A stretch of DNA of 64,000 nucleotides from Rheinheimera nanhaiensis E407-8 (GTDB lineage Bacteria > Pseudomonadota > Gammaproteobacteria > Enterobacterales > Alteromonadaceae): positions 124,001 to 188,000 of the forward strand of contig NZ_BAFK01000006.1 of NCBI RefSeq assembly GCF_000296695.1, in the 5' to 3' direction. The position numbers were made by a program, and so were the translations under genes. This document shows positions 1 to 64,000 of the stretch, piece by piece. The notes beneath the pieces are model-generated. The model was not told the DNA's origin. It saw only the letters and a program-made list of their open reading frames with translations, and made no database searches. Every line of letters starts with the position of its first letter. Position 1 is the stretch's first letter.

Positions 1-2323
1 CCCCGGCAATCTTTACACCGTCGCTACAGTTATAAACTTCACATTGAGTGCCGTGCTCTTTAATTGCTTGCTCAAGCAGCTTTCGTGATACGTCAAACTC
101 TGGCTTGGTAAACACCGCCGGCCTAAAATTTCCCGTAGCTACAACGCCACCACCATGCACATCCTGATAGTTATAAATTTGCTTGCCATCCTGTTTGTAG
201 TACGCCGAGCTACGTGAGTGGTGATAATTAACATCAACATAGCCCAGATCAACGCCGAACAGGTATAACAAGGGCTGGCCCAATTTCAGCATAAAATTTA
301 CAACCAGGTTCGTCACTGTAGGATACGCATAAGCTAAAGCGGCAGTGTGATAACCGAGCTTATCTAAAGAAGGCTGAAAAACATAGGTAGAAGCCTCGCC
401 CTCTTTGAAACATAATAACGTTTGCTTAAACAACGACGCTGTATCCGGATGAATACCATTGACACTCAGCAAACTAATATCAGCAAGGTATTCTGGATCA
501 TTAACTTGAGATACCCAATCGAAGGTCGCACGATTCTGCTCTACCTCGGCATGAAAATCCGGCTTAATGCCGTGGCTATGTAAAGCTTTAAGTGCAGTAC
601 CGCAGCTGATGATGATCACGTTGTGCTGATATTGCTTGAGGTAGTCATAAACCTGATCCAAACTAGGTCCGTTGCCAACTATAAATACCGGCAGTTGCCG
701 CACAGCCAAATTCATCTTCGGGGCATCATGTTTTAAATACTTGTGTTGCTGCTTTAAGCTGTGATAGGTGTGTGCAATACCAAAGCGGGCGTGATCATAG
801 TACTCACCTATTGCCAGCACAACCTTCAACTCTGAGCGCAGATCATTTATCGTTTTTTGCATAGTGCCATTAAAATAGGCACTTAGCAGGTAAGTGTTAG
901 CAATAGAGTAGGCACCCACTTTATAGAACTGTGCCATCAAATCATAAAAATACTGGCTGCCATCACCACCCAAGTTCAAATAAATGCGCTTATTCCCTTC
1001 CTCTGCCTGTGTAAAAATACTGGCCCAGTCAATCACATACAAACTGGCGAAGAAAAAATCCAGGTTTGGCTCACAAATATATAAATTGATTACCTGATGT
1101 TGTTGTAGCAGTAGTTCTATATGCCGGCCGGAGGCAATCCCGAAGATAATTAAAGATTCAATCGTGTCAGGCAATCTGCTACGCTTTTTTAACGCTCGCG
1201 TTAAAATAGGTTGTATTTTAAGCATTTGCGAGAAATGCAAATAGTGCCGCAGCTTATAGCTGAACTTTTGGCCCAATATCACGTCGTCCTGGTATGGATG
1301 ATTAACAAAATAATCCACCAATCCTGCCGATTCAAGCTCAATATCCTGATAAAACAAGGCATTGCGTTTAGAATGAAACAGATTTATCTTATGATTACTA
1401 TCCTGACACAGCTGCCAGTGTTTTGGCTGGTGTTGACTAATGACCTTGTACACTTGTGGGTAAAACTGCTTTAAAGCCGCCATATTACGTTCATACTTTG
1501 CCACGTCCTTAGCCATGCTTTGCAACTGCTGATTCCCCAACACATTACCATTACGTTCGGCAACATAGTCATAAAAATGTTGATAGCCGTCAAAGTGCTG
1601 TCTGCTATCAGTTAAATTCGTTTTATCTCCACTGTGTTCAAATACATGCTGCAAAACGCTGTCCATAACAGGGTGAAAACAATGTCGATACACATACACA
1701 CGGTTAATAGGAGCTGCTGCAGATAATTCCGTTAAATCTTCTGCGAGCCTGGAGGCGTCGTTACCTAATTGCAGAAATATTTGTGTCCCAAGCGCTGCTG
1801 CGGTATCGAATAATTGTACCCAGTCATTCGCCTGAACCGTACACAGCAAGGTATCCAGATTCGGTTCGTACACCACCAGGTATTTGACACGCGCATTTTG
1901 TAATAGCTCGTTTAACTGATACCCCAGCCCCAGACCAAACATCAACACAACATCAACTTGTGCCGGTAGCGGCTCGGTTGGCCAACTGTTACTGCCGGCA
2001 GCTTTGTCTGCACTTAAATCAATGTAGGGAGCCTGCGCACAGAAGCTTTGAACTTCATCCGCCACTTCGGCAAAGGGGGTTTCGCTGTACCACACCCTGC
2101 CGGTAGCAAAATCAACAATATTTAACTCGCCCTGGCGGGTACAAAATACCGAATACTGCTGAATAGCATGCTGCTCTATCATCGGCACTACACTTGGGAT
2201 GTGCTGAGCGAAAGCGGACATATTCGCTTTAAAACGCTGATTGATTTGAGCAGAGATATCACGCTCCAGCTTGGCTTGCCTGGTATCGTCAGTGTCCAGC
2301 TGGTAGTTAATGTATTTCAGCAT
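1..2323 (-). CDS. Motility accessory factor (Maf/DUF115, MAF_flag10) protein, 3' end cut by window edge
   Basis: The frame is open from the ATG at 2323 to the left edge, about 774 codons, with no stop. Two Rossmann-like segments of similar pattern can be read near residues 120-160 (FGLGLGYQ, later VYEPNLD) and 390-430 (FGIASGRH, later ICEPNLD). Near residue 545 comes VFIVGNGPSLD, the hallmark of the MAF_flag10/DUF115 family. In the known family, Maf proteins transfer nonulosonic acid sugars (pseudaminic or legionaminic acid) to flagellins in the cytoplasm, or are needed for that step. The gene lies 20 nt downstream of the FliT-like gene, at the end of the flaG-fliD-fliS run, which fits flagellin modification. 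Substrate cannot be told from sequence. The C-terminus is outside the window. Confidence 0.85.
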   Translation of the reverse strand, partial: MLKYINYQLDTDDTRQAKLERDISAQINQRFKANMSAFAQHIPSVVPMIEQHAIQQYSVFCTRQGELNIVDFATGRVWYSETPFAEVADEVQSFCAQAPYIDLSADKAAGSNSWPTEPLPAQVDVVLMFGLGLGYQLNELLQNARVKYLVVYEPNLDTLLCTVQANDWVQLFDTAAALGTQIFLQLGNDASRLAEDLTELSAAAPINRVYVYRHCFHPVMDSVLQHVFEHSGDKTNLTDSRQHFDGYQHFYDYVAERNGNVLGNQQLQSMAKDVAKYERNMAALKQFYPQVYKVISQHQPKHWQLCQDSNHKINLFHSKRNALFYQDIELESAGLVDYFVNHPYQDDVILGQKFSYKLRHYLHFSQMLKIQPILTRALKKRSRLPDTIESLIIFGIASGRHIELLLQQHQVINLYICEPNLDFFFASLYVIDWASIFTQAEEGNKRIYLNLGGDGSQYFYDLMAQFYKVGAYSIANTYLLSAYFNGTMQKTINDLRSELKVVLAIGEYYDHARFGIAHTYHSLKQQHKYLKHDAPKMNLAVRQLPVFIVGNGPSLDQVYDYLKQYQHNVIIISCGTALKALHSHGIKPDFHAEVEQNRATFDWVSQVNDPEYLADISLLSVNGIHPDTASLFKQTLLCFKEGEASTYVFQPSLDKLGYHTAALAYAYPTVTNLVVNFMLKLGQPLLYLFGVDLGYVDVNYHHSRSSAYYKQDGKQIYNYQDVHGGGVVATGNFRPAVFTKPEFDVSRKLLEQAIKEHGTQCEVYNCSDGVKIAG

Positions 2324-2343
2324 ACAGGGCCTGATAGTAAGGT

Positions 2344-2649
2344 TTAGTTATGTTGGCCGTAGCTGTGGCGGGCACGCCTGCCTTTTTGAATCGTCAGCAT
2401 ACTCTCTGCCACAGCATCTCGTTGTGCCGACAGTTTTGCCATTGTTTTCTGTAACCAGTCAAGGTTTTGTTGTAAAAATTCGGCAGACTCGACCGGTGTA
2501 TCTGAGGGATCTATAGGGGTAACCAGCAAGGTATTCAGTTTAGCCACTAACGCCGCAGCTTCCTCTACCGAGTAAAACTCGGTTTGAAAAAGCTGCTCAA
2601 TCTGTTCTTGCAGTAATTGGCATTGCTGTGCTTTTTCGCCCAGGCGCAT
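2344..2649 (-). CDS. Putative flagellar chaperone, FliT-like
   Basis: A 101-residue, largely helical, Gln/Leu-rich protein directly after fliS. The ATG at 2649 shares its A with the fliS stop codon (TGATG), so translation is probably coupled. FliT is the export chaperone for the filament cap FliD and often follows fliS. FliT family members are short and poorly conserved, so the assignment rests on size, helical composition and position, not on a diagnostic motif. The sequence ends with a basic tail (GRRARHSYGQHN). A TTG one codon upstream could also serve as start. Alternative: an unrelated small flagellar protein of this order. Confidence 0.55.
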   Translation of the reverse strand: MRLGEKAQQCQLLQEQIEQLFQTEFYSVEEAAALVAKLNTLLVTPIDPSDTPVESAEFLQQNLDWLQKTMAKLSAQRDAVAESMLTIQKGRRARHSYGQHN

Positions 2650-3083
2650 CAAGCCCCCACAGCTTGCTGCTGAGTCTTTTGTGCCTGCAGCTGATAGCCT
2701 TTCTCACGCTCAGACACCGGTATTTGATCCCAGGCCCCTTTTATGGTCAGCAGAATTTCCATTACTTCATCCAGCTTGGCGATACTTTTTTCGCGGCTGG
2801 CCTGAATCAGGTGATTAAGCATAAAGTCATAAAGTGAGAACAGGTTATCTGAAATCTCGCCCGCACTCATATCTAACGAGCCCTGCAGCGACGAGATGAT
2901 AGAAATCGCTTTGCTGATAGCGCCGGATTTGCCGGCATAATCTTTACGTTCAATACAGCCTTTGGCTTTGGCCATGTTTTCCAAAGCACCTTGCATTAAC
3001 AACTGAATAACACGGTGTGGATCGGCAACGGCCAGGTCATCTTTAATACCAACGGCTTTATAGGCTTTAATTCCATAACTCAT
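2649..3083 (-). CDS. fliS: Flagellar export chaperone FliS (flagellin chaperone)
   Basis: 144 residues, beginning MSYGIKAYKAV. It shows the FliS pattern: an N-terminal YKxV-type segment, ADPHRVIQLLMQGAL in the first helix, and LYDFMLNHLIQAS in the third. FliS binds the C-terminal helices of flagellin in the cytoplasm, prevents premature polymerisation and hands subunits to the export gate. The ATG at 3083 is preferred over a GTG at 3095 because GGAGAG sits five bases ahead of it. It follows fliD by about 11 nt and overlaps the FliT-like gene by one base. It probably serves the four flagellins encoded just upstream. Confidence 0.93.
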   Translation of the reverse strand: MSYGIKAYKAVGIKDDLAVADPHRVIQLLMQGALENMAKAKGCIERKDYAGKSGAISKAISIISSLQGSLDMSAGEISDNLFSLYDFMLNHLIQASREKSIAKLDEVMEILLTIKGAWDQIPVSEREKGYQLQAQKTQQQAVGA

Positions 3084-3094
3084 GGTGCTCTCCA

Positions 3095-4558
3095 CTAATT
3101 CGATTTATTGGTGCCAAATCCGGGCAAACTTGACAGCTGTGCTGTTACCGTGGACGCCATATTTTGCATAGAGCCCAACAGCGCATCTAATGCGGTGTAG
3201 CGGCTACGCAAAGTTTGCTCGAAACTAGCTATATATCGGTTAGCTGCCTCTAAATCTTTAGTATTTTTATCAATTTGTGTCTTAAGCGAGTTTTCTTTGC
3301 TGGCAATAATACCGCCAGCTTGGGTAAATTCTTTCAGGAAGCTATCCAGAGTTGCACTTAAACCTTGATCACCACCAAAGAAGGCTGCCACCCCATCATA
3401 GTTTTCATTTAACGCTTTATTAAAACGGGTTCGGCCAGAATCTGCACCAAATTCAGCGCTGCTGGATATCTCTAACTTTCCATCCTCACGAAACGTAATA
3501 CCCAGCGAATATAGCGTTGACAATGATTCATCAGCGCCTTCAACCACATTACCTAACAAGCCTCGCAGCTGAGACATGATGTTCTTCGGTAGTTGGTCCG
3601 TGGCTAAAGCGCCGCCCTCTGCTGTGACGGTTTTGCCGTCTGCACCTAAGGTACGCTTTTTGGTCAAACCGGCTATTTGATCAACTAGCACGTTGTAGTT
3701 GTTAATAAAGTTCTGAATATTCTCTTCAGCACTGGCATTGTCAGTAGCAATATTCACACTGGCATTGTTACCTTCAGGCGTCACAGCTTTAACGGTAAGG
3801 GTGACATCCTGAATAACATTACTAAAGGTATTGCTGGCATTAGTAGCAGTAATACCATCAATTTCAATAATGGCATCCTGTGCTGCCTGGCTGACACTCA
3901 GGCCTGCTGTAGCGCCTGTTGGCACGGTTGAGACGTTATCAAGCTCAGCGTTATTATTAGTGATAACCAAATCGTTACCCGCGCCTGTCTCATCAGAGGT
4001 CAATACCAGCTTGGTGCCGGTAGCACCGCCGGCATTAATAATGTTGGCATTTACGCCAAAATTATCACTCTTTGCATTAATTTTTTGCCGTAATTCATTC
4101 AGCGTCATGCCTGCCGTAACTTCGACATCAAAGCTTTTACCGTTGGCAGCAAAGGTTAAAGTGCCATTAGTGGTAGAAATTACATCGTTAGCAGACGAGA
4201 AGGCTGCATCAGCACTTTCCAGGCGGCTGCCGGATGCCAGCTGGTTCACTTTAATATCAAAGCTGGCTGCCGCGGCTGTGCTGGACGCTGAGGCTTCCAG
4301 GTAGGTTTTATTTTCGGTCGGCTGAGTAACGGTTGCAATTCGGGCATTTAAAGTATTTCCACCCAGCTTTTTTACCGCATCCTGAAACGCCGATAATGCC
4401 GATTTCAACTGCCCAACACCGGACAAAGACGTGTCTAAGGTTTTTTTTGTGGTATTAATCCGGCTCAGTTTACTGTCACGCTCTACTTTTACCAGGGTAG
4501 AGACTAACTCTTCCAATGGTAAGCCAGACGCCGAACCCAAAAAATTAATACCCGACAT
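3095..4558 (-). CDS. fliD: Flagellar filament cap protein FliD (HAP2)
   Basis: 487 residues beginning MSGINFLGSASGLPLEELVS, a typical FliD N-terminus. A long Thr/Ser/Ala/Asn-rich middle follows, and the last 60 residues are heptad-rich (from about 430, with KTQIDKNTKDLEAANRYI). FliD forms the cap at the filament tip under which secreted flagellin folds and inserts. The N- and C-terminal coiled-coil parts match FliD_N and FliD_C in layout. GAGGTGG stands just ahead of the ATG. The gene follows flaG by nine bases, so it is most likely transcribed from the sigma-28 promoter in front of flaG. It may also be recognised by the FliT-like protein encoded downstream. Confidence 0.95.
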   Translation of the reverse strand: MSGINFLGSASGLPLEELVSTLVKVERDSKLSRINTTKKTLDTSLSGVGQLKSALSAFQDAVKKLGGNTLNARIATVTQPTENKTYLEASASSTAAAASFDIKVNQLASGSRLESADAAFSSANDVISTTNGTLTFAANGKSFDVEVTAGMTLNELRQKINAKSDNFGVNANIINAGGATGTKLVLTSDETGAGNDLVITNNNAELDNVSTVPTGATAGLSVSQAAQDAIIEIDGITATNASNTFSNVIQDVTLTVKAVTPEGNNASVNIATDNASAEENIQNFINNYNVLVDQIAGLTKKRTLGADGKTVTAEGGALATDQLPKNIMSQLRGLLGNVVEGADESLSTLYSLGITFREDGKLEISSSAEFGADSGRTRFNKALNENYDGVAAFFGGDQGLSATLDSFLKEFTQAGGIIASKENSLKTQIDKNTKDLEAANRYIASFEQTLRSRYTALDALLGSMQNMASTVTAQLSSLPGFGTNKSN

Positions 4559-4567
4559 AAACCACCT

Positions 4568-4957
4568 CTACACTTTATTGTCGATTAACAGGCCAATTGA
4601 CTGCCCCATCTCTTCCTGTAACCGTTTAATATCCCGTGCTACTTTTAACAGCTCCTCAGAGGGGATCTGTTTAATCAGCTCGTCAGTTTCAAAGTCTACC
4701 ACTTTAATCACAGAACGGCCTGATACATCATCAATGGAAAAGCTTAAAGAGCGCTGATCTAATGCAACGGCCTGGTTTACCACATCAACCGCTTGCTGCA
4801 ATTCCACTTTGCTTATTTGCTGCGCGCCGGCTACTGCCAATTTGCCCGGTTGCGCTTCATCCGCAGCCTTAGGCTCGGCAACGACCGTTTTAGCGACTTT
4901 ATCAGCAGTGGCCGTGTAACTGAAACCTGACGCACTGTTGGCATTAATGCTACTCAT
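4568..4957 (-). CDS. flaG: FlaG family protein
   Basis: 129 residues from the ATG at 4957, which has AAGGAG eight bases upstream; an in-frame start at 4999 would lie within the terminator hairpin and is unlikely. The C-terminal half carries the FlaG pattern: LDQRSLSFSIDDVSGRSVIK, then VVDFETDELIKQIPSEELLK and a helical tail. FlaG proteins sit between flagellin and fliD in polarly flagellated bacteria and influence filament length; the mechanism is not settled. The first 50 residues are low-complexity. It heads the flaG-fliD-fliS-fliT unit. Confidence 0.9.
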   Translation of the reverse strand: MSSINANSASGFSYTATADKVAKTVVAEPKAADEAQPGKLAVAGAQQISKVELQQAVDVVNQAVALDQRSLSFSIDDVSGRSVIKVVDFETDELIKQIPSEELLKVARDIKRLQEEMGQSIGLLIDNKV

Positions 4958-4968
4958 CTTCAGACTCC

Positions 4969-4995
4969 TTATCGGCGCGTAGGGTGAGAACTTTA
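4969..4995 (-). promoter_or_regulatory. Sigma-28 promoter of flaG-fliD-fliS
   Basis: On the minus strand TAAAGTTC (4988-4995) is followed after exactly 11 nt by GCCGATAA (4969-4976). This is one mismatch from the sigma-28 (FliA) consensus TAAAGTTT-N11-GCCGATAA. The -10 runs directly into the Shine-Dalgarno sequence of flaG. The -35 and spacer lie inside the upstream flagellin's terminator hairpin. Confidence 0.8.
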
Positions 4996-5018
4996 TCAAA
5001 ACTTCTCACCACTACGCG
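4976..5018 (-). terminator. Hairpin terminator after the promoter-distal flagellin gene
   Basis: Left arm 4976-4990 pairs with right arm 5003-5018 (7 + 8 bp with one bulged base at 5011) around a 12-nt loop, a very stable stem right after the flagellin stop codon. It has no clear T-run. The stem also contains the flaG promoter spacer and part of its -35. Confidence 0.65.
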
Positions 5019-5025
5019 TATTAGT

Positions 5026-5850
5026 TTAACCCAATAACGATAAAGCTGCCTGTGGCCGCTGATTCGCCTGCGCCAACACAGTTGTACTGGTTTGCTGCAG
5101 GATCTGCTGACGGGTCAGCTCGGCGGTTTCACGGGCAAAGTCTGTATCGCGGATCCGGCTGCGGGCGCCAGACACGTTTTCAGAGATATTGGTTAAGTTA
5201 CGGATGGTAGATTGGAAACGGTTTTGCAACGCACCCAGATCCGCGCGAGCACCATCTATCGTTCCAATCGCAGTATCGATAAGTGCCAGTGCAGACGCAG
5301 CAGCATCTACTGTTTCAACACTTAGTGAGGCTAAGCCCAATGCAGTTGTACCATAACCACCACTTGCAGTTAATGATATAGAAATATTTTGCCCCGCATT
5401 AGCACCCACCAGGAATGATGCAGAGTAAGTACCGTTTAACAGGTTTTGCGTACCGAACTGTGTTACAGATGCTACGCGGCTCATTTCAGCTTTCAGCGCG
5501 GTTACTTCTTTTTGCAGCGCAGCGCGATCAGACGAGCTGTTGATACCGTTTTGCGACTGAATGGCCAGTGTACGGATACGCTGTAAAGAGTTAGTAATCT
5601 CTTCCATGGCGCCTTCAGCAACCTGAGCAACTGAAATACCATCGTTGGCATTACGTGCCGCCTGGTCCAGACCATTTACCTGGCTGGTTAAACGGTTTGA
5701 AATCTGCAGGCCTGCCGCATCATCAGCAGCACTGTTAATACGAAAACCTGAAGACAAACGCTTGAACGCCGTATCCAGGTTATTACCTGAGTTAAACAAC
5801 TGACGCTGTGCATTCAGCGACGAGGTGTTGGTGTTTACATATAAAGCCAT
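5026..5850 (-). CDS. Flagellin A
   Basis: 274 residues beginning MALYVNTNTSSLNAQRQL. It has the conserved D0/D1 N-terminus (LSSGFRINSAADDAAGLQIS) and C-terminus (RSRIRDTDFARETAELTRQQ, ending QRPQAALSLLG) and a very short central part of about 50 residues, so it lacks the D2/D3 outer domains of longer flagellins. It has AAGGAG ahead of its ATG, its own consensus-like sigma-28 promoter and its own downstream hairpin. It is about as long as flagellins C and D and shares their ends, but its middle region differs. It is exported by the type III apparatus with FliS help and polymerises into the filament. Confidence 0.96.
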   Translation of the reverse strand: MALYVNTNTSSLNAQRQLFNSGNNLDTAFKRLSSGFRINSAADDAAGLQISNRLTSQVNGLDQAARNANDGISVAQVAEGAMEEITNSLQRIRTLAIQSQNGINSSSDRAALQKEVTALKAEMSRVASVTQFGTQNLLNGTYSASFLVGANAGQNISISLTASGGYGTTALGLASLSVETVDAAASALALIDTAIGTIDGARADLGALQNRFQSTIRNLTNISENVSGARSRIRDTDFARETAELTRQQILQQTSTTVLAQANQRPQAALSLLG

Positions 5851-5903
5851 GAGTCACTCCTTAGTTGTCGGTAGCAGTGCCACTTCCAACTGATGTTTAA
5901 AAT

Positions 5904-5941
5904 ACGGGTATCCCGTTAACTGAGCCAAGCTGCAACTTGGC
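5904..5941 (-). promoter_or_regulatory. Two small hairpins in the flagellin A 5' leader
   Basis: Between the predicted transcription start and the ATG there are two inverted repeats: GCCAAG/CTTGGC (5924-5929 with 5936-5941) and ACGGG/CCCGT (5904-5908 with 5912-5916). They may stabilise the abundant flagellin mRNA or set its translation. This is inference from pairing only. Confidence 0.4.
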
Positions 5942-5950
5942 TTAACTAGG

Positions 5951-5977
5951 TTTTCGGCTGCGGTATTAAAAACTTTA
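5951..5977 (-). promoter_or_regulatory. Sigma-28 promoter of flagellin A
   Basis: On the minus strand TAAAGTTT (5970-5977) is separated by 11 nt from GCCGAAAA (5951-5958). The -35 is perfect and the -10 has one mismatch. The leader before the ATG at 5850 would be about 95 nt. Confidence 0.82.
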
Positions 5978-6040
5978 GAAAAAAAACTCATTTTTTTGCT
6001 TTTTTGGCGAGAAAAATAAAAAGCTATATATTTCAAAATG

Positions 6041-6061
6041 ATAAAACCACCCTAAGGTGGC
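6041..6061 (-). terminator. Rho-independent terminator of flagellin B
   Basis: Minus-strand CCACC (6056-6060) and GGTGG (6047-6051) form a short stem with a TTAG loop followed by TTTTAT, immediately after the stop codon of flagellin B at 6068. Confidence 0.65.
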
Positions 6062-6067
6062 TTTAAT

Positions 6068-6895
6068 TTAGTTATTCAACACACTTAAGGCAGCTTGAGG
6101 CCTTTGGTTGGCCTGCGCTAACACTGAGGTACTACTTTGCTGAATAATTTGCGTCCGCGTTAACTCTGTGGTTTCACGGGCGTAATCCGTATCGCGGATC
6201 CTGCTGCGCGACGCCGACACATTTTCACTGATATTGGTCAGATTACGTATCGTTGTACCTAACACATTTTGCCATGCACCAAGCTCAGTACGGGCACTGT
6301 CGATACTTAATATCGCAGCATCAAGCGTATCAAGCGAGCTGGCGGCATCATCTGCGCCTAACTGCACCGCTGCAACGTTCAGCCCTGTCACACCGCTACC
6401 GTAACTATTGGACAAATCAATTGCAATTTTCTGCCCGGCATTGGCACCTATTTGAAACACTGCAGTTTGACCACTGCCATCAAGCAATTTCAGGCCACCA
6501 AATTCAGTATTATCGGCAATATTTTGGATAGAAGCCGCCAGCTCATCATATTCCTGCTGGATGGCCGCAATTTCGGCTGGCGTATTAATACCATTCTCTG
6601 ACTGTATGGTTAATACCCGCATGCGCTGCAAACTGACGCCAATCTCATCCAAAGCCCCTTCCGTTACCTGTACCAGTGAAATGGCATCGTTAGCATTGCG
6701 CACCGCCTGATCTAACCCATTGACCTGACTGGTCAACACATTACTGATCACCAAACCCGCAGCATCGTCAGCTGCACGGTTAATACGAAAACCTGACGTT
6801 AGCCGTTCAAAGCTGGTGCTTAACCCCGAGGTCGCATTGCTAAGTAAACGCTGTGAAGCGAGCGATGATTGATTAGTATTTACCACTAACGCCAT
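6068..6895 (-). CDS. Flagellin B, divergent paralogue
   Basis: 275 residues beginning MALVVNTNQSSLASQRLL and ending QRPQAALSVLNN. The D0/D1 ends are clearly flagellin (RINRAADDAAGL; SRIRDTDYARETTELTRTQ), but it differs from the other three throughout: SFERLTSGF for AFKRLSSGF, ISNVLTSQ for ISNRLTSQ, and IDSARTELGAWQNVLGTTIRN for the usual IDGxRADLGxxQNRFQxTIRN. No sigma-28 element lies in the 65-nt gap to flagellin C, which holds a strong hairpin instead, so it probably depends on readthrough. Likely a minor subunit or one with a distinct place along the filament; that role is inferred. Confidence 0.93.
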   Translation of the reverse strand: MALVVNTNQSSLASQRLLSNATSGLSTSFERLTSGFRINRAADDAAGLVISNVLTSQVNGLDQAVRNANDAISLVQVTEGALDEIGVSLQRMRVLTIQSENGINTPAEIAAIQQEYDELAASIQNIADNTEFGGLKLLDGSGQTAVFQIGANAGQKIAIDLSNSYGSGVTGLNVAAVQLGADDAASSLDTLDAAILSIDSARTELGAWQNVLGTTIRNLTNISENVSASRSRIRDTDYARETTELTRTQIIQQSSTSVLAQANQRPQAALSVLNN

Positions 6896-6917
6896 GCTGC
6901 AATTCCTTCTCGGTCAG

Positions 6918-6953
6918 AGAGTGATGAGCCGCGTTTTAGCGGCTCATCACTCT
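6918..6953 (-). terminator. Perfect 15-bp hairpin between flagellins C and B
   Basis: 6918-6932 and 6939-6953 are perfect reverse complements around a 6-nt loop. The stem begins a few bases after the flagellin C stop codon and ends about 23 nt before the flagellin B ATG. There is no T-run, so it could be a partial terminator or an mRNA-stabilising/processing stem that sets the C:B ratio. Confidence 0.6.
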
Positions 6954-6960
6954 ACCCCAG

Positions 6961-7785
6961 TTACTGCAGTAAACTCAGAGCGGCTTGCGGCCGCTGGTTA
7001 GCCTGAGCCAGCACTGTGGTACTGGTTTGCTGCAGGATCTGTGTGCGGGTTAACTCTGCGGTTTCTTTGGCAAAATCGGTATCACGAATGCGGCTGCGGG
7101 CACCTGACACGTTTTCAGAGATATTGGTCAGGTTACGGATGGTAGCCTGGAAGCGGTTTTGAATCGCACCCAAATCAGCACGGGTACCATCGATAATACC
7201 AATAGCATCGTCAATAAGTGCCAACGCTGCAGAGGCTTGAGCAACTGTTTCAACACTTAAAGTTTCCAAACCCAATGCAGTAGTGCCATATCCGCCAGCA
7301 CGAGACAGTCGAATATCGATATTTTGCCCGGCGTTCGCACCAACCAGGAAGCTGGCCGAAAAGCCGCCAGCCAGCAGGTTCTGTACACCAAACTGAGTGG
7401 TAGACGCTACCCGGCTCATCTCCAGCTTTAATTGGGTAACTTCTTTTTGCAGCGCTGTACGGTCAGCTGAGCTATTAATACCGTTTTGTGACTGGATAGC
7501 CAGTGTACGAATGCGCTGCAGCGAGTTGGTAATTTCTTCCATCGCGCCTTCAGCAACCTGGGCCAATGAAATACCATCGTTGGCATTACGTGCGGCCTGA
7601 TCCAGACCATTGATCTGGCTGGTTAAGCGGTTAGAGATTTGTAAGCCTGCGGCATCATCGGCCGCGCTGTTAATCCGAAAACCTGATGATAAACGTTTAA
7701 ACGCTGTGTCCAGCGCGTTACCAGAATTGAACAGCTGACGCTGAGCATTCAGTGATGAAGTATTGGTATTGACATATAAAGCCAT
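6961..7785 (-). CDS. Flagellin C
   Basis: 274 residues, same start as flagellins A and D (MALYVNTNTSSLNAQRQL) and ending QRPQAALSLLQ. It is nearly identical to flagellin D over most of its length; the visible differences cluster in the short central region (for example LETLSVETVAQASAALALID against LAALSVDTVGNASAALALID). This points to a recent tandem duplication. It has its own sigma-28 promoter and a ribosome site (GGAG) ahead of its ATG. Filament subunit. Confidence 0.96.
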   Translation of the reverse strand: MALYVNTNTSSLNAQRQLFNSGNALDTAFKRLSSGFRINSAADDAAGLQISNRLTSQINGLDQAARNANDGISLAQVAEGAMEEITNSLQRIRTLAIQSQNGINSSADRTALQKEVTQLKLEMSRVASTTQFGVQNLLAGGFSASFLVGANAGQNIDIRLSRAGGYGTTALGLETLSVETVAQASAALALIDDAIGIIDGTRADLGAIQNRFQATIRNLTNISENVSGARSRIRDTDFAKETAELTRTQILQQTSTTVLAQANQRPQAALSLLQ

Positions 7786-7865
7786 CTTAACTCTCCTGCT
7801 ACCTAATTAAACACTAGCAGCAGCCGCCATAATTGACGATGTTGCTATACTTTTGTGTTACTTAT

Positions 7866-7892
7866 GTATCGGAAAAAAAAGAGAATACTTTA
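7866..7892 (-). promoter_or_regulatory. Sigma-28 promoter of flagellin C
   Basis: On the minus strand TAAAGTAT (7885-7892), then 11 nt including a T-tract, then TCCGATAC (7866-7873). One mismatch in the -35 and two in the -10, so probably weaker than the flagellin A promoter. Confidence 0.75.
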
Positions 7893-7936
7893 GTTAATTT
7901 ATAAAAATAGTGCTTAATTATTAATTTCACCTCTAA

Positions 7937-7962
7937 AATAAAAAAAGCCGCAATAAAGCGGC
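7937..7962 (-). terminator. Rho-independent terminator of flagellin D
   Basis: On the minus strand GCCGC (7958-7962) and GCGGC (7947-7951) form a stem with a 6-nt loop followed by TTTTTTTATTTT. It lies about 20 nt after the flagellin D stop codon and upstream of the flagellin C promoter, so C and D are separate transcription units. Confidence 0.85.
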
Positions 7963-7982
7963 CTTTTATCCGGATGTTTTCA

Positions 7983-8810
7983 CTAGCCTTGCAGCAAGCT
8001 CAATGCTGCCTGTGGCCGCTGGTTAGCCTGCGCCAGCACGGTGGTGCTGGTTTGTTGCAGGATCTGTGTACGGGTAAGTTCGGCTGTTTCTTTGGCAAAA
8101 TCGGTATCGCGAATACGGCTACGGGCACCTGCCACGTTTTCTGAGATGTTCGTCAGGTTACGGATAGTGGCCTGAAAGCGGTTTTGGATTGCACCTAAAT
8201 CAGCCCGGGTACCATCAATAACACCGATAGCATCATCGATAAGGGCTAACGCAGCTGAGGCATTCCCCACCGTATCGACACTTAACGCCGCTAAGCCTAG
8301 CGAGGTAGCACCATAACCGCCTGTACGAGACAAACGAATATCAATATTTTGCCCCGCATTGGCACCGACCAGGAAAGTGGCAGAAAAACCGCCAGCCAAT
8401 AAGTTCTGCGTACCAAACTGTGTGGTTGAAGCCACCCGGCTAATTTCCAGTTTCAGCTGTGTCACTTCTTTTTGCAGCGCTGCGCGGTCAGCTGAGCTGT
8501 TAATACCGTTTTGCGACTGAATCGCCAGGGTGCGAATGCGCTGCAGTGAATTGGTAATTTCATCCATTGCACCTTCAGCAACCTGCGCCAGTGAGATACC
8601 ATCGTTGGCATTACGGGCTGCCTGATCCAGGCCATTGATCTGGCTGGTTAAACGGTTAGAGATCTGTAAACCAGCCGCATCGTCAGCGGCACTGTTAATA
8701 CGAAAACCTGACGATAAACGCTTAAATGCAGTGTCCAGAGCATTGCCAGAGTTAAACAACTGACGCTGGGCATTCAGCGATGAAGTATTGGTGTTTACAT
8801 ATAAAGCCAT
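7983..8810 (-). CDS. Flagellin D
   Basis: 275 residues, MALYVNTNTSSLNAQRQL to QRPQAALSLLQG. Complete D0/D1 regions and a minimal central domain, as in A and C. First flagellin after flgL in the direction of transcription. It has its own sigma-28 promoter with a near-consensus -10 and a clear intrinsic terminator, so it is probably a strongly expressed, self-contained unit. Close paralogue of flagellin C. Confidence 0.96.
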   Translation of the reverse strand: MALYVNTNTSSLNAQRQLFNSGNALDTAFKRLSSGFRINSAADDAAGLQISNRLTSQINGLDQAARNANDGISLAQVAEGAMDEITNSLQRIRTLAIQSQNGINSSADRAALQKEVTQLKLEISRVASTTQFGTQNLLAGGFSATFLVGANAGQNIDIRLSRTGGYGATSLGLAALSVDTVGNASAALALIDDAIGVIDGTRADLGAIQNRFQATIRNLTNISENVAGARSRIRDTDFAKETAELTRTQILQQTSTTVLAQANQRPQAALSLLQG

Positions 8811-8885
8811 GGTCGTGCTCCTGCTATTTAATCGTATCTAAAACAGCGGCTTAGTAATTTGCCGTGTTTGTCATCTGATACTTAT

Positions 8886-8912
8886 TTATCGGAGCTTTCT
8901 GCTAAAACTTGA
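8886..8912 (-). promoter_or_regulatory. Sigma-28 promoter of flagellin D
   Basis: On the minus strand TCAAGTTT (8905-8912), 11 nt, TCCGATAA (8886-8893). One mismatch in each element of the sigma-28 consensus. Confidence 0.8.
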
Positions 8913-8941
8913 GCATTTTTTTTAAAAATCTAGCAAATAGC

Positions 8942-8964
8942 GGTGCTGGCTTACTGCCAGCACC
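8942..8964 (-). terminator. Hairpin after flgL
   Basis: GGTGCTGGC (8942-8950) and GCCAGCACC (8956-8964) form a 9-bp stem with a 5-nt loop directly after the flgL stop codon. No immediate T-run on the minus strand, so termination strength is uncertain. Confidence 0.6.
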
Positions 8965-8968
8965 TGCT

Positions 8969-10204
8969 TTAGCGGATATAGTCGAATAAGCTAACGCCAG
9001 ACACCTTAACAAAAGTATTGGATATCGCCTGCAGTGCAATTTCCTGTTTGGTAATTTCGGTTAGTGCTGCGGCGTAATCCACTTCGGATAAGTCAGCACG
9101 ATAGGCTTTGTTATTGACGGTTAAATCTTCATTGGTGCCAAACACGCTGTCCAGTACATTAACCCTGCCACCAATTGACGATAGAAAACTATCAATGTTG
9201 GTGGCTGCAGCGGTCGTTTGTGTCAGTGTATCGCTTATCGCCTCGTTAAATTCAAAAGCCGACAGTGCCGGGTTTTCCAGTGCTGTAATAAACTCGCCAA
9301 TAGTAGTAAGAATATTTTTTTTCTCTGGCGCCTGCAGCGAGAAATCCACTTGCCCGGGTACTGCGGCTGCCCCACTGATATTAATGGTTAAACCATTAAA
9401 GGCAATCGGTGCGTCTGGCGTAAAAGTGCCGGTTACCGGCGGCACCAGTGAAGCGCCATTACGCTGAATTTCATAGGTTGAAGGCGCAGTGAGCACAACA
9501 CTAAAATCATTGTTGGCCGGTGTTAACGCATCATAGTTTTGCTTGTAATAGGCATCAAACTGACTTTGGTCGGTAACCGATACTTCTGCCGCTGTCGCGC
9601 CACCAGCGCTTATTACGGCCGGCGTTGTTTTAAAGCGGGCGTTGACATCTTCAAAGACAAATTTGCCACTGTCGTTGCCCGCCAGGGCAATGGTTGGCGA
9701 TATCTGCAGCGCTTTTTGACCGTCATCGCCCTGAAACTCGTAAATGCCGGTGGCATTATTCAGGCTGTAGGTTTGCTTTTTGTCCTGGAAACCCGAAAAA
9801 ATATAACCGCCTTCGGCATTGCGGCTGTTCATCAGATCCAACAGCTCTACCTGAATGTTCTTCAGCTCCTGAGCCACCGCCTTTTTATCTGCTTCGGTAT
9901 AAGCACCATTGCCCGAGGCGATCGCCAGCACCCGCGCCCGGTCGATGGAGGTGCGCATATTAGTCAGTACGGTTTCTTCCAGTGCCAGGTTGTTTTTTAA
10001 TAACACACTGTTATTTTGAAACTGCGCTACCTGCTCCAGGTTTTGATCAAGCCCCAGCACTTTGGCTGACGCAGCCGGATCATCAGCCGGCGTTAAAATA
10101 CGCGTCTGCTTGGTTAACTGGTCCTGCGCCCGGTTCATTTTTTGCTGGGTGGTTAAAATGCCATCCAAGCCGGCATTAAACTTCATATTAAATGATAAAC
10201 GCAT
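8969..10204 (-). CDS. flgL: Flagellar hook-filament junction protein FlgL (HAP3)
   Basis: 411 residues. The N-terminal part resembles flagellin D0/D1 (TPADDPAASAKVLGLDQNLEQ) and the C-terminus ends with the flagellin-like helix (YAAALTEITKQEIALQAISNTFVK). FlgL forms the second junction ring between hook and filament. It starts two bases after flgK ends and is presumably cotranscribed with it from the sigma-28 promoter at the end of flgJ. Length is usual for the family. Confidence 0.94.
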   Translation of the reverse strand: MRLSFNMKFNAGLDGILTTQQKMNRAQDQLTKQTRILTPADDPAASAKVLGLDQNLEQVAQFQNNSVLLKNNLALEETVLTNMRTSIDRARVLAIASGNGAYTEADKKAVAQELKNIQVELLDLMNSRNAEGGYIFSGFQDKKQTYSLNNATGIYEFQGDDGQKALQISPTIALAGNDSGKFVFEDVNARFKTTPAVISAGGATAAEVSVTDQSQFDAYYKQNYDALTPANNDFSVVLTAPSTYEIQRNGASLVPPVTGTFTPDAPIAFNGLTINISGAAAVPGQVDFSLQAPEKKNILTTIGEFITALENPALSAFEFNEAISDTLTQTTAAATNIDSFLSSIGGRVNVLDSVFGTNEDLTVNNKAYRADLSEVDYAAALTEITKQEIALQAISNTFVKVSGVSLFDYIR

Positions 10205-10206
10205 GC

Positions 10207-12225
10207 TTACCTCGCTGCCGCTAACAGGGTGTCAAACACCGTTTGCGATGTAGAAATAATTCGCGCTGCCGCGGCGTATGTCTGCTGAAAACGCACTAAA
10301 TTACTGGCCTCTTCATCCAGGCTGACGCCAGATAATGACTCATACCAGGCCGTGGTTTGGTCTAACAAGGCTTTACTGGCTGCTTCATTATTACGCGCCT
10401 GATTAGTGCGCTCACCAATCAGGCTGACCATATCGGCATAAGTCTGGTTAAAGTTTACCGCATTGGCGCTATTGGGCGCTGATAACGGATTTAGCCGGGT
10501 GGTTTGTGCGGTTTGCAAAGCTGACAGCGCCAAACCATTCCGATTATCGTTAAAACCACCGTCATTAAAGCTGATACTAAAGGTATCGCCAATACTGGGC
10601 ACGCCAGTGACGGAGAAGTCAAAGCCGACATCAACGCCAGCCTGGGCAAACAGATTCTGGTACTGGTTTGAACCAAAAGCCGCCGTTGCTACCGGATTGC
10701 CCAGATTATCGACGATCTCAAAGGTATCACCACCGACATAAGTCATAGTCCAGGGGCCGTTAATTAAACCCGCTGGTGTATCAAAACCATAATCTGGCAG
10801 GGTGGCCGGCGTAGTGTCAGTGACTGTTAGCCCTTCAATTTGGGCATTGCCCAGGTTTGCCACAGTAAACTCTGTTCTGACCGGGGCGGCCAGCGCGATA
10901 TCTTCCGGCCGGGTGGTAGCTAGTTGTAAGGTGCGCGAAGCGGTACTTAAGGGTTTTAATTCAAACTGATCACCCACAGCAGGCGCACCGGTTATGGTAA
11001 TTTCCAGGCCATACAAATCTCCGGCGGCATCGGCGGAGTTAATGGTTACCGGATAGGCCGCCACCGGCACCACTTTATCTGAGCCAGTGATCACCTCCCC
11101 CTTGCTATCAAGCGCCTGGATCCGCACTGCGCCAGCTTCGATAGTCAGTAAAAAATCATTCGGTGGCAAACTGTTACCTTTACCGGGTTCAATCGTCAGG
11201 TTAACCGCGCCGGTGCCAGCATTAGAGGCAAAATCAAACCCACTGGTTATTGGCAGCTTAAATAAATCGCCGCCAATTTCGCCGTTTAAATTCATACCCA
11301 GCCGGTTTTGCGTATTCATTGCATCGGTCATCGACAGCGCCAACTGGCCTAAGCGGTTTTGCGTGGGTACCAGGATCTCTTCGCGAAATGCCAGCAAACC
11401 GCCTATTTTGCCGCCCACTTTGTCAATATCGATATCCCGCTCTACGCTGATACGGTTGGATAACTGCAGTTTCAGGTCGCGCTCGGACGGATCCGGATCG
11501 CCCCGCAGCGACACCAGATTAAAATCGCCACGCTCTACCACCAGCGACTGTCCGGTCGCCAGAAACACCAGCTTTTCACCGTTGTCTGCATCCAGGGTGC
11601 GTATTTCAACCATTTCGGACAGCTTCTGAATAGCCAGGTCACGTTTATCTAATAAATCCAATGGTATCGGCCGGCTGGCACCGGTGCCAAAAGAGGCGAT
11701 CTCCAGGTTTAAATTAGCAATTTGCTTTATATAGCCGTTGGTTTCACTGGTATAAATATCCAGCTGCTGATTGACAAAGTTTTCCTGATCCAGCACCAGG
11801 CTCGACAGGGTATTAAATTTGTCCAACAGCGCCTGCGAGCTGCCAATAATCAGCTGACGATTGGCCAAAGTGGCAGGCTCGTTATTGGCTATCTGAAATT
11901 GTTTAAACAAATCATTAATGCCGGTGGCAATACTGTTAGCCGGGTTAGAGAATAGCGCATCAACCCGGTTGGCTTCGGTAACATATTGCTCGGCAAAACT
12001 AAAATTGGACAAGTCACGTCTTAGCTGGCGCTGGGTAAACTCGCTGACCAAACGCTCGGTAGTGCCTTTGCCCACCCCCAACCCCAACACTTGCGACTCA
12101 AATTCAGTGCGCTGGCGGGTATAGCCTTCGGTATTAATATTGGCAATGTTATTACTGGTGGTATTGAGCAAAGTGGTGTTGGCCAACACGGCCGACGTGC
12201 CTATTCGCAGTAAATTGTCTGACAT
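10207..12225 (-). CDS. flgK: Flagellar hook-associated protein FlgK (HAP1)
   Basis: 672 residues. N-terminal rod/hook motif LLNTTSNNIANINTEGYTRQR, then a long helical/beta middle, and a C-terminal flagellar basal-body segment (ASNLVRFQQTYAAAARIISTSQTVFDTLL). FlgK is the first junction protein between hook and filament. Ribosome site GGAGAGAG lies just ahead of the ATG. It is longer than E. coli FlgK (about 550) because of an enlarged middle (about 330-600), as is common in marine gammaproteobacteria. Confidence 0.95.
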   Translation of the reverse strand: MSDNLLRIGTSAVLANTTLLNTTSNNIANINTEGYTRQRTEFESQVLGLGVGKGTTERLVSEFTQRQLRRDLSNFSFAEQYVTEANRVDALFSNPANSIATGINDLFKQFQIANNEPATLANRQLIIGSSQALLDKFNTLSSLVLDQENFVNQQLDIYTSETNGYIKQIANLNLEIASFGTGASRPIPLDLLDKRDLAIQKLSEMVEIRTLDADNGEKLVFLATGQSLVVERGDFNLVSLRGDPDPSERDLKLQLSNRISVERDIDIDKVGGKIGGLLAFREEILVPTQNRLGQLALSMTDAMNTQNRLGMNLNGEIGGDLFKLPITSGFDFASNAGTGAVNLTIEPGKGNSLPPNDFLLTIEAGAVRIQALDSKGEVITGSDKVVPVAAYPVTINSADAAGDLYGLEITITGAPAVGDQFELKPLSTASRTLQLATTRPEDIALAAPVRTEFTVANLGNAQIEGLTVTDTTPATLPDYGFDTPAGLINGPWTMTYVGGDTFEIVDNLGNPVATAAFGSNQYQNLFAQAGVDVGFDFSVTGVPSIGDTFSISFNDGGFNDNRNGLALSALQTAQTTRLNPLSAPNSANAVNFNQTYADMVSLIGERTNQARNNEAASKALLDQTTAWYESLSGVSLDEEASNLVRFQQTYAAAARIISTSQTVFDTLLAAAR

Positions 12226-12267
12226 TGCTCTCTCCGCCTACGCTGCTTTGCTGCGTTAGTTAAGTGG

Positions 12268-13308
12268 TTAATCGGCCGTTTGCGCGAAATCTTGAGTATC
12301 GCCACTGCGTTGCCGCGCGTTTTGCAGCACAGGGCTTTGATACACGGCCATAATTTTTTGCGCATAAGCCGGATCAGTGGCATAACCGGCGGCCTGCAAC
12401 TGCTCAAAATAGGCTTTGGTGTCGCCACTGGCTTTTATCGCATCCTGATAACGCGGGTTTTGCTGAATAAAGGCAACATAATCCTCAAGGCTTTGCTGTG
12501 GGCTTTGGTAAGCGCGAAACCTGGCTTGCTCCTTTTTCGCTACGCCGCCACGGTACTCCAGCGTATCCACCACTGCGGTGTCACCGCGCCAGCCATGATT
12601 GGCTTTAATGCCAAACAGGTTAAAACTGTTAGCGCCTTTGGCTGTTTTTATCATGCGCTGACCCCAGCCTGTTTCCAGTGCGGCTTGCGCTACCAGGGCC
12701 AGTGGGTCCAGCCCCAGTGCTTTGGCAGTTTGCCGCGCTGCTGGCAGTAAACTTTTGACAAAGTCGGCCGGGCTTTGTACCTGCCACTGCGCCAGCGCAG
12801 TCTCTGTTAACTGTTCTGCTGTAGTGGCTGGCGTCGCACTTATCTGTGCAGAGAGAGCGGGCAAGGCGCTATCTGCTGAAGCTGCGCGCACAGCTTTCAG
12901 TGCCGGCAAGATCACTTTAGGCATAGCCAGAGCTCTCTCACTTTGTCCTGCCAGCTTATGCTCAACCAGGCTATGGCCATTGGCTGGGCTACTGCCCCCC
13001 AGCGCCGGGCTTAATTGCTGCACTAATAAATCGGCCAAGCCTAGGGCGCCTTTTTGCGCTAAATCGGTTGCCAGCTGGCTGTCGTGCATGTCGCGATAGA
13101 ACTTAGTGGTCTGGCTATTCATCATGCCATCCACTTCAAAGCCGGCATTGGCTTTGCGCATACTGCTTAGCAGCATACTGAAAAAAATCGACTCGAATTG
13201 CTCTGCCGCCTGACGCAAGGCGGCTTTTTCATCTTTGCCGGCACTGCTGCGAATTTGCTGCAGGCTGGTTAAGTCATGATAAGACACGTTGTTCGGCGTC
13301 AGGCTCAT
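12268..13308 (-). CDS. flgJ: Flagellar rod assembly protein / peptidoglycan hydrolase FlgJ
   Basis: 346 residues with the two-domain FlgJ plan. The rod-binding N-terminus (about 25-120) contains QFESIFFSMLLSSMRKAN. The C-terminal glucosaminidase-type domain (about 180-330) contains VAQAALETGWGQRMI, whose Glu is the catalytic residue of the family, and later FNLFGIKAN. It caps the growing rod and cuts peptidoglycan so that the rod can cross the wall. A Ser/Ala-rich linker joins the domains. It starts one base after flgI ends, and a sigma-28 promoter for flgK overlaps its stop codon. Confidence 0.95.
   Translation of the reverse strand: MSLTPNNVSYHDLTSLQQIRSSAGKDEKAALRQAAEQFESIFFSMLLSSMRKANAGFEVDGMMNSQTTKFYRDMHDSQLATDLAQKGALGLADLLVQQLSPALGGSSPANGHSLVEHKLAGQSERALAMPKVILPALKAVRAASADSALPALSAQISATPATTAEQLTETALAQWQVQSPADFVKSLLPAARQTAKALGLDPLALVAQAALETGWGQRMIKTAKGANSFNLFGIKANHGWRGDTAVVDTLEYRGGVAKKEQARFRAYQSPQQSLEDYVAFIQQNPRYQDAIKASGDTKAYFEQLQAAGYATDPAYAQKIMAVYQSPVLQNARQRSGDTQDFAQTAD
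12269..12295 (-). promoter_or_regulatory. Sigma-28 promoter of flgK-flgL, inside the end of flgJ
   Basis: On the minus strand TCAAGATT (12288-12295), 11 nt, GCCGATTA (12269-12276). Two mismatches in the -35 and one in the -10. The -10 overlaps the flgJ stop codon and lies about 44 nt before the flgK ATG. It lets the junction proteins be made late, with the filament genes. Confidence 0.72.
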
Positions 13309-13309
13309 A

Positions 13310-14395
13310 TCAGATCACCACCAACTCGCCATGAATAGCACCGGCTTCTTTGAGCGCTTCCAGTATTGCCATTAAATCGCCCGGTGCTGCGCCCACCGCA
13401 TTAACGGTGCGCACTAAGTCATCCAGCGTTACACCTGGGTCAAATTTAAACATGCGTGACTGCTCAGGGCTTACATCAATAATAGTGTTTTCTTCGATCG
13501 CCGTTTGGCCCTCGGCCAGCACATTGGGCTGCACCACGCGTGGGTTCTCCGCAATAGTTACCGTTAAACCACCGTGCGTTACCGCCGCCGGAAACAACCG
13601 CACTTCTTTACCAATCACGATAGTACCGGTGCGCGAATTGATAATAATTTTTGCTGAGTGGTCGCCTGGCTCAAAGCTTAAGTTTTCCAGCGTTGATAGA
13701 TAAGACACCCGCTGGCTGATATCACGCGGTGCCCTAACCTTTACCGAGGTGGCATCTAACGAATAGGCGGTATCTGGTCCCATAAAGCTGTTTATCGCCT
13801 CGGCCAACCGTTTCGACGTCGTAAAGTCAGAGCGTTTCAGGTTAAAAGTAATAAATTCATTTTGCGAAAACGGTGTAATTACCTCGCGCTCAACGATAGC
13901 ACCATTAGGGATCCGGCCTACCGTTGGCGTATTCACCAGGATACGCGACCCATCTAAGCCTTCAGCGCCCAGGCCACTGACAATCAGGCTGCCTTGAGCT
14001 ACTGCGTACACATTGCCGTCTAAGCCGGTTAAAAAGGTTTGCATCAGGGTGCCGCCACGCAGGCTTTTCGCACTGCCCACCGACGATACGGTGATATCCA
14101 CTGTCTGGCCGGGTTTGGCAAAAGCGGGGAGTTCAGCGTGCACCGCCACCGCCGCGACGTTTTTAATTTGCGCTTTCATACCCGCCGGCAAGCTAATGCC
14201 AAAGTTACTTAACATGGTACGAAAACTTTGCTCGGTAAACGGGCTTTGTTCGCCAGTGCCTGGCAGACCGACCACTAAACCATAACCTACCAGTTGGTTA
14301 GCCCGCACGCCTTCAACATCGGCCACATCTTTAATGCGCGCCGCCTCGGCTGGCAGCACCAGCAACAAGGTAAATATAAGCCATACTTGTTTCAT
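13310..14395 (-). CDS. flgI: Flagellar P-ring protein FlgI
   Basis: 361 residues from the ATG at 14395, which has GGAG seven bases upstream. Signal peptide [18 protein letters not shown], then [20 protein letters not shown], the FlgI signature. FlgI is exported by Sec and forms the periplasmic P ring around the rod, chaperoned by FlgA. The C-terminus contains the conserved [20 protein letters not shown]. An upstream in-frame start at 14458 would run into flgH and is rejected. Confidence 0.96.
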
Positions 14396-14435
14396 GAGTA
14401 TTCTCCGGACTAAACCATAATAACAATGGCCACTA

Positions 14436-15113
14436 TTAGAACGGCCACAGGGGGCCATTAAAGAACCGGCTTAACCAACCAGGTGACTGGCCATGATGAT
14501 GCGCACCAGTACCGCTGTATTCGATGCGGGCATTGGCAATCTTGGTTGATTCTACCGTGTTGTTCACATCCACATCCTGCGAGCGGATAACGCCGGTCAG
14601 GCGGATATACTCTTTACCGGTGTTCAGTGTCAGCCATTTTTCACCGCGGATCACCAGGTTACCGTTATTCAGTACCTGCAACACATTCACCGAAATATTG
14701 CCGACCAGGCTGTTGCTCTGATCGGCTTTTGAATCGCCTTTATAGTCTGATGTCGAATCGGCGCCAAACTGCAACACATTGCCGGCCACAGAGACATTGC
14801 GGCCGCCAAGGCCTATCATCGGCTCAAACGAGGTAGAGCTGTCTTTTTGCATTTCGGTTTTCGCATTCTTACTGGCCTGGGTGCGCTCTTTTAACACCAC
14901 AGTGATAATGTCACCCTCGTGCCGGGCTTTATTGTCCGAATACAGGCTATTAGAGTGGTTTGCGGCAAACAACGAACCCGACTGCGACAAAGGCCGCGCC
15001 GGCGGTTCAGGCTGCAGCGGCGCAAAATAAGGATCGTCCGCCATCGGCTCCTGCACGGCCGCGCAGCCGCCAAACAGCAGCCCACAGGCAACAACAGTAA
15101 AAATACGTAACAT
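14436..15113 (-). CDS. flgH: Flagellar L-ring lipoprotein FlgH
   Basis: 225 residues. Signal peptide with lipobox (CGLLFGGC, Cys at about 17), so an outer-membrane lipoprotein. Conserved FlgH segments include [36 protein letters not shown] and [16 protein letters not shown]. FlgH forms the L ring in the outer membrane. It follows flgG by 11 nt. The C-terminus reads [16 protein letters not shown]. Confidence 0.96.
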
Positions 15114-15124
15114 AAAGCCTCCTG

Positions 15125-15913
15125 TTACAGCTGCTGAATGGCAAAGCCCAGCATCTGATCGACCGATGAGATCACTTTGGAATTCATCTCATACACGCGC
15201 TGGCTTTCAATTAAGCTTACCAGCTCTTCGGTCACATTTACGTTTGACGTTTCCAGCGCGCCCTGCACAATAATGCCCAGCCCTTCCAGCCCCGGAATGC
15301 CCTGCACCGGGTCGCCACTGGCACCGGTTTCACGAAACAGATTCTGGCCAATGGGCTCTAAACCGGCCGGATTGATAAAGTTAGTCACGGTAAGCTGCCC
15401 CAGTACGGCCGGCTCCCCCTGCCCGGGTAACTGCACCGACACCTGGCCATCTTGCGATACGGTAATGCTTTGCGCATCTGGCGGCACCACTATGTTCGGC
15501 TGTACCTGGTAACCGGCGCCTGAGGTCACCAGATTACCTTCATCATCCACCGTGAACTGGCCATTACGGCTGTATGAGATGGTGCCGTCCGGCATTAAAA
15601 TTTCAAAAAAACCATGGCCCTGGATCATCATATCCAGACTATTGTCAGTCGTGATCATATTGCCCTGGGTGAAGTTTTTCTGTGTCGCTACCACCTTAGT
15701 ACCGGCGCCTATCATCAGACCATTAGGCAGCTCGGAGTTTTGCGATGAGGCCCCGCCCGGCTGGTTAACATTCTGATACAGTAAATCTTCAAAAATAGCG
15801 CGGCTTTTCTTAAAGCCAACGGTGCTGGCATTGGCCAGGTTGTTCGAGATAACCGAAATATCACGCTGTTTCGCGTCTAAACCGGTTTTACTGATCCATA
15901 AAGCTGGATGCAT
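15125..15913 (-). CDS. flgG: Flagellar distal rod protein FlgG
   Basis: 262 residues, MHPALWISKTGLDAKQRDIS, then the basal-body motif ISNNLANASTVGFKKSRAIF and the C-terminal LVSLIESQRVYEMNSKVIS. FlgG forms the distal rod. In the flgFGHIJ run, starting about 40 nt after flgF. Length as in E. coli (260). Confidence 0.97.
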   Translation of the reverse strand: MHPALWISKTGLDAKQRDISVISNNLANASTVGFKKSRAIFEDLLYQNVNQPGGASSQNSELPNGLMIGAGTKVVATQKNFTQGNMITTDNSLDMMIQGHGFFEILMPDGTISYSRNGQFTVDDEGNLVTSGAGYQVQPNIVVPPDAQSITVSQDGQVSVQLPGQGEPAVLGQLTVTNFINPAGLEPIGQNLFRETGASGDPVQGIPGLEGLGIIVQGALETSNVNVTEELVSLIESQRVYEMNSKVISSVDQMLGFAIQQL

Positions 15914-15953
15914 AGGTGCCTCCCGGGCCTTGGCCCATTAACGATTCAGGCGT

Positions 15954-16700
15954 TTAGCCCATTATCCGAAGTAACTGATTTTGCTGGCGATCCATCTCTT
16001 CAGCGCTTTTCATCATTTTTACCTGCAGTTCAAACTGGCGCTGCAGGCTGATCATATAAGTCATTTCGCCCACTGCGTTGACATTGCTGCTTTCTATCGC
16101 GCCTTTTAGCAGGCTAACGTTGATATCGGCTTCCGCTATCTGGCCATCTTTGCGCCGGAACAAGCCGTCATTGCCTTTTTCCATATCGCGGTTATCCGGC
16201 CGCACTAGCTTAATGCGGCCCGCAGGCACTATGGCGTCAGCGGGTGCGCCCTGGGGCAACACGCTAATCGTGCCATCCTGCGCAATTTCTACTTTGGCCA
16301 GCGGCACCGGTAGCTGAATAGGGCCATCATCGCCCATCACTGGCAGGCCGCTAGATGTTTCCAGCATGCCTTGCGCCGAAATTTGTAAATTGCCGCCGCG
16401 GGTATAGGCTTCATTGCCATCCGGCGCTTGCACGGCAAGCCAACCGTCACCCTGAATAGCCACATCCAGCTCGCGCTCAGTCATGATAATAGAGCCGGCG
16501 TCAAAGTTTTGACCGGGCTGCTCGGTTAACGAAAACACCCGGGTGGGTAAACCGGCACCAAATGCCTGCATAGCACGGGCTTGCTCAAAATCAGCTTTAA
16601 AGCCAACCGTGCCGGTGTTCGCCAGGTTGTTAGCTCTGACCGCAATACCATTCATGTTTTCTTTAGCGCCACTCATGGCGATATATAACAGATGGTCCAT
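15954..16700 (-). CDS. flgF: Flagellar proximal rod protein FlgF
   Basis: 248 residues, MDHLLYIAMSGAKENMNGIA, then VRANNLANTGTVGFKADFEQ and C-terminal MTYMISLQRQFELQVKMMKS. FlgF is one of the proximal rod subunits. It is the first gene after the flgE terminator and has its own sigma-54 element, so it opens a second class II operon (flgFGHIJ, with readthrough into flgKL possible). Confidence 0.96.
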   Translation of the reverse strand: MDHLLYIAMSGAKENMNGIAVRANNLANTGTVGFKADFEQARAMQAFGAGLPTRVFSLTEQPGQNFDAGSIIMTERELDVAIQGDGWLAVQAPDGNEAYTRGGNLQISAQGMLETSSGLPVMGDDGPIQLPVPLAKVEIAQDGTISVLPQGAPADAIVPAGRIKLVRPDNRDMEKGNDGLFRRKDGQIAEADINVSLLKGAIESSNVNAVGEMTYMISLQRQFELQVKMMKSAEEMDRQQNQLLRIMG

Positions 16701-16733
16701 AACATGCTCCGTTACTCGTCTCTGCTAATACAC

Positions 16734-16749
16734 AGCAAGTTTAATGCCA
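16734..16749 (-). promoter_or_regulatory. Sigma-54 promoter of flgF
   Basis: Minus-strand TGGCATTAAACTTGCT has GG and GC exactly 10 nt apart and close match to TGGCAC-N5-TTGCW. The ATG of flgF is about 34 nt downstream of the -12 element. The flgE terminator lies just upstream. Confidence 0.78.
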
Positions 16750-16770
16750 GATAAGCGCCAAAATAGGGAT

Positions 16771-16796
16771 AAAAAAACACCACCCGAAGGTGGTGT
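16771..16796 (-). terminator. Rho-independent terminator of flgBCDE
   Basis: On the minus strand ACACCACC, a TTCG tetraloop, GGTGGTGT, then TTTTTT. Textbook intrinsic terminator about 25 nt after the flgE stop codon. Confidence 0.92.
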
Positions 16797-16820
16797 TGTG
16801 TACGTTTAGCCGCTGAGCAG

Positions 16821-18125
16821 TTAGCGGATCTGTAGTACCGTTTGCTGTAAGGTGCTATTTACCTCTAGCGCCCGCGAGTTGGCCTGGAAGTTACGTTGCG
16901 CGCTAATCAGGTCAACCAGCTCAGTGGTCAGGTTAACGTTTGACTGCTCCAGCGATGAGGCATTAACCGCACCGAAAGTACCTGTATTGGCCTGGCCACC
17001 GATAGGCTCGCCTGAAGTAATACTTTGCTTCCAGGAAGTGTTCCCCACTTGCTTTAAGCCCTGCACATTGGCAAAGCGCACCATAGCGACCTGTGATAAA
17101 TAAGCCGAATCGCCGTTACTGTAGCTGGCCAGTACCCGGCCAAAAGCATCAATATCTACCCCGGTTAAGAAACCAACAGTAGTACCGTCCTGGCTTAAGT
17201 TGGTAACATCGAAGGTAGAGGCATATTGGGTAGGTTCACGCACACCGGACGCATCACGGAAATTTACCACCACATCAGTCGCAAACTGCGCACCGTTGGT
17301 GAGATAGCCGTTTAGCGGATCATTTAATGCTGCAGCCGGTAATGTTACCGTTTGTGGTGGTGCGGCAGGTACAAAATTACCACTGGAGTCAAACACCAAA
17401 TTATCACCCTGAATAGGTAACCCGGTTACATCATCCCACACTACCCAGGTTTCCCACTCTGCATTAGCTGGTGGTACCGTTGTCGTTTTACGGAAATAGG
17501 TGGTAACAGTGTGGGACTCACCCAAGCTGTCGTAAACCGTGACAGACGTAGAGTGGTTATAGGTAGCCCGGTCTGTAGCATCAAAGGCAATAGCATCCGT
17601 TGCCAATTCACGAGAGTCCAGGTTAGCACTTAAGAATATGTTGGTGGTAGCACGTGGCGCACCGGCCGAGGTGGGTATGGCGATAGGCTGAGTCGTGCTT
17701 AAACTCACCGACTGGTTTTCACCGGTTACCGGGTCAACGGCAAAACCCTGCAAATAATTGCCGTTGTTATCGACAATAAAGTTGTCTTTGTTCAGTTTAA
17801 AAGCACCGGCACGGGTATAGGTTAAGTCCTGCGATTGTCTGTCTGGTGTTAAGGCAAAGAAACCTTCACCGGTAATGGCTAAATCCAGCGAGTTATTGGT
17901 AAACTTCAGCGCACCCTGGCTAAATTGCTGCGCCACTGTTGAGGTAGTTACACCGTCACCCACTTTAGTGCGGCCAGAGGCAAAAATCGAGGTGGCGTAC
18001 ACATCGGCAAACTCGGCCCGGGACTCTTTAAAACCAGTGGTGTTGACGTTAGCGATGTTATTCGCGGTTACATCTAAATCTTTCTGTGCTGCGGCTAAAC
18101 CGCTTAATGCAATAGTAAAACTCAT
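16821..18125 (-). CDS. flgE: Flagellar hook protein FlgE
   Basis: 434 residues, MSFTIALSGLAAAQKDLDVT then ANNIANVNTTGFKESRAEFA; C-terminal LVDLISAQRNFQANSRALEV. Builds the hook that links rod and filament. Middle domain typical in size for E. coli-like FlgE (402) plus some insert. It is the last gene before a strong terminator, so hook production ends the flgBCDE unit. Confidence 0.96.
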   Translation of the reverse strand: MSFTIALSGLAAAQKDLDVTANNIANVNTTGFKESRAEFADVYATSIFASGRTKVGDGVTTSTVAQQFSQGALKFTNNSLDLAITGEGFFALTPDRQSQDLTYTRAGAFKLNKDNFIVDNNGNYLQGFAVDPVTGENQSVSLSTTQPIAIPTSAGAPRATTNIFLSANLDSRELATDAIAFDATDRATYNHSTSVTVYDSLGESHTVTTYFRKTTTVPPANAEWETWVVWDDVTGLPIQGDNLVFDSSGNFVPAAPPQTVTLPAAALNDPLNGYLTNGAQFATDVVVNFRDASGVREPTQYASTFDVTNLSQDGTTVGFLTGVDIDAFGRVLASYSNGDSAYLSQVAMVRFANVQGLKQVGNTSWKQSITSGEPIGGQANTGTFGAVNASSLEQSNVNLTTELVDLISAQRNFQANSRALEVNSTLQQTVLQIR

Positions 18126-18142
18126 AATTCACCTCAGCTCGC

Positions 18143-18832
18143 TTAACTATATGAAACTTCTAATACATCACTTAATTTCACGGCACCTAACCCCAACAGG
18201 TTAAGCATAATGCCGCCGCCAGTGCCATTCATACTGACACTGCCAACCGGGGTATAAACATTCACCGGCAAGGTGGCCGTTTTGCCGTCGGTGTAGCTAA
18301 CGTCCACTTTAATTTTATATACTCCGGCCACCACGGCTTCATCGTTGGCGTCAGTGCCATCCCAAACAAAATCGTTTTTGCCGGTTTTGGGGTTCTCTAC
18401 ACTAAAACTGCGTACCAGCTCACCTTTTTCGTTTTCGATACGCACTTTCATCATGGTGGCAGGCTTATCCAGCTCAATATTGCCGCGCGATAGGGTATCA
18501 CCGGTAAAGACGATATCTTCTGACTGGGTTAATACACTGCGTCCTACCAAGGACGACGCCTGTAATGCCTGGTTTGATGTCATGCTCTCGGCAAAGCCTT
18601 TGAAACTCTCGTTTAACGAGCCTATACCATCGGCCATGGTGAAATTGGTCATTTGCGCAATCATTTGATCATTTTCAACCGGCTTGGTCGGGTCCTGATA
18701 AGCCAACTGTTGGGTTAACAGCGCAAAGAAATCAGACTGCGTTAAGGCACCATTGTTTTTATCCGGCGTCTTTGTTTCCGGGTTCCAATACATGCCATCA
18801 AGGGCAGAATTGTTATTTACATTAGAGGTCAT
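18143..18832 (-). CDS. flgD: Flagellar hook capping protein FlgD
   Basis: 229 residues. N-terminal FlgD segment with LTQSDFFALLTQQLAYQDP and MIAQMTNFTMADGI, a FlgD Ig-like region (about 110-190, with FVWDGTDANDEAVVAGVYKI) and a tudor-like end. FlgD forms the scaffold at the tip of the growing hook and is later discarded. Between flgC (11 nt upstream) and flgE. Confidence 0.95.
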   Translation of the reverse strand: MTSNVNNNSALDGMYWNPETKTPDKNNGALTQSDFFALLTQQLAYQDPTKPVENDQMIAQMTNFTMADGIGSLNESFKGFAESMTSNQALQASSLVGRSVLTQSEDIVFTGDTLSRGNIELDKPATMMKVRIENEKGELVRSFSVENPKTGKNDFVWDGTDANDEAVVAGVYKIKVDVSYTDGKTATLPVNVYTPVGSVSMNGTGGGIMLNLLGLGAVKLSDVLEVSYS

Positions 18833-18843
18833 CTCTCAGTCCT

Positions 18844-19269
18844 TTATGATTGCTGGCCCAAACGCAGCGTACGCATGATCATTTGTTTGGCCGCGTCCGC
18901 CGTTTGCACATTGGTTTCATAAGAGCGTGACGCAGAAATCATGTTCGCCATCTCTTCCATAATGTTGATATTGGGCTTATAGATGTAGCCGTTCTCGTCA
19001 GCCAACGGATGATTGGGTGCGTACTCAACATTTAATGGCGCATCAGACTCAACAATCCCCAGCACCTTCACGCCAACACTGGCGTCGCCCTGCTGGCGGC
19101 GGGCTTCAGATAATTCAGCGGCAAACACCGGATGACGTCCACGGTAGGTTTGCTCAACGCTGCTACTGACGCTGTTGGCATTGGCAATATTACTGGCGGT
19201 GGTATTCATCCGCACCGACTGTGCCGTCATGCCGCTACCGGTAATGTCAAAAATGTTATAAGCACTCAT
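18844..19269 (-). CDS. flgC: Flagellar proximal rod protein FlgC
   Basis: 141 residues, MSAYNIFDITGSGMTAQSVR, then NTTASNIANANSVSS and C-terminal MANMISASRSYETNVQTADA. Proximal rod component, starting two bases after the flgB stop codon. Length as usual. Confidence 0.96.
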   Translation of the reverse strand: MSAYNIFDITGSGMTAQSVRMNTTASNIANANSVSSSVEQTYRGRHPVFAAELSEARRQQGDASVGVKVLGIVESDAPLNVEYAPNHPLADENGYIYKPNINIMEEMANMISASRSYETNVQTADAAKQMIMRTLRLGQQS

Positions 19270-19271
19270 GA

Positions 19272-19673
19272 TTATTGTCCTCCACCGGTAATGGCTTTTT
19301 TCAAGCCACTAATGCGGGAATTGAGAAAGGTCATACTGGCCTGATATTCCAGGCTGTTTTGCATAAAAGCATTACGTTCGCGGTGGATATCGACACTATT
19401 ACCATCACCCGTATCGGGCTGGTCCGGATTGCGGAACTGGGTTTCCTGGCGTGATGCGATAGAGATATTGAAATGTTTCTCATCGGTGCGGGCAATATTG
19501 CCGCCTTGCCTTGCCCTGGCCTGCTGTAACGCCTGATGAAAATCGATATCTTTGGCTTTGTAACCGGGTGTATCGGCGTTAGCAATGTTTTCTGCTAACA
19601 CCTGCGCACGCCGATCACGGATCAGCATGGCGTCCGGATGAAGTCCAAAGGCTTTGTCGAAGCTGATTGCCAT
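19272..19673 (-). CDS. flgB: Flagellar proximal rod protein FlgB
   Basis: 133 residues from the ATG at 19673 (MAISFDKAFGLHPDAMLIRD), preceded by AGGTGG. Motif AENIANADTPGYKAKDIDF marks the rod family. Longer in-frame readings upstream cross the promoter and are rejected. First gene of flgBCDE with a sigma-54 element 40-55 nt upstream. Confidence 0.95.
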   Translation of the reverse strand: MAISFDKAFGLHPDAMLIRDRRAQVLAENIANADTPGYKAKDIDFHQALQQARARQGGNIARTDEKHFNISIASRQETQFRNPDQPDTGDGNSVDIHRERNAFMQNSLEYQASMTFLNSRISGLKKAITGGGQ

Positions 19674-19710
19674 TTTTTTGCCACCTGTTGTTACCTGATG
19701 GCAATCCACC

Positions 19711-19726
19711 TGCAAAACGCAGGCCA
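19711..19726 (-). promoter_or_regulatory. Sigma-54 promoter of flgBCDE
   Basis: Minus-strand TGGCCTGCGTTTTGCA: GG and GC 10 nt apart, with TTTTGCA at -12. It lies in the 75-nt gap between cheR and flgB. Confidence 0.8.
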
Positions 19727-19748
19727 ACAATTAAGCAAGTTTGGCTAA

Positions 19749-20582
19749 TTAAGTTTTTTTGCGGTAAATAATGCCGGGATTACAACGCAGCATGTCAAAA
19801 TCATTGTTTAAACTGGATAGCGACTCAGACGCACCGAGGAACAAATAGCCCTTGGGGTTCAGTGATTGGGCAAACTGGCGGATAATTTTTGCCTTTACGT
19901 CGGCAGAAAAGTAGATAAGCACATTGCGACAAAAAATAATGTCAAACTTGCCAAGTAAGGTATAGCTGTCCAGCAGGTTAAGGTGGCGGAAATTGACGTT
20001 TTTGCGTACGTTGTCTTTTACCCGCATCATGCCTTTGCCACTGTCTTCAAAAAACTTACTGCGCCGCTCTGGCGATAGCCCACGTGACAACGCCAGACCG
20101 TCATATTCTGCGCGCTGACAATGCTCCAGCATAGTATTGGAAATGTCAGTGCCCAAAACATGCACCCCCAAGCTAAAAGCCCCGGGACGGCTTTGCTGAT
20201 ACTCCAGCGCCGTCATCGCTATTGAATACGGCTCCTGCCCGCTAGAACTGGCGGCAGACCATATTTTCACCGTGCGGCAATCTTTTTCCAGCTCAGGAAA
20301 TATTTGCTTCTTCAGCAGTTCGTAAGGATAAGTGTCTCGAAACCACAGGGTTTCGTTAGTAGTCATCGCATCTATCACCGCGGAGCGCAGCTGACGCTCA
20401 AACGGGCTTAGCGTCTTATTTACCAGCTCTGATAACGACGCCACGCCAAAGCGCTGCATTAATGGCGCCAAGCGGCTTTTTACCAGATATTGTTTGTTTT
20501 CACCCAATACAATGCCGCACTGCTGCTCCAGAAAATCACGGAACAACACGTATTCTTTATCTTGCAAATCTTTGTTCGGCAC
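19749..20582 (-). CDS. cheR: Chemotaxis protein methyltransferase CheR
   Basis: 277 residues. N-terminal helical domain (about 1-75) and a SAM-dependent methyltransferase domain with KIWSAASSSGQEPYSIAMTA (SAM-binding loop), HVLGTDISNTMLE and FDIIFCRNVLIYFSADVKAK. CheR methylates glutamates of chemoreceptors. The cheV-cheR pair ahead of flgB is usual in Vibrio, Shewanella and Pseudomonas. It follows cheV by 16 nt. Confidence 0.96.
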   Translation of the reverse strand: MPNKDLQDKEYVLFRDFLEQQCGIVLGENKQYLVKSRLAPLMQRFGVASLSELVNKTLSPFERQLRSAVIDAMTTNETLWFRDTYPYELLKKQIFPELEKDCRTVKIWSAASSSGQEPYSIAMTALEYQQSRPGAFSLGVHVLGTDISNTMLEHCQRAEYDGLALSRGLSPERRSKFFEDSGKGMMRVKDNVRKNVNFRHLNLLDSYTLLGKFDIIFCRNVLIYFSADVKAKIIRQFAQSLNPKGYLFLGASESLSSLNNDFDMLRCNPGIIYRKKT

Positions 20583-20598
20583 AGGTTATCCTTAACGC

Positions 20599-21528
20599 TT
20601 AATCAGCATGCAGCCACTTTTGTACCGACTGTGCCAACTCGTCCGGGTTAAACTTGGCGATAAAATCATCAGCACCCACTTTTTGCACCATTTGCTGGTT
20701 AAACACCCCGCTTAGCGAAGTGTGCAAGATGACATGCAGTTTTTTCAGCCGCGGATCTAATTTAATTTCAGCAGTTAAGGTGTAACCGTCCATCTCGGGC
20801 ATTTCAATGTCTGAAATCAACAGGCCGACTTTTTCTGTTACCGACTCGCTGCAGCTTTTCGCCATATCCTGCAGATAGGTTAGCGCTTCGCGGCCATTGT
20901 TTACCAGATGCATTTTTACACCCAAACTCTCCAGTGCCCGTTTCACCTGATTACGCGCCACGGCAGAGTCATCAGCAATCAGAATTAAGCGGTCGCCTAA
21001 ATCGGTATTAATACTTTGTGTATCTAACTCTTTGGTAATAACTGTGGGAGAGGGCGAAATTTCTTCCAGGATCTTTTCAACATCCAGAATTTCGACCAGT
21101 TCTTTATCAATTTCCGTCACCGCGGTCAGGTAACTTTGCTTACCACTGGTGCCTTTGGGCGGGGGTAAAATGGCTTCCCAGTTAATATTGATAATACGTT
21201 CAACGGAATTAACCAAAAAGCCCTGCACCGAACGGTTGTACTCGGCAATGATAATAAAGCTGTCTTTGGTGTTTTCTATCGCTTTACCGCCGGTAGCCAA
21301 ACTTAAATCTATAACCGATATGGTCTGGCCACGAATATGGGCGATTCCGCGCACATATTTATTGCGTTTGGGTATAGCCGTTAACGGCGGGCACTGCAGC
21401 ACTTCGCGCACTTTAAATACATTAATGCCATAACGCTGACGCCCCACCAGTTTAAACAACAGTAACTCCAGCCGGTTTTGGCCTACTAACTGCGTACGCT
21501 GGTTTACTGAGTCTAAAATACCGGCCAT
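20599..21528 (-). CDS. cheV: Chemotaxis coupling protein CheV (CheW-REC)
   Basis: 309 residues. CheW-like domain (about 15-165; KVREVLQCPPLTAIPKRNKY, VRGIAHIRGQTISVIDL) followed by a receiver domain (about 180-305; LILIADDSAVARNQ, phosphoacceptor Asp in LLISDIEMPEMDGYT, and Lys in FIAKFNPDEL). It couples receptors to CheA and may act as a phosphate-tuned adaptor. Only a sigma-28-like -10 was seen upstream; its promoter is unresolved. Confidence 0.95.
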   Translation of the reverse strand: MAGILDSVNQRTQLVGQNRLELLLFKLVGRQRYGINVFKVREVLQCPPLTAIPKRNKYVRGIAHIRGQTISVIDLSLATGGKAIENTKDSFIIIAEYNRSVQGFLVNSVERIININWEAILPPPKGTSGKQSYLTAVTEIDKELVEILDVEKILEEISPSPTVITKELDTQSINTDLGDRLILIADDSAVARNQVKRALESLGVKMHLVNNGREALTYLQDMAKSCSESVTEKVGLLISDIEMPEMDGYTLTAEIKLDPRLKKLHVILHTSLSGVFNQQMVQKVGADDFIAKFNPDELAQSVQKWLHAD

Positions 21529-21657
21529 CTGCAGCTCCTCTGTGGCTTATCGGATCAATTCTTGCTTGCACCTGTTACCTGACTGGCTTGGGTATGGCAG
21601 CGTCAAACTTATGTCGTATGTTATAACCCCTAACCCGTAAAGCATAGCCGAAACCTT

Positions 21658-22356
21658 ATGAAAAAGTACGAAAATTTAGCTAAACAGGCACTTACCATCC
21701 TAAGCCTGCTGTGGGCCAGCCAACTGTCGGCACAAAGCCAGCAGTACAGCACTACGGAGCTGACGGAGGCGGCCCATAGCTGGCTGACCCAACAACTGCC
21801 AGATGAAACAGCACTGGATGTCGCCATTACGCCGCTGGATAGCCGCATTGGCCGCAAAAGCTGCGCAACACCGCTTGCTTTTAGCCTGTCGCAGCCGCTG
21901 ACGCAGCGGCAAAATACCATTCAAATTCGCTGTAGCGACAACAACAGCTGGCAACTTTATGTGCCGGTGCGGATTGATGAAATACTCACCGCTGTGGTGC
22001 TCAGTCAAAATATTGCTACAGGCAGCCGGCTTACTGCCGATATGGTACAACTGGCAGAGCGCCAGCGCCGTTTTGTCCGCGGTACACCGGTTACCGAGCC
22101 AACGCAGGTAATAGGGGCAAAAGCCAAAAAAGCGCTGGCAATGGGACAACTTTTAACCTTGCAGGATCTTTGTCTTGTCTGTAAAGGAGATGTTGTTACA
22201 ATATCAGTTGCTGACAAGGGTTTAAATGTCGCAGCAACTGGTACAGCACTGTCTGACGGCAGCTTGGGCGATACCATCAGCGTGCAGAATCAGCAGTCCC
22301 GGCGCACAATTCAGGTACAGGTAACAGGTGTCGATCGGGTCAGCGTAATTTTTTAA
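21658..22356 (+). CDS. flgA: Flagellar P-ring chaperone FlgA
   Basis: 232 residues with signal peptide (LTILSLLWASQLSAQSQ), a middle domain and a C-terminal SAF-type region (ILTAVVLSQNIATGSRLTAD; VIGAKAKKALAMGQLLTLQD; VTISVADKGLNVAATGTALS). Periplasmic chaperone of FlgI. Divergent from cheV and first of flgA-flgM-flgN. Two more Cys than usual are visible (RKSCATPL, IRCSDN) and may form a disulfide. Confidence 0.93.
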   Translation: MKKYENLAKQALTILSLLWASQLSAQSQQYSTTELTEAAHSWLTQQLPDETALDVAITPLDSRIGRKSCATPLAFSLSQPLTQRQNTIQIRCSDNNSWQLYVPVRIDEILTAVVLSQNIATGSRLTADMVQLAERQRRFVRGTPVTEPTQVIGAKAKKALAMGQLLTLQDLCLVCKGDVVTISVADKGLNVAATGTALSDGSLGDTISVQNQQSRRTIQVQVTGVDRVSVIF

Positions 22357-22364
22357 AATTTCGC

Positions 22365-22391
22365 TAAAGTTTTACTGTTCAATGCCGTTAA
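22365..22391 (+). promoter_or_regulatory. Sigma-28 promoter of flgM-flgN
   Basis: TAAAGTTT (22365-22372), 11 nt, GCCGTTAA (22384-22391). Perfect -35 and a single mismatch in the -10. It starts just after the flgA stop codon, so flgM is made both by readthrough from flgA and from its own late promoter, the usual autoregulatory arrangement for the anti-sigma-28 factor. Confidence 0.85.
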
Positions 22392-22431
22392 CCTGAACAT
22401 AAGGAATGTATTAAGGTGATGAGGTTCTAGC

Positions 22432-22752
22432 ATGGCTATTAATATCAACAACTTGCAAAATCCGACGCAAGTAAAAACTGATAAGGTTGAGCAAAATGCT
22501 CAGCGCCAGCAAGCGGCTGTGCAACAAAATGCCAGCCAGGCGGCTAATCAAAAGCAGGACTCGGTGTCTATTACACCGCAAGCCCAGCAGTTTGCTAAAT
22601 TAACGGAAAAGGCCGGCAACAGCAGCGGCATTGACCAGGAAAAGGTCGATAAAATTAAGCAGGCAATTGCCGAAGGTAAGTACAAAATTAATGTTGAGCA
22701 ATTGGCCCGGCGCATAGTGCAGTTTGAGAGCGAACTGTTCGGTAAAAAATGA
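22432..22752 (+). CDS. flgM: Anti-sigma-28 factor FlgM
   Basis: 106 residues. Gln/Ala/Asn-rich, disordered N-terminal half; the C-terminal half has the sigma-28 binding pattern DSVSITPQAQQFAKL, EKVDKIKQAIAEGKYKIN, VEQLARRIVQFESELF. FlgM holds FliA inactive until it is exported through the finished hook-basal body. Stop overlaps the flgN start (ATGA). Confidence 0.95.
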   Translation: MAININNLQNPTQVKTDKVEQNAQRQQAAVQQNASQAANQKQDSVSITPQAQQFAKLTEKAGNSSGIDQEKVDKIKQAIAEGKYKINVEQLARRIVQFESELFGKK

Positions 22753-23180
22753 CCGCTGACCATGCCATCCTCACCCTGTTAAACCAGCAGCAACAGCACC
22801 TGGATGTGCTGTTGTCGCTATTGCGGCAAGAACTTGCCGCCCTTGCCAGCCGCGACATTGAAAGCCTGAACCGTATTACCGGCGAAAAAACAGCGCTCCT
22901 TACCCAGCTGCATGACACTGACAATCAACTGGCCGCACAGCCGGCGCTGGCACAGTGCAAACAACAAGATTGGTTTAAACAGCAGGTTGCCCAGCTTGAC
23001 GAACTGCTGGCGCAATGCAAACGCCATAACGATATTAATCAGCAAACGCTGGAACAAAGCCAGCTAACGCTGGCCCGTTTTAAAACCGAATTATTATCCA
23101 GTCGTGGCAAAGCCGGTTTAACTTACACCAGTAAAGGCAAACCGGCCATCGACAATAAAGGCAAAGGCATCAAGGCCTAA
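22749..23180 (+). CDS. flgN: Flagellar export chaperone FlgN
   Basis: 143 residues, almost entirely helical, with LLNQQQQHLDVLLSLLRQEL, ALASRDIESLNRITGEKTAL and a basic glycine-rich tail (AGLTYTSKGKPAIDNKGKG). FlgN is the chaperone for FlgK and FlgL. The start overlaps the flgM stop by 4 nt, indicating coupling. Confidence 0.9.
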   Translation: MTADHAILTLLNQQQQHLDVLLSLLRQELAALASRDIESLNRITGEKTALLTQLHDTDNQLAAQPALAQCKQQDWFKQQVAQLDELLAQCKRHNDINQQTLEQSQLTLARFKTELLSSRGKAGLTYTSKGKPAIDNKGKGIKA

Positions 23181-23207
23181 GCCAATTGCCGGTAAAACGC
23201 TTAGTTA

Positions 23208-23669
23208 TTAATAGTAACGGACGCTCTTCACGGTTTGCCGCGGTTGGCTGTTTTGATACAAATAATACACCTGCTCAAAATCCAGCTCTAACTCGGTAAC
23301 ATAGACATCATCCAGCGCGTAAGTTTTCACCACCCGCGCTCCGGTAATCAGCCCTTTTACCGACGCAGACAACTTATCATCAGACAATACCCTGTCCCGC
23401 AGCTGCTCAGAGGCGTCAATTTTTTGGCCATAGACCATTTCGGTAAGTTCACGGTAAGCGTCCAGTTTCGACGCTTTCATCGCCTGTAACATCTTTTGCT
23501 GCTGATCGCTGCCCTGCTGAGCACTAATAGAGGCATAACCTACTGCATTAAGCTTAACAAAACGCTCTGGCTTTACCGGCTCATACTCTATTTCACGGTC
23601 AAACAGTGTGCTACAGCCGGTCAGTGCTAAACTGCCGGCCAGCAACCAGGCGGTTATACGTGGCATCAT
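23208..23669 (-). CDS. flgP: Outer-membrane lipoprotein FlgP (LPP20 family)
   Basis: 153 residues. Signal peptide with lipobox SLALTGCS (Cys about 19), then FVKLNAVGYASISAQQG, KLDAYRELTEMVYGQKI and VKGLITGARVVKTYALDDVY, matching FlgP/LPP20 proteins. In Vibrio, FlgP with FlgO and FlgT is needed for a stable outer-membrane-associated flagellar base (H ring). A sigma-54 element is 50-65 nt upstream. In Vibrio flgO lies next to flgP; here flgO-type genes are 2.4 kb away. Confidence 0.93.
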   Translation of the reverse strand: MMPRITAWLLAGSLALTGCSTLFDREIEYEPVKPERFVKLNAVGYASISAQQGSDQQQKMLQAMKASKLDAYRELTEMVYGQKIDASEQLRDRVLSDDKLSASVKGLITGARVVKTYALDDVYVTELELDFEQVYYLYQNSQPRQTVKSVRYY

Positions 23670-23717
23670 CTTGGTCTCCGTTATCCGTCATCTATCGTCT
23701 GTCATCTGTTAGTACTG

Positions 23718-23733
23718 AGCAAAAACTGCGCCA
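23718..23733 (-). promoter_or_regulatory. Sigma-54 promoter of flgP
   Basis: Minus-strand TGGCGCAGTTTTTGCT: GG and GC 10 nt apart, TTTTGCT at -12. Confidence 0.78.
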
Positions 23734-23795
23734 GCATTCAGGCATGTATTTTGCTAACTTCATACTTATCTGGCTTATTGCTTAATAAGGTTGTT

Positions 23796-24929
23796 ATGAA
23801 ACGCTCAGTAATCGTCACTTTGATGTGTGGCCTTTGTTTTACTGCCGCCGCCGATTGGTTTGAAGCCACCGGCCAGGCCTTGGTAGAGCGCGGCGACACC
23901 ACTGGCGCCCGGCAAAGTGCTATCGATGATGCGATTAAACGCGCAGCACTGGCGGCCGGCGCGCGCATTAGCAGCAACCAGCAACTGATAAACGGCGTGT
24001 TGCAGAACGAGCAGCTGGCTATCGCCAGTGCAGGAGAAATAAAACAGTTGCAGTTAATGTCTGAGCAATTAAACGGCAAAGTGCTTACAGTAACGGTTAG
24101 AGTAAATATAGAGCCTCAGCAAAGCGCTTGCGAAGGTAACTTATACCGTAAACCACTGCTACTAAGTGAAATTCGCCTGCAAGCCAGACAAGATGCCATT
24201 TATGGGCAATTATTTCAGCTGGGCAGCGATGCAACCACACAGCTGGAGCGCCACCTGCGAGATTACAGCCCGGCTGCGCTGGTAACCCCTGCCGGCCACA
24301 CGATAGATGACAGCGCACTGGCCTACCCCCATGGCGAACGGCTATTTCAAAGTGGCCAGCAATATCTGCTAAGTGCCACCATTAACGATTTAAGCCTGGG
24401 CGAGCAAACCAACCGCTTTTGGCAAAGTGCCGAGAAGCAGCGCTTTTTTGCTATCGATGTCCAGCTGTTCGATATTTTTGAGCAGCGGCTGTTATACCGG
24501 CAAGAATACCGCACCAGCGCCGGCTGGCCATACAAAAGTAACAACACCCCGGCCAGCCACAGCCAGGCATTCTGGCTGTTGCCCTATGGCAGCAAAATAG
24601 ACCGCCTACTGCAGGCCATCGCCGAAGATGTACAACAACAACTACAGTGTCAGCCGCTACTTAGCAGCATAAAGCAAACCGATAACAACCAGATCATGCT
24701 GGAACTGGGCACCGACCACGGCCTGCAGTTGGGCGACCAGCTGCAGGTATATCAGCTACAGCGCCACCCGACCACACCGGGTGTTAAACAGCTGCTGCGC
24801 GATCCCGTCAGGGTAAGCATCACCAATATCAGCAGCCAGCACGCCTGGGCCACTGAGCCAAAGGCCCGCTTAATCCAACAGATCCGCCAGGGTGATATAG
24901 TAAGCGTGCGTAAAATCAGCAGTTATTAA
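23796..24929 (+). CDS. flgT: Flagellar H-ring protein FlgT
   Basis: 377 residues from the ATG at 23796 (an upstream in-frame start at 23751 lacks support and would lengthen the signal peptide). Signal peptide MKRSVIVTLMCGLCFTAAA, then WFEATGQALVERGDTTGARQ, the FlgT N-domain, a middle domain (about 110-270) and a small C-domain (about 290-375, LELGTDHGLQLGDQLQVYQL). In Vibrio FlgT forms the periplasmic H ring that supports stator and LP-ring assembly. Divergent from flgP, with no good sigma-54 site seen on its side. Confidence 0.92.
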   Translation: MKRSVIVTLMCGLCFTAAADWFEATGQALVERGDTTGARQSAIDDAIKRAALAAGARISSNQQLINGVLQNEQLAIASAGEIKQLQLMSEQLNGKVLTVTVRVNIEPQQSACEGNLYRKPLLLSEIRLQARQDAIYGQLFQLGSDATTQLERHLRDYSPAALVTPAGHTIDDSALAYPHGERLFQSGQQYLLSATINDLSLGEQTNRFWQSAEKQRFFAIDVQLFDIFEQRLLYRQEYRTSAGWPYKSNNTPASHSQAFWLLPYGSKIDRLLQAIAEDVQQQLQCQPLLSSIKQTDNNQIMLELGTDHGLQLGDQLQVYQLQRHPTTPGVKQLLRDPVRVSITNISSQHAWATEPKARLIQQIRQGDIVSVRKISSY

Positions 24930-24976
24930 GCCAGCAGCTTGCAAGCCGCTGAGCTTCTGGTAGACTTTTGCGCCGT

Positions 24977-25051
24977 TGCCCCATAGTTAAATGGATATAA
25001 CGGCCCCCTCCTAAGGGGCAGTTACAGGTTCGATTCCTGTTGGGGCAGCCA
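24977..25051 (+). tRNA. tRNA-Arg (anticodon CCT)
   Basis: A 75-nt cloverleaf. Acceptor arm TGCCCCA/TGGGGCA with discriminator G and encoded CCA; anticodon stem GCCCC/GGGGC around loop CTCCTAA, giving anticodon CCT; T arm ACAGG TTCGATT CCTGT. Reads the rare AGG codon. Located 47 nt after flgT. Such genes are common phage and island attachment sites, but neither flank shows an integrase or a repeated 3' end. Confidence 0.95.
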
Positions 25052-25151
25052 TTCCCACACTGTTTTATCCTTTGCTGTTTAGCAGCCAACTTGCATTTTT
25101 CGCCATAGCTGTCCATGCTGGCACCTGTTATTAGTAAAACAGGTGACGCTG

Positions 25152-26066
25152 ATGAGTATTGAAAACAACGACACTGAACTTGATTGCGCGGTAGAGCAAG
25201 GCTGTGATGCGATTGAGCTTATTATTCAGCCGCGCGAGACCGATTTAGGCGACTTTAAGGTTAAGCGTTTGCTGCCAACGCGGGCGCGCAAAATGGTTGG
25301 CCCGTGGATTTTTTTCGACCATATGGGCCCGGCGCAGTTTGGCCCAGGCCAGGGTGTTAATGTCAGGCCGCATCCGCATATTAATCTGGCCACGGTGACT
25401 TACCTGTTTGACGGTGAAATTTTGCACCGTGACTCGTTAGGCAGTAAGCAGTGTATTCGCCCGGGCGATATTAACCTGATGGTTGCAGGCGCTGGCATTA
25501 CCCACTCTGAACGCGAGCGGCCTGAGGTTACCAACTCCGCTCATCGGTTGGATGGGCTACAACTGTGGCTAGCCCTGCCCGTTGCCGATGAAGAAATAGC
25601 GCCGGCGTTTTATCACTACCCCGCCAGTGAGATCCCGGCACTAAATGTATCAGGTGTGGCCGTGCGGGTACTGATTGGTGAGGCATACGGCGTGCGCTCA
25701 CCGGTGAAAACCTTTGCCAACACCTTGTATGTGGAGGCGCAGTTAAGGGCGGGCCAAACCTTAGTGCTGCCTGAGGCGCCAGAGCGCGCCCTATATCTGC
25801 TTTCGGGCAGTGTCAGCGCGAAAGACACCGAACTTAAACCGCACTGCATGGCCGTATTTAACGATACACCGAATGTCAGCGTGCGGGCCAATGCCGACAG
25901 TCGCCTGGCCATTATTGGTGGTGATAATGTTGGCCCACGCTTTATTAACTGGAATTTTATCTCCAGCCGCAAAGAGCGTATTGAACAGGCCCGGCAGGAC
26001 TGGGCCGCCGGTCGCTTTGCTAAAGTGGTTGATGATGAGGAGGAGTTTATTCCGCTACCGCCCTGA
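25152..26066 (+). CDS. Pirin family protein
   Basis: 304 residues from the ATG at 25152. Bicupin with the pirin metal-site region VRPHPHINLATVTYLFDGEI, LHRDSLG and GAGITHSERE (His, His, His, Glu ligands). Some pirins have quercetin 2,3-dioxygenase activity and others act as redox-linked regulators; the role here is unknown. The C-terminal part reads IIGGDNVGPRFINWNFISSR. Monocistronic between the tRNA and the convergent flgO-family genes, only 4 nt from the last of these. Confidence 0.92.
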   Translation: MSIENNDTELDCAVEQGCDAIELIIQPRETDLGDFKVKRLLPTRARKMVGPWIFFDHMGPAQFGPGQGVNVRPHPHINLATVTYLFDGEILHRDSLGSKQCIRPGDINLMVAGAGITHSERERPEVTNSAHRLDGLQLWLALPVADEEIAPAFYHYPASEIPALNVSGVAVRVLIGEAYGVRSPVKTFANTLYVEAQLRAGQTLVLPEAPERALYLLSGSVSAKDTELKPHCMAVFNDTPNVSVRANADSRLAIIGGDNVGPRFINWNFISSRKERIEQARQDWAAGRFAKVVDDEEEFIPLPP

Positions 26067-26070
26067 GTGG

Positions 26071-26688
26071 TCAGGGCGTTAACAAGTTAGCCTGGGCGGA
26101 TGCCAGTACAAACTGTGGGATATGGATCTGGGCACTGGCCAGCAGCGCTTTACTCTGCAGATTAACCACCCGGGCATTAACCACTACGCCGGCATTATCC
26201 TGTAGCATAGTGCCGGTGAGTACATAAGCAGCCCGCTGCTGTTTATCCAGGTAGGCGCCCCGGCTTAGCGCAATATCGCCCTGCGGAGTAACGCGAATAT
26301 GGCGGGCTACTTTAATATCTGCCACCACAACACCAAGACGATGCAGTTGAACAAATAAATGCTCAGCCAGCTGATTACCCAGTGCATTACTGTGTGCCAA
26401 CGCCGTGTCTAACTGCACAAAGGAGCTAATCGCAATTGGCTGTGACGGCGCCTGATATTGCATAGACTGCAGCAGCTGCAGGGCTAAATCGGCGGCGTAG
26501 TCACTCAGTGGTTTAGTTGGTTGCATCACGGCGGTATTTGGCGGTAAGTAATTGCCCGCTGCCACCTGAGTAAAGGGCTCAGCCTGTTGCTGACCGGCAC
26601 GGCCTGGCGCCTGTTGCTCAGCAAAAGGGCTAATAAGCTGACAGCCCGCTACCAGTAAACCTAAGCAAAAAACGCCTGCTATTCTCAT
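26071..26688 (-). CDS. FlgO-family outer-membrane lipoprotein, paralogue 3
   Basis: 205 residues from the ATG at 26688 (AGAGG five bases upstream). Lipobox LGLLVAGCQ (Cys about 15). FlgO domain across about 55-195: ISSFVQLDTALAHSNALGNQ, LAEHLFVQLHRLGVVVADIK, HIRVTPQGDIALSRGAY, VLTGTMLQDNAGVVVNARVV. FlgO with FlgP is needed for flagellar outer-membrane anchoring in Vibrio. This copy is separated from the second by about 70 nt and has a Gln-rich linker after the lipid-attachment Cys. Confidence 0.85.
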   Translation of the reverse strand: MRIAGVFCLGLLVAGCQLISPFAEQQAPGRAGQQQAEPFTQVAAGNYLPPNTAVMQPTKPLSDYAADLALQLLQSMQYQAPSQPIAISSFVQLDTALAHSNALGNQLAEHLFVQLHRLGVVVADIKVARHIRVTPQGDIALSRGAYLDKQQRAAYVLTGTMLQDNAGVVVNARVVNLQSKALLASAQIHIPQFVLASAQANLLTP

Positions 26689-26759
26689 TGTTACCTCTGC
26701 CATTAACATGTTATGTCTGCATATCGGCAGCGGCTGATCGTTCTTGAGCCAAGCGTGGT

Positions 26760-27392
26760 TTAACCTTGTTTTAATTGTAATTTGTCATGTCCGGTATTGC
26801 TAAGCACAGCGGTTACAACCTGCTGAGGCACAAAAGTGCGCGCCGCTGCTACCACCTGCTTACTGTCAATACGTATTAAGCGGGCATTAACCAGTACACC
26901 TTGTTTGTGGGCAGTAAGGGTGCCAGTTACTACAAAGCGGATCGGCTGGCTGCTGCTTAGCTCAGTGAAGTCCCGGCTTAGCGCAAAATCGCCACTGGGC
27001 GTTACGCGGATATAGTCTGTTACTTTGTAATCCAGCACTGCTACGCCAAACTTATGTAAATCATACATAATGGCTTCACTTAAATGATTACTCAGCACAG
27101 TGCCCTGATCCAGCGCCGTGTCGACGTAAGCAAAATCAGTCACACCCACCATGCCGCCTTCCTGCGCCGAGCGGTGATTCGACATCAGCTCGTGCACTAA
27201 TACGCGGGAATACTCATTAATCGTCAGCAGCGGCAAGGGTTCATTGGCTGCATGCTGTGACTTCAATGCAAAGGCATCTGTCACACCAGCGCGGCTGTTT
27301 TCGTCAGATGCTACTACAGCGCCGGTGGGCGCATAATGCTGGACACAGGCTGTCAGCAACAGTGCAGCCAATAGCAAAGGGATCATTTTCAT
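26760..27392 (-). CDS. FlgO-family outer-membrane lipoprotein, paralogue 2
   Basis: 210 residues, lipobox AALLLTACVQ (Cys about 16). FlgO domain pattern: VGVTDFAYVDTALDQGTVLS, LSEAIMYDLHKFGVAVLDYK, IRVTPSGDFALSRDFTELS, FVVTGTLTAHKQGVLVNARL. Of the three copies this one has the fullest linker region before the domain (LPLLTINEYSRVLVHELMSN), and paralogue 3 is the nearest to it. Its ATG overlaps the stop of paralogue 1 (ATGA). Confidence 0.87.
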   Translation of the reverse strand: MKMIPLLLAALLLTACVQHYAPTGAVVASDENSRAGVTDAFALKSQHAANEPLPLLTINEYSRVLVHELMSNHRSAQEGGMVGVTDFAYVDTALDQGTVLSNHLSEAIMYDLHKFGVAVLDYKVTDYIRVTPSGDFALSRDFTELSSSQPIRFVVTGTLTAHKQGVLVNARLIRIDSKQVVAAARTFVPQQVVTAVLSNTGHDKLQLKQG

Positions 27393-27991
27393 TCGATTTC
27401 TCCTGACTTACTGCGCCGGTATAAGGTATCGCCGCGCTTATCAACCTGCTGCTTTGGCCACAACACATTGGCGGGCACATAACCGCTGGCAGCAGCAAGC
27501 ACCTGTTTATTCTGCAGCCGGATAAGCCGCACATTCACCAGCCAACCGTCATCCATCTGGGTGTAAGTGCCGGTAAGCAGGGTATCGGCATCAGAAGCAG
27601 GATCTATAGCGTCCAGTTGTCTGGACAGTGCCTGCTCGTGATCTGCCGTCAACAACACGTTATTCCGCAGCCGGTAATCGTATACGGTAAGGCCGTGCTG
27701 CCTGGCGTGCACCAGCATATTCTCAGCCAGCTGATTAGCCAATTGCCGCTCAGTGCTGTCAGTGTGCGTAAGGCTTAGGCTGTTCACCGGCAAAAACGAC
27801 GCTACGGCCACACCTTCGGCACGGCCGCGCTGTGCTTCAAGCTGCATAAACAACTGCTCAGATAACTGTGTGGTGTAATGGTGTAACGAGTAGGTGCTAA
27901 GCGCTGTCGGCGCCTGCTGTACCACCGGCCTTACCTGATGTGTACAGGCGCTGAGTAACCCCAGCACCAGTAACCAAAGCATGGCTTTCAT
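27389..27991 (-). CDS. FlgO-family outer-membrane lipoprotein, paralogue 1
   Basis: 200 residues from the ATG at 27991 (AGAGG six bases upstream). Lipobox LGLLSACT (Cys about 16). FlgO domain pattern is more divergent: VAVASFLPVNSLSLTHTDST, NQLAENMLVHARQHGLTVYD, YRLRNNVLLTADHEQALSRQ, LLTGTYTQMDDGWLVNVRLI, RLQNKQVLAAASGYVP. First gene of the trio, directly behind a sigma-54 element. Which of the three is the true FlgO counterpart cannot be settled by eye. Confidence 0.85.
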   Translation of the reverse strand: MKAMLWLLVLGLLSACTHQVRPVVQQAPTALSTYSLHHYTTQLSEQLFMQLEAQRGRAEGVAVASFLPVNSLSLTHTDSTERQLANQLAENMLVHARQHGLTVYDYRLRNNVLLTADHEQALSRQLDAIDPASDADTLLTGTYTQMDDGWLVNVRLIRLQNKQVLAAASGYVPANVLWPKQQVDKRGDTLYRRSKSGEIE

Positions 27992-28032
27992 ATGCAACCT
28001 CTGCGTGCAAGCTATTAATAACGCTAATCAGC

Positions 28033-28048
28033 TGCAAAATACAGGCCA
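28033..28048 (-). promoter_or_regulatory. Sigma-54 promoter of the flgO-family operon
   Basis: Minus-strand TGGCCTGTATTTTGCA: GG and GC 10 nt apart, almost the same core as the flgB promoter. Forty-odd bases upstream of the first ATG, and overlapping the hairpin that follows thyA. Confidence 0.78.
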
Positions 28049-28064
28049 AAACAGATGCTGGCCT
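28043..28064 (-). terminator. Possible terminator of thyA
   Basis: AGGCCA (28043-28048) and TGGCCT (28059-28064) form a 6-bp stem with a 10-nt loop; the minus strand then reads GTATTTT. Weak as a terminator. Its 3' arm is also the -24 element of the flgO promoter. Confidence 0.4.
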
Positions 28065-28071
28065 TTTGACG

Positions 28072-28905
28072 CTATATCGCCACCGGCGCTTTAATATGCG
28101 GGTGCGCCTGATAATTCAGCAAGGTAAAGTCTTCATAGGTAAAGCTGAAAATATCTTTTACCGCCGGATTTAACTGCATTTGTGGTAGCGGATAAGGTGT
28201 ACGTGCCAACTGAGTATTTACTTGCTCAAGGTGGTTTAAATACAAATGCGCATCGCCAAAGGTGTGCACAAAGTCACCAGGCGCTAAGTCACACACCTGG
28301 GCCACCATCAGGGTTAACAGTGCATAGCTGGCAATGTTAAACGGCACGCCTAAGAAAATGTCGGCGCTGCGCTGGTACAGCTGACAGGATAATTTGCCAT
28401 CGTTGACATAAAACTGGAACAGCGTATGACAAGGTGGCAGTGCTTGTTTGCCTAAAGCCGCGTTGTCGCGCGGTGACATTGAGGTGTCAGGCAGCAGTGC
28501 CGGGTTCCAGGCGCTGACGATTAAGCGGCGCGAGTCCGGTGTGCGTTTAATGTCGCTGATAAGCTGGCTTATCTGGTCTATCACGCGGCCATCCGCTGCT
28601 TGCCAGCTGCGCCATTGGGCGCCATACACCGGGCCTAAGTCACCGTCTGCGGTGGCCCACTCATCCCAAATCGACACGCCGTTGTCTTTTAAATAACCAA
28701 TATTGGTGTCACCTTTTAAAAACCATAGCAGCTCATGAATAATAGAGCGCATATGGCACTTTTTCGTCGTCACCAGCGGAAAGCCCTGCTGCAGGTTAAA
28801 GCGCATCTGATAACCAAAGACGCTGATGGTGCCGGTGCCGGTGCGGTCCGTTTTTTTGTGGCCATGCTCCAGCACATGACGCATTAAATCCAGATATTGC
28901 TGCAT
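28072..28905 (-). CDS. thyA: Thymidylate synthase
   Basis: 277 residues. Converts dUMP to dTMP with methylene-tetrahydrofolate. Motifs: [40 protein letters not shown], catalytic Cys in [31 protein letters not shown] and [12 protein letters not shown]. Thirteen residues longer than E. coli ThyA, mainly from an insert (about 145-160, [14 protein letters not shown]) before the catalytic Cys. Two bases after lgt, as in E. coli. Confidence 0.97.
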
Positions 28906-28907
28906 GC

Positions 28908-29738
28908 TCAGGCTCTCTGTTTGTTCTGTTTGTTTTGCTTAGCGGCCTGCTGCCGGGTTAGGTTGGCATAAATAATCAGGCCGATACCGGCAATAATCAT
29001 TGGCAGCGATAACCACTGTCCCATCGACATGCCAGCGGATAACAGGCCCAGATGGGCATCAGGTTCACGATAAAATTCAACAAAAAAACGGGCACTGCCA
29101 TAACCGGCTAAAAATAACCCGCCCAGGCTGCCAGCCGGTGGGTTAAAGCGGCGGTACAGCATAATTAATGCAAACAGTACTATGCCCTCCAGGGCAAACT
29201 CATACAGTTGTGACGGGTGGCGCGGCAAAGGCCCGGCGCCGGGAAACAGCACTGCCCAGGGCACATCCGTTGGCCGGCCCCACAGCTCAGCATTAATAAA
29301 ATTACCCAGCCGCCCGGCAGCCAGACCCAAGGGGATTAACGGCGCCACAAAATCACCCAGCACCAGATAGGCCTTGTTATTGCGTTTGGCAAACCAGGCC
29401 ATCGCCAACAACACTCCCAGCAAGCCGCCATGAAATGACATGCCACCGGTCCAGATTTTAACTAAATACAAAGGCTCAGCTAAAAACAGCTCAAACTGAT
29501 AAAACAGCACATAACCAAGGCGCCCGCCTAAAATTACGCCTAAAAAACCGACAAATAACAGATCGCTGACTTGCTGCTCTGTCCAACCAGAGCCGGGCTT
29601 TTTCGCCGCCCGGTTAGCTAAAAACCAGGCCAGAGCAAAAGCAATCAGATACATCAGACCATACCAGCGCAAACTGACCGGCCCCAGCGAGAAAATCACC
29701 GGGTCAATTTGTGGAAAGGTTATATAAGCAGCAGACAT
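28908..29738 (-). CDS. lgt: Phosphatidylglycerol--prolipoprotein diacylglyceryl transferase
   Basis: 276 residues, about seven membrane helices. Motifs: [15 protein letters not shown] (essential His) and the family signature [20 protein letters not shown]. Adds diacylglycerol to the lipobox Cys of prolipoproteins, including the many encoded in this window. A basic Gln/Asn/Lys tail follows the last helix. Between the TauE/SafE gene and thyA. Confidence 0.97.
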
Positions 29739-29746
29739 AATTTCCC

Positions 29747-30541
29747 TTAACTTAGAATCATTCTGGCACCCACCAGCAACAGGAAGACACCAAATACCCG
29801 TTTAATCATCAGCACTGGCAGACGCTGCGCCAGCTTAGCGCCAACAGGCGCGGTAAATACCGACGTAGACACTATACCCAGCAGCGCCGGCAGGTAAATG
29901 TAACCAATAAAGCCATCGGACAGCTGATAATGCTGCCAGCCGGCGATAACATAACCCAAGGTGCCAAACACCGCTATGGCAATACCACTGGCTGCTGCAC
30001 AGCCAATAGCCCGGCGCATATCAACAGAGAAATAGTTCAGCACCGGCACAAAGAGCGCGCCGCCGCCAATACCAAGCAAACTGGCCAGGCCGCCAAGCAA
30101 AGCCGATACTGCTGCCAGTATTGGACCTTTGGGCAAGCTTCTTTTACCCACTGCACTGCGTGAGCCCAACATACGCAGCGCCAACAACAGCACAGCGGCG
30201 CCAAAAATATCTTTAAGTAAAGCCCCGCTGATATGGTGCGCCAGATAGCCAACACACCAGGCGCCGATAGCTGCACCTAACATAACCGCTCCGGCAATAG
30301 ACCAGGGCACATTACCCCAACGATGATGCGCGTATACCGACGAAGTAGCCGTAATAATGATAGAGGCCAGCGAGGTGGCAATAGCGATTAAGATGGCTTG
30401 CTCTGCGGGCACTATATTAAACAGCGGCAGTAATATCACCAGCGCCGGCACAACCACCAGGCCGCCACCAATACCCAGCAAACCGGCCAAAAAGCCAACC
30501 AGGGCACCTAAAATAAGGGTTATAGCGATAATGCTAAGCAC
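29747..30541 (-). CDS. TauE/SafE family anion exporter
   Basis: 264 residues, about eight hydrophobic segments. N-terminal [20 protein letters not shown] and its internal counterpart [20 protein letters not shown] are the repeated signature of the TauE/SafE (DUF81) family. These move sulfite, sulfoacetate or related anions across the inner membrane; the substrate here is unknown. Inserted between ptsP and lgt, as in several Alteromonadales and Vibrio genomes. Confidence 0.9.
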
Positions 30542-30603
30542 AAAGTTCTCGTTATAGGTTCAGGCCACGCAGTATAACAGCTGCTGGCAAACCAGACAGC
30601 CCG

Positions 30604-32862
30604 TTATGCACGTAATTGGCTCAGAAGTTGTTTTTGCTCTAAAAAGCGCTGCGTGGTTAACCGTACCTGACGCGCAGACTGGCACGATAACACCTCGGGC
30701 AACAATAGTGCCAGCTCAGACATTTCTACCCGGCGCAGCAACCATTTTATTTTCGCCAGGTTACTGCTGTTCATACTAAAACTGTTGTAGCCCATCGCCG
30801 CCAGCAACAATACACCAGAGGGCTCCCCCGCCAGCTCGCCACACACACTAATGGGAAACTGCAGAGCCTGCGCCTGCTGTGCCAACTGATGCAGTGCTCT
30901 GAGTACCGCCGGATGCATAGCGTCATACAAACCGGCAACCCTGGGGTTGTTGCGATCGACGGCCAGCAAATACTGGGTTAAGTCGTTAGTGCCGATTGAA
31001 CAAAAATCCACCTTCAGTGCCAGCTCAGGTAACTGATACATGATGGATGGCACTTCAATCATCACCCCCACTTTGGGCTTTGGCATCTCTATCGCCAGCT
31101 CGTCGCTGACTTCAAAACAGGCTTGCTTAATCAGCCGTACCGATTCATCGACTTCCGCCAAATCGGCAATCATCGGCAGTAAAATATGCAGATTATCCAG
31201 CGCCAGATTGGCTTTTAACATGGCACGGATTTGCACCAGAAAAATCTCCGGATGATCCAAGGTTAAACGGATACCACGCCAGCCCAAAAACGGGTTTTCT
31301 TCCACAATGCTAAAATACGGCAGTGCTTTATCACCGCCGACATCCAGCGTACGCATAATCACCGGTTTATCCGGATAGCTTTCCAACACACGCCGGTACA
31401 GGCTTATTTGCTCCTGCTCGGTGGGAAAGCGGCTACGCATAATAAATGGAAACTCGGTGCGGTACAGGCCGACACCGCCGGTATATTTCGGATCGGTGGT
31501 TTCCAGCTCTATTGCCAGGCCTGAGTTAACCATCAGGCTGAAGTGAGCACCACAGGCTGATTGCGATGGCAAGGCAATTTCAGCCTGATAACGGGCACTG
31601 AGGGCCGCATCTTCACTTATAAGCCGCTGATATTCCTGACAGATGGCCTCAACCGGCGACAACAAAATATGGCCCTGATAGCCATCAACAATTAAGCGCT
31701 GGCCCTGCCAGTGCAGCAGTGGCAACTCATTGACGCCCATCACAGCTGGGATACCCAGCGCCCGCGCCATAATAGCCGCATGCGAGTTAACCGAGCCTTT
31801 TAACGACACTATCGCCACCAGCTGTTCACGGGGCACTTCCGCCAGCATGGTCGCCGTCACGTTATCGGCCACCAGTACCACTTTTTCCGGCAGCTTAATT
31901 TTACGCTGTTCAGTATCCAGCAAGTTGTTCAATACCCGCTGGCCCAGATCGCGGATATCGGTACCGCGCTCACGTAAATAAGCATCGTCCATATCATCAA
32001 ACTGGCGGGCAAACTTCTCCACCACCCGCTTTAACGCACTTTTGGCACACCAGCCCTCGGCAATCTGCTGCTCAATTTCGCGGCCTAAACTGGCCGCATC
32101 CAGCAATTGGTGGTACACATCGAAAATGGCCAGCGCATCGGCAGGCAAATGCCCGCTCATCCGCTCCGCTAAACGGTTAAACTCGGCTTTGGTGATCTTG
32201 ACCGCGCGGTAAAAATGCGCCAGCTCTTTTTCTGCATCATCAGCGCGTTTTAATGAGATGGCGTTAAAATCATTGGCTGGTTCAAGCACCACGGCTTCAC
32301 CAATGGCAATACCCGGCGCGCCGGGTAAGCCCTGCAGCTGACCAGTCTGGTTTTGGCTGGGACTACTTTCACTGGCTGCCTGACGCATCTCGGCGTTAGC
32401 CAGCACTGATGCCAACTGAGCCCCCAGGGTCACTAAAAACGATTCTTCATCTTCATTAAACACCCGATCGGCCGCTTGCTGAATGGTTAATACCCCCAGC
32501 ACTTTACGGTGGTGAATAATGGGACAACCTAAAAAGGCTGAGAAGCGGTCCTCACTGACTTCAGGGGTGACTTTAAAACGGGGGTGCAGATGGGCTTTGG
32601 CCAGGTTAATCGGCTCTTCACGCTGGCCCACCCAACCAATCAGGCCTTCAGAGAAACCAATGGCGACTTTACCGACAGCTTCAGGGTTTAGCCCATCGGT
32701 GGCCATCAGCATAAAATGCTGCTGTGAATAGTCAGCCAGATACACTGAGCAACACTCGGTTGCCAGTGCCTGTTTTACACTACTCACTAAGCCAGCTAAC
32801 GCATTATGCAGCACTGGCTCTTGTGCTACGTCCTGAACAATTCGCCTTAACTGGCCTAACAT
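30604..32862 (-). CDS. ptsP: Phosphoenolpyruvate-protein phosphotransferase PtsP (EI-Ntr)
   Basis: 752 residues. N-terminal GAF domain (about 1-165), PEP-utilising N domain, the phosphohistidine loop GSVNSHAAIMARALGIPAVM, and a TIM barrel with GGVGLYRTEFPFIMRSRFP and SFCSIGTNDLTQYLLAVDRN-type core (CSIGTNDLTQYLLAVDRNN). EI-Ntr passes phosphate from PEP to NPr and EIIA-Ntr, linking nitrogen and potassium status to regulation. The gene follows rppH by about 44 nt, as in E. coli. Confidence 0.96.
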   Translation of the reverse strand: MLGQLRRIVQDVAQEPVLHNALAGLVSSVKQALATECCSVYLADYSQQHFMLMATDGLNPEAVGKVAIGFSEGLIGWVGQREEPINLAKAHLHPRFKVTPEVSEDRFSAFLGCPIIHHRKVLGVLTIQQAADRVFNEDEESFLVTLGAQLASVLANAEMRQAASESSPSQNQTGQLQGLPGAPGIAIGEAVVLEPANDFNAISLKRADDAEKELAHFYRAVKITKAEFNRLAERMSGHLPADALAIFDVYHQLLDAASLGREIEQQIAEGWCAKSALKRVVEKFARQFDDMDDAYLRERGTDIRDLGQRVLNNLLDTEQRKIKLPEKVVLVADNVTATMLAEVPREQLVAIVSLKGSVNSHAAIMARALGIPAVMGVNELPLLHWQGQRLIVDGYQGHILLSPVEAICQEYQRLISEDAALSARYQAEIALPSQSACGAHFSLMVNSGLAIELETTDPKYTGGVGLYRTEFPFIMRSRFPTEQEQISLYRRVLESYPDKPVIMRTLDVGGDKALPYFSIVEENPFLGWRGIRLTLDHPEIFLVQIRAMLKANLALDNLHILLPMIADLAEVDESVRLIKQACFEVSDELAIEMPKPKVGVMIEVPSIMYQLPELALKVDFCSIGTNDLTQYLLAVDRNNPRVAGLYDAMHPAVLRALHQLAQQAQALQFPISVCGELAGEPSGVLLLAAMGYNSFSMNSSNLAKIKWLLRRVEMSELALLLPEVLSCQSARQVRLTTQRFLEQKQLLSQLRA

Positions 32863-32905
32863 AAGAGCCTCATTATCAGTTTAGCTAATTGCCTAAGCTG
32901 TTGTT

Positions 32906-33409
32906 CTAAACTTTCTTTTTCCCTTCACGGCGGATAAACGGCAAAGCGACTGGGGCAAACTCTTTCATGACTTTCCGGTAAACTTCGCGCTTAAACGCAA
33001 CCACCTGCCGTACCGGATACCAGTAGCTGACCCAGCGCCAGCTATCAAACTCCGGGTGAGTGGTTTTTAATAAGTTTACATCTTCATCAGCACAGGTCAG
33101 CCGCAACAAAAACCACTTTTGCTTCTGGCCAATACACACCGGGTTGCTGTCTTTGCGGATCAAACGTTTAGGTAACTTATACCTTAACCAGTGCTTAGTC
33201 GTGGCAATAATTTCCACGTCTGCAGCGGTCAGGCCAACCTCTTCGTGTAACTCGCGGTACATGGCTTGCTCTGGTGTTTCACCATCGTCAATGCCACCCT
33301 GTGGATATTGCCAGGAATGCTGACCATATCGTTTTGCCCAAAACACCTGTCCCTGGTGGTTACAAATCACTATGCCGACATTGGCGCGAAACCCTTCGGC
33401 ATCGATCAC
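32906..33409 (-). CDS. rppH: RNA pyrophosphohydrolase RppH
   Basis: 167 residues with a GTG start at 33409, chosen because the product then begins [17 protein letters not shown] like E. coli RppH and AGAGG lies just upstream. The Nudix box is complete: [20 protein letters not shown] followed by VGL. Removes pyrophosphate from the 5' end of mRNA, opening it to RNase E. Divergent from mutH. Confidence 0.96.
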
Positions 33410-33790
33410 ACAAACCTCTGGCGGATCTTAAAACACTAATGACAAAGATTCTTTCATAAAGTAGAAGCTTCGGCAAACGGTATTTTCAGCACACCTTGTA
33501 CAGACTTATCCACAATCAACATTAAACATCGACAATTAATGTGCACTTTTTCACAGACTCTGTGAGTAAAACTGTTTATAAGCACAGGTTAAACACTGTA
33601 TAACTGTTAAGGCAGCAGCGCAGCAAGGCAAGCATTAAAAATAAAAACATTTAACATCAATGCCTTAATCGTAATACGCTGATTGCAATCTGCTTTTTTT
33701 ACTGTGCGTAAGTTAGTTTGCTTCGTTTTTAAGCAGCCAATTGGGAAAAAAAATGCTAGCGTAATCCAACCCAGCCAGAAGATACTGATT
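33410..33790. other. Intergenic region rppH/mutH, 381 nt
   Basis: No gene of credible length or ribosome site. It must hold the promoters of both divergent genes. A single perfect DnaA-box consensus, TTATCCACA, is at 33506-33514. The rest is AT-rich without inverted repeats that I can defend. Confidence 0.4.
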
Positions 33791-34462
33791 ATGGTGTTAG
33801 TACCCACTTCGGTTACCGAATTACAACAGCGTGCCCAGGCATTGGCCGGGTTAACCTTAGGCCAGCTGGCAGCGCAATTGCAGCTGCCGGTGCCGGCGAA
33901 TTTGCAAAAGGATAAAGGCTGGGTTGGCCAGTTATTAGAGCAGGCTTTGGGTGCCAGTGCCGGCGCTAAAGCACTGCCAGATTTCCCGCAACTGGGCGTC
34001 GAGCTTAAAACCCTGCCAATAGACCGCCATGGCAAACCACTGGAAAGCACCTATGTCTGTGTAGCCGCGTTAACCGGAGTGGCTGGCCTACATTGGCAAC
34101 AGTCCTGGGTGTGTCAAAAATTGCGGCATGTCTTGTGGGTGCCCATCCTGGCCGAGCGCACTATTCCTTTAGCAGAGCGGATGATCGCAACGCCTTTTTT
34201 GTGGCAGCCCGATGCGGCGCAGCAGCAAGCGCTGCAGCAGGATTGGGAAGAGTTGATGGAGCAAATTACCTTAGGTGGCATTGATAACATCAGGGGTAGC
34301 CAGGGCAAAATTTTGCAGCTGCGCCCCAAGGCCGCCAACAGCAAAGCCTTAACCGATGCGATTGGTGCTCAGGGCGAGCCGATTAAAACCTTGCCGCGGG
34401 GCTTTTATTTAAAAGCCAGCTTTACTGCCGCTCTGTTAGCACGGCAGTTTCAACTGGGTTAG
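33791..34462 (+). CDS. mutH: DNA mismatch repair endonuclease MutH
   Basis: 223 residues from the ATG at 33791. Catalytic DxxxExK-type core visible in [14 protein letters not shown] (Asp, Glu, Lys), plus [14 protein letters not shown] and a C-terminal [14 protein letters not shown]. Nicks the unmethylated GATC strand after MutS/MutL activation. Its presence implies Dam methylation and places the organism among MutH-bearing gammaproteobacteria. Confidence 0.96.
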
Positions 34463-35277
34463 TGGCGGTATTTCTCTACTATCCGCTCGTAACTGCCGTC
34501 GGCTTTTAACCGCGCCAGGCCGGTATTAAATTGCTGTACCTGCTGCTCGGTAACTGAGGCTTTACTGAACATGACATATACATCGGAATTACCCAGGCTG
34601 ATGGTGTGCGGCACTATGTATTTATCCAGGCCCTTACGGCGTAAAATGGATGCACCGACGAAGCTGTCTTCCAGCAGACCGTCGATTTCCTCATCCAGCA
34701 AGCGGGCCATATTTAGCTCACTAATAATGGCGCCAACAAATTTGTCGCGCAGGCTGTCATCTTCATAGAGTGCCGCCACTTCATCGCCATAAAAGTACTC
34801 GTTCACCACCCCGACTTTATGCCCTGCCGCAACAAAAGCTTGCAGGCTATCGTAGCTTAAAGCGCTATCGTCACGGCGCACATAAAGCTGAAAGCGCTCT
34901 TGCCGGTAAGGCTCTGAAAAATAGGCAAACTCTTCCCGGTCAGCCGTTTTCGAGGCGCCCAGCACAAAATCAATATTGCCTTCTTTAAGTAAGGTTAGCA
35001 GCTCCAGCCAGCTGCCCTGCACCACCTCTAACTGGCAACTCATGTCTGTGGCGACAGCCTGCACTAATTCAACATCCAGTCCGGTAACGGTATTGCCAAC
35101 ACTCATGTATTGATACGGCTCCCAGGCATCAATGCCCATGGTCAGATTACAAGCTGGCGCAGCGACTTCTGCCGGGGCGGCAGCTTGCGCCGGAGTAACG
35201 GGTGGTGGCGGCTCAGCCGGTTTGCAGCCAAGCACAATAACAGATACTACAACGACCAACAGCATGTAAGTTTTCAT
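34459..35277 (-). CDS. Periplasmic solute-binding lipoprotein, SBP family 3-like
   Basis: 272 residues from the ATG at 35277 (GAGGTG five bases upstream). Lipobox VIVLGCK (Cys about 18), a Pro/Ala linker ([20 protein letters not shown]), then a two-lobe periplasmic binding fold: [53 protein letters not shown], and C-terminal [14 protein letters not shown]. Resembles amino-acid-binding proteins, but no transporter genes adjoin it, so it may be a stand-alone sensor or scavenger. Convergent with mutH, overlapping its stop by 4 nt. Confidence 0.85.
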
Positions 35278-35373
35278 ATTACACCTCAAGGCGTTATTAG
35301 CTTACCTCAAGCGTAGTGTATAAAAGCCCGGGTTGCAGCCTAATCTGCGGCGGCCGGCAAAATTAACCCTGCT

Positions 35374-36207
35374 TTAGTCGTTACCGGCCCGTTTTGGCGC
35401 GCCAAACAGGCTCGCTGCCAGCTGGCGTAATGAGCGGGCCGTCAATGCGTCTTGTAGCATACGGCGCCACTCATAAAAGGTAATAGTGAGAGGATTATCG
35501 GAGGCAAAATCCTCGGTAATGCCGTAACGGCAAGGTTCATCATCGCGCTCGGGCACATAAGTGCCGAACAACCGGTCCCAGATAATCAGCACACCGGCAA
35601 AGTTTTTATCGATGTAGGCCGGGTTACAGGCATGATGCACCCGGTGATGTGACGGCGTGTTAAACAGCCACTCCAGCGCCCCCAGCCGGCGTACCGATTG
35701 GGTATGGACAAAAAACTGAAACGCCAGGTTAATAGCAACGACAGCAAACACCACTGCCGGGGCAAAGCCCAGCAGGATCATTGGCGTCCAGAACAACCAC
35801 ATACCCGATAACGGATACATCAGGCTTTGTCTAAGTGCAGTGCTGAAATTCATTTGCCGCGAGCTGTGGTGCACCACATGCGAGGCCCACAGCCAGCGGA
35901 TATGATGCGACGCGCGATGAAACCAGTAATAAAGAAAATCCTGTAATAAAAACGCCAGCGCCACAGTGGTAACGCTAAATTCAATCTCCAGCAGACGAAA
36001 CTGATGCAACCAGAGAAAAAACGGCATTAACAGCAACAGCGCCAGCATATCGCTGCCCTGATGTAACAAAGCCAGCACTGCATTAGCCAGTGTGTCCTGC
36101 CAGCGGTACCAGGCGTGACCGGCACGCGCAGTTTGCCACCACTCCCAGGCAATAAAACCTAAAAACACCGGCGCCAGCGCCAGCAAAATAAACTCAACCG
36201 GAATCAT
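35374..36207 (-). CDS. Sterol desaturase / fatty acid hydroxylase superfamily membrane protein
   Basis: 277 residues with four or more hydrophobic segments and the clustered His motifs of the family: HRASHH, HVVHHSSRQMN and HHRVHH (diiron ligands). LLQDFLYYWFHRASHHIRWL is typical. The true substrate of bacterial members is mostly unknown (lipid hydroxylation or desaturation). Stands alone, upstream of folE's terminator. Confidence 0.9.
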   Translation of the reverse strand: MIPVEFILLALAPVFLGFIAWEWWQTARAGHAWYRWQDTLANAVLALLHQGSDMLALLLLMPFFLWLHQFRLLEIEFSVTTVALAFLLQDFLYYWFHRASHHIRWLWASHVVHHSSRQMNFSTALRQSLMYPLSGMWLFWTPMILLGFAPAVVFAVVAINLAFQFFVHTQSVRRLGALEWLFNTPSHHRVHHACNPAYIDKNFAGVLIIWDRLFGTYVPERDDEPCRYGITEDFASDNPLTITFYEWRRMLQDALTARSLRQLAASLFGAPKRAGND

Positions 36208-36310
36208 CTTTACCCTTGCAGTATTTGCGGTATACCCGTTGATACTACTGCAATAGCGGCAAAAACTCTATGTTGGCCGCAGCACAGCCAACTTGTGGCA
36301 ATAAGCAAGC

Positions 36311-36331
36311 AAAAAGGCGCCCGCTGGCGCC
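36311..36331 (-). terminator. Rho-independent terminator of folE
   Basis: GGCGCC, 4-nt loop, GGCGCC (36316-36331), followed on the minus strand by TTTTTGC. About 26 nt after the folE stop codon. Confidence 0.85.
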
Positions 36332-36356
36332 TTTCTATCGTTGCTAATACTTGTAT

Positions 36357-37001
36357 TTAGTAGCGGGCTAAAAACTCAGCGCGGGTACGGCCGTCATCTT
36401 TAAAAATGCCCCCCAGCGCCGTGGTTTGGGTTTTGGAGTTTACATCCATTACACCGCGCGATTTTACGCAGTAGTGCACAGCATCCATGGTTACCGCCAC
36501 ATTTTTGGTTTGCAGCAGGGTTTGCAGCGCCACCAAAATTTGCTGGGTTAACCGCTCCTGCACCTGAGGCCGCTGCGCAAAAAACCGCACAATACGGTTT
36601 ATTTTCGACAAGCCAATAATGCGTTTTTCCGGAATATAAGCCACAGTAGCACTGCCATCTATAGTGACAAAATGATGCTCACAGGTGCTGGTAAAGCTAA
36701 TGTCTTTTACCTTCACCATTTCTTTTACCTGCATCTTATTGTCGATTAAGGCAATCTTGGGGAAGTTTTTGTAATCCAGCCCGCAAAAAATCTCGTCGAC
36801 ATACATTTTGGCGATGCGGTGCGGTGTTTCGCTTAGGCTGTCATCCTGTAAATCCAGCCCCAGGGTGCTAACCACTTCGGTCATCAGCGCACTGATTTTG
36901 CTGTATTTTTGATCGCGCGACAGGCCATTTTCCAGCATAGGCGTTTCAAGCCCCTGGGCCTCCAGTGCACTGCGTACCAATATTGCTTCTTGTGATAACA
37001 T
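36357..37001 (-). CDS. folE: GTP cyclohydrolase I
   Basis: 214 residues from the ATG at 37001. Catalyses GTP to dihydroneopterin triphosphate, the first step of folate synthesis. Zinc ligands and active site visible: [52 protein letters not shown] and [12 protein letters not shown]. Complete with its own terminator. Confidence 0.97.
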
Positions 37002-37134
37002 AACTATATCCAAACCGGCTGTGTAACCAACAATACGTGCCGTTAAAGCCGATAGTTTACGGGTAAAGTCATTTTTTTGCCATTTATATCACGACCACAG
37101 CGGCGCTAAACGGCAGCTGTGTACAGGCGGGACC

Positions 37135-37488
37135 TTACTGCACCAGAGACAGCGCTTCAAGCAGCTCACGCGGCTCCACCTCAGGGCCGTTTAAACTCTC
37201 GTCCCAGTTGGTGCCTATTAATACGCCATCGTCGTACATCTCTTTTAACCAACCTTCGCAAAACACGTCCAGTGGTATGGCTTCCGGTTTGTAAACCGCC
37301 CACTCATCTGAACAATGGGCTTTGGCCGAAGCTTCATCTGACCAGAATGGCATCACGTCAGTGTCTTCAAACTCGACCGACTCGACCACCAATAAGTCTT
37401 CACCGTCAGCCAGTACATACACCACACCGTGTGTTTTGGCTTCTTCCACAAAACGTTGAAAACTCGGATCCTGCGCAAACTGACTCAT
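37135..37488 (-). CDS. DUF2750 domain protein
   Basis: 117 residues, acidic, no signal peptide. Pattern FVEEAKTHGVVYVLADGEDL, VMPFWSDEASAKAHCSDEWA and PLDVFCEGWLKEMYDDGVLI fits the DUF2750 family of small cytoplasmic proteins; its function is unknown. Divergent from ettA. Confidence 0.85.
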   Translation of the reverse strand: MSQFAQDPSFQRFVEEAKTHGVVYVLADGEDLLVVESVEFEDTDVMPFWSDEASAKAHCSDEWAVYKPEAIPLDVFCEGWLKEMYDDGVLIGTNWDESLNGPEVEPRELLEALSLVQ

Positions 37489-37645
37489 ACTTATACCTAC
37501 CAGGCTAATTTACCAGCTGCTATTAGACCAGAAAGCGCCGGCCAAAAGCGAGTTTTATCTTGCGCCGCCGCTGCCTGCTTTCCCTGCCGGCGCAAAATAA
37601 CGTACAATTACGCCCACTTACAATGGCAACGATAAGCGTGATTTT

Positions 37646-39307
37646 ATGGCCCAGTATATCTACTCGATGTATCGCGTATCTAAGGTGGTTCCACCTAAGC
37701 GCACTATTTTAAAAGACATTTCGCTCTCTTTCTTTCCTGGTGCCAAAATTGGTGTGCTGGGGTTAAACGGCTCGGGTAAATCTACCTTGCTGCGTATTAT
37801 GGCCGGTGTCGATAAAGAGTTTGAAGGGGAAGCCCGCGCCCTGGCCGGTACCAAAATTGGTTACCTGCCACAAGAGCCAGAGCTCGACCCGAACAAAACG
37901 GTAAAACAGGTGGTGGAAGAAGCGGTAGCCGATGTAAAGCAGGCTTTTGCCCGTTTAGATGAAGTGTACGCCGCTTACGCCGACGAAAATGCCGACTTTG
38001 ATGCCTTAGCCCGCGAACAAGGTGAGCTTGAGGCGTTAATTCAGGCCAAAGATGGCCACAACCTGGACAATACGCTGGAGCGCGCCGCCGATTCACTGCG
38101 CCTGCCGCCGTGGGATGCCAAAATTGAACATTTATCTGGTGGTGAGCGCCGCCGGGTCGCCATTTGCCGTCTGGTATTAGAGCGGCCGGACATGTTACTG
38201 CTGGACGAACCCACTAACCACCTGGATGCCGAATCTGTCGCCTGGTTAGAGCGTTTCCTGCACGATTATCCGGGCACGGTAGTAGCCATTACCCACGACC
38301 GTTACTTCCTTGACAACGTGGCGGGCTGGATTTTAGAGCTGGACCGCGGCGAAGGTATTCCGTGGGAGGGCAACTACTCCAGCTGGCTGGAGCAAAAAGA
38401 AGCGCGGCTGGCGCAGGAAGAGAAAACCGAAAATGCCCGTCAGCGCTCAATTAAGCAAGAATTGGAGTGGGTACGCACTAACCCTAAAGGCCGCCATGCC
38501 AAGAGCAAGGCACGTATGGCCCGTTTTGAAGAGCTGCAAAGCCAGGAATTTCAAAAGCGTAACGAAACCAACGAGCTGTTTATTCCGCCAGGGCCGCGCC
38601 TGGGTGATAAAGTACTGGAAGTTAACCACCTGCGTAAAACCTTTGGCGATCGGGTACTGATTGACGATTTAAGCTTCAGCATTCCCAAAGGCGCCATTGT
38701 CGGTATTATCGGCCCGAACGGTGCCGGTAAATCCACCCTGTTCAAAATGATTAGCGGTACTGAAAAGGCCGACTCCGGTGAGATCAGCGTCGGTGAAACC
38801 GTGCAAATAGCCAGTGTTGATCAGTTCCGCGACAAGATGAACCCGAAAAACACCGTCTGGCAGGAGATCTCCAACGGCCAGGACATGCTGCAAATCGGTA
38901 ACTTCCAGATCCCAAGCCGGGCATATGTTGGCCGCTTTAACTTTAAGGGTAACGATCAGCAGAAGTTTATCGGCGAGCTGTCTGGCGGTGAGCGTAACCG
39001 CGTGCATTTAGCGGCGCTGTTAAAAGCCGGCGGCAATATGTTACTGCTGGACGAACCAACCAACGATCTGGACGTAGAAACCTTACGGGCACTGGAAAAC
39101 GCGCTGCTTGACTTCCCGGGCTGCGCTATGGTGATCTCGCACGACCGTTGGTTCCTCGACCGTATCGCCACCCATATTCTGGATTACCGCGACGAAGGCA
39201 AGGTTAATTTCTTTGAAGGTAACTACTCCGACTATGAAGCCTGGTTAAAAGCCACCTACGGTGCCGATGCCTTACAACCGCACCGTATTAAATACAAACG
39301 TATTTAA
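37646..39307 (+). CDS. ettA: Energy-dependent translational throttle protein EttA (ABC-F ATPase)
   Basis: 553 residues. Two ABC domains: Walker A GLNGSGKST and GPNGAGKST, signatures LSGGERRRVA and LSGGERNRVH, Walker B LLLDEPTNHLDAES and LLLDEPTNDLDVET, joined by a charged linker (about 240-320). EttA binds the ribosomal E site and gates the first elongation cycle according to ATP level. No transmembrane part. Length equals E. coli EttA (555). Confidence 0.97.
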   Translation: MAQYIYSMYRVSKVVPPKRTILKDISLSFFPGAKIGVLGLNGSGKSTLLRIMAGVDKEFEGEARALAGTKIGYLPQEPELDPNKTVKQVVEEAVADVKQAFARLDEVYAAYADENADFDALAREQGELEALIQAKDGHNLDNTLERAADSLRLPPWDAKIEHLSGGERRRVAICRLVLERPDMLLLDEPTNHLDAESVAWLERFLHDYPGTVVAITHDRYFLDNVAGWILELDRGEGIPWEGNYSSWLEQKEARLAQEEKTENARQRSIKQELEWVRTNPKGRHAKSKARMARFEELQSQEFQKRNETNELFIPPGPRLGDKVLEVNHLRKTFGDRVLIDDLSFSIPKGAIVGIIGPNGAGKSTLFKMISGTEKADSGEISVGETVQIASVDQFRDKMNPKNTVWQEISNGQDMLQIGNFQIPSRAYVGRFNFKGNDQQKFIGELSGGERNRVHLAALLKAGGNMLLLDEPTNDLDVETLRALENALLDFPGCAMVISHDRWFLDRIATHILDYRDEGKVNFFEGNYSDYEAWLKATYGADALQPHRIKYKRI

Positions 39308-39325
39308 ACGGCCACAACGCAAAAC

Positions 39326-39348
39326 ACCCGCACTGTCGGGCGTTTTTT
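39326..39348 (+). terminator. Rho-independent terminator of ettA
   Basis: CCCG (39327-39330) and CGGG (39337-39340) with a short extension, then TTTTTT. About 20 nt after the stop codon. Confidence 0.7.
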
Positions 39349-39394
39349 ATTGTCAGTCTGAACCCACCACGGATGGAGGTGGTGAGCATTTAAG

Positions 39395-40156
39395 TCAGTC
39401 GGTTGCCGCTTTAGCCTGTTGCCGGTACTGCGAGGTCATAATGTTATGATATTGCTCGGTGGTGGCCACTTTGGCATGCGCCTGCTGTAAACGCTGGATC
39501 AGCGCGTCAGGCGTCTGAATATTGGCTGCCAGCCAGGTTTGCTGCGATAACTGCGGGATAGCATAAACAAACCGTACAGCGCTGTCTGGTAAGCCCACTG
39601 CCGCCGCCATATCCACTAAGGCGATCGGGTCGTCAATCACTAAATCGACCTTGCCGTTTAACAACAAATGCCATGACTCACCAACATCTGCCGCCAATAC
39701 CAGTTGCTGCCCGGGCGTAAAGCCCTGCTGCCTGAGAAAGTCGGCCGATATATCGTCACGCTGCACTGCTATACTGTAGGGCCTGGCATCATCCAGTTGT
39801 GTGATACGGATATCCTGCCGGTGGCTTAACGCCACAAACCCCAGCTGATACGCAGCAACAGTGCCAATCCAGTGGAAGCTATTTTCACGCTCGGGCGTGC
39901 GCGCCAGGTTATAAATTAAGGTATTAGGTTGGCTGCGCGCCAGATGCAGCGATCTGGCCCAGGGAAACATCTCTATTTCAGCAGTTAACCCGGCCTCGGC
40001 CAGTATTGCCAGCACCAGCTCGGTGCTTAAGCCCGCTACCTTGCCGTCCTGCCAGGTTTGATGCGGCGGCGATAACTCTGTTACCACTCTAAGCTGTGGC
40101 TGTGCCGGGATGGGCAAGCAGCATAACAACCAAAACAAACAACAAAAATTACGCAT
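39395..40156 (-). CDS. Periplasmic substrate-binding protein-like (SBP family 3 fold)
   Basis: 253 residues. Signal peptide MRNFCCLFWLLCCLPIPAQ, then LRVVTELSPPHQTWQDGKVA and ELVLAILAEAGLTAEIEMFP, the start of a two-lobe binding protein. PWARSLHLARSQPNTLIYNL is typical of stand-alone 'transporter substrate-binding domain' proteins of Alteromonadales. No permease gene nearby. A weak hairpin (CACCAC/GTGGTG, 39365-39384) follows it. Confidence 0.82.
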   Translation of the reverse strand: MRNFCCLFWLLCCLPIPAQPQLRVVTELSPPHQTWQDGKVAGLSTELVLAILAEAGLTAEIEMFPWARSLHLARSQPNTLIYNLARTPERENSFHWIGTVAAYQLGFVALSHRQDIRITQLDDARPYSIAVQRDDISADFLRQQGFTPGQQLVLAADVGESWHLLLNGKVDLVIDDPIALVDMAAAVGLPDSAVRFVYAIPQLSQQTWLAANIQTPDALIQRLQQAHAKVATTEQYHNIMTSQYRQQAKAATD

Positions 40157-40360
40157 AACACTCGCTATCTCAACACCTTGATGTGCAAAGCATAGCCCAT
40201 TTTACGGCCAATACCCGGGCCAGCGCACCATGTTAAATTGGCTATTTTTTAGTATTTTTCGCTATATGCAATTAGCCATTTTCACTATCCAAAACAAACT
40301 CTTTTGTACAACAAAGAATAATATAGATATAAATCAATAATTTAAAATAAATTATCAGGC

Positions 40361-40376
40361 TGGCACGCCACTTGAA
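40361..40376 (+). promoter_or_regulatory. Sigma-54-like promoter of the small secreted protein gene
   Basis: TGGCACGCCACTTGAA has a perfect -24 element (TGGCACG) and TTGAA at -12 with the right spacing. The -12 GC is replaced by GA, comparable to the TTGTA of the E. coli pspA promoter. It predicts a start about 35 nt before the ATG at 40423. Confidence 0.55.
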
Positions 40377-40422
40377 ATACACAGGCTGTAGTAACCCACA
40401 ACCACTTAAAAGGATAGGCAAA

Positions 40423-40695
40423 ATGAACACACTGACTAAACTGACTCTGGCCACTACGTTAACCCTGGCTTTCGCCTTACCCGCGCACGCCAATAGCCTG
40501 ACAGAAAACCTGACCGAAGCGCTCAGTACGCAGCTGGCAGAGCTTAGCGCTAACATTAAGCAACAAGCTCAGGCTGCACTGGAAAAAACCGCTGCCGAGT
40601 TATTTTTCAGCTCCGGCACCGAGCAGGCGCAGCAACAACTGCTGCAAGCCGCACCTCAGGCAAAGGCAGTGAAAGAACAGACAGCTAAACAGTAA
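40423..40695 (+). CDS. Small secreted protein of unknown function
   Basis: 90 residues: signal peptide LATTLTLAFALPAHA with cleavage near residue 23, then a Glu/Gln/Ala/Leu-rich helical mature part of about 65 residues (TENLTEALSTQLAELSANIK, KQQAQAALEKTAAEL). I do not recognise a family. The ATG at 40423 is preferred over one at 40372 because the latter lies in the promoter and would spoil the signal peptide. AAAGGATAGG lies just upstream. A sigma-54-like element precedes it and a hairpin follows. Confidence 0.7.
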   Translation: MNTLTKLTLATTLTLAFALPAHANSLTENLTEALSTQLAELSANIKQQAQAALEKTAAELFFSSGTEQAQQQLLQAAPQAKAVKEQTAKQ

Positions 40696-40722
40696 GAGGC
40701 TGCAATGATGTTAAACAGCAAC

Positions 40723-40759
40723 AAGCTGCTCAGGCTAATGCCGTGCCTGAGCCCAGCTT
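40723..40759. terminator. Hairpin between the small secreted protein gene and the convergent VOC gene
   Basis: GCTCAGGC (40728-40735) and GCCTGAGC (40745-40752) pair perfectly, and AAGCT/AGCTT extend the stem beyond a 2-nt bulge. No T-run. It could stop either convergent transcript. Confidence 0.5.
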
Positions 40760-40785
40760 GCCGACACACTACGCCATTGCGGCGG

Positions 40786-41139
40786 CTATTGCTCAGACCA
40801 TACCGCCAGCTCGTTACCATGCGGATCAGTAAAGTGAAACCGGCGCCCACCGGGAAAGCTAAACACCGGCTTTACAATGTTGCCACCGGCCTGCACTATA
40901 CGCTTTTCACAGCCGGCTAAATCTTTGCTGTAAAGCACTACTAACGCTGCCCCTGCTGCCACTTTTGATGTCAGGGTTGAGCGATAAAAACCGCCATCTA
41001 AACCTGAATTGGCAAACGCGATGTAATCAGGGCCATAATCGGCAAATACCCAGCCAAATACCCCAGTGTAAAACTGTTTTGTTGCGGCCAAATCAGCGGC
41101 GGGCAACTCAATATAATTAATCTGCTCTTGCGGGCGCAT
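40786..41139 (-). CDS. VOC (glyoxalase/bleomycin-resistance fold) protein
   Basis: 117 residues: INYIELPAADLAATKQFYTG, FGWVFADYGPDYIAFANSGL, and C-terminal FTDPHGNELAVWSE. A single VOC module of the type often annotated as a glyoxalase-like dioxygenase domain; its substrate is unknown. GGAG sits seven bases ahead of the ATG. Confidence 0.88.
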   Translation of the reverse strand: MRPQEQINYIELPAADLAATKQFYTGVFGWVFADYGPDYIAFANSGLDGGFYRSTLTSKVAAGAALVVLYSKDLAGCEKRIVQAGGNIVKPVFSFPGGRRFHFTDPHGNELAVWSEQ

Positions 41140-41209
41140 GATCCGTCTCCTGCTCTGTCATCCGCGTTACTCTACTGCAGGCAATACAGCACAACAAGAC
41201 AGCAAAAAA

Positions 41210-41239
41210 GAAAAGCCACGCGGGTTGGGATCGCGTGGC
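41210..41239 (-). terminator. Rho-independent terminator of the 50-codon gene
   Basis: GCCACGCG (41215-41222) and CGCGTGGC (41232-41239) form an 8-bp GC-rich stem; the minus strand then reads TTTTCTTTTTT. Textbook intrinsic terminator about 70 nt after the first stop codon of the small gene. Confidence 0.85.
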
Positions 41240-41254
41240 CTTTCGAAAAACGGC

Positions 41255-41314
41255 TAAGAACTTACTTGATAAGAACTTACTCGGTAAGAAATTACTCGGT
41301 AAGAACTTACTTGG
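41255..41314 (-). repeat. Four tandem 15-bp units carrying repeated stop codons
   Basis: Plus-strand units starting at 41255, 41270, 41285 and 41300, each TAAGAAvTTACTyGr-like with one to three differences. On the minus strand the unit reads as the last codons and stop of the 50-codon gene, so the gene's own tail plus TAA is repeated three more times in the same frame before the terminator. Confidence 0.85.
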
Positions 41315-41459
41315 TACGCACCAGGTGGCTGCTATGCATAGCCCGGCCAAACGCGGCCAACAGCCGGTTAAGCTTGCGCAGCATCAATGAGCGGGCGACG
41401 CCGTTTGTACGGGTTGCGGCTAAGCTATGCTTGGTTGCGGTTGTCTGTACTGCGCTCAT
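41307..41459 (-). CDS. Small basic protein of unknown function, 50 residues
   Basis: Begins MSAVQTTATKHSLAATRTNG and ends SSHLVRTK. Rich in Arg, Lys and Ala, no signal peptide or membrane segment. GAGGTG stands four bases ahead of the ATG and a strong intrinsic terminator follows, so it looks like a complete single-gene transcript. The middle (RSLMLRKLNRLLAAFGRAM) could form an amphipathic helix. No family recognised. Alternatively, this is a small RNA gene whose reading frame is incidental. Confidence 0.55.
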   Translation of the reverse strand: MSAVQTTATKHSLAATRTNGVARSLMLRKLNRLLAAFGRAMHSSHLVRTK

Positions 41460-41888
41460 AATTCACCTCGGGTTGTCACCACTGTTTAAACTATGCGCAT
41501 TATGCCGGTTATTTCTACCTGGCACGAACGAGATAAATTGCCACCAAAGCATTAATTTATCTAATGAATTAGGCGGTCTAAATTCATTTTAAATTCAGCC
41601 TGGCTAAGCTTGCCATGTTGCAAAGACGATGATCAATATAATTTAAATTCAATATAAGTAGTAATTTATGCAGTTAAACACCAACTTAAGCGCCAGTTTC
41701 AGCATTTAGCTGAATAAAAAACCAACATCGGCAGAAGCAATTTTGACTTAGCTATGCTAATCAATATAGCAGTAAACTTTGCATCATCAGCCAACTGGCA
41801 ACAAATTTTCCAGCAGCACTGGTCAGGCAGGTACAGCTATGTTAAATTACATGCGAAATATTCTCATTTACATATTAGAGGCATTACC
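41460..41888. other. AT-rich intergenic region, 429 nt
   Basis: No credible gene. It must hold the divergent promoters of the 50-codon gene and the DUF6746-like gene. An in-frame ATG at 41754 ahead of the latter is not supported by a ribosome site. I see several AATTTA/TAAATT stretches but no clear operator or sigma-54/sigma-28 element. Confidence 0.4.
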
Positions 41889-42257
41889 ATGAAACCGTTG
41901 TTCAGCGCATTATTCATCACGGCTTGCGTGCTAGCTTTTACCGCTACAGCCGACGACCGACCGGATCACTTTAAAGGCAAACAGGCCGACACGCTGGAGC
42001 AAGCCGTAGCCAACTTCACTGAGTACAATGCCAAATTAAAAGTGCTGCTCAGCGCCGAGCTGACACCGCAAGCCATGGCTGAAATCCATCAGCTGACTTA
42101 CACACTAGAAGTGGCGCTGGAGAAGATCCACAGCGAAACCGGCAAACTTAAAGACACGCTGGAACAGGTGCATATTGCCTCTGAGCGCATGGACACAGCC
42201 ACCGCCAAACAAAGCGGCGATAGCTATCTTAACGCCGCCCAAACCCTGGTGAAATGA
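41889..42257 (+). CDS. Small periplasmic helical protein, DUF6746-like
   Basis: 122 residues: signal peptide (LFITACVLAFTATADD), then DRPDHFKGKQADTLEQAVAN and helical repeats (EIHQLTYTLEVALEKIHSET, LKDTLEQVHIASERMDTATA). The pattern recalls DUF6746 proteins of marine gammaproteobacteria, by memory only. It has the size of a four-helix protein but no CXXCH, so it is not a c-type cytochrome. Four bases upstream of the alpha/beta hydrolase gene; possibly cotranscribed. Confidence 0.65.
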   Translation: MKPLFSALFITACVLAFTATADDRPDHFKGKQADTLEQAVANFTEYNAKLKVLLSAELTPQAMAEIHQLTYTLEVALEKIHSETGKLKDTLEQVHIASERMDTATAKQSGDSYLNAAQTLVK

Positions 42258-42261
42258 CACC

Positions 42262-43107
42262 ATGCCAAGCAGCCTGCCCAACAGCCAGCACTTTAACGTT
42301 GGCTGTTTAACACTGACGGCGCTCAGTAACCGTCAGCCAGGCATGCAACCCATACTGTGCTTACACGGCTGGCTGGATAATGCCGCCAGCTTTATTCCGC
42401 TGGCGCAGCATTTTAACGACACACCACTGTTGGCATTGGAATTCGCTGGCCATGGCCATAGCAGCCACCGCAGCGCTGATGCGCGTTATTATTTCTTTGA
42501 TCATGTCGAAGATCTGGTGCAGCTATGCCAGCAGCAGGGCTGGCAGCAACTGACCATTATTGGCCATTCGATGGGTGCTATGGTGGCCACTGCGCTGGCG
42601 GCCAGTTTTCCTGAGCTGGTGCAAAAGCTGGTACTGATCGACAGTCTGGGCTTTGTCTGCGATAGCGCAGCAAACGCCGCTAAACAGCTGCGCGATGGTA
42701 TCAACTCGCGCCTTAAAGCTACTGCGCGTAAGCCCTGTTACGCTAATCTGACCGAAGCTGCAACGGCAAGACAAAAGCAAAGTGACTTTAGCCTGACAGA
42801 AGCGCTGTTACTGGCAGAGCGCGGTACAGTCGCCACGGCTGACGGGCTTCACTGGCGTGCCGATATGCGCCTTAGGCACAGCTCGGTGTACCGGTTAACC
42901 CCAGAGCAAGGTCAGGCACTGGCAGCGGCAGTAAGTTGCCCGGTATTGGCTATTGTTGCCCGGGACGGCGCTTTTTACAGCAAGGTACAACACTGGGCTG
43001 CCTATTATCCTAAGCTGACGCTTGAGACCGTAACCGGCGGCCATCATTGTCATATGACACAGGCTGCGGTGGTGGCACAGCATATCCAACGTTTTCTCTT
43101 AGCATAA
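42262..43107 (+). CDS. Alpha/beta hydrolase
   Basis: 281 residues. HGWLDNAASFIPLAQHF (oxyanion loop), nucleophile elbow GHSMGAMVA, acid residue in the VARDGAFYSKVQ region and catalytic His in GGHHCHMTQ. No signal peptide, so a cytoplasmic esterase/hydrolase of unknown substrate. Confidence 0.9.
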   Translation: MPSSLPNSQHFNVGCLTLTALSNRQPGMQPILCLHGWLDNAASFIPLAQHFNDTPLLALEFAGHGHSSHRSADARYYFFDHVEDLVQLCQQQGWQQLTIIGHSMGAMVATALAASFPELVQKLVLIDSLGFVCDSAANAAKQLRDGINSRLKATARKPCYANLTEAATARQKQSDFSLTEALLLAERGTVATADGLHWRADMRLRHSSVYRLTPEQGQALAAAVSCPVLAIVARDGAFYSKVQHWAAYYPKLTLETVTGGHHCHMTQAAVVAQHIQRFLLA

Positions 43108-43112
43108 AAAAA

Positions 43113-43133
43113 CCGCAGCGAACTGCGGTTTTT
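43113..43133. terminator. Bidirectional intrinsic terminator
   Basis: CCGCAG, CGAA tetraloop, CTGCGG with A-run before and T-run after. Serves the convergent hydrolase and aminotransferase genes. Confidence 0.9.
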
Positions 43134-43149
43134 AGCTGTTACACCAATA

Positions 43150-44346
43150 TTAATCTTTCAGCACTGTGGCCACAGCTTTAGCGAAATAATCAATATTGCT
43201 GTGGTTTAAACCGGCGATACTGACCCGGCTGGAGCCGACCATGTAAATGCTGAACTCGCTGCGCAGCCGGTCTATTTGTGCTTTATTAATACCCAAAAAG
43301 CTAAACATACCGTGCTGACGGGTAATAAAGCTGAAATCTTGCGTTACCCCCTCAGCCGCCAGTTTATCGATAATCAGCTGGCGGTAGCTGTTAATGCGGT
43401 TGCGCATTTCAGCCAGCTCTTGATGCCACAGTGCCGTCAGCTCCTGGCTGTTTAAAATATTCGCCACGATAATAGCACCGTGCGCCGGCGGCATTGAATA
43501 AATGCTGCGTACCACGCTTAACAGGTTAACTTTGGCGACATCAGCTATTTTGCTATCGGCTGCAACCACAGACACAGCACCGATACGCTCACGGTACAGG
43601 CCAAAGTTTTTCGAGCAGGAGCTGCACAGGATCATCTCTTCGACCTGCTCGGCCAAATAACGCAGGCCGCGCGCGTCTTCATCCAGCCCTTCGCCAAAGC
43701 CCTGATAGGCCATATCAACCAGTGGCGTAAAACCACGCGCTTTGGCAAGATCGGTAAAGCGCTGCCACTGGGCAAAGGTTAAGTCCATACCACTGGGGTT
43801 ATGACAGCAGGCATGTACCAGCACCACATCACCGGCAGGTACAGTGGCCAGCTCGGCAAACATCGCCTCTTCGTTTAAGCCCTTAGTGCTGTAATCGTAA
43901 TAGCTGTACTCTTTAACTTTCAGGCCGGCCGCCTGAAACAGTGAAATGTGGTTAGCCCAGGTTGGGTTGGTAACCCAAATGGTGGCATTAGGGTTGGCTT
44001 TTTTAATAAACTCGGCGGCAACACGCAGCGCGCCGGTACCGCCTGGAGTATGGGCGGTAGTCACCCGGTTTGCCAGCAGCACTTTATGGCTGGCACCAAA
44101 GGCCAGTTTTTCAATATGGGCGTTAAAGCCTAAATCACCGGCCATGCCGATATAGGTTTTGCTGTCTTCCTGCTTTAAACGCAGTGCTTCTGCTTCTTTA
44201 ACGCACTTCAGTACCGCCGTGTGGCCCTGCTCGTCTTTATACACCCCAACGCCAAGGTCTACTTTGTTTGGGTTTGGATCTTCTTTATAAGCTGCCATCA
44301 AGCCTAAAATCGGATCGGTGGCCACCGGTTGTAACTGAGCAAACAT
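43150..44346 (-). CDS. Aromatic/aspartate aminotransferase (class I)
   Basis: 398 residues, AspC/TyrB type: LGVGVYKDEQGHTAVLKCVK, HTPGGTGALRVAAEFIKK, the PLP-lysine loop CSSCSKNFGLYRER and C-terminal YMVGSSRVSIAGLNHSN. Transfers amino groups among aspartate, tyrosine, phenylalanine and 2-oxoglutarate. AspC and TyrB cannot be told apart safely here. Confidence 0.94.
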   Translation of the reverse strand: MFAQLQPVATDPILGLMAAYKEDPNPNKVDLGVGVYKDEQGHTAVLKCVKEAEALRLKQEDSKTYIGMAGDLGFNAHIEKLAFGASHKVLLANRVTTAHTPGGTGALRVAAEFIKKANPNATIWVTNPTWANHISLFQAAGLKVKEYSYYDYSTKGLNEEAMFAELATVPAGDVVLVHACCHNPSGMDLTFAQWQRFTDLAKARGFTPLVDMAYQGFGEGLDEDARGLRYLAEQVEEMILCSSCSKNFGLYRERIGAVSVVAADSKIADVAKVNLLSVVRSIYSMPPAHGAIIVANILNSQELTALWHQELAEMRNRINSYRQLIIDKLAAEGVTQDFSFITRQHGMFSFLGINKAQIDRLRSEFSIYMVGSSRVSIAGLNHSNIDYFAKAVATVLKD

Positions 44347-44384
44347 ATTGTTCTACCTGAGGTTAAGTTGCATTAAAAAGGCGG

Positions 44385-45110
44385 TTAGGGCAAATAGGCC
44401 GGCACCGTTAAACATACCGCTACCAGCAGTGCTAATGCATCTGTGGTAAAGACATTTTTGTTAAAATCTTCTGCATCGACAATGCCGGTTATTTTGCCTG
44501 ATTGGTCAAACAGAGGCAAACAGGCTTCCGCCTGCACCTTAGGATCGCAGGTGTAGTACTCGCCACCGGTACCTAAATAGGCCGCCACATCGTTAATCAC
44601 TTTAGCTGTGCCGCTTAAGCCTACAGTGCTGTTATTGCTGATTTTGGCAAAGTCGCTGTTAAGCGGAAACTCGGCCCTTGACGCCGCGCCATAATAGGCC
44701 AGCTTTACCAGCACCGGCTCGCCGGCTACATTAGGGCGCGCCTGATAAATACCAAACCAGTCTAAACCTGACTGTTGCCGGTAAAAGGCGGCTATTTTAC
44801 TCAACGCTGTAAGCGCCTGCTGGTTAGCCGCCGTTTGGCCGCCCAAAATGGCGGTTAAATCATAAGGCTGCTCTGACAGCTGGCCAAATAATGAGCAGGC
44901 ACCGCCCTCACCCAGCTCGGGTACTTTATATTGCCATTGCAACTGTGGCGCTGCTGCCGTCTGAATAAAGGCCTGTAACGCTTCCACATGCTGCTGCACT
45001 TTGCTTATAACATCAGCACCTTGCACATCAGTAAATTGCGCATCAGTAAATTGCGCCGCCAAACCAGAGCGCTGCAAATAGTCGGCTGCAGCAACAGAAA
45101 CATCAGACAT
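44385..45110 (-). CDS. GAF domain protein, fRMsr-like
   Basis: 241 residues from the ATG at 45110 (45119 is also possible). Its C-terminal half resembles free methionine-(R)-sulfoxide reductase GAF domains (LDWFGIYQARPNV, STVGLSGTAKVINDVAAYLG, YTCDPKVQAEACLPLFDQSG). Of the three Cys of E. coli YebR only the TCD position seems kept, so redox activity is doubtful. Near the N-terminus a 15-bp tandem duplication gives QFTDAQFTD. Confidence 0.75.
   Translation of the reverse strand: MSDVSVAAADYLQRSGLAAQFTDAQFTDVQGADVISKVQQHVEALQAFIQTAAAPQLQWQYKVPELGEGGACSLFGQLSEQPYDLTAILGGQTAANQQALTALSKIAAFYRQQSGLDWFGIYQARPNVAGEPVLVKLAYYGAASRAEFPLNSDFAKISNNSTVGLSGTAKVINDVAAYLGTGGEYYTCDPKVQAEACLPLFDQSGKITGIVDAEDFNKNVFTTDALALLVAVCLTVPAYLP
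45026..45055 (-). repeat. Perfect tandem 15-bp duplication in the GAF gene
   Basis: 45026-45040 and 45041-45055 are identical. In frame, it doubles five residues (QFTDA) near the N-terminus. Confidence 0.9.
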
Positions 45111-45258
45111 TATAGCCATCCAGATTTCTAAAAATTGTGACGCATTTTACCAGAAGCCAACAAAAATCCAAGCCGTCAGCCTGCGATGACGGGAAAATGT
45201 TGCCGCAACTGCGCTGGATGTTTAAGCTGACAGCCCTGTAAAGTAAAACGAGCTTTTT

Positions 45259-45660
45259 ATGGCAGCAAATAAAATTTCTCTGGCCGACTGGCAGGCACAA
45301 ATGAAGCCTGAAGGGCAAACAGCTGCAGTGCAAACCGATGCAAATCTGGTTTATAGCACCGACAGTGGCCGCATTACCTCAGACAACACAGCAAGAAAGC
45401 CTACCGGTGAAGCTTTTTCTGATGGTGCTGTACGCATTAGGCGCGAAACCAAGGGCCGCGGTGGCAAAGCGGTGCTAACCATTAGCGGCATTGCCAAACC
45501 CCATGACGAACTGGTGCAGTTAGCAGCGAGGCTTAAGAAAAAATGCGCCTGCGGTGGCGCAGTAAAAGACGGCGTTATTGAAATACAGGGTGATAAGCGC
45601 GAGCTGGTAGAGCAGTTTTTAAAGGCAGAAGGGTTTAAAACCAAATGGGCCGGCGGTTAA
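45259..45660 (+). CDS. yciH: YciH-type translation initiation factor (SUI1/eIF1 family)
   Basis: 133 residues. N-terminal linker (LVYSTDSGRITSD), then the SUI1 fold with VRIRRETKGRGGKAVLTISG, LKKKCACGGAVKDGVIEIQG and the end VEQFLKAEGFKTKWAGG. In E. coli YciH affects start-codon fidelity and stress-time initiation. Divergent from the GAF gene. A structured element follows. Confidence 0.93.
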   Translation: MAANKISLADWQAQMKPEGQTAAVQTDANLVYSTDSGRITSDNTARKPTGEAFSDGAVRIRRETKGRGGKAVLTISGIAKPHDELVQLAARLKKKCACGGAVKDGVIEIQGDKRELVEQFLKAEGFKTKWAGG

Positions 45661-45679
45661 TTATCTGGAGTAAACCTCT

Positions 45680-45797
45680 ATTCTCTGACGCACCACAAGA
45701 AGAGAATCGGATTGCTCTAAGCTAACCGTTGAAGCCCTGGACGGGCTGAGACGAGCCCCCAGGGAAGGGTTTACGGCGTGTTAGCGTGAGCAATCCG
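45680..45797. ncRNA. Candidate structured RNA or palindromic element between yciH and the M28 peptidase gene
   Basis: Nested pairing: a 7-bp hairpin ATTCTCT/AGAGAAT (45680-45686 with 45701-45707); directly after it a closing stem CGGATTGCTC/GAGCAATCCG (45708-45717 with 45788-45797, 10 bp perfect); inside it GCTAAC/GTTAGC (45721-45726 with 45780-45785); and an apical hairpin CCCTGG/CCAGGG plus GGGCT/AGCCC (45735-45764). A T-loop-like GGTTCGACTCC follows at 45797. No open reading frame. No known RNA recognised; strand unknown. It may be a mobile palindromic repeat. Confidence 0.5.
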
Positions 45798-45830
45798 GTT
45801 CGACTCCGAAGCGCAGAGCTTTATGCCGTC

Positions 45831-47504
45831 TTACTTTACCCCTTCACGGTTATACGGCTGACCAAACACATCATGGAAAAAGCTGCTTTTTAACCAGTAA
45901 GGCCGCTGCTCGGTATTGGCCACATCCAGCGCGATATTAAAATTAATATCGGCAAAAATAGCACCGAAGTCATAGCGTATTGCACCGTAGTCTTTGATCA
46001 GGCTTGGAATATCGTCCGACGGCTTATGGTAATGCTTGGCAAAAAAGCTGGCCCATACCTTGCCGCCGTCCTGCTTGGGATCCTGCGATTTAAAGCCGGT
46101 CATTAAAAACACCGCCGGTACGCCCTTTTTCACCAGGGTGTAGTGATCTGAGCGGGTAAAAATGGCCTGCTCCGGCATAGGATCGGCGCTTAAGGCAATG
46201 CCCTCTTTGGCAGCAGCTTGCTCAACCACTTTACCTAACGACGAGTGATTAGCACCAAAAGCAATCATATCGGCAAAGGGGTATAGCAGCACTGGCATAT
46301 CCAGGTTTACATTGGCAACCAGTTTATCGATAGGCCGGGTTGGGTTATTGGCAAAATAGTCGGCGCCCAGCAACCCCTTTTCTTCACCGGTTACCACTAA
46401 AAATAAAATCGACCGCTTCGGTTTTTCCGACAGCTGGGCAAACTGACGGGCCGTTTCCAATAAAATGGCCACGCCGGCCGCGTTATCCATAGCGCCGTTG
46501 TTAATTTTATCTTCGCTGCGTAAATCGTTGCTAAAACCAATATGGTCTGAGTGCGCGGTTATCACCACATACTCATCTTTAAGCTTCGGATCTGAGCCTT
46601 CCAGTACCGCCACCACGTTGGGGCTGCTGATATCTTCGTGCTGGCTGCTGCGGCTGAGTGTCGCCGACACGCCAAGCTCAAAGCCTGCCGGGCCCTTGGG
46701 CGCATCTAAAGCTGCAAAGATAGCTTCAAGCGACATGGGAGCTTTGGCAAAAAACGCGGCTGCTGCATCCGGGTGCACATAAGCGCCGGCCTTTAAATTC
46801 GGGTAGCTTTCAGCTGGCGTGCCATCTTTTTGCAGCCACTCCATTGATGGGGTGTTTAAATACAGCAAACTGCTGGCATAAGGCCGCACTTTTTCTTGCT
46901 TCGGCGTGTGTAGCGTAATAATACCCACTGCACCGCGCTCGGCGGCCAGGCGGGTTTTCAGGCTGGTTAAATGCGCCGCTTCTTCGCTGGGCAAGCTGTC
47001 GGGGCGGCCAGATAGCAGCACCACTATTTTGCCCGCCACATCTAAATTGGCGTAATCGTCCAGGCCGAACTCTTCTGAGACCAAACCATAGCCGGCGAAC
47101 ACTAATGGCGCCGTCACGTCAGTGTTAGCAAACTGCAAACTGGGGCCGGTAAAAAAGGCCTTGGGGTAAGCCAGCTCAGTGCTTACGCCATCAACATGCA
47201 GGGTAAATTTGGCGCTGTCTTGCGCCAAACGGGCTTTTCGCAGTGGCACCCGCTGCAAATAGCTACCATTGTCGCCCGCCGGTTTCAGCCCCAGCGCCTG
47301 TAATTGGGTGGCAATGTATAACGAGGCAATTTCATGCTCGTTACTACCGGTGTCACGCCCGGCCAGCGCATCTGCGGCCAGAAACTGCATATGGGCTTCA
47401 ATGGCTGTGGCACTGGCCGTGGTTTTAGTTGGGCTAACGGGTGCTGTCGCCGTGCAACCTGCCAGGCTTAATGCGGCTGCGATAAATACAACAGTGTTCT
47501 TCAT
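45831..47504 (-). CDS. Exported M28 family metallopeptidase
   Basis: 557 residues from the ATG at 47504 (AAAGGA ahead). Signal peptide with lipobox AALSLAGCT. A PA-like insert (about 125-260) precedes the peptidase part, where zinc ligands appear as VVITAHSDHIGF, GAMDNAAGVAILLE, VTGEEKGLLGADYF and VNLDMPV. Likely an aminopeptidase in the outer membrane or periplasm. First gene of the stretch with the amidohydrolase proteins. Confidence 0.92.
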   Translation of the reverse strand: MKNTVVFIAAALSLAGCTATAPVSPTKTTASATAIEAHMQFLAADALAGRDTGSNEHEIASLYIATQLQALGLKPAGDNGSYLQRVPLRKARLAQDSAKFTLHVDGVSTELAYPKAFFTGPSLQFANTDVTAPLVFAGYGLVSEEFGLDDYANLDVAGKIVVLLSGRPDSLPSEEAAHLTSLKTRLAAERGAVGIITLHTPKQEKVRPYASSLLYLNTPSMEWLQKDGTPAESYPNLKAGAYVHPDAAAAFFAKAPMSLEAIFAALDAPKGPAGFELGVSATLSRSSQHEDISSPNVVAVLEGSDPKLKDEYVVITAHSDHIGFSNDLRSEDKINNGAMDNAAGVAILLETARQFAQLSEKPKRSILFLVVTGEEKGLLGADYFANNPTRPIDKLVANVNLDMPVLLYPFADMIAFGANHSSLGKVVEQAAAKEGIALSADPMPEQAIFTRSDHYTLVKKGVPAVFLMTGFKSQDPKQDGGKVWASFFAKHYHKPSDDIPSLIKDYGAIRYDFGAIFADINFNIALDVANTEQRPYWLKSSFFHDVFGQPYNREGVK

Positions 47505-47568
47505 CGGTTTTCCTTTAAACAGCAGTGCCAGCATAGGCTGGCACTGTTTTTACGGGCAAAAGCGCAGC

Positions 47569-48861
47569 TTAGTTGATACGCTGCTGATATTTATTATGCA
47601 GCTGCTTGTGGCGGTTATTTAAATCCACTTCCCGACCGTCAATCCACAAATGGGTAACCTTATGGCCGAGATAATCGAAAATATCGCCCTCTGATACCAC
47701 TAAACTGGCCGCTTTGCCCACTTCGATGCTGCCGATTTTATCGGCCACACCGGCAATTTGTGCCGCGTTAATTGTCACCGAGCGCAGTGCCTGCTCTGGC
47801 GTTAAGCCATAGCTTATGGCCTGACCGGCTGCGAACACCAGGTTACGGGTATCCCAGAAGCCATCTAGCGATAGTGCGAACTGCACACCGGCATCCTGCA
47901 GGGTTTTCGGCACCACAAACGCCTGTTTGTAGTTTTCGTCTACCCGGCTGGGTAAGCCATAAGGTGCGGTGTAAATAACCGCAACCCCGGCGGCAGCCAG
48001 CTCATCGGCTAAACGCCAGCTGTCACGGCCGCCGACGATGGTCAGCTTTAGCCCATACTGGTTGGCCAGTAACATGGCCTGACGGATTTGCCGCTCATCG
48101 TCCGCATGGACAAACAGTGGCCTTTTGCCGTCAAACACCGCCAGCATTTCATGCCAGCGCGAGTCCAGGCCGCGGTTTAGGCCGGCTTTTTCAGCATCGT
48201 AATAGGCTTTGGCATCAGCAAAGTATTGGGTTAACTGCGCCAGTTGCTTTTTATTGGCTTTACGGACTTCCTCGGCAGGCTTTGGGTTCCAGCGCGAGCT
48301 TAACGTGCTGGCATTAGGCCAGCGGATATGCAGACCGGTGCCGTCAGCAACCAGCGCGTCCTGATGGTTCCAGGCATCCAGCTGCATCAGGCTCGATTGC
48401 CCCATTAACATGCTGCCAGCCGGATACACCATACTGTAAGCAAAGCCGTTACTACGAATGGTCGGGATCACTTCCGAGTCAGCATTGTATGCCACCCGCG
48501 CTTTAATATCGGGGTTAGTTTGCGTAACTTCAGTGGTGTCATCTGTCGCACGTACCGCTTCAATCTCAACCAGACCCAGCTGATTGGCCAGTGCGATTAA
48601 GCCCGGATACAGGTGTTTACCGTCCAGGTTCAGCACTTTTGCCCCTTGCGGCGGCGCTAAATCCGGCCCCAGCGCGGCAATTTTGCCATCGACAATCAAC
48701 ACATCAGTGTCGTTTTTCACACCATCGGTTACCGTGTGCACCGTTAAGCCGGTGAGCAGTAGCGGCGCGCTTTGTACTTTACCCGGCACCATATCGTGCG
48801 CCTGAACCGTTAAGCCCAAAGCCGCCAGCGCAAAAGATAAACTCAGTTTCGTTAATTTCAT
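47569..48861 (-). CDS. Exported amidohydrolase-family protein, metal site partly lost
   Basis: 430 residues. Signal peptide LSLSFALAALGLTVQAHD, then LDGKHLYPGLIALANQLGLV where catalytic members have HxH after PGxID. Later ligands are partly kept (PLFVHADDERQIRQAM, FALSLDGFWDTRNLV). The end has the composite-domain features VGKAASLVVSEGDIFDY and THLWIDGREV. It may be an imidazolonepropionase-like fold without hydrolase activity. Starts 11 nt after the end of the larger paralogue. Confidence 0.85.
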   Translation of the reverse strand: MKLTKLSLSFALAALGLTVQAHDMVPGKVQSAPLLLTGLTVHTVTDGVKNDTDVLIVDGKIAALGPDLAPPQGAKVLNLDGKHLYPGLIALANQLGLVEIEAVRATDDTTEVTQTNPDIKARVAYNADSEVIPTIRSNGFAYSMVYPAGSMLMGQSSLMQLDAWNHQDALVADGTGLHIRWPNASTLSSRWNPKPAEEVRKANKKQLAQLTQYFADAKAYYDAEKAGLNRGLDSRWHEMLAVFDGKRPLFVHADDERQIRQAMLLANQYGLKLTIVGGRDSWRLADELAAAGVAVIYTAPYGLPSRVDENYKQAFVVPKTLQDAGVQFALSLDGFWDTRNLVFAAGQAISYGLTPEQALRSVTINAAQIAGVADKIGSIEVGKAASLVVSEGDIFDYLGHKVTHLWIDGREVDLNNRHKQLHNKYQQRIN

Positions 48862-48872
48862 TATCTGTCTCC

Positions 48873-51800
48873 CTAGTGGCTGTGGCCATGGCTATGTAAG
48901 TGACGGCCGATGTGCCACCAGTCGCCCTGATCTTCACAGTGCCACTCAGGTTCATCTTGCTTATAAGCGTCTTTATCACCGGCTTTGGCCTCATCGCCCG
49001 CCCCCAGCACTTTTTGCACCAGCGCGGAGCGCTCCGCGTCCAGTTGCTGCTGTAAGGCTTTGTCGGTATTGATATCAAAGTACTTAGTGCCGCCAATCCA
49101 GGTTTGCTGTGCCTGGCTGTACACCGATAACGGATGACCACTCCACAGCACAAAGTCAGCCTGCTTGCCGGCTTTGATTGAGCCGGTCACGCCATCAATT
49201 TTTAGCTGCATTGCCGGATTAATGGTGACCATTTTCAGCGCGTCATGCTCGCTCATACCGCAGTACATTACGGATTTCGCCGCTTCCTGATTTAACCGGC
49301 GCTGTAAACCGGCATCGTCAGAGTTAATGCTGACATTAACACCCTGCGCTGCCATTAAACAGGCATTGGTGGGGATAGCGTCCTGCACTTCAATTTTAAA
49401 ACCCCACCAATCGGCGAAGGTAGAAGCACTGGCGCCATGCGCAGCCATTTCTTTAGCGGTTTTATAGCCTTCGAGAATATGGGTAAAGGTGGTGATGCTA
49501 AAGCCCATTTCCTCGGCCAGCTCAATCAGCATCAGAATTTCAGACGCCACATACGAGTGGGTATGAATAAAACGCTGCTTGTCCAGAATTTCGACCAGTG
49601 CCTGTAAGCGGTAATCAATGCGCGGTGGTGCCACCTGCTCACGCTGGCGTTTCGACAACTTGTTGTAATCGGCCAGCCGGGCTTTGTACTCTTTGGCGGC
49701 CTGGAAGGCATCACGAATGGTGGTTTCGACACCAATACGGGTTTGTGGATAACGCTCGGTAAAGGCATCACCCCAGTTTGCCTGCTTGACGTTTTCACCC
49801 AGGGCAAATTTGATGCTTGGCGGTGCTGCCGGCATTTTTAAGCCTTCAGCAGTCTCACCCCAGCGGAACTGAATCACCTGCGCCTGACCACCAATAGGGT
49901 TGGCACTGCCATGCAGCAACTGCGCGGTAGTGGTACCACCGGTGAGGCCACGGTAAATGTTAATATCCTCAGGGTTTATCACATCCCCAATACGCACTTC
50001 TGAGGTGACCGCATCGGTGCCTTCATTGACACCCGCCTCAATGGCAACGTGCGAATGCTCGTCAATCAGGCCGGGGGTTAAATGCATACCCGTTGCGTCG
50101 AATACCTCAAAGCCACGCGGGGTGCTGAGGTTTTTGCCAATCTTGTCAAACTTGCCGTTACGCACGATAACATCGGTATTGTCCAGCACGCCGTCGGCTT
50201 CGGCGGTCCAGACCGTAGCATTTTTAATATGCACATTCTGCATTTTCGCCCGTTCTGGCAAGCCATAGGCACGGTTTGGAAAGCTGAGCTTAGAGATAAA
50301 GGCGGCAGGTTTGTCGCCGTTAGCCGTTGTCTTAGCTGTTTTACTGTCATCGCTTAGCGGCTGCCGCTGCGCCATTACCGCAAAACTGGCGGTGCCAAGC
50401 TGCCATTTACCGCTGAGCTGGTTGTTAAGCAGCTGGCCGCTAAACTGCGCCACCTGCTCGGTGCCGGTTAGCCCGGCCAGCTTCAGGCTGAACTGCAGTT
50501 GTTGCTGCTGGCTGTGCACATGTTCCAGCTTGACACTTTTTTCAGGCTCAGCGCCCATCAGCACTGCAGTACCCGCCAACTTATCGGCCGGGCCGGTTAA
50601 GCTGATTTTTACCGCTTTACCCTCCAGCGTCAGCTGGTAGTCGCCGGCAAATTCAACCGGTGCTATGGCTTTAATCTCATGCTGCTGGCCGCGCACCCAG
50701 GTGGCGACAATTTCGCCATCGGCAAATAAGTCACCGCTGGCCAGTACCAGATCGGCCTGATAACCCGGCGCTATTTTACCCAGCTTATCTGACACGCCGG
50801 CAATAGCGGCCGGCACTGTGGTTAATGCAGCCAGTGCATTGTCTGGCGATAAACCGTGTTTTACCGCTTTACGCAGGTTAGGCCAAAAATCTTTTTTCTC
50901 TTTTAACTTATAAGTGGTCAGTGCAAAAGGCACGCCGGCACTGGCTAACGCAGCGGCATTGGCGGGTGCCCGCTCCCAATGGCGCAAGTCGGCCAGGTTA
51001 ACATCCAGCTGATCGGCCAGCTGCTCTACCGCCGGCGCCGCCGGGAAATTCAGCGGTAAAATCAGCTTACGCTGCATCGCTTTTACCGCATCCAGCTGCA
51101 CATACTCATAGCCAGAGCCCACCAGGGCAGCGTTTTGCAGCTTAAATTCATTCAGCAGCAAATGCGCCCGTAGCAAAGAGCGGTCATCCGAGGTTTCAAA
51201 AATAGCCCCTTGCTGTGCCAGCTGGCTGAGGCTGTCCAGCGCGGCGTTATATTCAATGGGCTCATTAAAATAGCGCACATCGGTTTTACCATAGGCCTGG
51301 TTATACCAATTGGCATCACTTAAGGTTTGGCGGATAAGCGCTATGCTGCCCATTAACGATGAGGGGTAGCTTTGCTTTGAGGTGCCTTTGCTAAAAGCGA
51401 TAAATTGCGGCCCCTGCGCTTTTAAAATAAGCTCATTAGGTAACCCCTCACCCAGTGAGCTGACAAAGGCCTGGCCACGGAAAATGCCGTCCAGCCGCGC
51501 CGATTGCGCAGCGGTAAAACCCAGTTTTCTCAGCTCCTCTGCGGCCTTAGCGTCGGGCTTAAACTCATTTACCCAGTTAAGTTCAGCATGAATAGCCGCA
51601 TTACTGGCATTACCGCCTTTGCGGTCATTTTTATACACAGGGGCATCGCGGTAACTGCCGGGTTTAGCCGGCTTGGCTGCTTCTATGCCGTATTGGGTAT
51701 AAGGGTCAATAAAGCCGGGGTACAAGGTATAGCGGCTGGCGTCAATTTGTTGATAACCGGCCGGCACCGACACTTTGCTGCCAACGGCACTGATGCGGCC

Positions 51801-51992
51801 ATCGGCAATCAGCACGGTAGCATTTTGCAGCTTTTTACCGGGCTCGGTGTAAACAGTGGCACCGGTTAGGGCGATAAGGTTAGGCGTTTTATCGATAATG
51901 CCTTGCAGCGGTGAAGTCTGATCGGCCTGGCTACCAGCGGTAAAAACCGTGAGCAGCGCTGAGCTTAGCAGCGACAGACGGGCTTTGGTCAT
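48873..51992 (-). CDS. Exported double amidohydrolase-family protein (fusion of two modules)
   Basis: 1039 residues, signal peptide near 1-23. Module 1 (about 30-440) has LYPGFIDPYTQYGIEAAKPA with no HxH; module 2 (about 590-1010) has LTPGLIDEHSHVAIEAGVN, whose HSH is intact, and ISINSDDAGLQRRLNQEAAK-like sequence (VSINSDDAGLQRR) near the end. An intervening beta-rich region (about 450-560) separates them. His-rich tail RHLHSHGHSH may bind metal. Family: imidazolonepropionase-like amidohydrolases; substrate unknown. Confidence 0.88.
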   Translation of the reverse strand: MTKARLSLLSSALLTVFTAGSQADQTSPLQGIIDKTPNLIALTGATVYTEPGKKLQNATVLIADGRISAVGSKVSVPAGYQQIDASRYTLYPGFIDPYTQYGIEAAKPAKPGSYRDAPVYKNDRKGGNASNAAIHAELNWVNEFKPDAKAAEELRKLGFTAAQSARLDGIFRGQAFVSSLGEGLPNELILKAQGPQFIAFSKGTSKQSYPSSLMGSIALIRQTLSDANWYNQAYGKTDVRYFNEPIEYNAALDSLSQLAQQGAIFETSDDRSLLRAHLLLNEFKLQNAALVGSGYEYVQLDAVKAMQRKLILPLNFPAAPAVEQLADQLDVNLADLRHWERAPANAAALASAGVPFALTTYKLKEKKDFWPNLRKAVKHGLSPDNALAALTTVPAAIAGVSDKLGKIAPGYQADLVLASGDLFADGEIVATWVRGQQHEIKAIAPVEFAGDYQLTLEGKAVKISLTGPADKLAGTAVLMGAEPEKSVKLEHVHSQQQQLQFSLKLAGLTGTEQVAQFSGQLLNNQLSGKWQLGTASFAVMAQRQPLSDDSKTAKTTANGDKPAAFISKLSFPNRAYGLPERAKMQNVHIKNATVWTAEADGVLDNTDVIVRNGKFDKIGKNLSTPRGFEVFDATGMHLTPGLIDEHSHVAIEAGVNEGTDAVTSEVRIGDVINPEDINIYRGLTGGTTTAQLLHGSANPIGGQAQVIQFRWGETAEGLKMPAAPPSIKFALGENVKQANWGDAFTERYPQTRIGVETTIRDAFQAAKEYKARLADYNKLSKRQREQVAPPRIDYRLQALVEILDKQRFIHTHSYVASEILMLIELAEEMGFSITTFTHILEGYKTAKEMAAHGASASTFADWWGFKIEVQDAIPTNACLMAAQGVNVSINSDDAGLQRRLNQEAAKSVMYCGMSEHDALKMVTINPAMQLKIDGVTGSIKAGKQADFVLWSGHPLSVYSQAQQTWIGGTKYFDINTDKALQQQLDAERSALVQKVLGAGDEAKAGDKDAYKQDEPEWHCEDQGDWWHIGRHLHSHGHSH

Positions 51993-52013
51993 AACATGTT
52001 CCTGAATTAGCGG

Positions 52014-54968
52014 TTAACTGTTAACAACGTAGTTCAGCCGGCTTAGCTCCTGCTCTGCCAATGGCATGCTGAAGTAGTAACCCTGAACCTGGTAGCAAGC
52101 ATTTTTTCTTAAAAACTCAACTTGTTCTGCCGTTTCCACCCCTTCGGCCACCACGCGCAGGTTCATTTTCTGCGCCATGGCGATAATCGCCGCGACGATG
52201 TCCATGTCGTTACGATCATCCGGGATATCTTTGACGAACGAGCGGTCTATTTTTAGCTCGTCTACCGGAAAACGCTTTAAATAACTAAGCGATGAATAGC
52301 CTGTACCAAAGTCGTCAATAGATAAAGACACACCCAGACGTTTTAACTGATTTAACTGGTTAATAGCCGCATCGGTGTCACCCATTAACATACTTTCGGT
52401 GATCTCAAAAATTAAACTGGACGGTTTAGCGCCGGTACGTTGCAAAATGCGCTCAACAATTTCCGGCAGGTTATCGTCATTAAACTGACGCACTGACAGG
52501 TTGATCGACAAGCTGACATCAAAGCCCCGGCTATGCTGACGGGTGAGAAAACGACAGGCTTCCCAGATTATCCACTCACCAATTTGCACAATAAGGCCGG
52601 TGCTTTCCGCCACACCAATAAACCGCAAGGGCGGCACTAGGGTGTTATCCGGTCTTAGCCAGCGCAGCAGAGTTTCGTAGCCGACAATACTGTTGTCACG
52701 GATATCAATTTTTGGCTGATAGTACAGTAAAAACTGGTGCTCGCGGATCGCTTCGCGCAGCTGGTTTTCGATAAGTAAGCGCTCTTTGGCGGCTTCGTTT
52801 AAATCGTGGCTGAAGAAATGAAAGGTGTTTTTACCGCGCGCTTTCGCCTCGTACATGGCCAAATCGGCATGTTTTAGCAGCAACTCTTCCTCTGCGGCAT
52901 CCTCAGGCGCCACGGTAATACCGATACTGGCGCTGATCGACACCTCATGTTGCCCCAGCTTCACCGGCGCGGCAAACGCCTGTTGCAGGTTAGTGGCAAT
53001 GGCTGACGCCTGGCCGCGATCTTTAATGCCGCTTAAAATCACGGCAAACTCATCACCGCCTAAGCGGGCGATGGTATCTTCTTCACGTAGCCGGCTGATA
53101 AGACGCTTGGCCACCTCTTTTAACAGCTCGTCGCCGGCATCGTGGCCTAGCGTGTCATTAATGCGTTTAAACTCATCGAGGTCAAAATACAATAGGGCAA
53201 AGTTGTAATAGCCACGGTGCGACATGGCAATGGCTTTACGCAACTGATCGCGGAAGTAACTGCGGTTAGCCAGGCCGGTCAGCACATCGTAATAGGCCAG
53301 CTGCTCCATTTTTTTCTGGCTGGCTTTAATAAAGGAAATATCCTGCATCGCGCAGACATAATTACTGATATCGCCCTTTTCGTCCCGAATTGGCGCTATC
53401 GCCAGCGACACCCAAAGCTGCTTGTGCTGATATTGCAGCAACATATCGCCACGCCAGTGCTGGCGCTCGCCCAAGGTTTGCATAATTTCTTCGCCGACAT
53501 GGTGCATCTCTTCGGCAAATAACCGGTGTAATGGTTGTGCCTGCAGCTGTTCAGTGTCACAACCGAGCATTTCGGTTAAAAACGGGTTGATATACTCGAC
53601 ATTCAGCCGCTGGTCGGTCAGCACTATGCCAGAGCTGGAGAAGGATACCGCTTTACTTAGCTTGCGGGCTGAGCGCTCAGCCAGCTCTTTTTCTTCTATG
53701 CGGGCATTAAGGCCGTTAACCAACTCGGCAATTTCGGCCGACATACTGCCAAACGCCTGATTTAACAAACCTATTTCATCAGGCGTATGGTCCAGTTTTA
53801 TCTGCTGTAAATCACCGCGTGACAGCCGGTTTATCGCCGCTGATAATCGGTTTAACCGCTTTAACATAAACTGATAGACCACAAATTGCAGCAGCAGCGC
53901 CACCAACAGGGCCACGATTAAAAAGGTAATTAATAATTTAAGCCGAAACTGTGTTAATGAGGCCAGCACCGCGGTTTTTTCCGTGTAAACGGCCAGATGC
54001 CAGGCTAAACGTTCAACCGGCGCGCTATAAATAAGGTGCTCAGGCAGTAACGCTGCGGCTTCAGCCGGGCTTACCGTGGGCTTTGCCACTGCAGTGGCAT
54101 ACTGCTGCAGCGCCGCATTCTGAATATTCACCCCCGCAAAGGGGCTATTCATCGCCGGTTCGTTGTCACTTTGGCTGGTCGGCAGGCCGATAATCTGGCC
54201 CTGGCTGTCAAACAACATGGCTTTTTGCTGCAGCTCGCCCGCTGGCAAGCTGGTTAAAATATCGCCCAGTACATAATCAACGCCGGTAACGCCAATAAAC
54301 TCATCCTGGATATACAGCGGAATGATCAGGCTGGTCATCCATTTTTTCCAGATATCGTCATAGTACACCGGTGTCCAGCGCGGCTGGCGGGTTGGGTTTT
54401 GCTCAGGGGTGGCGATCTGATAAAACAGATCCTGCTGAAAATCGTGCCCGGTTTCTACCTGCAGCGCCCAATCGGCCGGCGAAATGCGGATAAACTGCTC
54501 TTTGCTGATAAAGTAAAAATTGAAAAAGTCATGCAGCATCAGGGGAGACAATTGCTGCCATAAGCCGGCCGTTACGTCAAACAAGGCTGCTGTGCGGCCG
54601 TTGTAACTATTGGCGGCAATAAAGGCGCCGGAATAATCATCCCAGGAACGCACGCTGCCATCGGCTGCCTCCGTTAAGCGAAGCGGCGCAGACAGACGGG
54701 TCTGAGCCAACTTGCGCATCACTACCTGGTTGGCCGCCAGCGCTTTTTGCTCTTTTTGCACTAAATCGTTATTTAGTTGGGTCGCTAGGCGCTTGGCGCG
54801 TTGTTCTATCTGTTGTTGCTGTTGCTGCAAGGCAATATCCTGTTGCAACAACATCACCACATAACCAATGGCAAAACCGGCCAGTACTATAGCGGTGAAC
54901 ACCACCAGAGCAAATTTAAAGCCCAGTGAGTCTGTTCCGCTTGGTTTAGTAAAATTGACGTCCTTCAC
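52014..54968 (-). CDS. Membrane-bound diguanylate cyclase/phosphodiesterase (cache-HAMP-PAS-GGDEF-EAL)
   Basis: 984 residues. Membrane helix (about 17-40), periplasmic cache-like domain (about 50-340), second helix (about 345-368), HAMP, PAS (about 440-550), GGDEF domain with intact GGDEF near 640 and the inhibitory-site pattern RxxD (REED) five residues before it, and EAL domain from about 725 with EAL written as ETL (YETLLRWLR) and DDFGTGYSSLSYLKRF. Both activities could be real. Signals through cyclic-di-GMP, which opposes motility in related species. Divergent from the cytochrome c' gene. Confidence 0.94.
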   Translation of the reverse strand: MKDVNFTKPSGTDSLGFKFALVVFTAIVLAGFAIGYVVMLLQQDIALQQQQQQIEQRAKRLATQLNNDLVQKEQKALAANQVVMRKLAQTRLSAPLRLTEAADGSVRSWDDYSGAFIAANSYNGRTAALFDVTAGLWQQLSPLMLHDFFNFYFISKEQFIRISPADWALQVETGHDFQQDLFYQIATPEQNPTRQPRWTPVYYDDIWKKWMTSLIIPLYIQDEFIGVTGVDYVLGDILTSLPAGELQQKAMLFDSQGQIIGLPTSQSDNEPAMNSPFAGVNIQNAALQQYATAVAKPTVSPAEAAALLPEHLIYSAPVERLAWHLAVYTEKTAVLASLTQFRLKLLITFLIVALLVALLLQFVVYQFMLKRLNRLSAAINRLSRGDLQQIKLDHTPDEIGLLNQAFGSMSAEIAELVNGLNARIEEKELAERSARKLSKAVSFSSSGIVLTDQRLNVEYINPFLTEMLGCDTEQLQAQPLHRLFAEEMHHVGEEIMQTLGERQHWRGDMLLQYQHKQLWVSLAIAPIRDEKGDISNYVCAMQDISFIKASQKKMEQLAYYDVLTGLANRSYFRDQLRKAIAMSHRGYYNFALLYFDLDEFKRINDTLGHDAGDELLKEVAKRLISRLREEDTIARLGGDEFAVILSGIKDRGQASAIATNLQQAFAAPVKLGQHEVSISASIGITVAPEDAAEEELLLKHADLAMYEAKARGKNTFHFFSHDLNEAAKERLLIENQLREAIREHQFLLYYQPKIDIRDNSIVGYETLLRWLRPDNTLVPPLRFIGVAESTGLIVQIGEWIIWEACRFLTRQHSRGFDVSLSINLSVRQFNDDNLPEIVERILQRTGAKPSSLIFEITESMLMGDTDAAINQLNQLKRLGVSLSIDDFGTGYSSLSYLKRFPVDELKIDRSFVKDIPDDRNDMDIVAAIIAMAQKMNLRVVAEGVETAEQVEFLRKNACYQVQGYYFSMPLAEQELSRLNYVVNS

Positions 54969-55077
54969 TTATACGGCCTGATCCTGTAAAACACTTGATT
55001 ATTGGCAGAATATTGCGTTCTGCTAAGTTATTGCCAAATCATTATTGCATGTAAATTCAGCAAAAGAGAATGAAACC

Positions 55078-55530
55078 ATGAAAAAACCCTTAGCCGCAAT
55101 ACTGTTATTCACCCTCTGTTCATCTGCCGTGATGGCAAAAAGTGCTTTTACTGACGCTGCTGATAGTGTGCAGTATCGCCAATCGGCCTTTCAACTGATC
55201 CGCCACAACATGGTTGATATTGGCGACATGGTAAAAGGCGAGGTGAATTATGACGCTGCCAGAGTGGCAAAACGGGCAACCGCACTGGCAACCCTGACTA
55301 CGCTGCCCTGGGAAGCCTTTACTGTACCAGGTGCCGAGCAAGGCGGCGGTGATGCTAAAGCGGCGATCTGGCAAAACCTGCAAGACTTTACCAGTCGGGG
55401 GGAAAAACTGGCAGCTGATGCCCAGCTATTAAAAACCGCAGCTGACAGCGGCGATCAGGCCGAAATTCGTAAAGCCTTTGGCAGCTTTGCCCGTAACTGC
55501 AAAGCCTGCCACGACGATTACAAAAACTAA
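55078..55530 (+). CDS. Cytochrome c' (c556 type)
   Basis: 150 residues from the ATG at 55078. Signal peptide ILLFTLCSSAVMA; four-helix pattern, with the C-terminal heme-binding CKACHDDYKN (CXXCH). AVRYRQSAFQLI-type N-terminal segment (VQYRQSAFQLIRHNM) with Met-type ligand region. Periplasmic heme protein; role may be NO or electron handling. Convergent with the cytochrome b gene. Confidence 0.93.
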   Translation: MKKPLAAILLFTLCSSAVMAKSAFTDAADSVQYRQSAFQLIRHNMVDIGDMVKGEVNYDAARVAKRATALATLTTLPWEAFTVPGAEQGGGDAKAAIWQNLQDFTSRGEKLAADAQLLKTAADSGDQAEIRKAFGSFARNCKACHDDYKN

Positions 55531-55534
55531 CCCA

Positions 55535-55566
55535 CTGATGGCGCTGCGTTACAGCAGCGCCATCAG
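55535..55566. terminator. 12-bp perfect hairpin between cytochrome c' and cytochrome b561
   Basis: CTGATGGCGCTG (55535-55546) pairs with CAGCGCCATCAG (55555-55566), 8-nt loop. The right arm encodes the last residues of the cytochrome b gene. No T-run. Likely end of transcription for both. Confidence 0.65.
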
Positions 55567-56199
55567 CTTAGCGCCCTGCCAGAAGTACAAGCTTGTTAAC
55601 AGCAGTGCCACCAGCAAAAAAAACCAACCTGCGTGTTTTAATCCGGGTGATACGTCACCGGCCTGACTGTCTTTGCCGCTTAGCATAACCCACAACACAT
55701 TATGCCGCCGCAGGCTGTGCCATATTGCCGCCACTATGTGCACTGCAATCGCTGCCAGTAACACATTGATATTGATTTTGTGGATAGCCGAGGCAACATC
55801 TACCCAGGCGGATGGCAGCACACTGACCAGCGGGCCATCCGTTAAATAGCTGTTGTCAAAGGTTGCCAGGCCGGTAATAAGCTGCAGTAACACTAAGGCG
55901 ATAAGCAGCATAATCATATAAAACGACGCCGGATTATGCCCTGTTACCGGGTAAGGCCGGCGCAGGTAACGCAGCGCCTGAAGCGGTGTGGCGGCAAAGC
56001 GGCTAAAGCGGGCGGTGTCGCTGCCAACAAAGCCCCAGACAATACGCGCCACTATCAGTGCCAACAAGGTGTAGGCTAACAGCTGATGCTGCGCCATTAG
56101 TCCCTCTTCACCGGTGTACCACAGGCCGGCTATCAGCAACAGCTGGCTCCAGTGGAAAAACCGCACAGCAAAGTCCCATACTTTAACTGGTTGTGACAT
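55549..56199 (-). CDS. Cytochrome b561-family membrane protein
   Basis: 216 residues, about four membrane helices. VWDFAVRFFHWSQLLLIAGL (first heme His), RIVWGFVGSDTARFSRF, AIHKININVLLAAIAVHIVA (further His), ending SLYFWQGAKLMALL. Prokaryotic b561 (PF01292). Lies convergent with the cytochrome c' gene, so it is the likely membrane partner for electron transfer. Confidence 0.92.
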   Translation of the reverse strand: MSQPVKVWDFAVRFFHWSQLLLIAGLWYTGEEGLMAQHQLLAYTLLALIVARIVWGFVGSDTARFSRFAATPLQALRYLRRPYPVTGHNPASFYMIMLLIALVLLQLITGLATFDNSYLTDGPLVSVLPSAWVDVASAIHKININVLLAAIAVHIVAAIWHSLRRHNVLWVMLSGKDSQAGDVSPGLKHAGWFFLLVALLLTSLYFWQGAKLMALL

Positions 56200-56254
56200 T
56201 AGGCAAAGTCTCCGTTATGCTAAGTTTTTGATTTTATACTACAGAGTACGAAAG

Positions 56255-58600
56255 ATGAATTGGTGGAAATGGCTGCTCAGCCTGATAGCGCTGATGTTGA
56301 CCGCAGCAACTGCAGTGATATTTACCCTGCTGTATTTAAGTTTACCGCAGTACGAGGGCGAACAACGCTCTGGTATTGCTAACGCTGCCCGCTTAGAGCG
56401 CGATGCGCTGGGGTATCTGAGCATTCATGCCGCCAATCGCAATGATGCAGCCTTTGCGCTGGGCTTTGCCCATGGCCAGGAGCGTTTTTTTCAGATGGAT
56501 TTATTACGCCGCAGTGCCGCCGGTGAGCTGTCAGCGCTATTTGGCGCGCGCGCCGTGACCAGCGATAAAACTCTGCGTCAGCACCGCTTTCGTCAGCGTG
56601 CACAAAGCGCCCTGGCACAGTTAACGGCAGCAGAAAACCAGCTACTGAGTGAGTACAGCCGCGGTGTTAACCATGGCCTGGCAGCACTAAAAGTACGGCC
56701 GTTTGAATATCTGCTGCTAAGGCAGCAACCCGAGCGCTGGCAAAATGCAGACTCGTTTTTAGTCATCTACGCCATGTATCTGGATTTACAGGGCAAATTG
56801 GGCCGTGATGACTATGCAATGACAGTACTAAAACAAAGCATTCCCACTGACTGGTACCGTTTTTTACAGCAAGAGTCTGATATCTGGCAGGCAGCACTGG
56901 ACCATAGCCTAACGGCGCCAGTCAGTCTGCCTGACAGCCCCTATCCGGCATTACTGCGCCAGCAGCTTAGTAGTTGTATTCATTGCCAGGTAAAAGATGC
57001 CACCGACATTGGCAGCAATAACTTTGCCGTGGCCGGCAGTCTGACAGCACATGGCGGCGCTATTCTGGCCGATGATATGCACTTAAGCAGCCGGGTACCC
57101 GGTATCTGGTATAAGGCCCAGTTAAACTGGCGCGATGGCGATAACATTCGTACCGTTACCGGGCTAACGCTGCCCGGCGCGCCGGCCGTGGTGGTGGGTT
57201 CCAACGGCAAACTGGCCTGGGGTTTTACCAACAGCACCGCCGACTGGCATGACTTAGTTGCGCTTAAGTTATCTGACGATGGTAAGCGTTACTTAACAGC
57301 GGATGGCTGGCAAAACCTGCAATATTATTATGAAACCATCAAAGTGGCCGGTGGTGCTGACCAGACCGTTGAACTGGCCGAAACCCAGTGGGGGCCGCTG
57401 GTACGCTTTGGCGACAGCCCGGCCTATGCCCTAAGCTGGGTGGGTTATGATAGCCAGGCGGTAAACTTTAACCTGCTGGCCTTAGAGCAGGCGACCACCA
57501 CAGAGCAAGCGCTGGCACTGGCCCCCAGCTTTGGTATACCCTCGCAAAACCTGTTGGCCGCCGACAGCAAGGGAGCCATTGGCTGGCGCCTGACTAACCG
57601 CATTCCCAAGCGGCAACTGGATGATTTTGATACCGCGCAGGACTGGAGCGATGGCCGTCAGGGCTGGTTTGGCCTGATTGACGAAGCCCAGCAACTGAGT
57701 GTCAGTGAGACCGACCGTTTATGGACCGCCAACGCACGTATGATTGGCGGTGAGTTTTACCAGCTTATTGGCAGCGGCGGCTACGATTTAGGCGCCCGTG
57801 GCTGGCAAATTGAGCAAGGCCTGAACGCCCTGGTTCAGGCCGACGAGCAGGCACTGCACGCGATACAACTGGATAACCGCGCGCTGATGCTAGAGCGCTG
57901 GCGCGAACTGTTATTAACCGTACTCACCAATGAAGTAGTGTCAGCGCAGCAGCTACAAGCTTATCGCCAGCATATCGTCGCCAGCAGCCAACGTGCAGCG
58001 GCGGACGATGTCGGCTACAGCCTGGTACGCGCATTTCGCCTTAAGCTACTGGAACTGCAGTTTGCGCCGTTGTCAGCCTATCTGGAGCAACATGGCGCCA
58101 AGAGCCAGGACTTAAAATACTCTTTGGAAACGCCACTTTGGGCCATGCTGCAGCAGCGCCGTACCGACACCCTGCCCGACGCCTATGCCAGTTGGGATGC
58201 CCTGCTACTTGACGCAGTACTGCACAGCAAAACACAACTGGAACAGCAATACGGCAGCCTGAACGACAGCCACTGGGGCAATATTAACAGGGCGCGTATA
58301 TCCCACCCGCTGGCCAGCGCTGTCCCTGTGCTGGGAGACTGGCTGAATATGCCGGCAACCCCACTGAAGGGCGACAGCCATATGCCGCGGGTACAGCGGC
58401 CCGGTTTTGGCCAGTCACAGCGGATGGTAGTGGCACCGGGGCAAGAGCAACTGGGCATATTAACTATACCGGCAGGGCAGTCGGGGCATCCGTTATCGCC
58501 GTTTTACCGCAGCGATCACCAGTACTGGTTAAACGAAGTGGCGCTACCGTTTTTACCCGGTGAGAAAAAATATCAACTGCTGCTGACACCGCAGGGTTGA
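56255..58600 (+). CDS. Penicillin acylase family (Ntn-hydrolase) protein
   Basis: 781 residues from the ATG at 56255. Membrane or signal segment WLLSLIALMLTAATAVIFTL, ALGFAHGQERFFQMDLLRRS, catalytic N-terminal Ser after processing in IGSNNFAVAGS (Ser about 250), and LTLPGAPAVVVGSNGKLAWG. The family is autocleaved into two chains and hydrolyses amides such as beta-lactams or acyl-homoserine lactones; substrate unknown. The end carries LPFLPGEKKYQLLLTP. Confidence 0.93.
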   Translation: MNWWKWLLSLIALMLTAATAVIFTLLYLSLPQYEGEQRSGIANAARLERDALGYLSIHAANRNDAAFALGFAHGQERFFQMDLLRRSAAGELSALFGARAVTSDKTLRQHRFRQRAQSALAQLTAAENQLLSEYSRGVNHGLAALKVRPFEYLLLRQQPERWQNADSFLVIYAMYLDLQGKLGRDDYAMTVLKQSIPTDWYRFLQQESDIWQAALDHSLTAPVSLPDSPYPALLRQQLSSCIHCQVKDATDIGSNNFAVAGSLTAHGGAILADDMHLSSRVPGIWYKAQLNWRDGDNIRTVTGLTLPGAPAVVVGSNGKLAWGFTNSTADWHDLVALKLSDDGKRYLTADGWQNLQYYYETIKVAGGADQTVELAETQWGPLVRFGDSPAYALSWVGYDSQAVNFNLLALEQATTTEQALALAPSFGIPSQNLLAADSKGAIGWRLTNRIPKRQLDDFDTAQDWSDGRQGWFGLIDEAQQLSVSETDRLWTANARMIGGEFYQLIGSGGYDLGARGWQIEQGLNALVQADEQALHAIQLDNRALMLERWRELLLTVLTNEVVSAQQLQAYRQHIVASSQRAAADDVGYSLVRAFRLKLLELQFAPLSAYLEQHGAKSQDLKYSLETPLWAMLQQRRTDTLPDAYASWDALLLDAVLHSKTQLEQQYGSLNDSHWGNINRARISHPLASAVPVLGDWLNMPATPLKGDSHMPRVQRPGFGQSQRMVVAPGQEQLGILTIPAGQSGHPLSPFYRSDHQYWLNEVALPFLPGEKKYQLLLTPQG

Positions 58601-58633
58601 CTTTAGCCATCCAGACGGACTATGTTAGCAGCC

Positions 58634-58696
58634 ATGAAAACCGTATATATCGCGCTCAGCTTTTTTCGCTTTACCACCTTTAACGGGAGGCGGTAA
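58634..58696 (+). CDS. pheL: pheA leader peptide (pheL-type)
   Basis: 20 residues, MKTVYIALSFFRFTTFNGRR, with four Phe codons in seven (SFFRFTTF). It precedes pheA and is followed by an intrinsic terminator, as in the phenylalanine attenuators of enterics. Stalling at Phe codons when charged tRNA-Phe is scarce should favour expression of pheA. Confidence 0.85.
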   Translation: MKTVYIALSFFRFTTFNGRR

Positions 58697-58697
58697 G

Positions 58698-58748
58698 CTG
58701 CGCGCGCAGTAAAACCTGAAAACCTCCCACGCCGGGAGGTTTTTTTTT
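58698..58748 (+). promoter_or_regulatory. pheA transcription attenuator
   Basis: Terminator stem AACCTCCC (58721-58728), ACGCC loop, GGGAGGTT (58734-58741), T-run to 58748. The pre-terminator arm CCTCCC can also pair with GGGAGG at 58685-58690, near the end of the leader peptide, giving an alternative structure. A perfect palindrome CTGCGCGCGCAG (58698-58709) lies between. Together these match a translation-dependent attenuator. Confidence 0.8.
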
Positions 58749-58778
58749 GCTTATTTTACCTATACAAAGAGAATGAAC

Positions 58779-59933
58779 ATGGAACTGGATGAAATACGCC
58801 ACGCGATCAGCGATACCGATCAGCAACTGTTAAGCTTGCTGGCCAAACGTCGCCAACTGGCACTGGCGGTCGCCGATGCCAAACTGGCACAAAATAAACC
58901 GATCCGCGATCAAAAACGCGAGCAGGAGCTACTGGTATCTTTGATCAACCAGGGCAAGCCGCTGGGACTGGATGCACAGTATGTCACCCGGCTGTACCAT
59001 GTGATTATTGAAGACTCGGTATTGCAGCAGCAGGCAAAAATTCAGGGCCAGCTTAACGGCACCCACGCGCCGGCAGTACGGGTGGCCTTTTTGGGCGGCC
59101 AGGGCTCATACAGTTACTGGGCAACACAAAAGTATTTTACCCGCCGCGCCGAGCGCATTATCGAGCAAGGCTGTGACAGCTTTAACGAGATTGTGCAGGC
59201 CGTTGAAACCGGCCATGCCGACTATGCACTGCTGCCGATAGAAAACACCTCATCGGGCAGTATTAACGAGGTATACGATTTACTGCAGCACACCCGTTTG
59301 TCTATCGTCGGCGAGCTGACCCACCCTATTGCCCATTGCCTGCTCGGTTTGCCGGGCACTGATTTAAGCAAAATTCGCCAGGTGTGTGCCCACCCGCAGG
59401 TAATAGCCCAGTGCAGTCAGTACCTGCAGGGCTTATCGCAGGTGAAAATAGAATACTGCGACAGCTCATCTGATGCCTTTAACCGCATAAAACAGCAGCA
59501 AGACCCAACCATCGTTGCTATAGGTGGCGAGGAAGGCGGCCAGTTGTATGGCCTTGAAGTCCTCACCCGCGACTTAGCCAACCAGAAAGACAATGTCAGC
59601 CGCTTTATCGTGGTAGCACGCAAACCCGTTAGCGTGGCCAAAGCCATACCGGCGAAAACCACCTTTATTATGTACACCGGTCAGCAACCGGGTGCCCTGG
59701 TAGATGCGCTGTTGGTGCTAAAACAACATGGTATCAGTATGGGCAAACTGGAATCCCGTCCCATTAACGGCAACCCCTGGGAAGAGATGTTCTACGTGGA
59801 CGTGTTTGCCAATATTAACGACTACGCCATGACCCGCGCGCTGGAAGAGCTTAATAAAATTACTAAGTTTATTAAGGTATTAGGCTGCTACCCCAGTGAA
59901 GATATTGAGCCAACGCAGGTAGTGACTAACTAA
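58779..59933 (+). CDS. pheA: Chorismate mutase / prephenate dehydratase
   Basis: 384 residues from the ATG at 58779 (58773 also possible; the ribosome site AAGAGA fits the later one better). AroQ chorismate mutase (about 1-90: ISDTDQQLLSLLAKRRQLAL), prephenate dehydratase (about 100-285: GGQGSYSYWATQKYF, ENTSSGSINEVYDLL, NVSRFIVVAR) and ACT domain (about 295-375: ALLVLKQHGISMGKLESRP) that senses phenylalanine. Controls the first committed steps of phenylalanine synthesis. Confidence 0.96.
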   Translation: MELDEIRHAISDTDQQLLSLLAKRRQLALAVADAKLAQNKPIRDQKREQELLVSLINQGKPLGLDAQYVTRLYHVIIEDSVLQQQAKIQGQLNGTHAPAVRVAFLGGQGSYSYWATQKYFTRRAERIIEQGCDSFNEIVQAVETGHADYALLPIENTSSGSINEVYDLLQHTRLSIVGELTHPIAHCLLGLPGTDLSKIRQVCAHPQVIAQCSQYLQGLSQVKIEYCDSSSDAFNRIKQQQDPTIVAIGGEEGGQLYGLEVLTRDLANQKDNVSRFIVVARKPVSVAKAIPAKTTFIMYTGQQPGALVDALLVLKQHGISMGKLESRPINGNPWEEMFYVDVFANINDYAMTRALEELNKITKFIKVLGCYPSEDIEPTQVVTN

Positions 59934-59941
59934 ACCGGGTA

Positions 59942-59974
59942 GCGCAGCGACAGGTTCTGCGCACCCCATTTTTA
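59942..59974 (+). terminator. Probable terminator of pheA
   Basis: GCGCAG (59942-59947) and CTGCGC (59957-59962) form a 6-bp stem; ACCCCATTTTT follows. Weak-to-moderate intrinsic terminator. Confidence 0.55.
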
Positions 59975-60367
59975 CGCTTGATATAACTCCAGCGGCAGTC
60001 CGTCTGGGTCTTGAAAGAAGGTAAAGGCTTTGCCGGTGTATTCATCGACGCGGATAGGTTCTACCGCTACGCCGTTTGCGGTTAAGTAATCGGCAAATTC
60101 TGCAACGTTATCTACCACAAAGGCCAGATGCCGCAGGCCCTGCGCTTCTGGCCGGCTCGGCCTGGGGGGTGGGCCCGGAAAGCTGAATAACTCGATTTGA
60201 TTACCATTAGGCAGGGCTAAGTCCAGCTTCCAGGAGTCGCGTGCAGCGCGGTAGTTTTCCGCCAGGATCTCAAGCCCCAACAGCTCAGTATAAAAACGTT
60301 TAGAGCGGGCGTAGTCGCTGCAGATTATCGCCACATGATGAATAGCATTAAGGGTTGGACGTGTCAT
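59972..60367 (-). CDS. VOC family protein, YaeR/GloA2-like
   Basis: 131 residues: LNAIHHVAIICSDYARSKRF, RDSWKLDLALPNGNQIELFS, GPPPRPSRPEAQGLRHLAFV and FTFFQDPDGLPLELYQ. Closely patterned like E. coli YaeR. Glyoxalase-like fold, function not established. The ATG lies just four bases after a strong hairpin and T-run of the upstream gene and has no free ribosome site, so expression may be low. Confidence 0.9.
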   Translation of the reverse strand: MTRPTLNAIHHVAIICSDYARSKRFYTELLGLEILAENYRAARDSWKLDLALPNGNQIELFSFPGPPPRPSRPEAQGLRHLAFVVDNVAEFADYLTANGVAVEPIRVDEYTGKAFTFFQDPDGLPLELYQA

Positions 60368-60395
60368 AAAAAAGGCCTGATAAGCGTCAGGCCTT
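60368..60395 (-). terminator. Intrinsic terminator of the TPR gene, abutting the yaeR-like ATG
   Basis: AAGGCCTGA (60372-60380) and TCAGGCCTT (60387-60395): 9-bp stem, 6-nt loop. On the minus strand T-run leads straight into ATG at 60367. Ends transcription of the TPR gene seven bases after its stop codon. Confidence 0.85.
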
Positions 60396-60402
60396 TAGTG
60401 TA

Positions 60403-61389
60403 TCAGAGTAGCTTTTTCAGCTCAGCTTTAAGTTTGTCATCATTGGTTGAGGCCAATAACGGCTGGGTAATAGCCTTAGCTTTAGCGGTTTGGTCTGACA
60501 GTAAATACAGCTGAGCTAAGCGAAATTTGGCCCAATCAAGGCGATCGGCCTCGGGTTCATGCTGCAAATAGTGCTGCATGGCGGCAATACCTTCGCTAAT
60601 AGCGGTTTTACCCAGTACCGCGCAGCGGGCCAGCTGATAATGGCTTTCAGCTATTGAGGCTTTAGCATCATCATCCACAGCGGCTTGTTGTATTGCCTGC
60701 TGCAGCAATGCAATCGCAGCGGGATAATGTTCCTGCGCAGTTAGCTGCATAGCGCGCTGAAAATAGGCTTCTGGGCGCTGCTGCAGCGGCTTAGCTTCAG
60801 CCAAAAATTGCACAAAAGCCGCATCGTCACTGAACTCAGTCAACCGCAGCTGTAGCAACCAGCCTTGCACTTCGTCCAACTGCTTAAGCTGCTGCGCCAG
60901 TGCTAATGCCTGCGCTTTATCACCGCCGGCAATACCGGGTGCCTGGGCTAAAAAGCTGCCTAAGGCGATATAACTGCGCGGATTCGCCGGCGCCAGCTTC
61001 AGTGCAGTTTGATAGGCTTTTTTACAGCGTTTAGCATAGCCCAGCGCACTAAACATACTGGCACTGGCTGCCAGGTTACAGCTGGCCGTAGCATACCAGT
61101 GCTGATAGTCGGCGTTATTGGCGTCATACTTAACCGCCTTTGCCAACAATTCCTCAGCCCGTTCCATCTGCTGCAGGCCCGCTTCAGTGCGCCCCAGTAA
61201 CGCCAGTAATTGAGCATCTTTGCTTTGCTTTGTAACCAAAGGCGCCAGTAAAGCTTTAGCTGCAGCATAATCATTAGCCTGCCAAAACGCCTCAATCTGG
61301 CTGGCAAGCCCGGCGTTGTTCGCCTGTACTGCACTGCTTAACAGTAACAGACCAGAAAAAAGTGTACGCCATAGTGTATCGCCCCGCAT
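60403..61389 (-). CDS. Tetratricopeptide-repeat protein with signal peptide
   Basis: 328 residues from the ATG at 61389 (GGAG seven bases upstream). Signal peptide TLFSGLLLLSSAVQAN, then TPR-like helices (AKALLAPLVTKQSKDAQLLA, LLGRTEAGLQQMERAEELLA, AYQTALKLAPANPRSYIALG). Ala/Gln/Leu-rich. Periplasmic scaffold of unknown partner. Its transcript ends at the hairpin ahead of the yaeR-like gene. Confidence 0.88.
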   Translation of the reverse strand: MRGDTLWRTLFSGLLLLSSAVQANNAGLASQIEAFWQANDYAAAKALLAPLVTKQSKDAQLLALLGRTEAGLQQMERAEELLAKAVKYDANNADYQHWYATASCNLAASASMFSALGYAKRCKKAYQTALKLAPANPRSYIALGSFLAQAPGIAGGDKAQALALAQQLKQLDEVQGWLLQLRLTEFSDDAAFVQFLAEAKPLQQRPEAYFQRAMQLTAQEHYPAAIALLQQAIQQAAVDDDAKASIAESHYQLARCAVLGKTAISEGIAAMQHYLQHEPEADRLDWAKFRLAQLYLLSDQTAKAKAITQPLLASTNDDKLKAELKKLL

Positions 61390-61492
61390 AGTGCTGCTCC
61401 GTGTTGCACTGCCAAAATTGACAATGGCCACACTATAATGCGGCACTGAGCGCCCGACTATAGGCCATAAGTAACAAAATATGCGCTAAGCC

Positions 61493-62899
61493 TTACAGCT
61501 CGATAACATCACCTTTTTGCGGAATTTGCGCCTGTATGCCCAGTTCAGCCAGTTCGTGTTGCAGAGCTTGTTGCGCTTCTATCTCACCATGCACCAGATA
61601 AAACTGCGGCTGGCCAGCTATCGCCTGCGCCCAATCCAGCAATTCGCTTTGGCCGGCATGGGCGGAAAAACCACCTATGGTATGCACCTTGGCCTTTACC
61701 ACTATGTCCTGGCCAAACAGCTTTACCCGCCGCTCACCGTCCACTAAGCGGCGGCCCAAAGTGCCGTATGCCTGAAAGCCGACAAAAATAAGGTGGTTAG
61801 AGCTTTTCCATAAGTTGTGCTTTAAATGGTGCACTATACGGCCACCGTTACACATGCCGCTGCCGGCAATAATAATAGCGCCACCGCTGACACGGTTAAT
61901 CGCCATCGAATCTTCCACCTTTTCCGTGACACGCAGCATCGGTAGTAAATCTTGCAGCTGCATGCCTTTTTTAAAGTTAATCGCTGCCAAGTCCTGTTGG
62001 TTCAGGCAATGCAGATAATCGTTGTAAATATTGGTAATGCTAATTGCCATTGGGCTGTCGAGGAAAATCATCCGCTGTTTTAACCGGCCCTGGTGATACA
62101 GCAGTGCCAGGTAGTACAGTATTTCCTGCGAGCGCCCCAGCGCAAAAGCCGGAATAAACACATTGCCGCCGTCTTTATTGGCTTGCTCTAAGGCGTGGGC
62201 TAATTCTTCCAGCGAGTTATCAAGGCTCTGATGGTTACGGTTACCGTAGGTAGATTCCATCAGTACGATATCAGCCTGGCCAATATCGGTGGGGTCGTGC
62301 ATCAGCACTGTGGCCGGGTTACCTAAGTCACCGGAAAACACCAGCTTGCGCATCGCCTTGTGGCCTTTTAGCCACAACTGCACTATGGCCGAGCCCAGAA
62401 TATGGCCGGCATCGGCAAACTCCAGCTCCAGGCCGGGCAGCGGTGTCTGGCGTTTTTTATAAGCCAAGGTTTCGCATAGTTGCACTACCCGCTCGGCGTC
62501 ATGCAGCGACAGCACTGGCTCTTGCAGTTTTTTGCCGGCGCGGGCCGCTTTTTTGTTCTGCCATTCTAAATCTTTTAAGTACAGCAACACCGAATCTTTT
62601 AACAGCACCGGCAACAGCTCTGCAGTGCCCGGCGTGCAGATAATTTTGCCGTCAAAACCGCGCGCCACCAAAAGTGGCAGCAGGCCGCTGTGGTCAATGT
62701 GAGCATGCGATAAAATCACCAGATCAATGTCTTTGGGTTTAAAGGCAAAACGAAACTTGTGCCATTCCCTTACCTGATCGGCGCCCTGCACCATACCGCA
62801 ATCCAGTAAAATTTGTTTGCCGTTTAGCCTAATCAGATAGCAGGAGCCCGTCACTTGCCGGGCGGCACCGATAAACTCAAGCGTTGCGGACAAAGGCAT
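61493..62899 (-). CDS. Metallo-beta-lactamase/beta-CASP RNA-processing family hydrolase
   Basis: 468 residues. N-terminal MBL motif ILSHAHIDHSGLLPLL, further metal ligands in FADAGHILGSAIVQLWLKGH, beta-CASP region with GNVFIPAFALGRSQEILYYL, and the C-terminal RNA-specificity part with GGFSAHAGQSELLDW. Relatives include the RNase J/CPSF-like YSH1 group of bacteria. Probably an exo- or endonuclease on RNA; substrate unknown. Confidence 0.93.
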   Translation of the reverse strand: MPLSATLEFIGAARQVTGSCYLIRLNGKQILLDCGMVQGADQVREWHKFRFAFKPKDIDLVILSHAHIDHSGLLPLLVARGFDGKIICTPGTAELLPVLLKDSVLLYLKDLEWQNKKAARAGKKLQEPVLSLHDAERVVQLCETLAYKKRQTPLPGLELEFADAGHILGSAIVQLWLKGHKAMRKLVFSGDLGNPATVLMHDPTDIGQADIVLMESTYGNRNHQSLDNSLEELAHALEQANKDGGNVFIPAFALGRSQEILYYLALLYHQGRLKQRMIFLDSPMAISITNIYNDYLHCLNQQDLAAINFKKGMQLQDLLPMLRVTEKVEDSMAINRVSGGAIIIAGSGMCNGGRIVHHLKHNLWKSSNHLIFVGFQAYGTLGRRLVDGERRVKLFGQDIVVKAKVHTIGGFSAHAGQSELLDWAQAIAGQPQFYLVHGEIEAQQALQHELAELGIQAQIPQKGDVIEL

Positions 62900-63043
62900 A
62901 ATAAGCGTCCTTCTACAAGTATTTGCTGATGTTATACAGGATTTGGTAACGTTAAAGATTAGCCTATATCAAACAAGATGTTAGTTTTAACACTTTTGTT
63001 TTAAGCTTAAGCAGCACCCGGCTCAATGCAACAAGGTACCCTT

Positions 63044-63925
63044 ATGACACCCGATCCGCATCAATTGCATGAACGTCATCTGGCATCGGCTCAGCAATCT
63101 GCTGAGGCCATAAATCAGTTACAACAGCACAGCTCATACCGGCTGGCCTTTACCGATCAGGATTTTCTGCTGCAGGACGAGCTGCGCCATGTCCGGCTGC
63201 AACTGGAATACCTAAAACCGCAACTGGTTATGGAGCAGCACAACATAGACGCCACTATAGTGGTATTTGGCAGTGCCCGCTTTTTATCACCCGAGCATGC
63301 ACAAACTGAGCTGACAAAAGCACAACAGCACATTGCAAAGAAAGACAGCCCAGCCAGCCGGCAGGCCCTGAAACAGGCAGAAAAGCAGGTGCGCAATAGC
63401 CAATACTATGCGGCATCTCAGCAATTTGCGGCGCTGGCAACCCGCTACAGCTGCTGCCATCAAGACTGCGCCATGACCATTATCAGCGGTGGTGGTCCGG
63501 GCATTATGGAAGCGGCGAACCGCGGCGCCATGGACGCCGGCGGTCAGAGTATTGGCCTTAATATAGTGCTACCGCGCGAGCAGCAGCCCAACCCTTACAT
63601 TACGCCGCAGTTTTGTTTTCAGTTTCACTATTTTGCCATTCGCAAAATGCATTTTTTACAACGCGCCCGCGCTTTAGTCGCCTTTCCCGGTGGCTTTGGT
63701 ACCTTAGATGAGCTGTTTGAAACCCTCACCCTGATTCAAACTAAGAAATCCGAGCGGGTACCGGTGATTTTATATGACAAGGCGTTTTGGCAGCGCTTAA
63801 TTAACTTTGACATGCTGGTAGAGGAAGGCTTAATTGGCACCGACGATGTGGCGTTAATTCAGTACGCAGATACCCCCGAGCAAGCCTGGCAGCTGATACT
63901 GGACTTCTATCAACTACCGGCTTAA
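63044..63925 (+). CDS. LOG-family (TIGR00730) Rossmann-fold protein
   Basis: 293 residues from the ATG at 63044 (AAGG seven bases upstream; a start at 63026 is possible). Long N-terminal helical part (about 1-120), then the lysine-decarboxylase-like fold with GGGPGIMEAANRGAMDAGGQ and the motif PGGFGTLDELFETLTLIQ. LOG-type proteins cleave cytokinin-like nucleotides or free pyrimidine/purine nucleotides; the real substrate here is unknown. Confidence 0.92.
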   Translation: MTPDPHQLHERHLASAQQSAEAINQLQQHSSYRLAFTDQDFLLQDELRHVRLQLEYLKPQLVMEQHNIDATIVVFGSARFLSPEHAQTELTKAQQHIAKKDSPASRQALKQAEKQVRNSQYYAASQQFAALATRYSCCHQDCAMTIISGGGPGIMEAANRGAMDAGGQSIGLNIVLPREQQPNPYITPQFCFQFHYFAIRKMHFLQRARALVAFPGGFGTLDELFETLTLIQTKKSERVPVILYDKAFWQRLINFDMLVEEGLIGTDDVALIQYADTPEQAWQLILDFYQLPA

Positions 63926-64000
63926 CTTCGGCTATCAGCGGCTTTTTGCAGCAACTGCTTACTTTCCTGCAAAAATTGCCCGGCCAGCTCACCAAAAAAT
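63922..64000 (-). CDS. C-terminal end of a gene running off the right edge
   Basis: Minus-strand frame open to the window edge, 25 codons then TAA (FFGELAGQFLQESKQLLQKA, then ADSRS). Helical and Gln/Lys/Leu-rich. Convergent with the LOG gene, with overlapping stop codons. Too little to name. Confidence 0.45.
   Translation of the reverse strand, partial: FFGELAGQFLQESKQLLQKAADSRS

Follow-up and report, generated by a model that had tools for sequence, protein, structure and literature searches.

The window analyzed here, a 64,000-nt stretch of Rheinheimera nanhaiensis E407-8 (contig NZ_BAFK01000006.1, positions 124,001 to 188,000), contains a 170-nt spacer between two convergent genes of the ORF list, a plus-strand gene ending at 45660 (45259–45660) and a minus-strand gene ending at 45831 (45831–47534), which an earlier reading of the sequence (hereafter, the first-pass annotation) had named yciH and an M28 peptidase gene, respectively. 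Copy alignments and a profile match place the conserved extent of a repeat element at 45704–45801 on the plus strand, with the yciH stop 43 nt on its 5′ side and the peptidase stop 29 nt past it. A structured element had been reported over 45680–45816; such an element is present, with its conserved part limited to ~45704–45801. Folding of 45660–45840 gave z scores of −5.2 on the plus strand and −3.0 on the minus strand, and none of 200 shuffles was equally stable on either strand.

Several candidate identities were set aside. ARAGORN found only a tRNA-Arg (24977–25051) in the window, which rules out a tRNA or tRNA remnant in the spacer. A plain intrinsic terminator is ruled out by the absence of a U-run directly after the hairpin, and the first-pass annotation had correctly read the missing T-run directly 3′ of the structure in this way. 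An integron attC site, prompted by the arms GCTAAC/GTTAGC, was set aside as improbable given the attC consensus. In the Rfam search that the first-pass annotation had proposed, the window copy matched no Rfam family at gathering scores, CsrB, RsmY and Ysr224 included; at E up to 10, two chance-level matches were returned and TwoAYGGAY was unreported.

A dispersed palindromic repeat of ~100 bp has 32 copies in this genome, and the element is one of them. The copies were detected with a profile (R1) built from 36 copies, and the window copy is the match G000:C50:169699-169807 (window 45699–45807); a DNA search of the same genome, with E up to 10 allowed, returned 27 matches. Only 2 of the 32 copies overlap a predicted ORF. 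This many dispersed copies rule out a single sRNA gene, and they are the outcome that the first-pass annotation had named as speaking against its proposal. Most copies in the genus are ~98–109 bp long, and seven carry an insert of ~70 nt in the first apical hairpin (H1, below); the H1 insert is what sets locus L247 apart from L240 and L242.

Beyond this genome, a DNA search of 98 genomes found matches in 41, namely all 31 genomes of the genus and 10 of 67 others. R1 matched 51 of 147 family genomes (20 of 52 genera), 36 of 198 Pseudomonadaceae genomes (5 of 19 genera) and 44 of 274 class-wide genomes (39 of 222 genera), with 230 of the latter giving no R1 match. The exact core pattern matched at least 120 stretches of named genomes, and among the 80 matches listed were Rheinheimera, Arsukibacterium, Xanthomonas, Stenotrophomonas, Marinobacter, Microbulbifer, Cellvibrio, Alcanivorax, Zobellella, and Sodalis. 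The subfamily core of the window copy, judged against the named copies that share it, suggests a Rheinheimera-like host. The window copy was found in none of 50,697 phage and none of 72,556 plasmid records, a Pseudomonas copy in no phages and two plasmid records, and a Xanthomonas copy in the same two plasmid records. Phage or plasmid cargo was ruled out on this near absence.

The three-way junction and its folding strand

Alignment of the copies supports a fold made of a long outer stem and two short hairpins. In the 36-copy alignment, RNAalifold predicted 31 pairs, 22 of them with double changes; after one pair was added, pairing held in 95.7% of cells, and none of 500 shuffles reached any of five measures. 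The first inner-stem model drawn from these copies was later superseded by the three-way junction. We then used 60 copies of a broader set (46 of the 106 short-H1 copies were left unaligned), for which RNAalifold gave the junction previously proposed, with the outer stem, an H1 with two covarying closing pairs, and an H2 with a UUYAC bulge. Here 27 of 33 pairs were double-changed, 93.5% of cells were paired vs 62.1% in shuffles, and the sequence of the outer stem varied from copy to copy with its pairing kept. Three of the five measures were reached by none of 500 shuffles, while pairs with a double change (69 of 500) and further pair types (6 of 500) set the 60 copies poorly apart from shuffles because the columns are so variable. 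A competing inner stem was paired in 58 and 49 of the 60 copies at its two positions and had no double changes. The three-way junction predicted from these alignments is well supported by strong covariation, the absence of which in homologues the first-pass annotation had named as a refutation. By eye, two copies in the own genome (L008 and L022) share the same core, and their outer stems differ yet are still complementary.

In the window copy, the outer stem (45704–45717 with 45788–45801) has 14 pairs, one of them G-U, and 12 of the 14 are double-changed in the 36 copies. The perfect 10-bp closing stem described at first pass is part of it (45708–45717 with 45788–45797). The inner 6-bp stem is likewise present as GCTAAC (45721–45726) and GTTAGC (45780–45785), as placed with the 36-copy alignment and the folds of the window copy. 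Alignments and folds place H1 at 45727–45753, with GGA at 45739–45741 and two closing pairs for which the broad set shows covariation, and H2 at 45755–45777, with a UUUAC bulge and GGA at 45763–45765. Folded alone, the window copy reaches −56.9 kcal/mol in its own fold vs −45.7 kcal/mol in the covarying junction. The 11-bp apical hairpin with a bulge seen at first pass belongs only to this lone-sequence fold, as 36 and then 60 copies favor two separate apical hairpins. The proposed 5′ hairpin (45681–45686 with 45701–45706) overlaps the outer stem by 3 nt, is missing from the minimum-energy fold, and has arms that vary among copies; the T-loop-like GGTTCGACTCC consists of the last part of the outer stem and adjoining local sequence. 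Overall, the strong fold and the closing and inner stems of the original observation hold up, and its apical hairpin, 5′ hairpin and T-loop do not.

The base pairs also reveal which strand folds. Across 26 outer pairs in 118 copies of the broad set (of 125, 7 were dropped because their arms were poor), we counted 199 G-U vs 76 A-C combinations, with G-U in excess in 77 copies, A-C in excess in 11, and ties in 30. This excess indicates that the plus strand is the folding strand, either as RNA or as single-stranded DNA, the latter of which would produce an identical bias. The ratio was 42:16 in antisense copies and 33:12 in sense copies, and because the excess is equal in both, sense transcripts of the neighboring gene cannot be its sole source.

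Kinship with YPAL and placement at gene ends

The core and fold of the repeat match those of the Yersinia repeat YPAL/RU-2, so that its description at first pass as something not yet described was largely wrong. Against the printed RU-2 sequence (168 nt; PMC2759123, Table 1b), nhmmer with the database size set to 4 Mb gave E values of 2.3e-10 (profile A3) and 3.6e-7 (profile A1), and alignment A4 shows that RU-2 holds the core of the repeat. Folded alone, RU-2 adopts the same junction at minimum energy, with both GGA hairpins, although its outer stem loses register after 6 pairs and is shifted from there on; pairwise BLAST of RU-2 with the window copy was weak (31 nt, 77%, E 0.35). Both repeats occur as many dispersed intergenic copies. 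At 168 nt, RU-2 is longer than most genus copies (~98–109 bp), and we therefore call the present repeat YPAL-type rather than YPAL proper, an identity that these sequence comparisons support well. The hosts named for YPAL in one review are Yersinia and Erwinia carotovora (PMC2229807), and its copies in Yersinia have been counted, with three matches given for E. coli (PMC2847712); the Sodalis copy of the present repeat was absent from the 5,426 E. coli genomes searched. Pae-1 of P. aeruginosa (PMC2267715) was weighed as a possible counterpart of the repeat. REP and REPIN sequences resemble the present repeat in being intergenic palindromes by gene ends, often in opposed pairs, but REPs span 20–40 bp and are tagged at one end by GTAG or CGTC (PMC3733652), whereas the present repeat spans ~100 bp and has, by eye, no such end tag.

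The copies lie near gene ends. By a simple gene caller, the 32 own copies are convergent in 13 cases, sense in 12, antisense in 6, and divergent in 1, and 59 copies elsewhere are convergent in 23, sense in 14, antisense in 12, divergent in 2, and unassigned in 8. The broad set (n = 118) divides into 29 antisense, 26 convergent, 22 sense, 19 edge, 12 inside an ORF, and 10 divergent copies, with no bias of orientation relative to neighboring genes. At the yciH-M28 spacer itself, the 28 readable loci of the genus, the window included (L264 and L268 were not readable and are left out), comprise 5 with a forward element, 8 with a reversed element, and 15 without one; at L253, the reversed element is without its two hairpins. 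An extra gene lies between the two flanking genes in 8 of the 15 element-free loci, and in these 8 the lack of the element was judged by text pattern and printed ends only. Since orthologous spacers vary to this extent, an RNA specific to yciH, one of the options offered at first pass, is unsupported, and what survives of those options is the palindromic element, dispersed and structured at the RNA level.

Both orientations recur at orthologous sites. The loci retrieved include eight sets in which orthologous sites are occupied, and seven of these sets show both orientations; when seven pairs were re-aligned, six were reversed between collinear flanks, and one (L053/L092) had the same orientation. 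At the yciH-M28 spacer, the near flanks gave no signal for either inversion of the whole spacer or insertion of the element alone.

A rival reading of the repeat, which we regard as unlikely, is a mobile element acting at the DNA level, with the plus-strand hairpins recognized as single-stranded DNA by a trans-acting transposase and the GGA loops serving as its signal rather than as a CsrA site. Dispersal to 32 copies in one genome would fit such an element, as would the unbiased orientation in the broad set. Of 19 pairs of opposite-strand neighbors within 500 nt (from 130 rows of the own-genome, family, and Pseudomonadaceae lists), 18 point apart, as REP-type dimers do (PMC3733652), and for YPAL, filled and empty sites are reported along with target duplications that vary in size (3–26 bp; PMC2229807). 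One ISAs1-family element, on plasmid pDCA, holds two copies inside its ends, but no transposase consistently adjoins the copies, and six of seven ISAs1 loci examined were without a copy. The ORFs between two wider pairs (L184 and L079) look metabolic by eye, plasmid and phage records hold almost no copies, and the loop consensus, which recurs in both hairpins, is that of an RNA-binding protein; all three weigh against a DNA-level element.

The pDCA copies (L298, 1590–1693 on the minus strand and 2975–3081 on the plus strand) sit just inside the ISAs1-family ends and point outward, and the element is bounded by inverted ends of 17 bp and has a target duplication of 10 bp. ISAs1 was rejected as a general carrier, with pDCA the only case among the seven loci, and the other copy pairs showed neither ISAs1-like ends nor a target duplication. 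The wider pairs were likewise rejected as transposons, as the intervening ORFs in L184 and L079 are, by eye, metabolic enzymes.

Placement near stop codons, together with the long stable stem, could also be explained by a plain hairpin at mRNA 3′ ends that stabilizes or ends messages and replaces terminators, with no relation to CsrA. According to a 2006 paper on YPAL, that repeat reportedly stabilizes upstream messages. An influence of YPAL on message stability is also hinted at in a review, which places its targets across or next to sequences of dyad symmetry, terminators among them (PMC2229807). At the single yciH-M28 locus, the seven short element-free spacers divide between the two sides of this question: a clear terminator hairpin is present in three (L251, L262, and L265), as replacement would suggest, and none is clear in four. 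A plain hairpin would have no need for two apical hairpins that conserve GGA in their loops and covary in their stems, and we consider this account improbable.

GGA loops, CsrA, and related RNAs

The loops of the two hairpins carry a shared motif. Among 94 distinct matches, GGA hairpins number 1.83 per copy on the plus strand, 0.04 on the minus strand, and 0.55 in shuffles. After exclusion of the 17 matches without an anchor, GGA was found in H2 in 75 of 77 model matches and in H1 in 75 of 77. Because GGA in H2 was a fixed part of the pattern used to collect the broad set, only H1 provides an independent test there; in H1 of these 118 pattern-selected copies, GGA occurs in 113, ANGGA in 95, and a perfect CANGGAYG in 84. 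At least one perfect CANGGAYG is present in 29 of the 32 own copies and two or more in 14, with none on the opposite strand of any of the 32. GGA is present in both loops of the window copy, which is one of three copies in this genome without a perfect CANGGAYG. Six copies with the H1 insert have 2 to 4 GGA hairpins each. The starts of the two GGA are ~24 nt apart (alignment A1).

CANGGAYG is the consensus reported for RsmA, and RUACARGGAUGU that for CsrA (PMC7705225). Dual binding is possible with GGA motifs 10–63 nt apart, which suits the dimer (PMC7652899). The own genome has one csrA gene, and the canonical Csr system, sponge RNAs included, has been reported in Alteromonas (PMC5864184). 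We infer that the loops are best read as docking sites for CsrA. Several observations count against it, including a window copy that lacks a perfect CANGGAYG and is predicted to prefer another fold when alone, the broad set without orientation bias (22 sense and 29 antisense of 118), and the 230 of 274 class-wide genomes without an R1 match. A link between a YPAL-type repeat and CsrA was not found in the literature searched, mainly open-access papers. In P. putida KT2440, a "long palindromic region downstream PP_3547" and regions flanking ISPpu8 are bound by Rsm (PMC7937890); these were weighed as possible copies of the repeat.

Among described RNAs, the repeat resembles TwoAYGGAY (RF01731), which has a closing stem and two hairpins with AYGGAY loops, as does the present repeat, and which Rfam clan CL00106 joins with CsrB and RsmY. 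It was described as a probable RNA of unknown role that is not cis-regulatory, in a paper whose main text does not contain the word CsrA (PMC2864571). The Sodalis copy matches TwoAYGGAY on the same strand at 21.5 bits, below the cutoff of 43. This cutoff was reached in none of the 31 genus genomes, where the best match (37.7 bits) and most others lay away from R1 copies. A second set of elements in genus genomes (L337–L346) has a long stem and two GGA hairpins, with loops AUGGAU and mostly CACAGGGAUGUG; these elements account for sub-cutoff TwoAYGGAY matches of up to 37.7 bits, at G000:C55:22950-23078 in the own genome and at six more places. Ysr224 (RF02770) matches the Sodalis copy at 82.9 bits (cutoff 70) on the strand opposite the GGA hairpins; at L179 (7247–7352, minus strand), it covers the other strand of a repeat copy. 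Ysr224 is reported to rank among the most prevalent sRNAs (PMC9029176), a prevalence that may stem from the dispersal of a repeat.

These relatives raise the question of whether the copies are independent small RNAs, each transcribed from its own promoter as a CsrB-like sponge, which we consider very unlikely. Ysr224 has been detected as an RNA in Yersinia, the fold resembles TwoAYGGAY and hence a clan that includes CsrB and RsmY, and the strand bias extends to antisense copies, all of which would agree with such transcription. However, the Ysr224 match sits opposite the strand of the GGA hairpins, and the own genome has csrA together with a weak CsrB-like match that is separate from the repeat (L237, G000:C48:163026-163337, 36 bits vs a cutoff of 71). 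CsrB and RsmY, like the repeat, have several GGA hairpins per RNA, but they are single sRNA genes.

Proposed function and implications

We favor, as a somewhat probable account, a YPAL-type repeat whose plus strand folds into a three-way junction with two GGA loops, such that transcripts entering it would gain a 3′ structure able to dock CsrA. Mechanistically, the repeat would insert near stop codons, frequently between convergent genes, where it may replace an ordinary terminator hairpin. Any transcript reaching the repeat would acquire a very stable 3′ structure, potentially able to block 3′ exonucleases, and the two GGA hairpins ~24 nt apart could dock a CsrA dimer. The outcome would be either a message with a CsrA-bound 3′ end or a small CsrA titrator.

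A broader proposal is more tentative and, on balance, doubtful: a mobile, orientation-switching RNA repeat may supply CsrA docking sites at gene ends across much of the Gammaproteobacteria, where its insertion and flipping would rewire Csr/Rsm ties, and YPAL, TwoAYGGAY, and the present repeat may form one superfamily.

These results tie a Yersinia repeat to a motif placed by Rfam in one clan with CsrB and RsmY, and give the repeat a covariation-backed fold, a candidate protein partner, and a range across many Gammaproteobacteria. Annotations of Ysr224 may count copies of a dispersed repeat instead of one sRNA gene. If CsrA does bind, the mobile repeat would represent a hidden load on this global regulator, or a source of targets for it, and could plug genes into the CsrA network.
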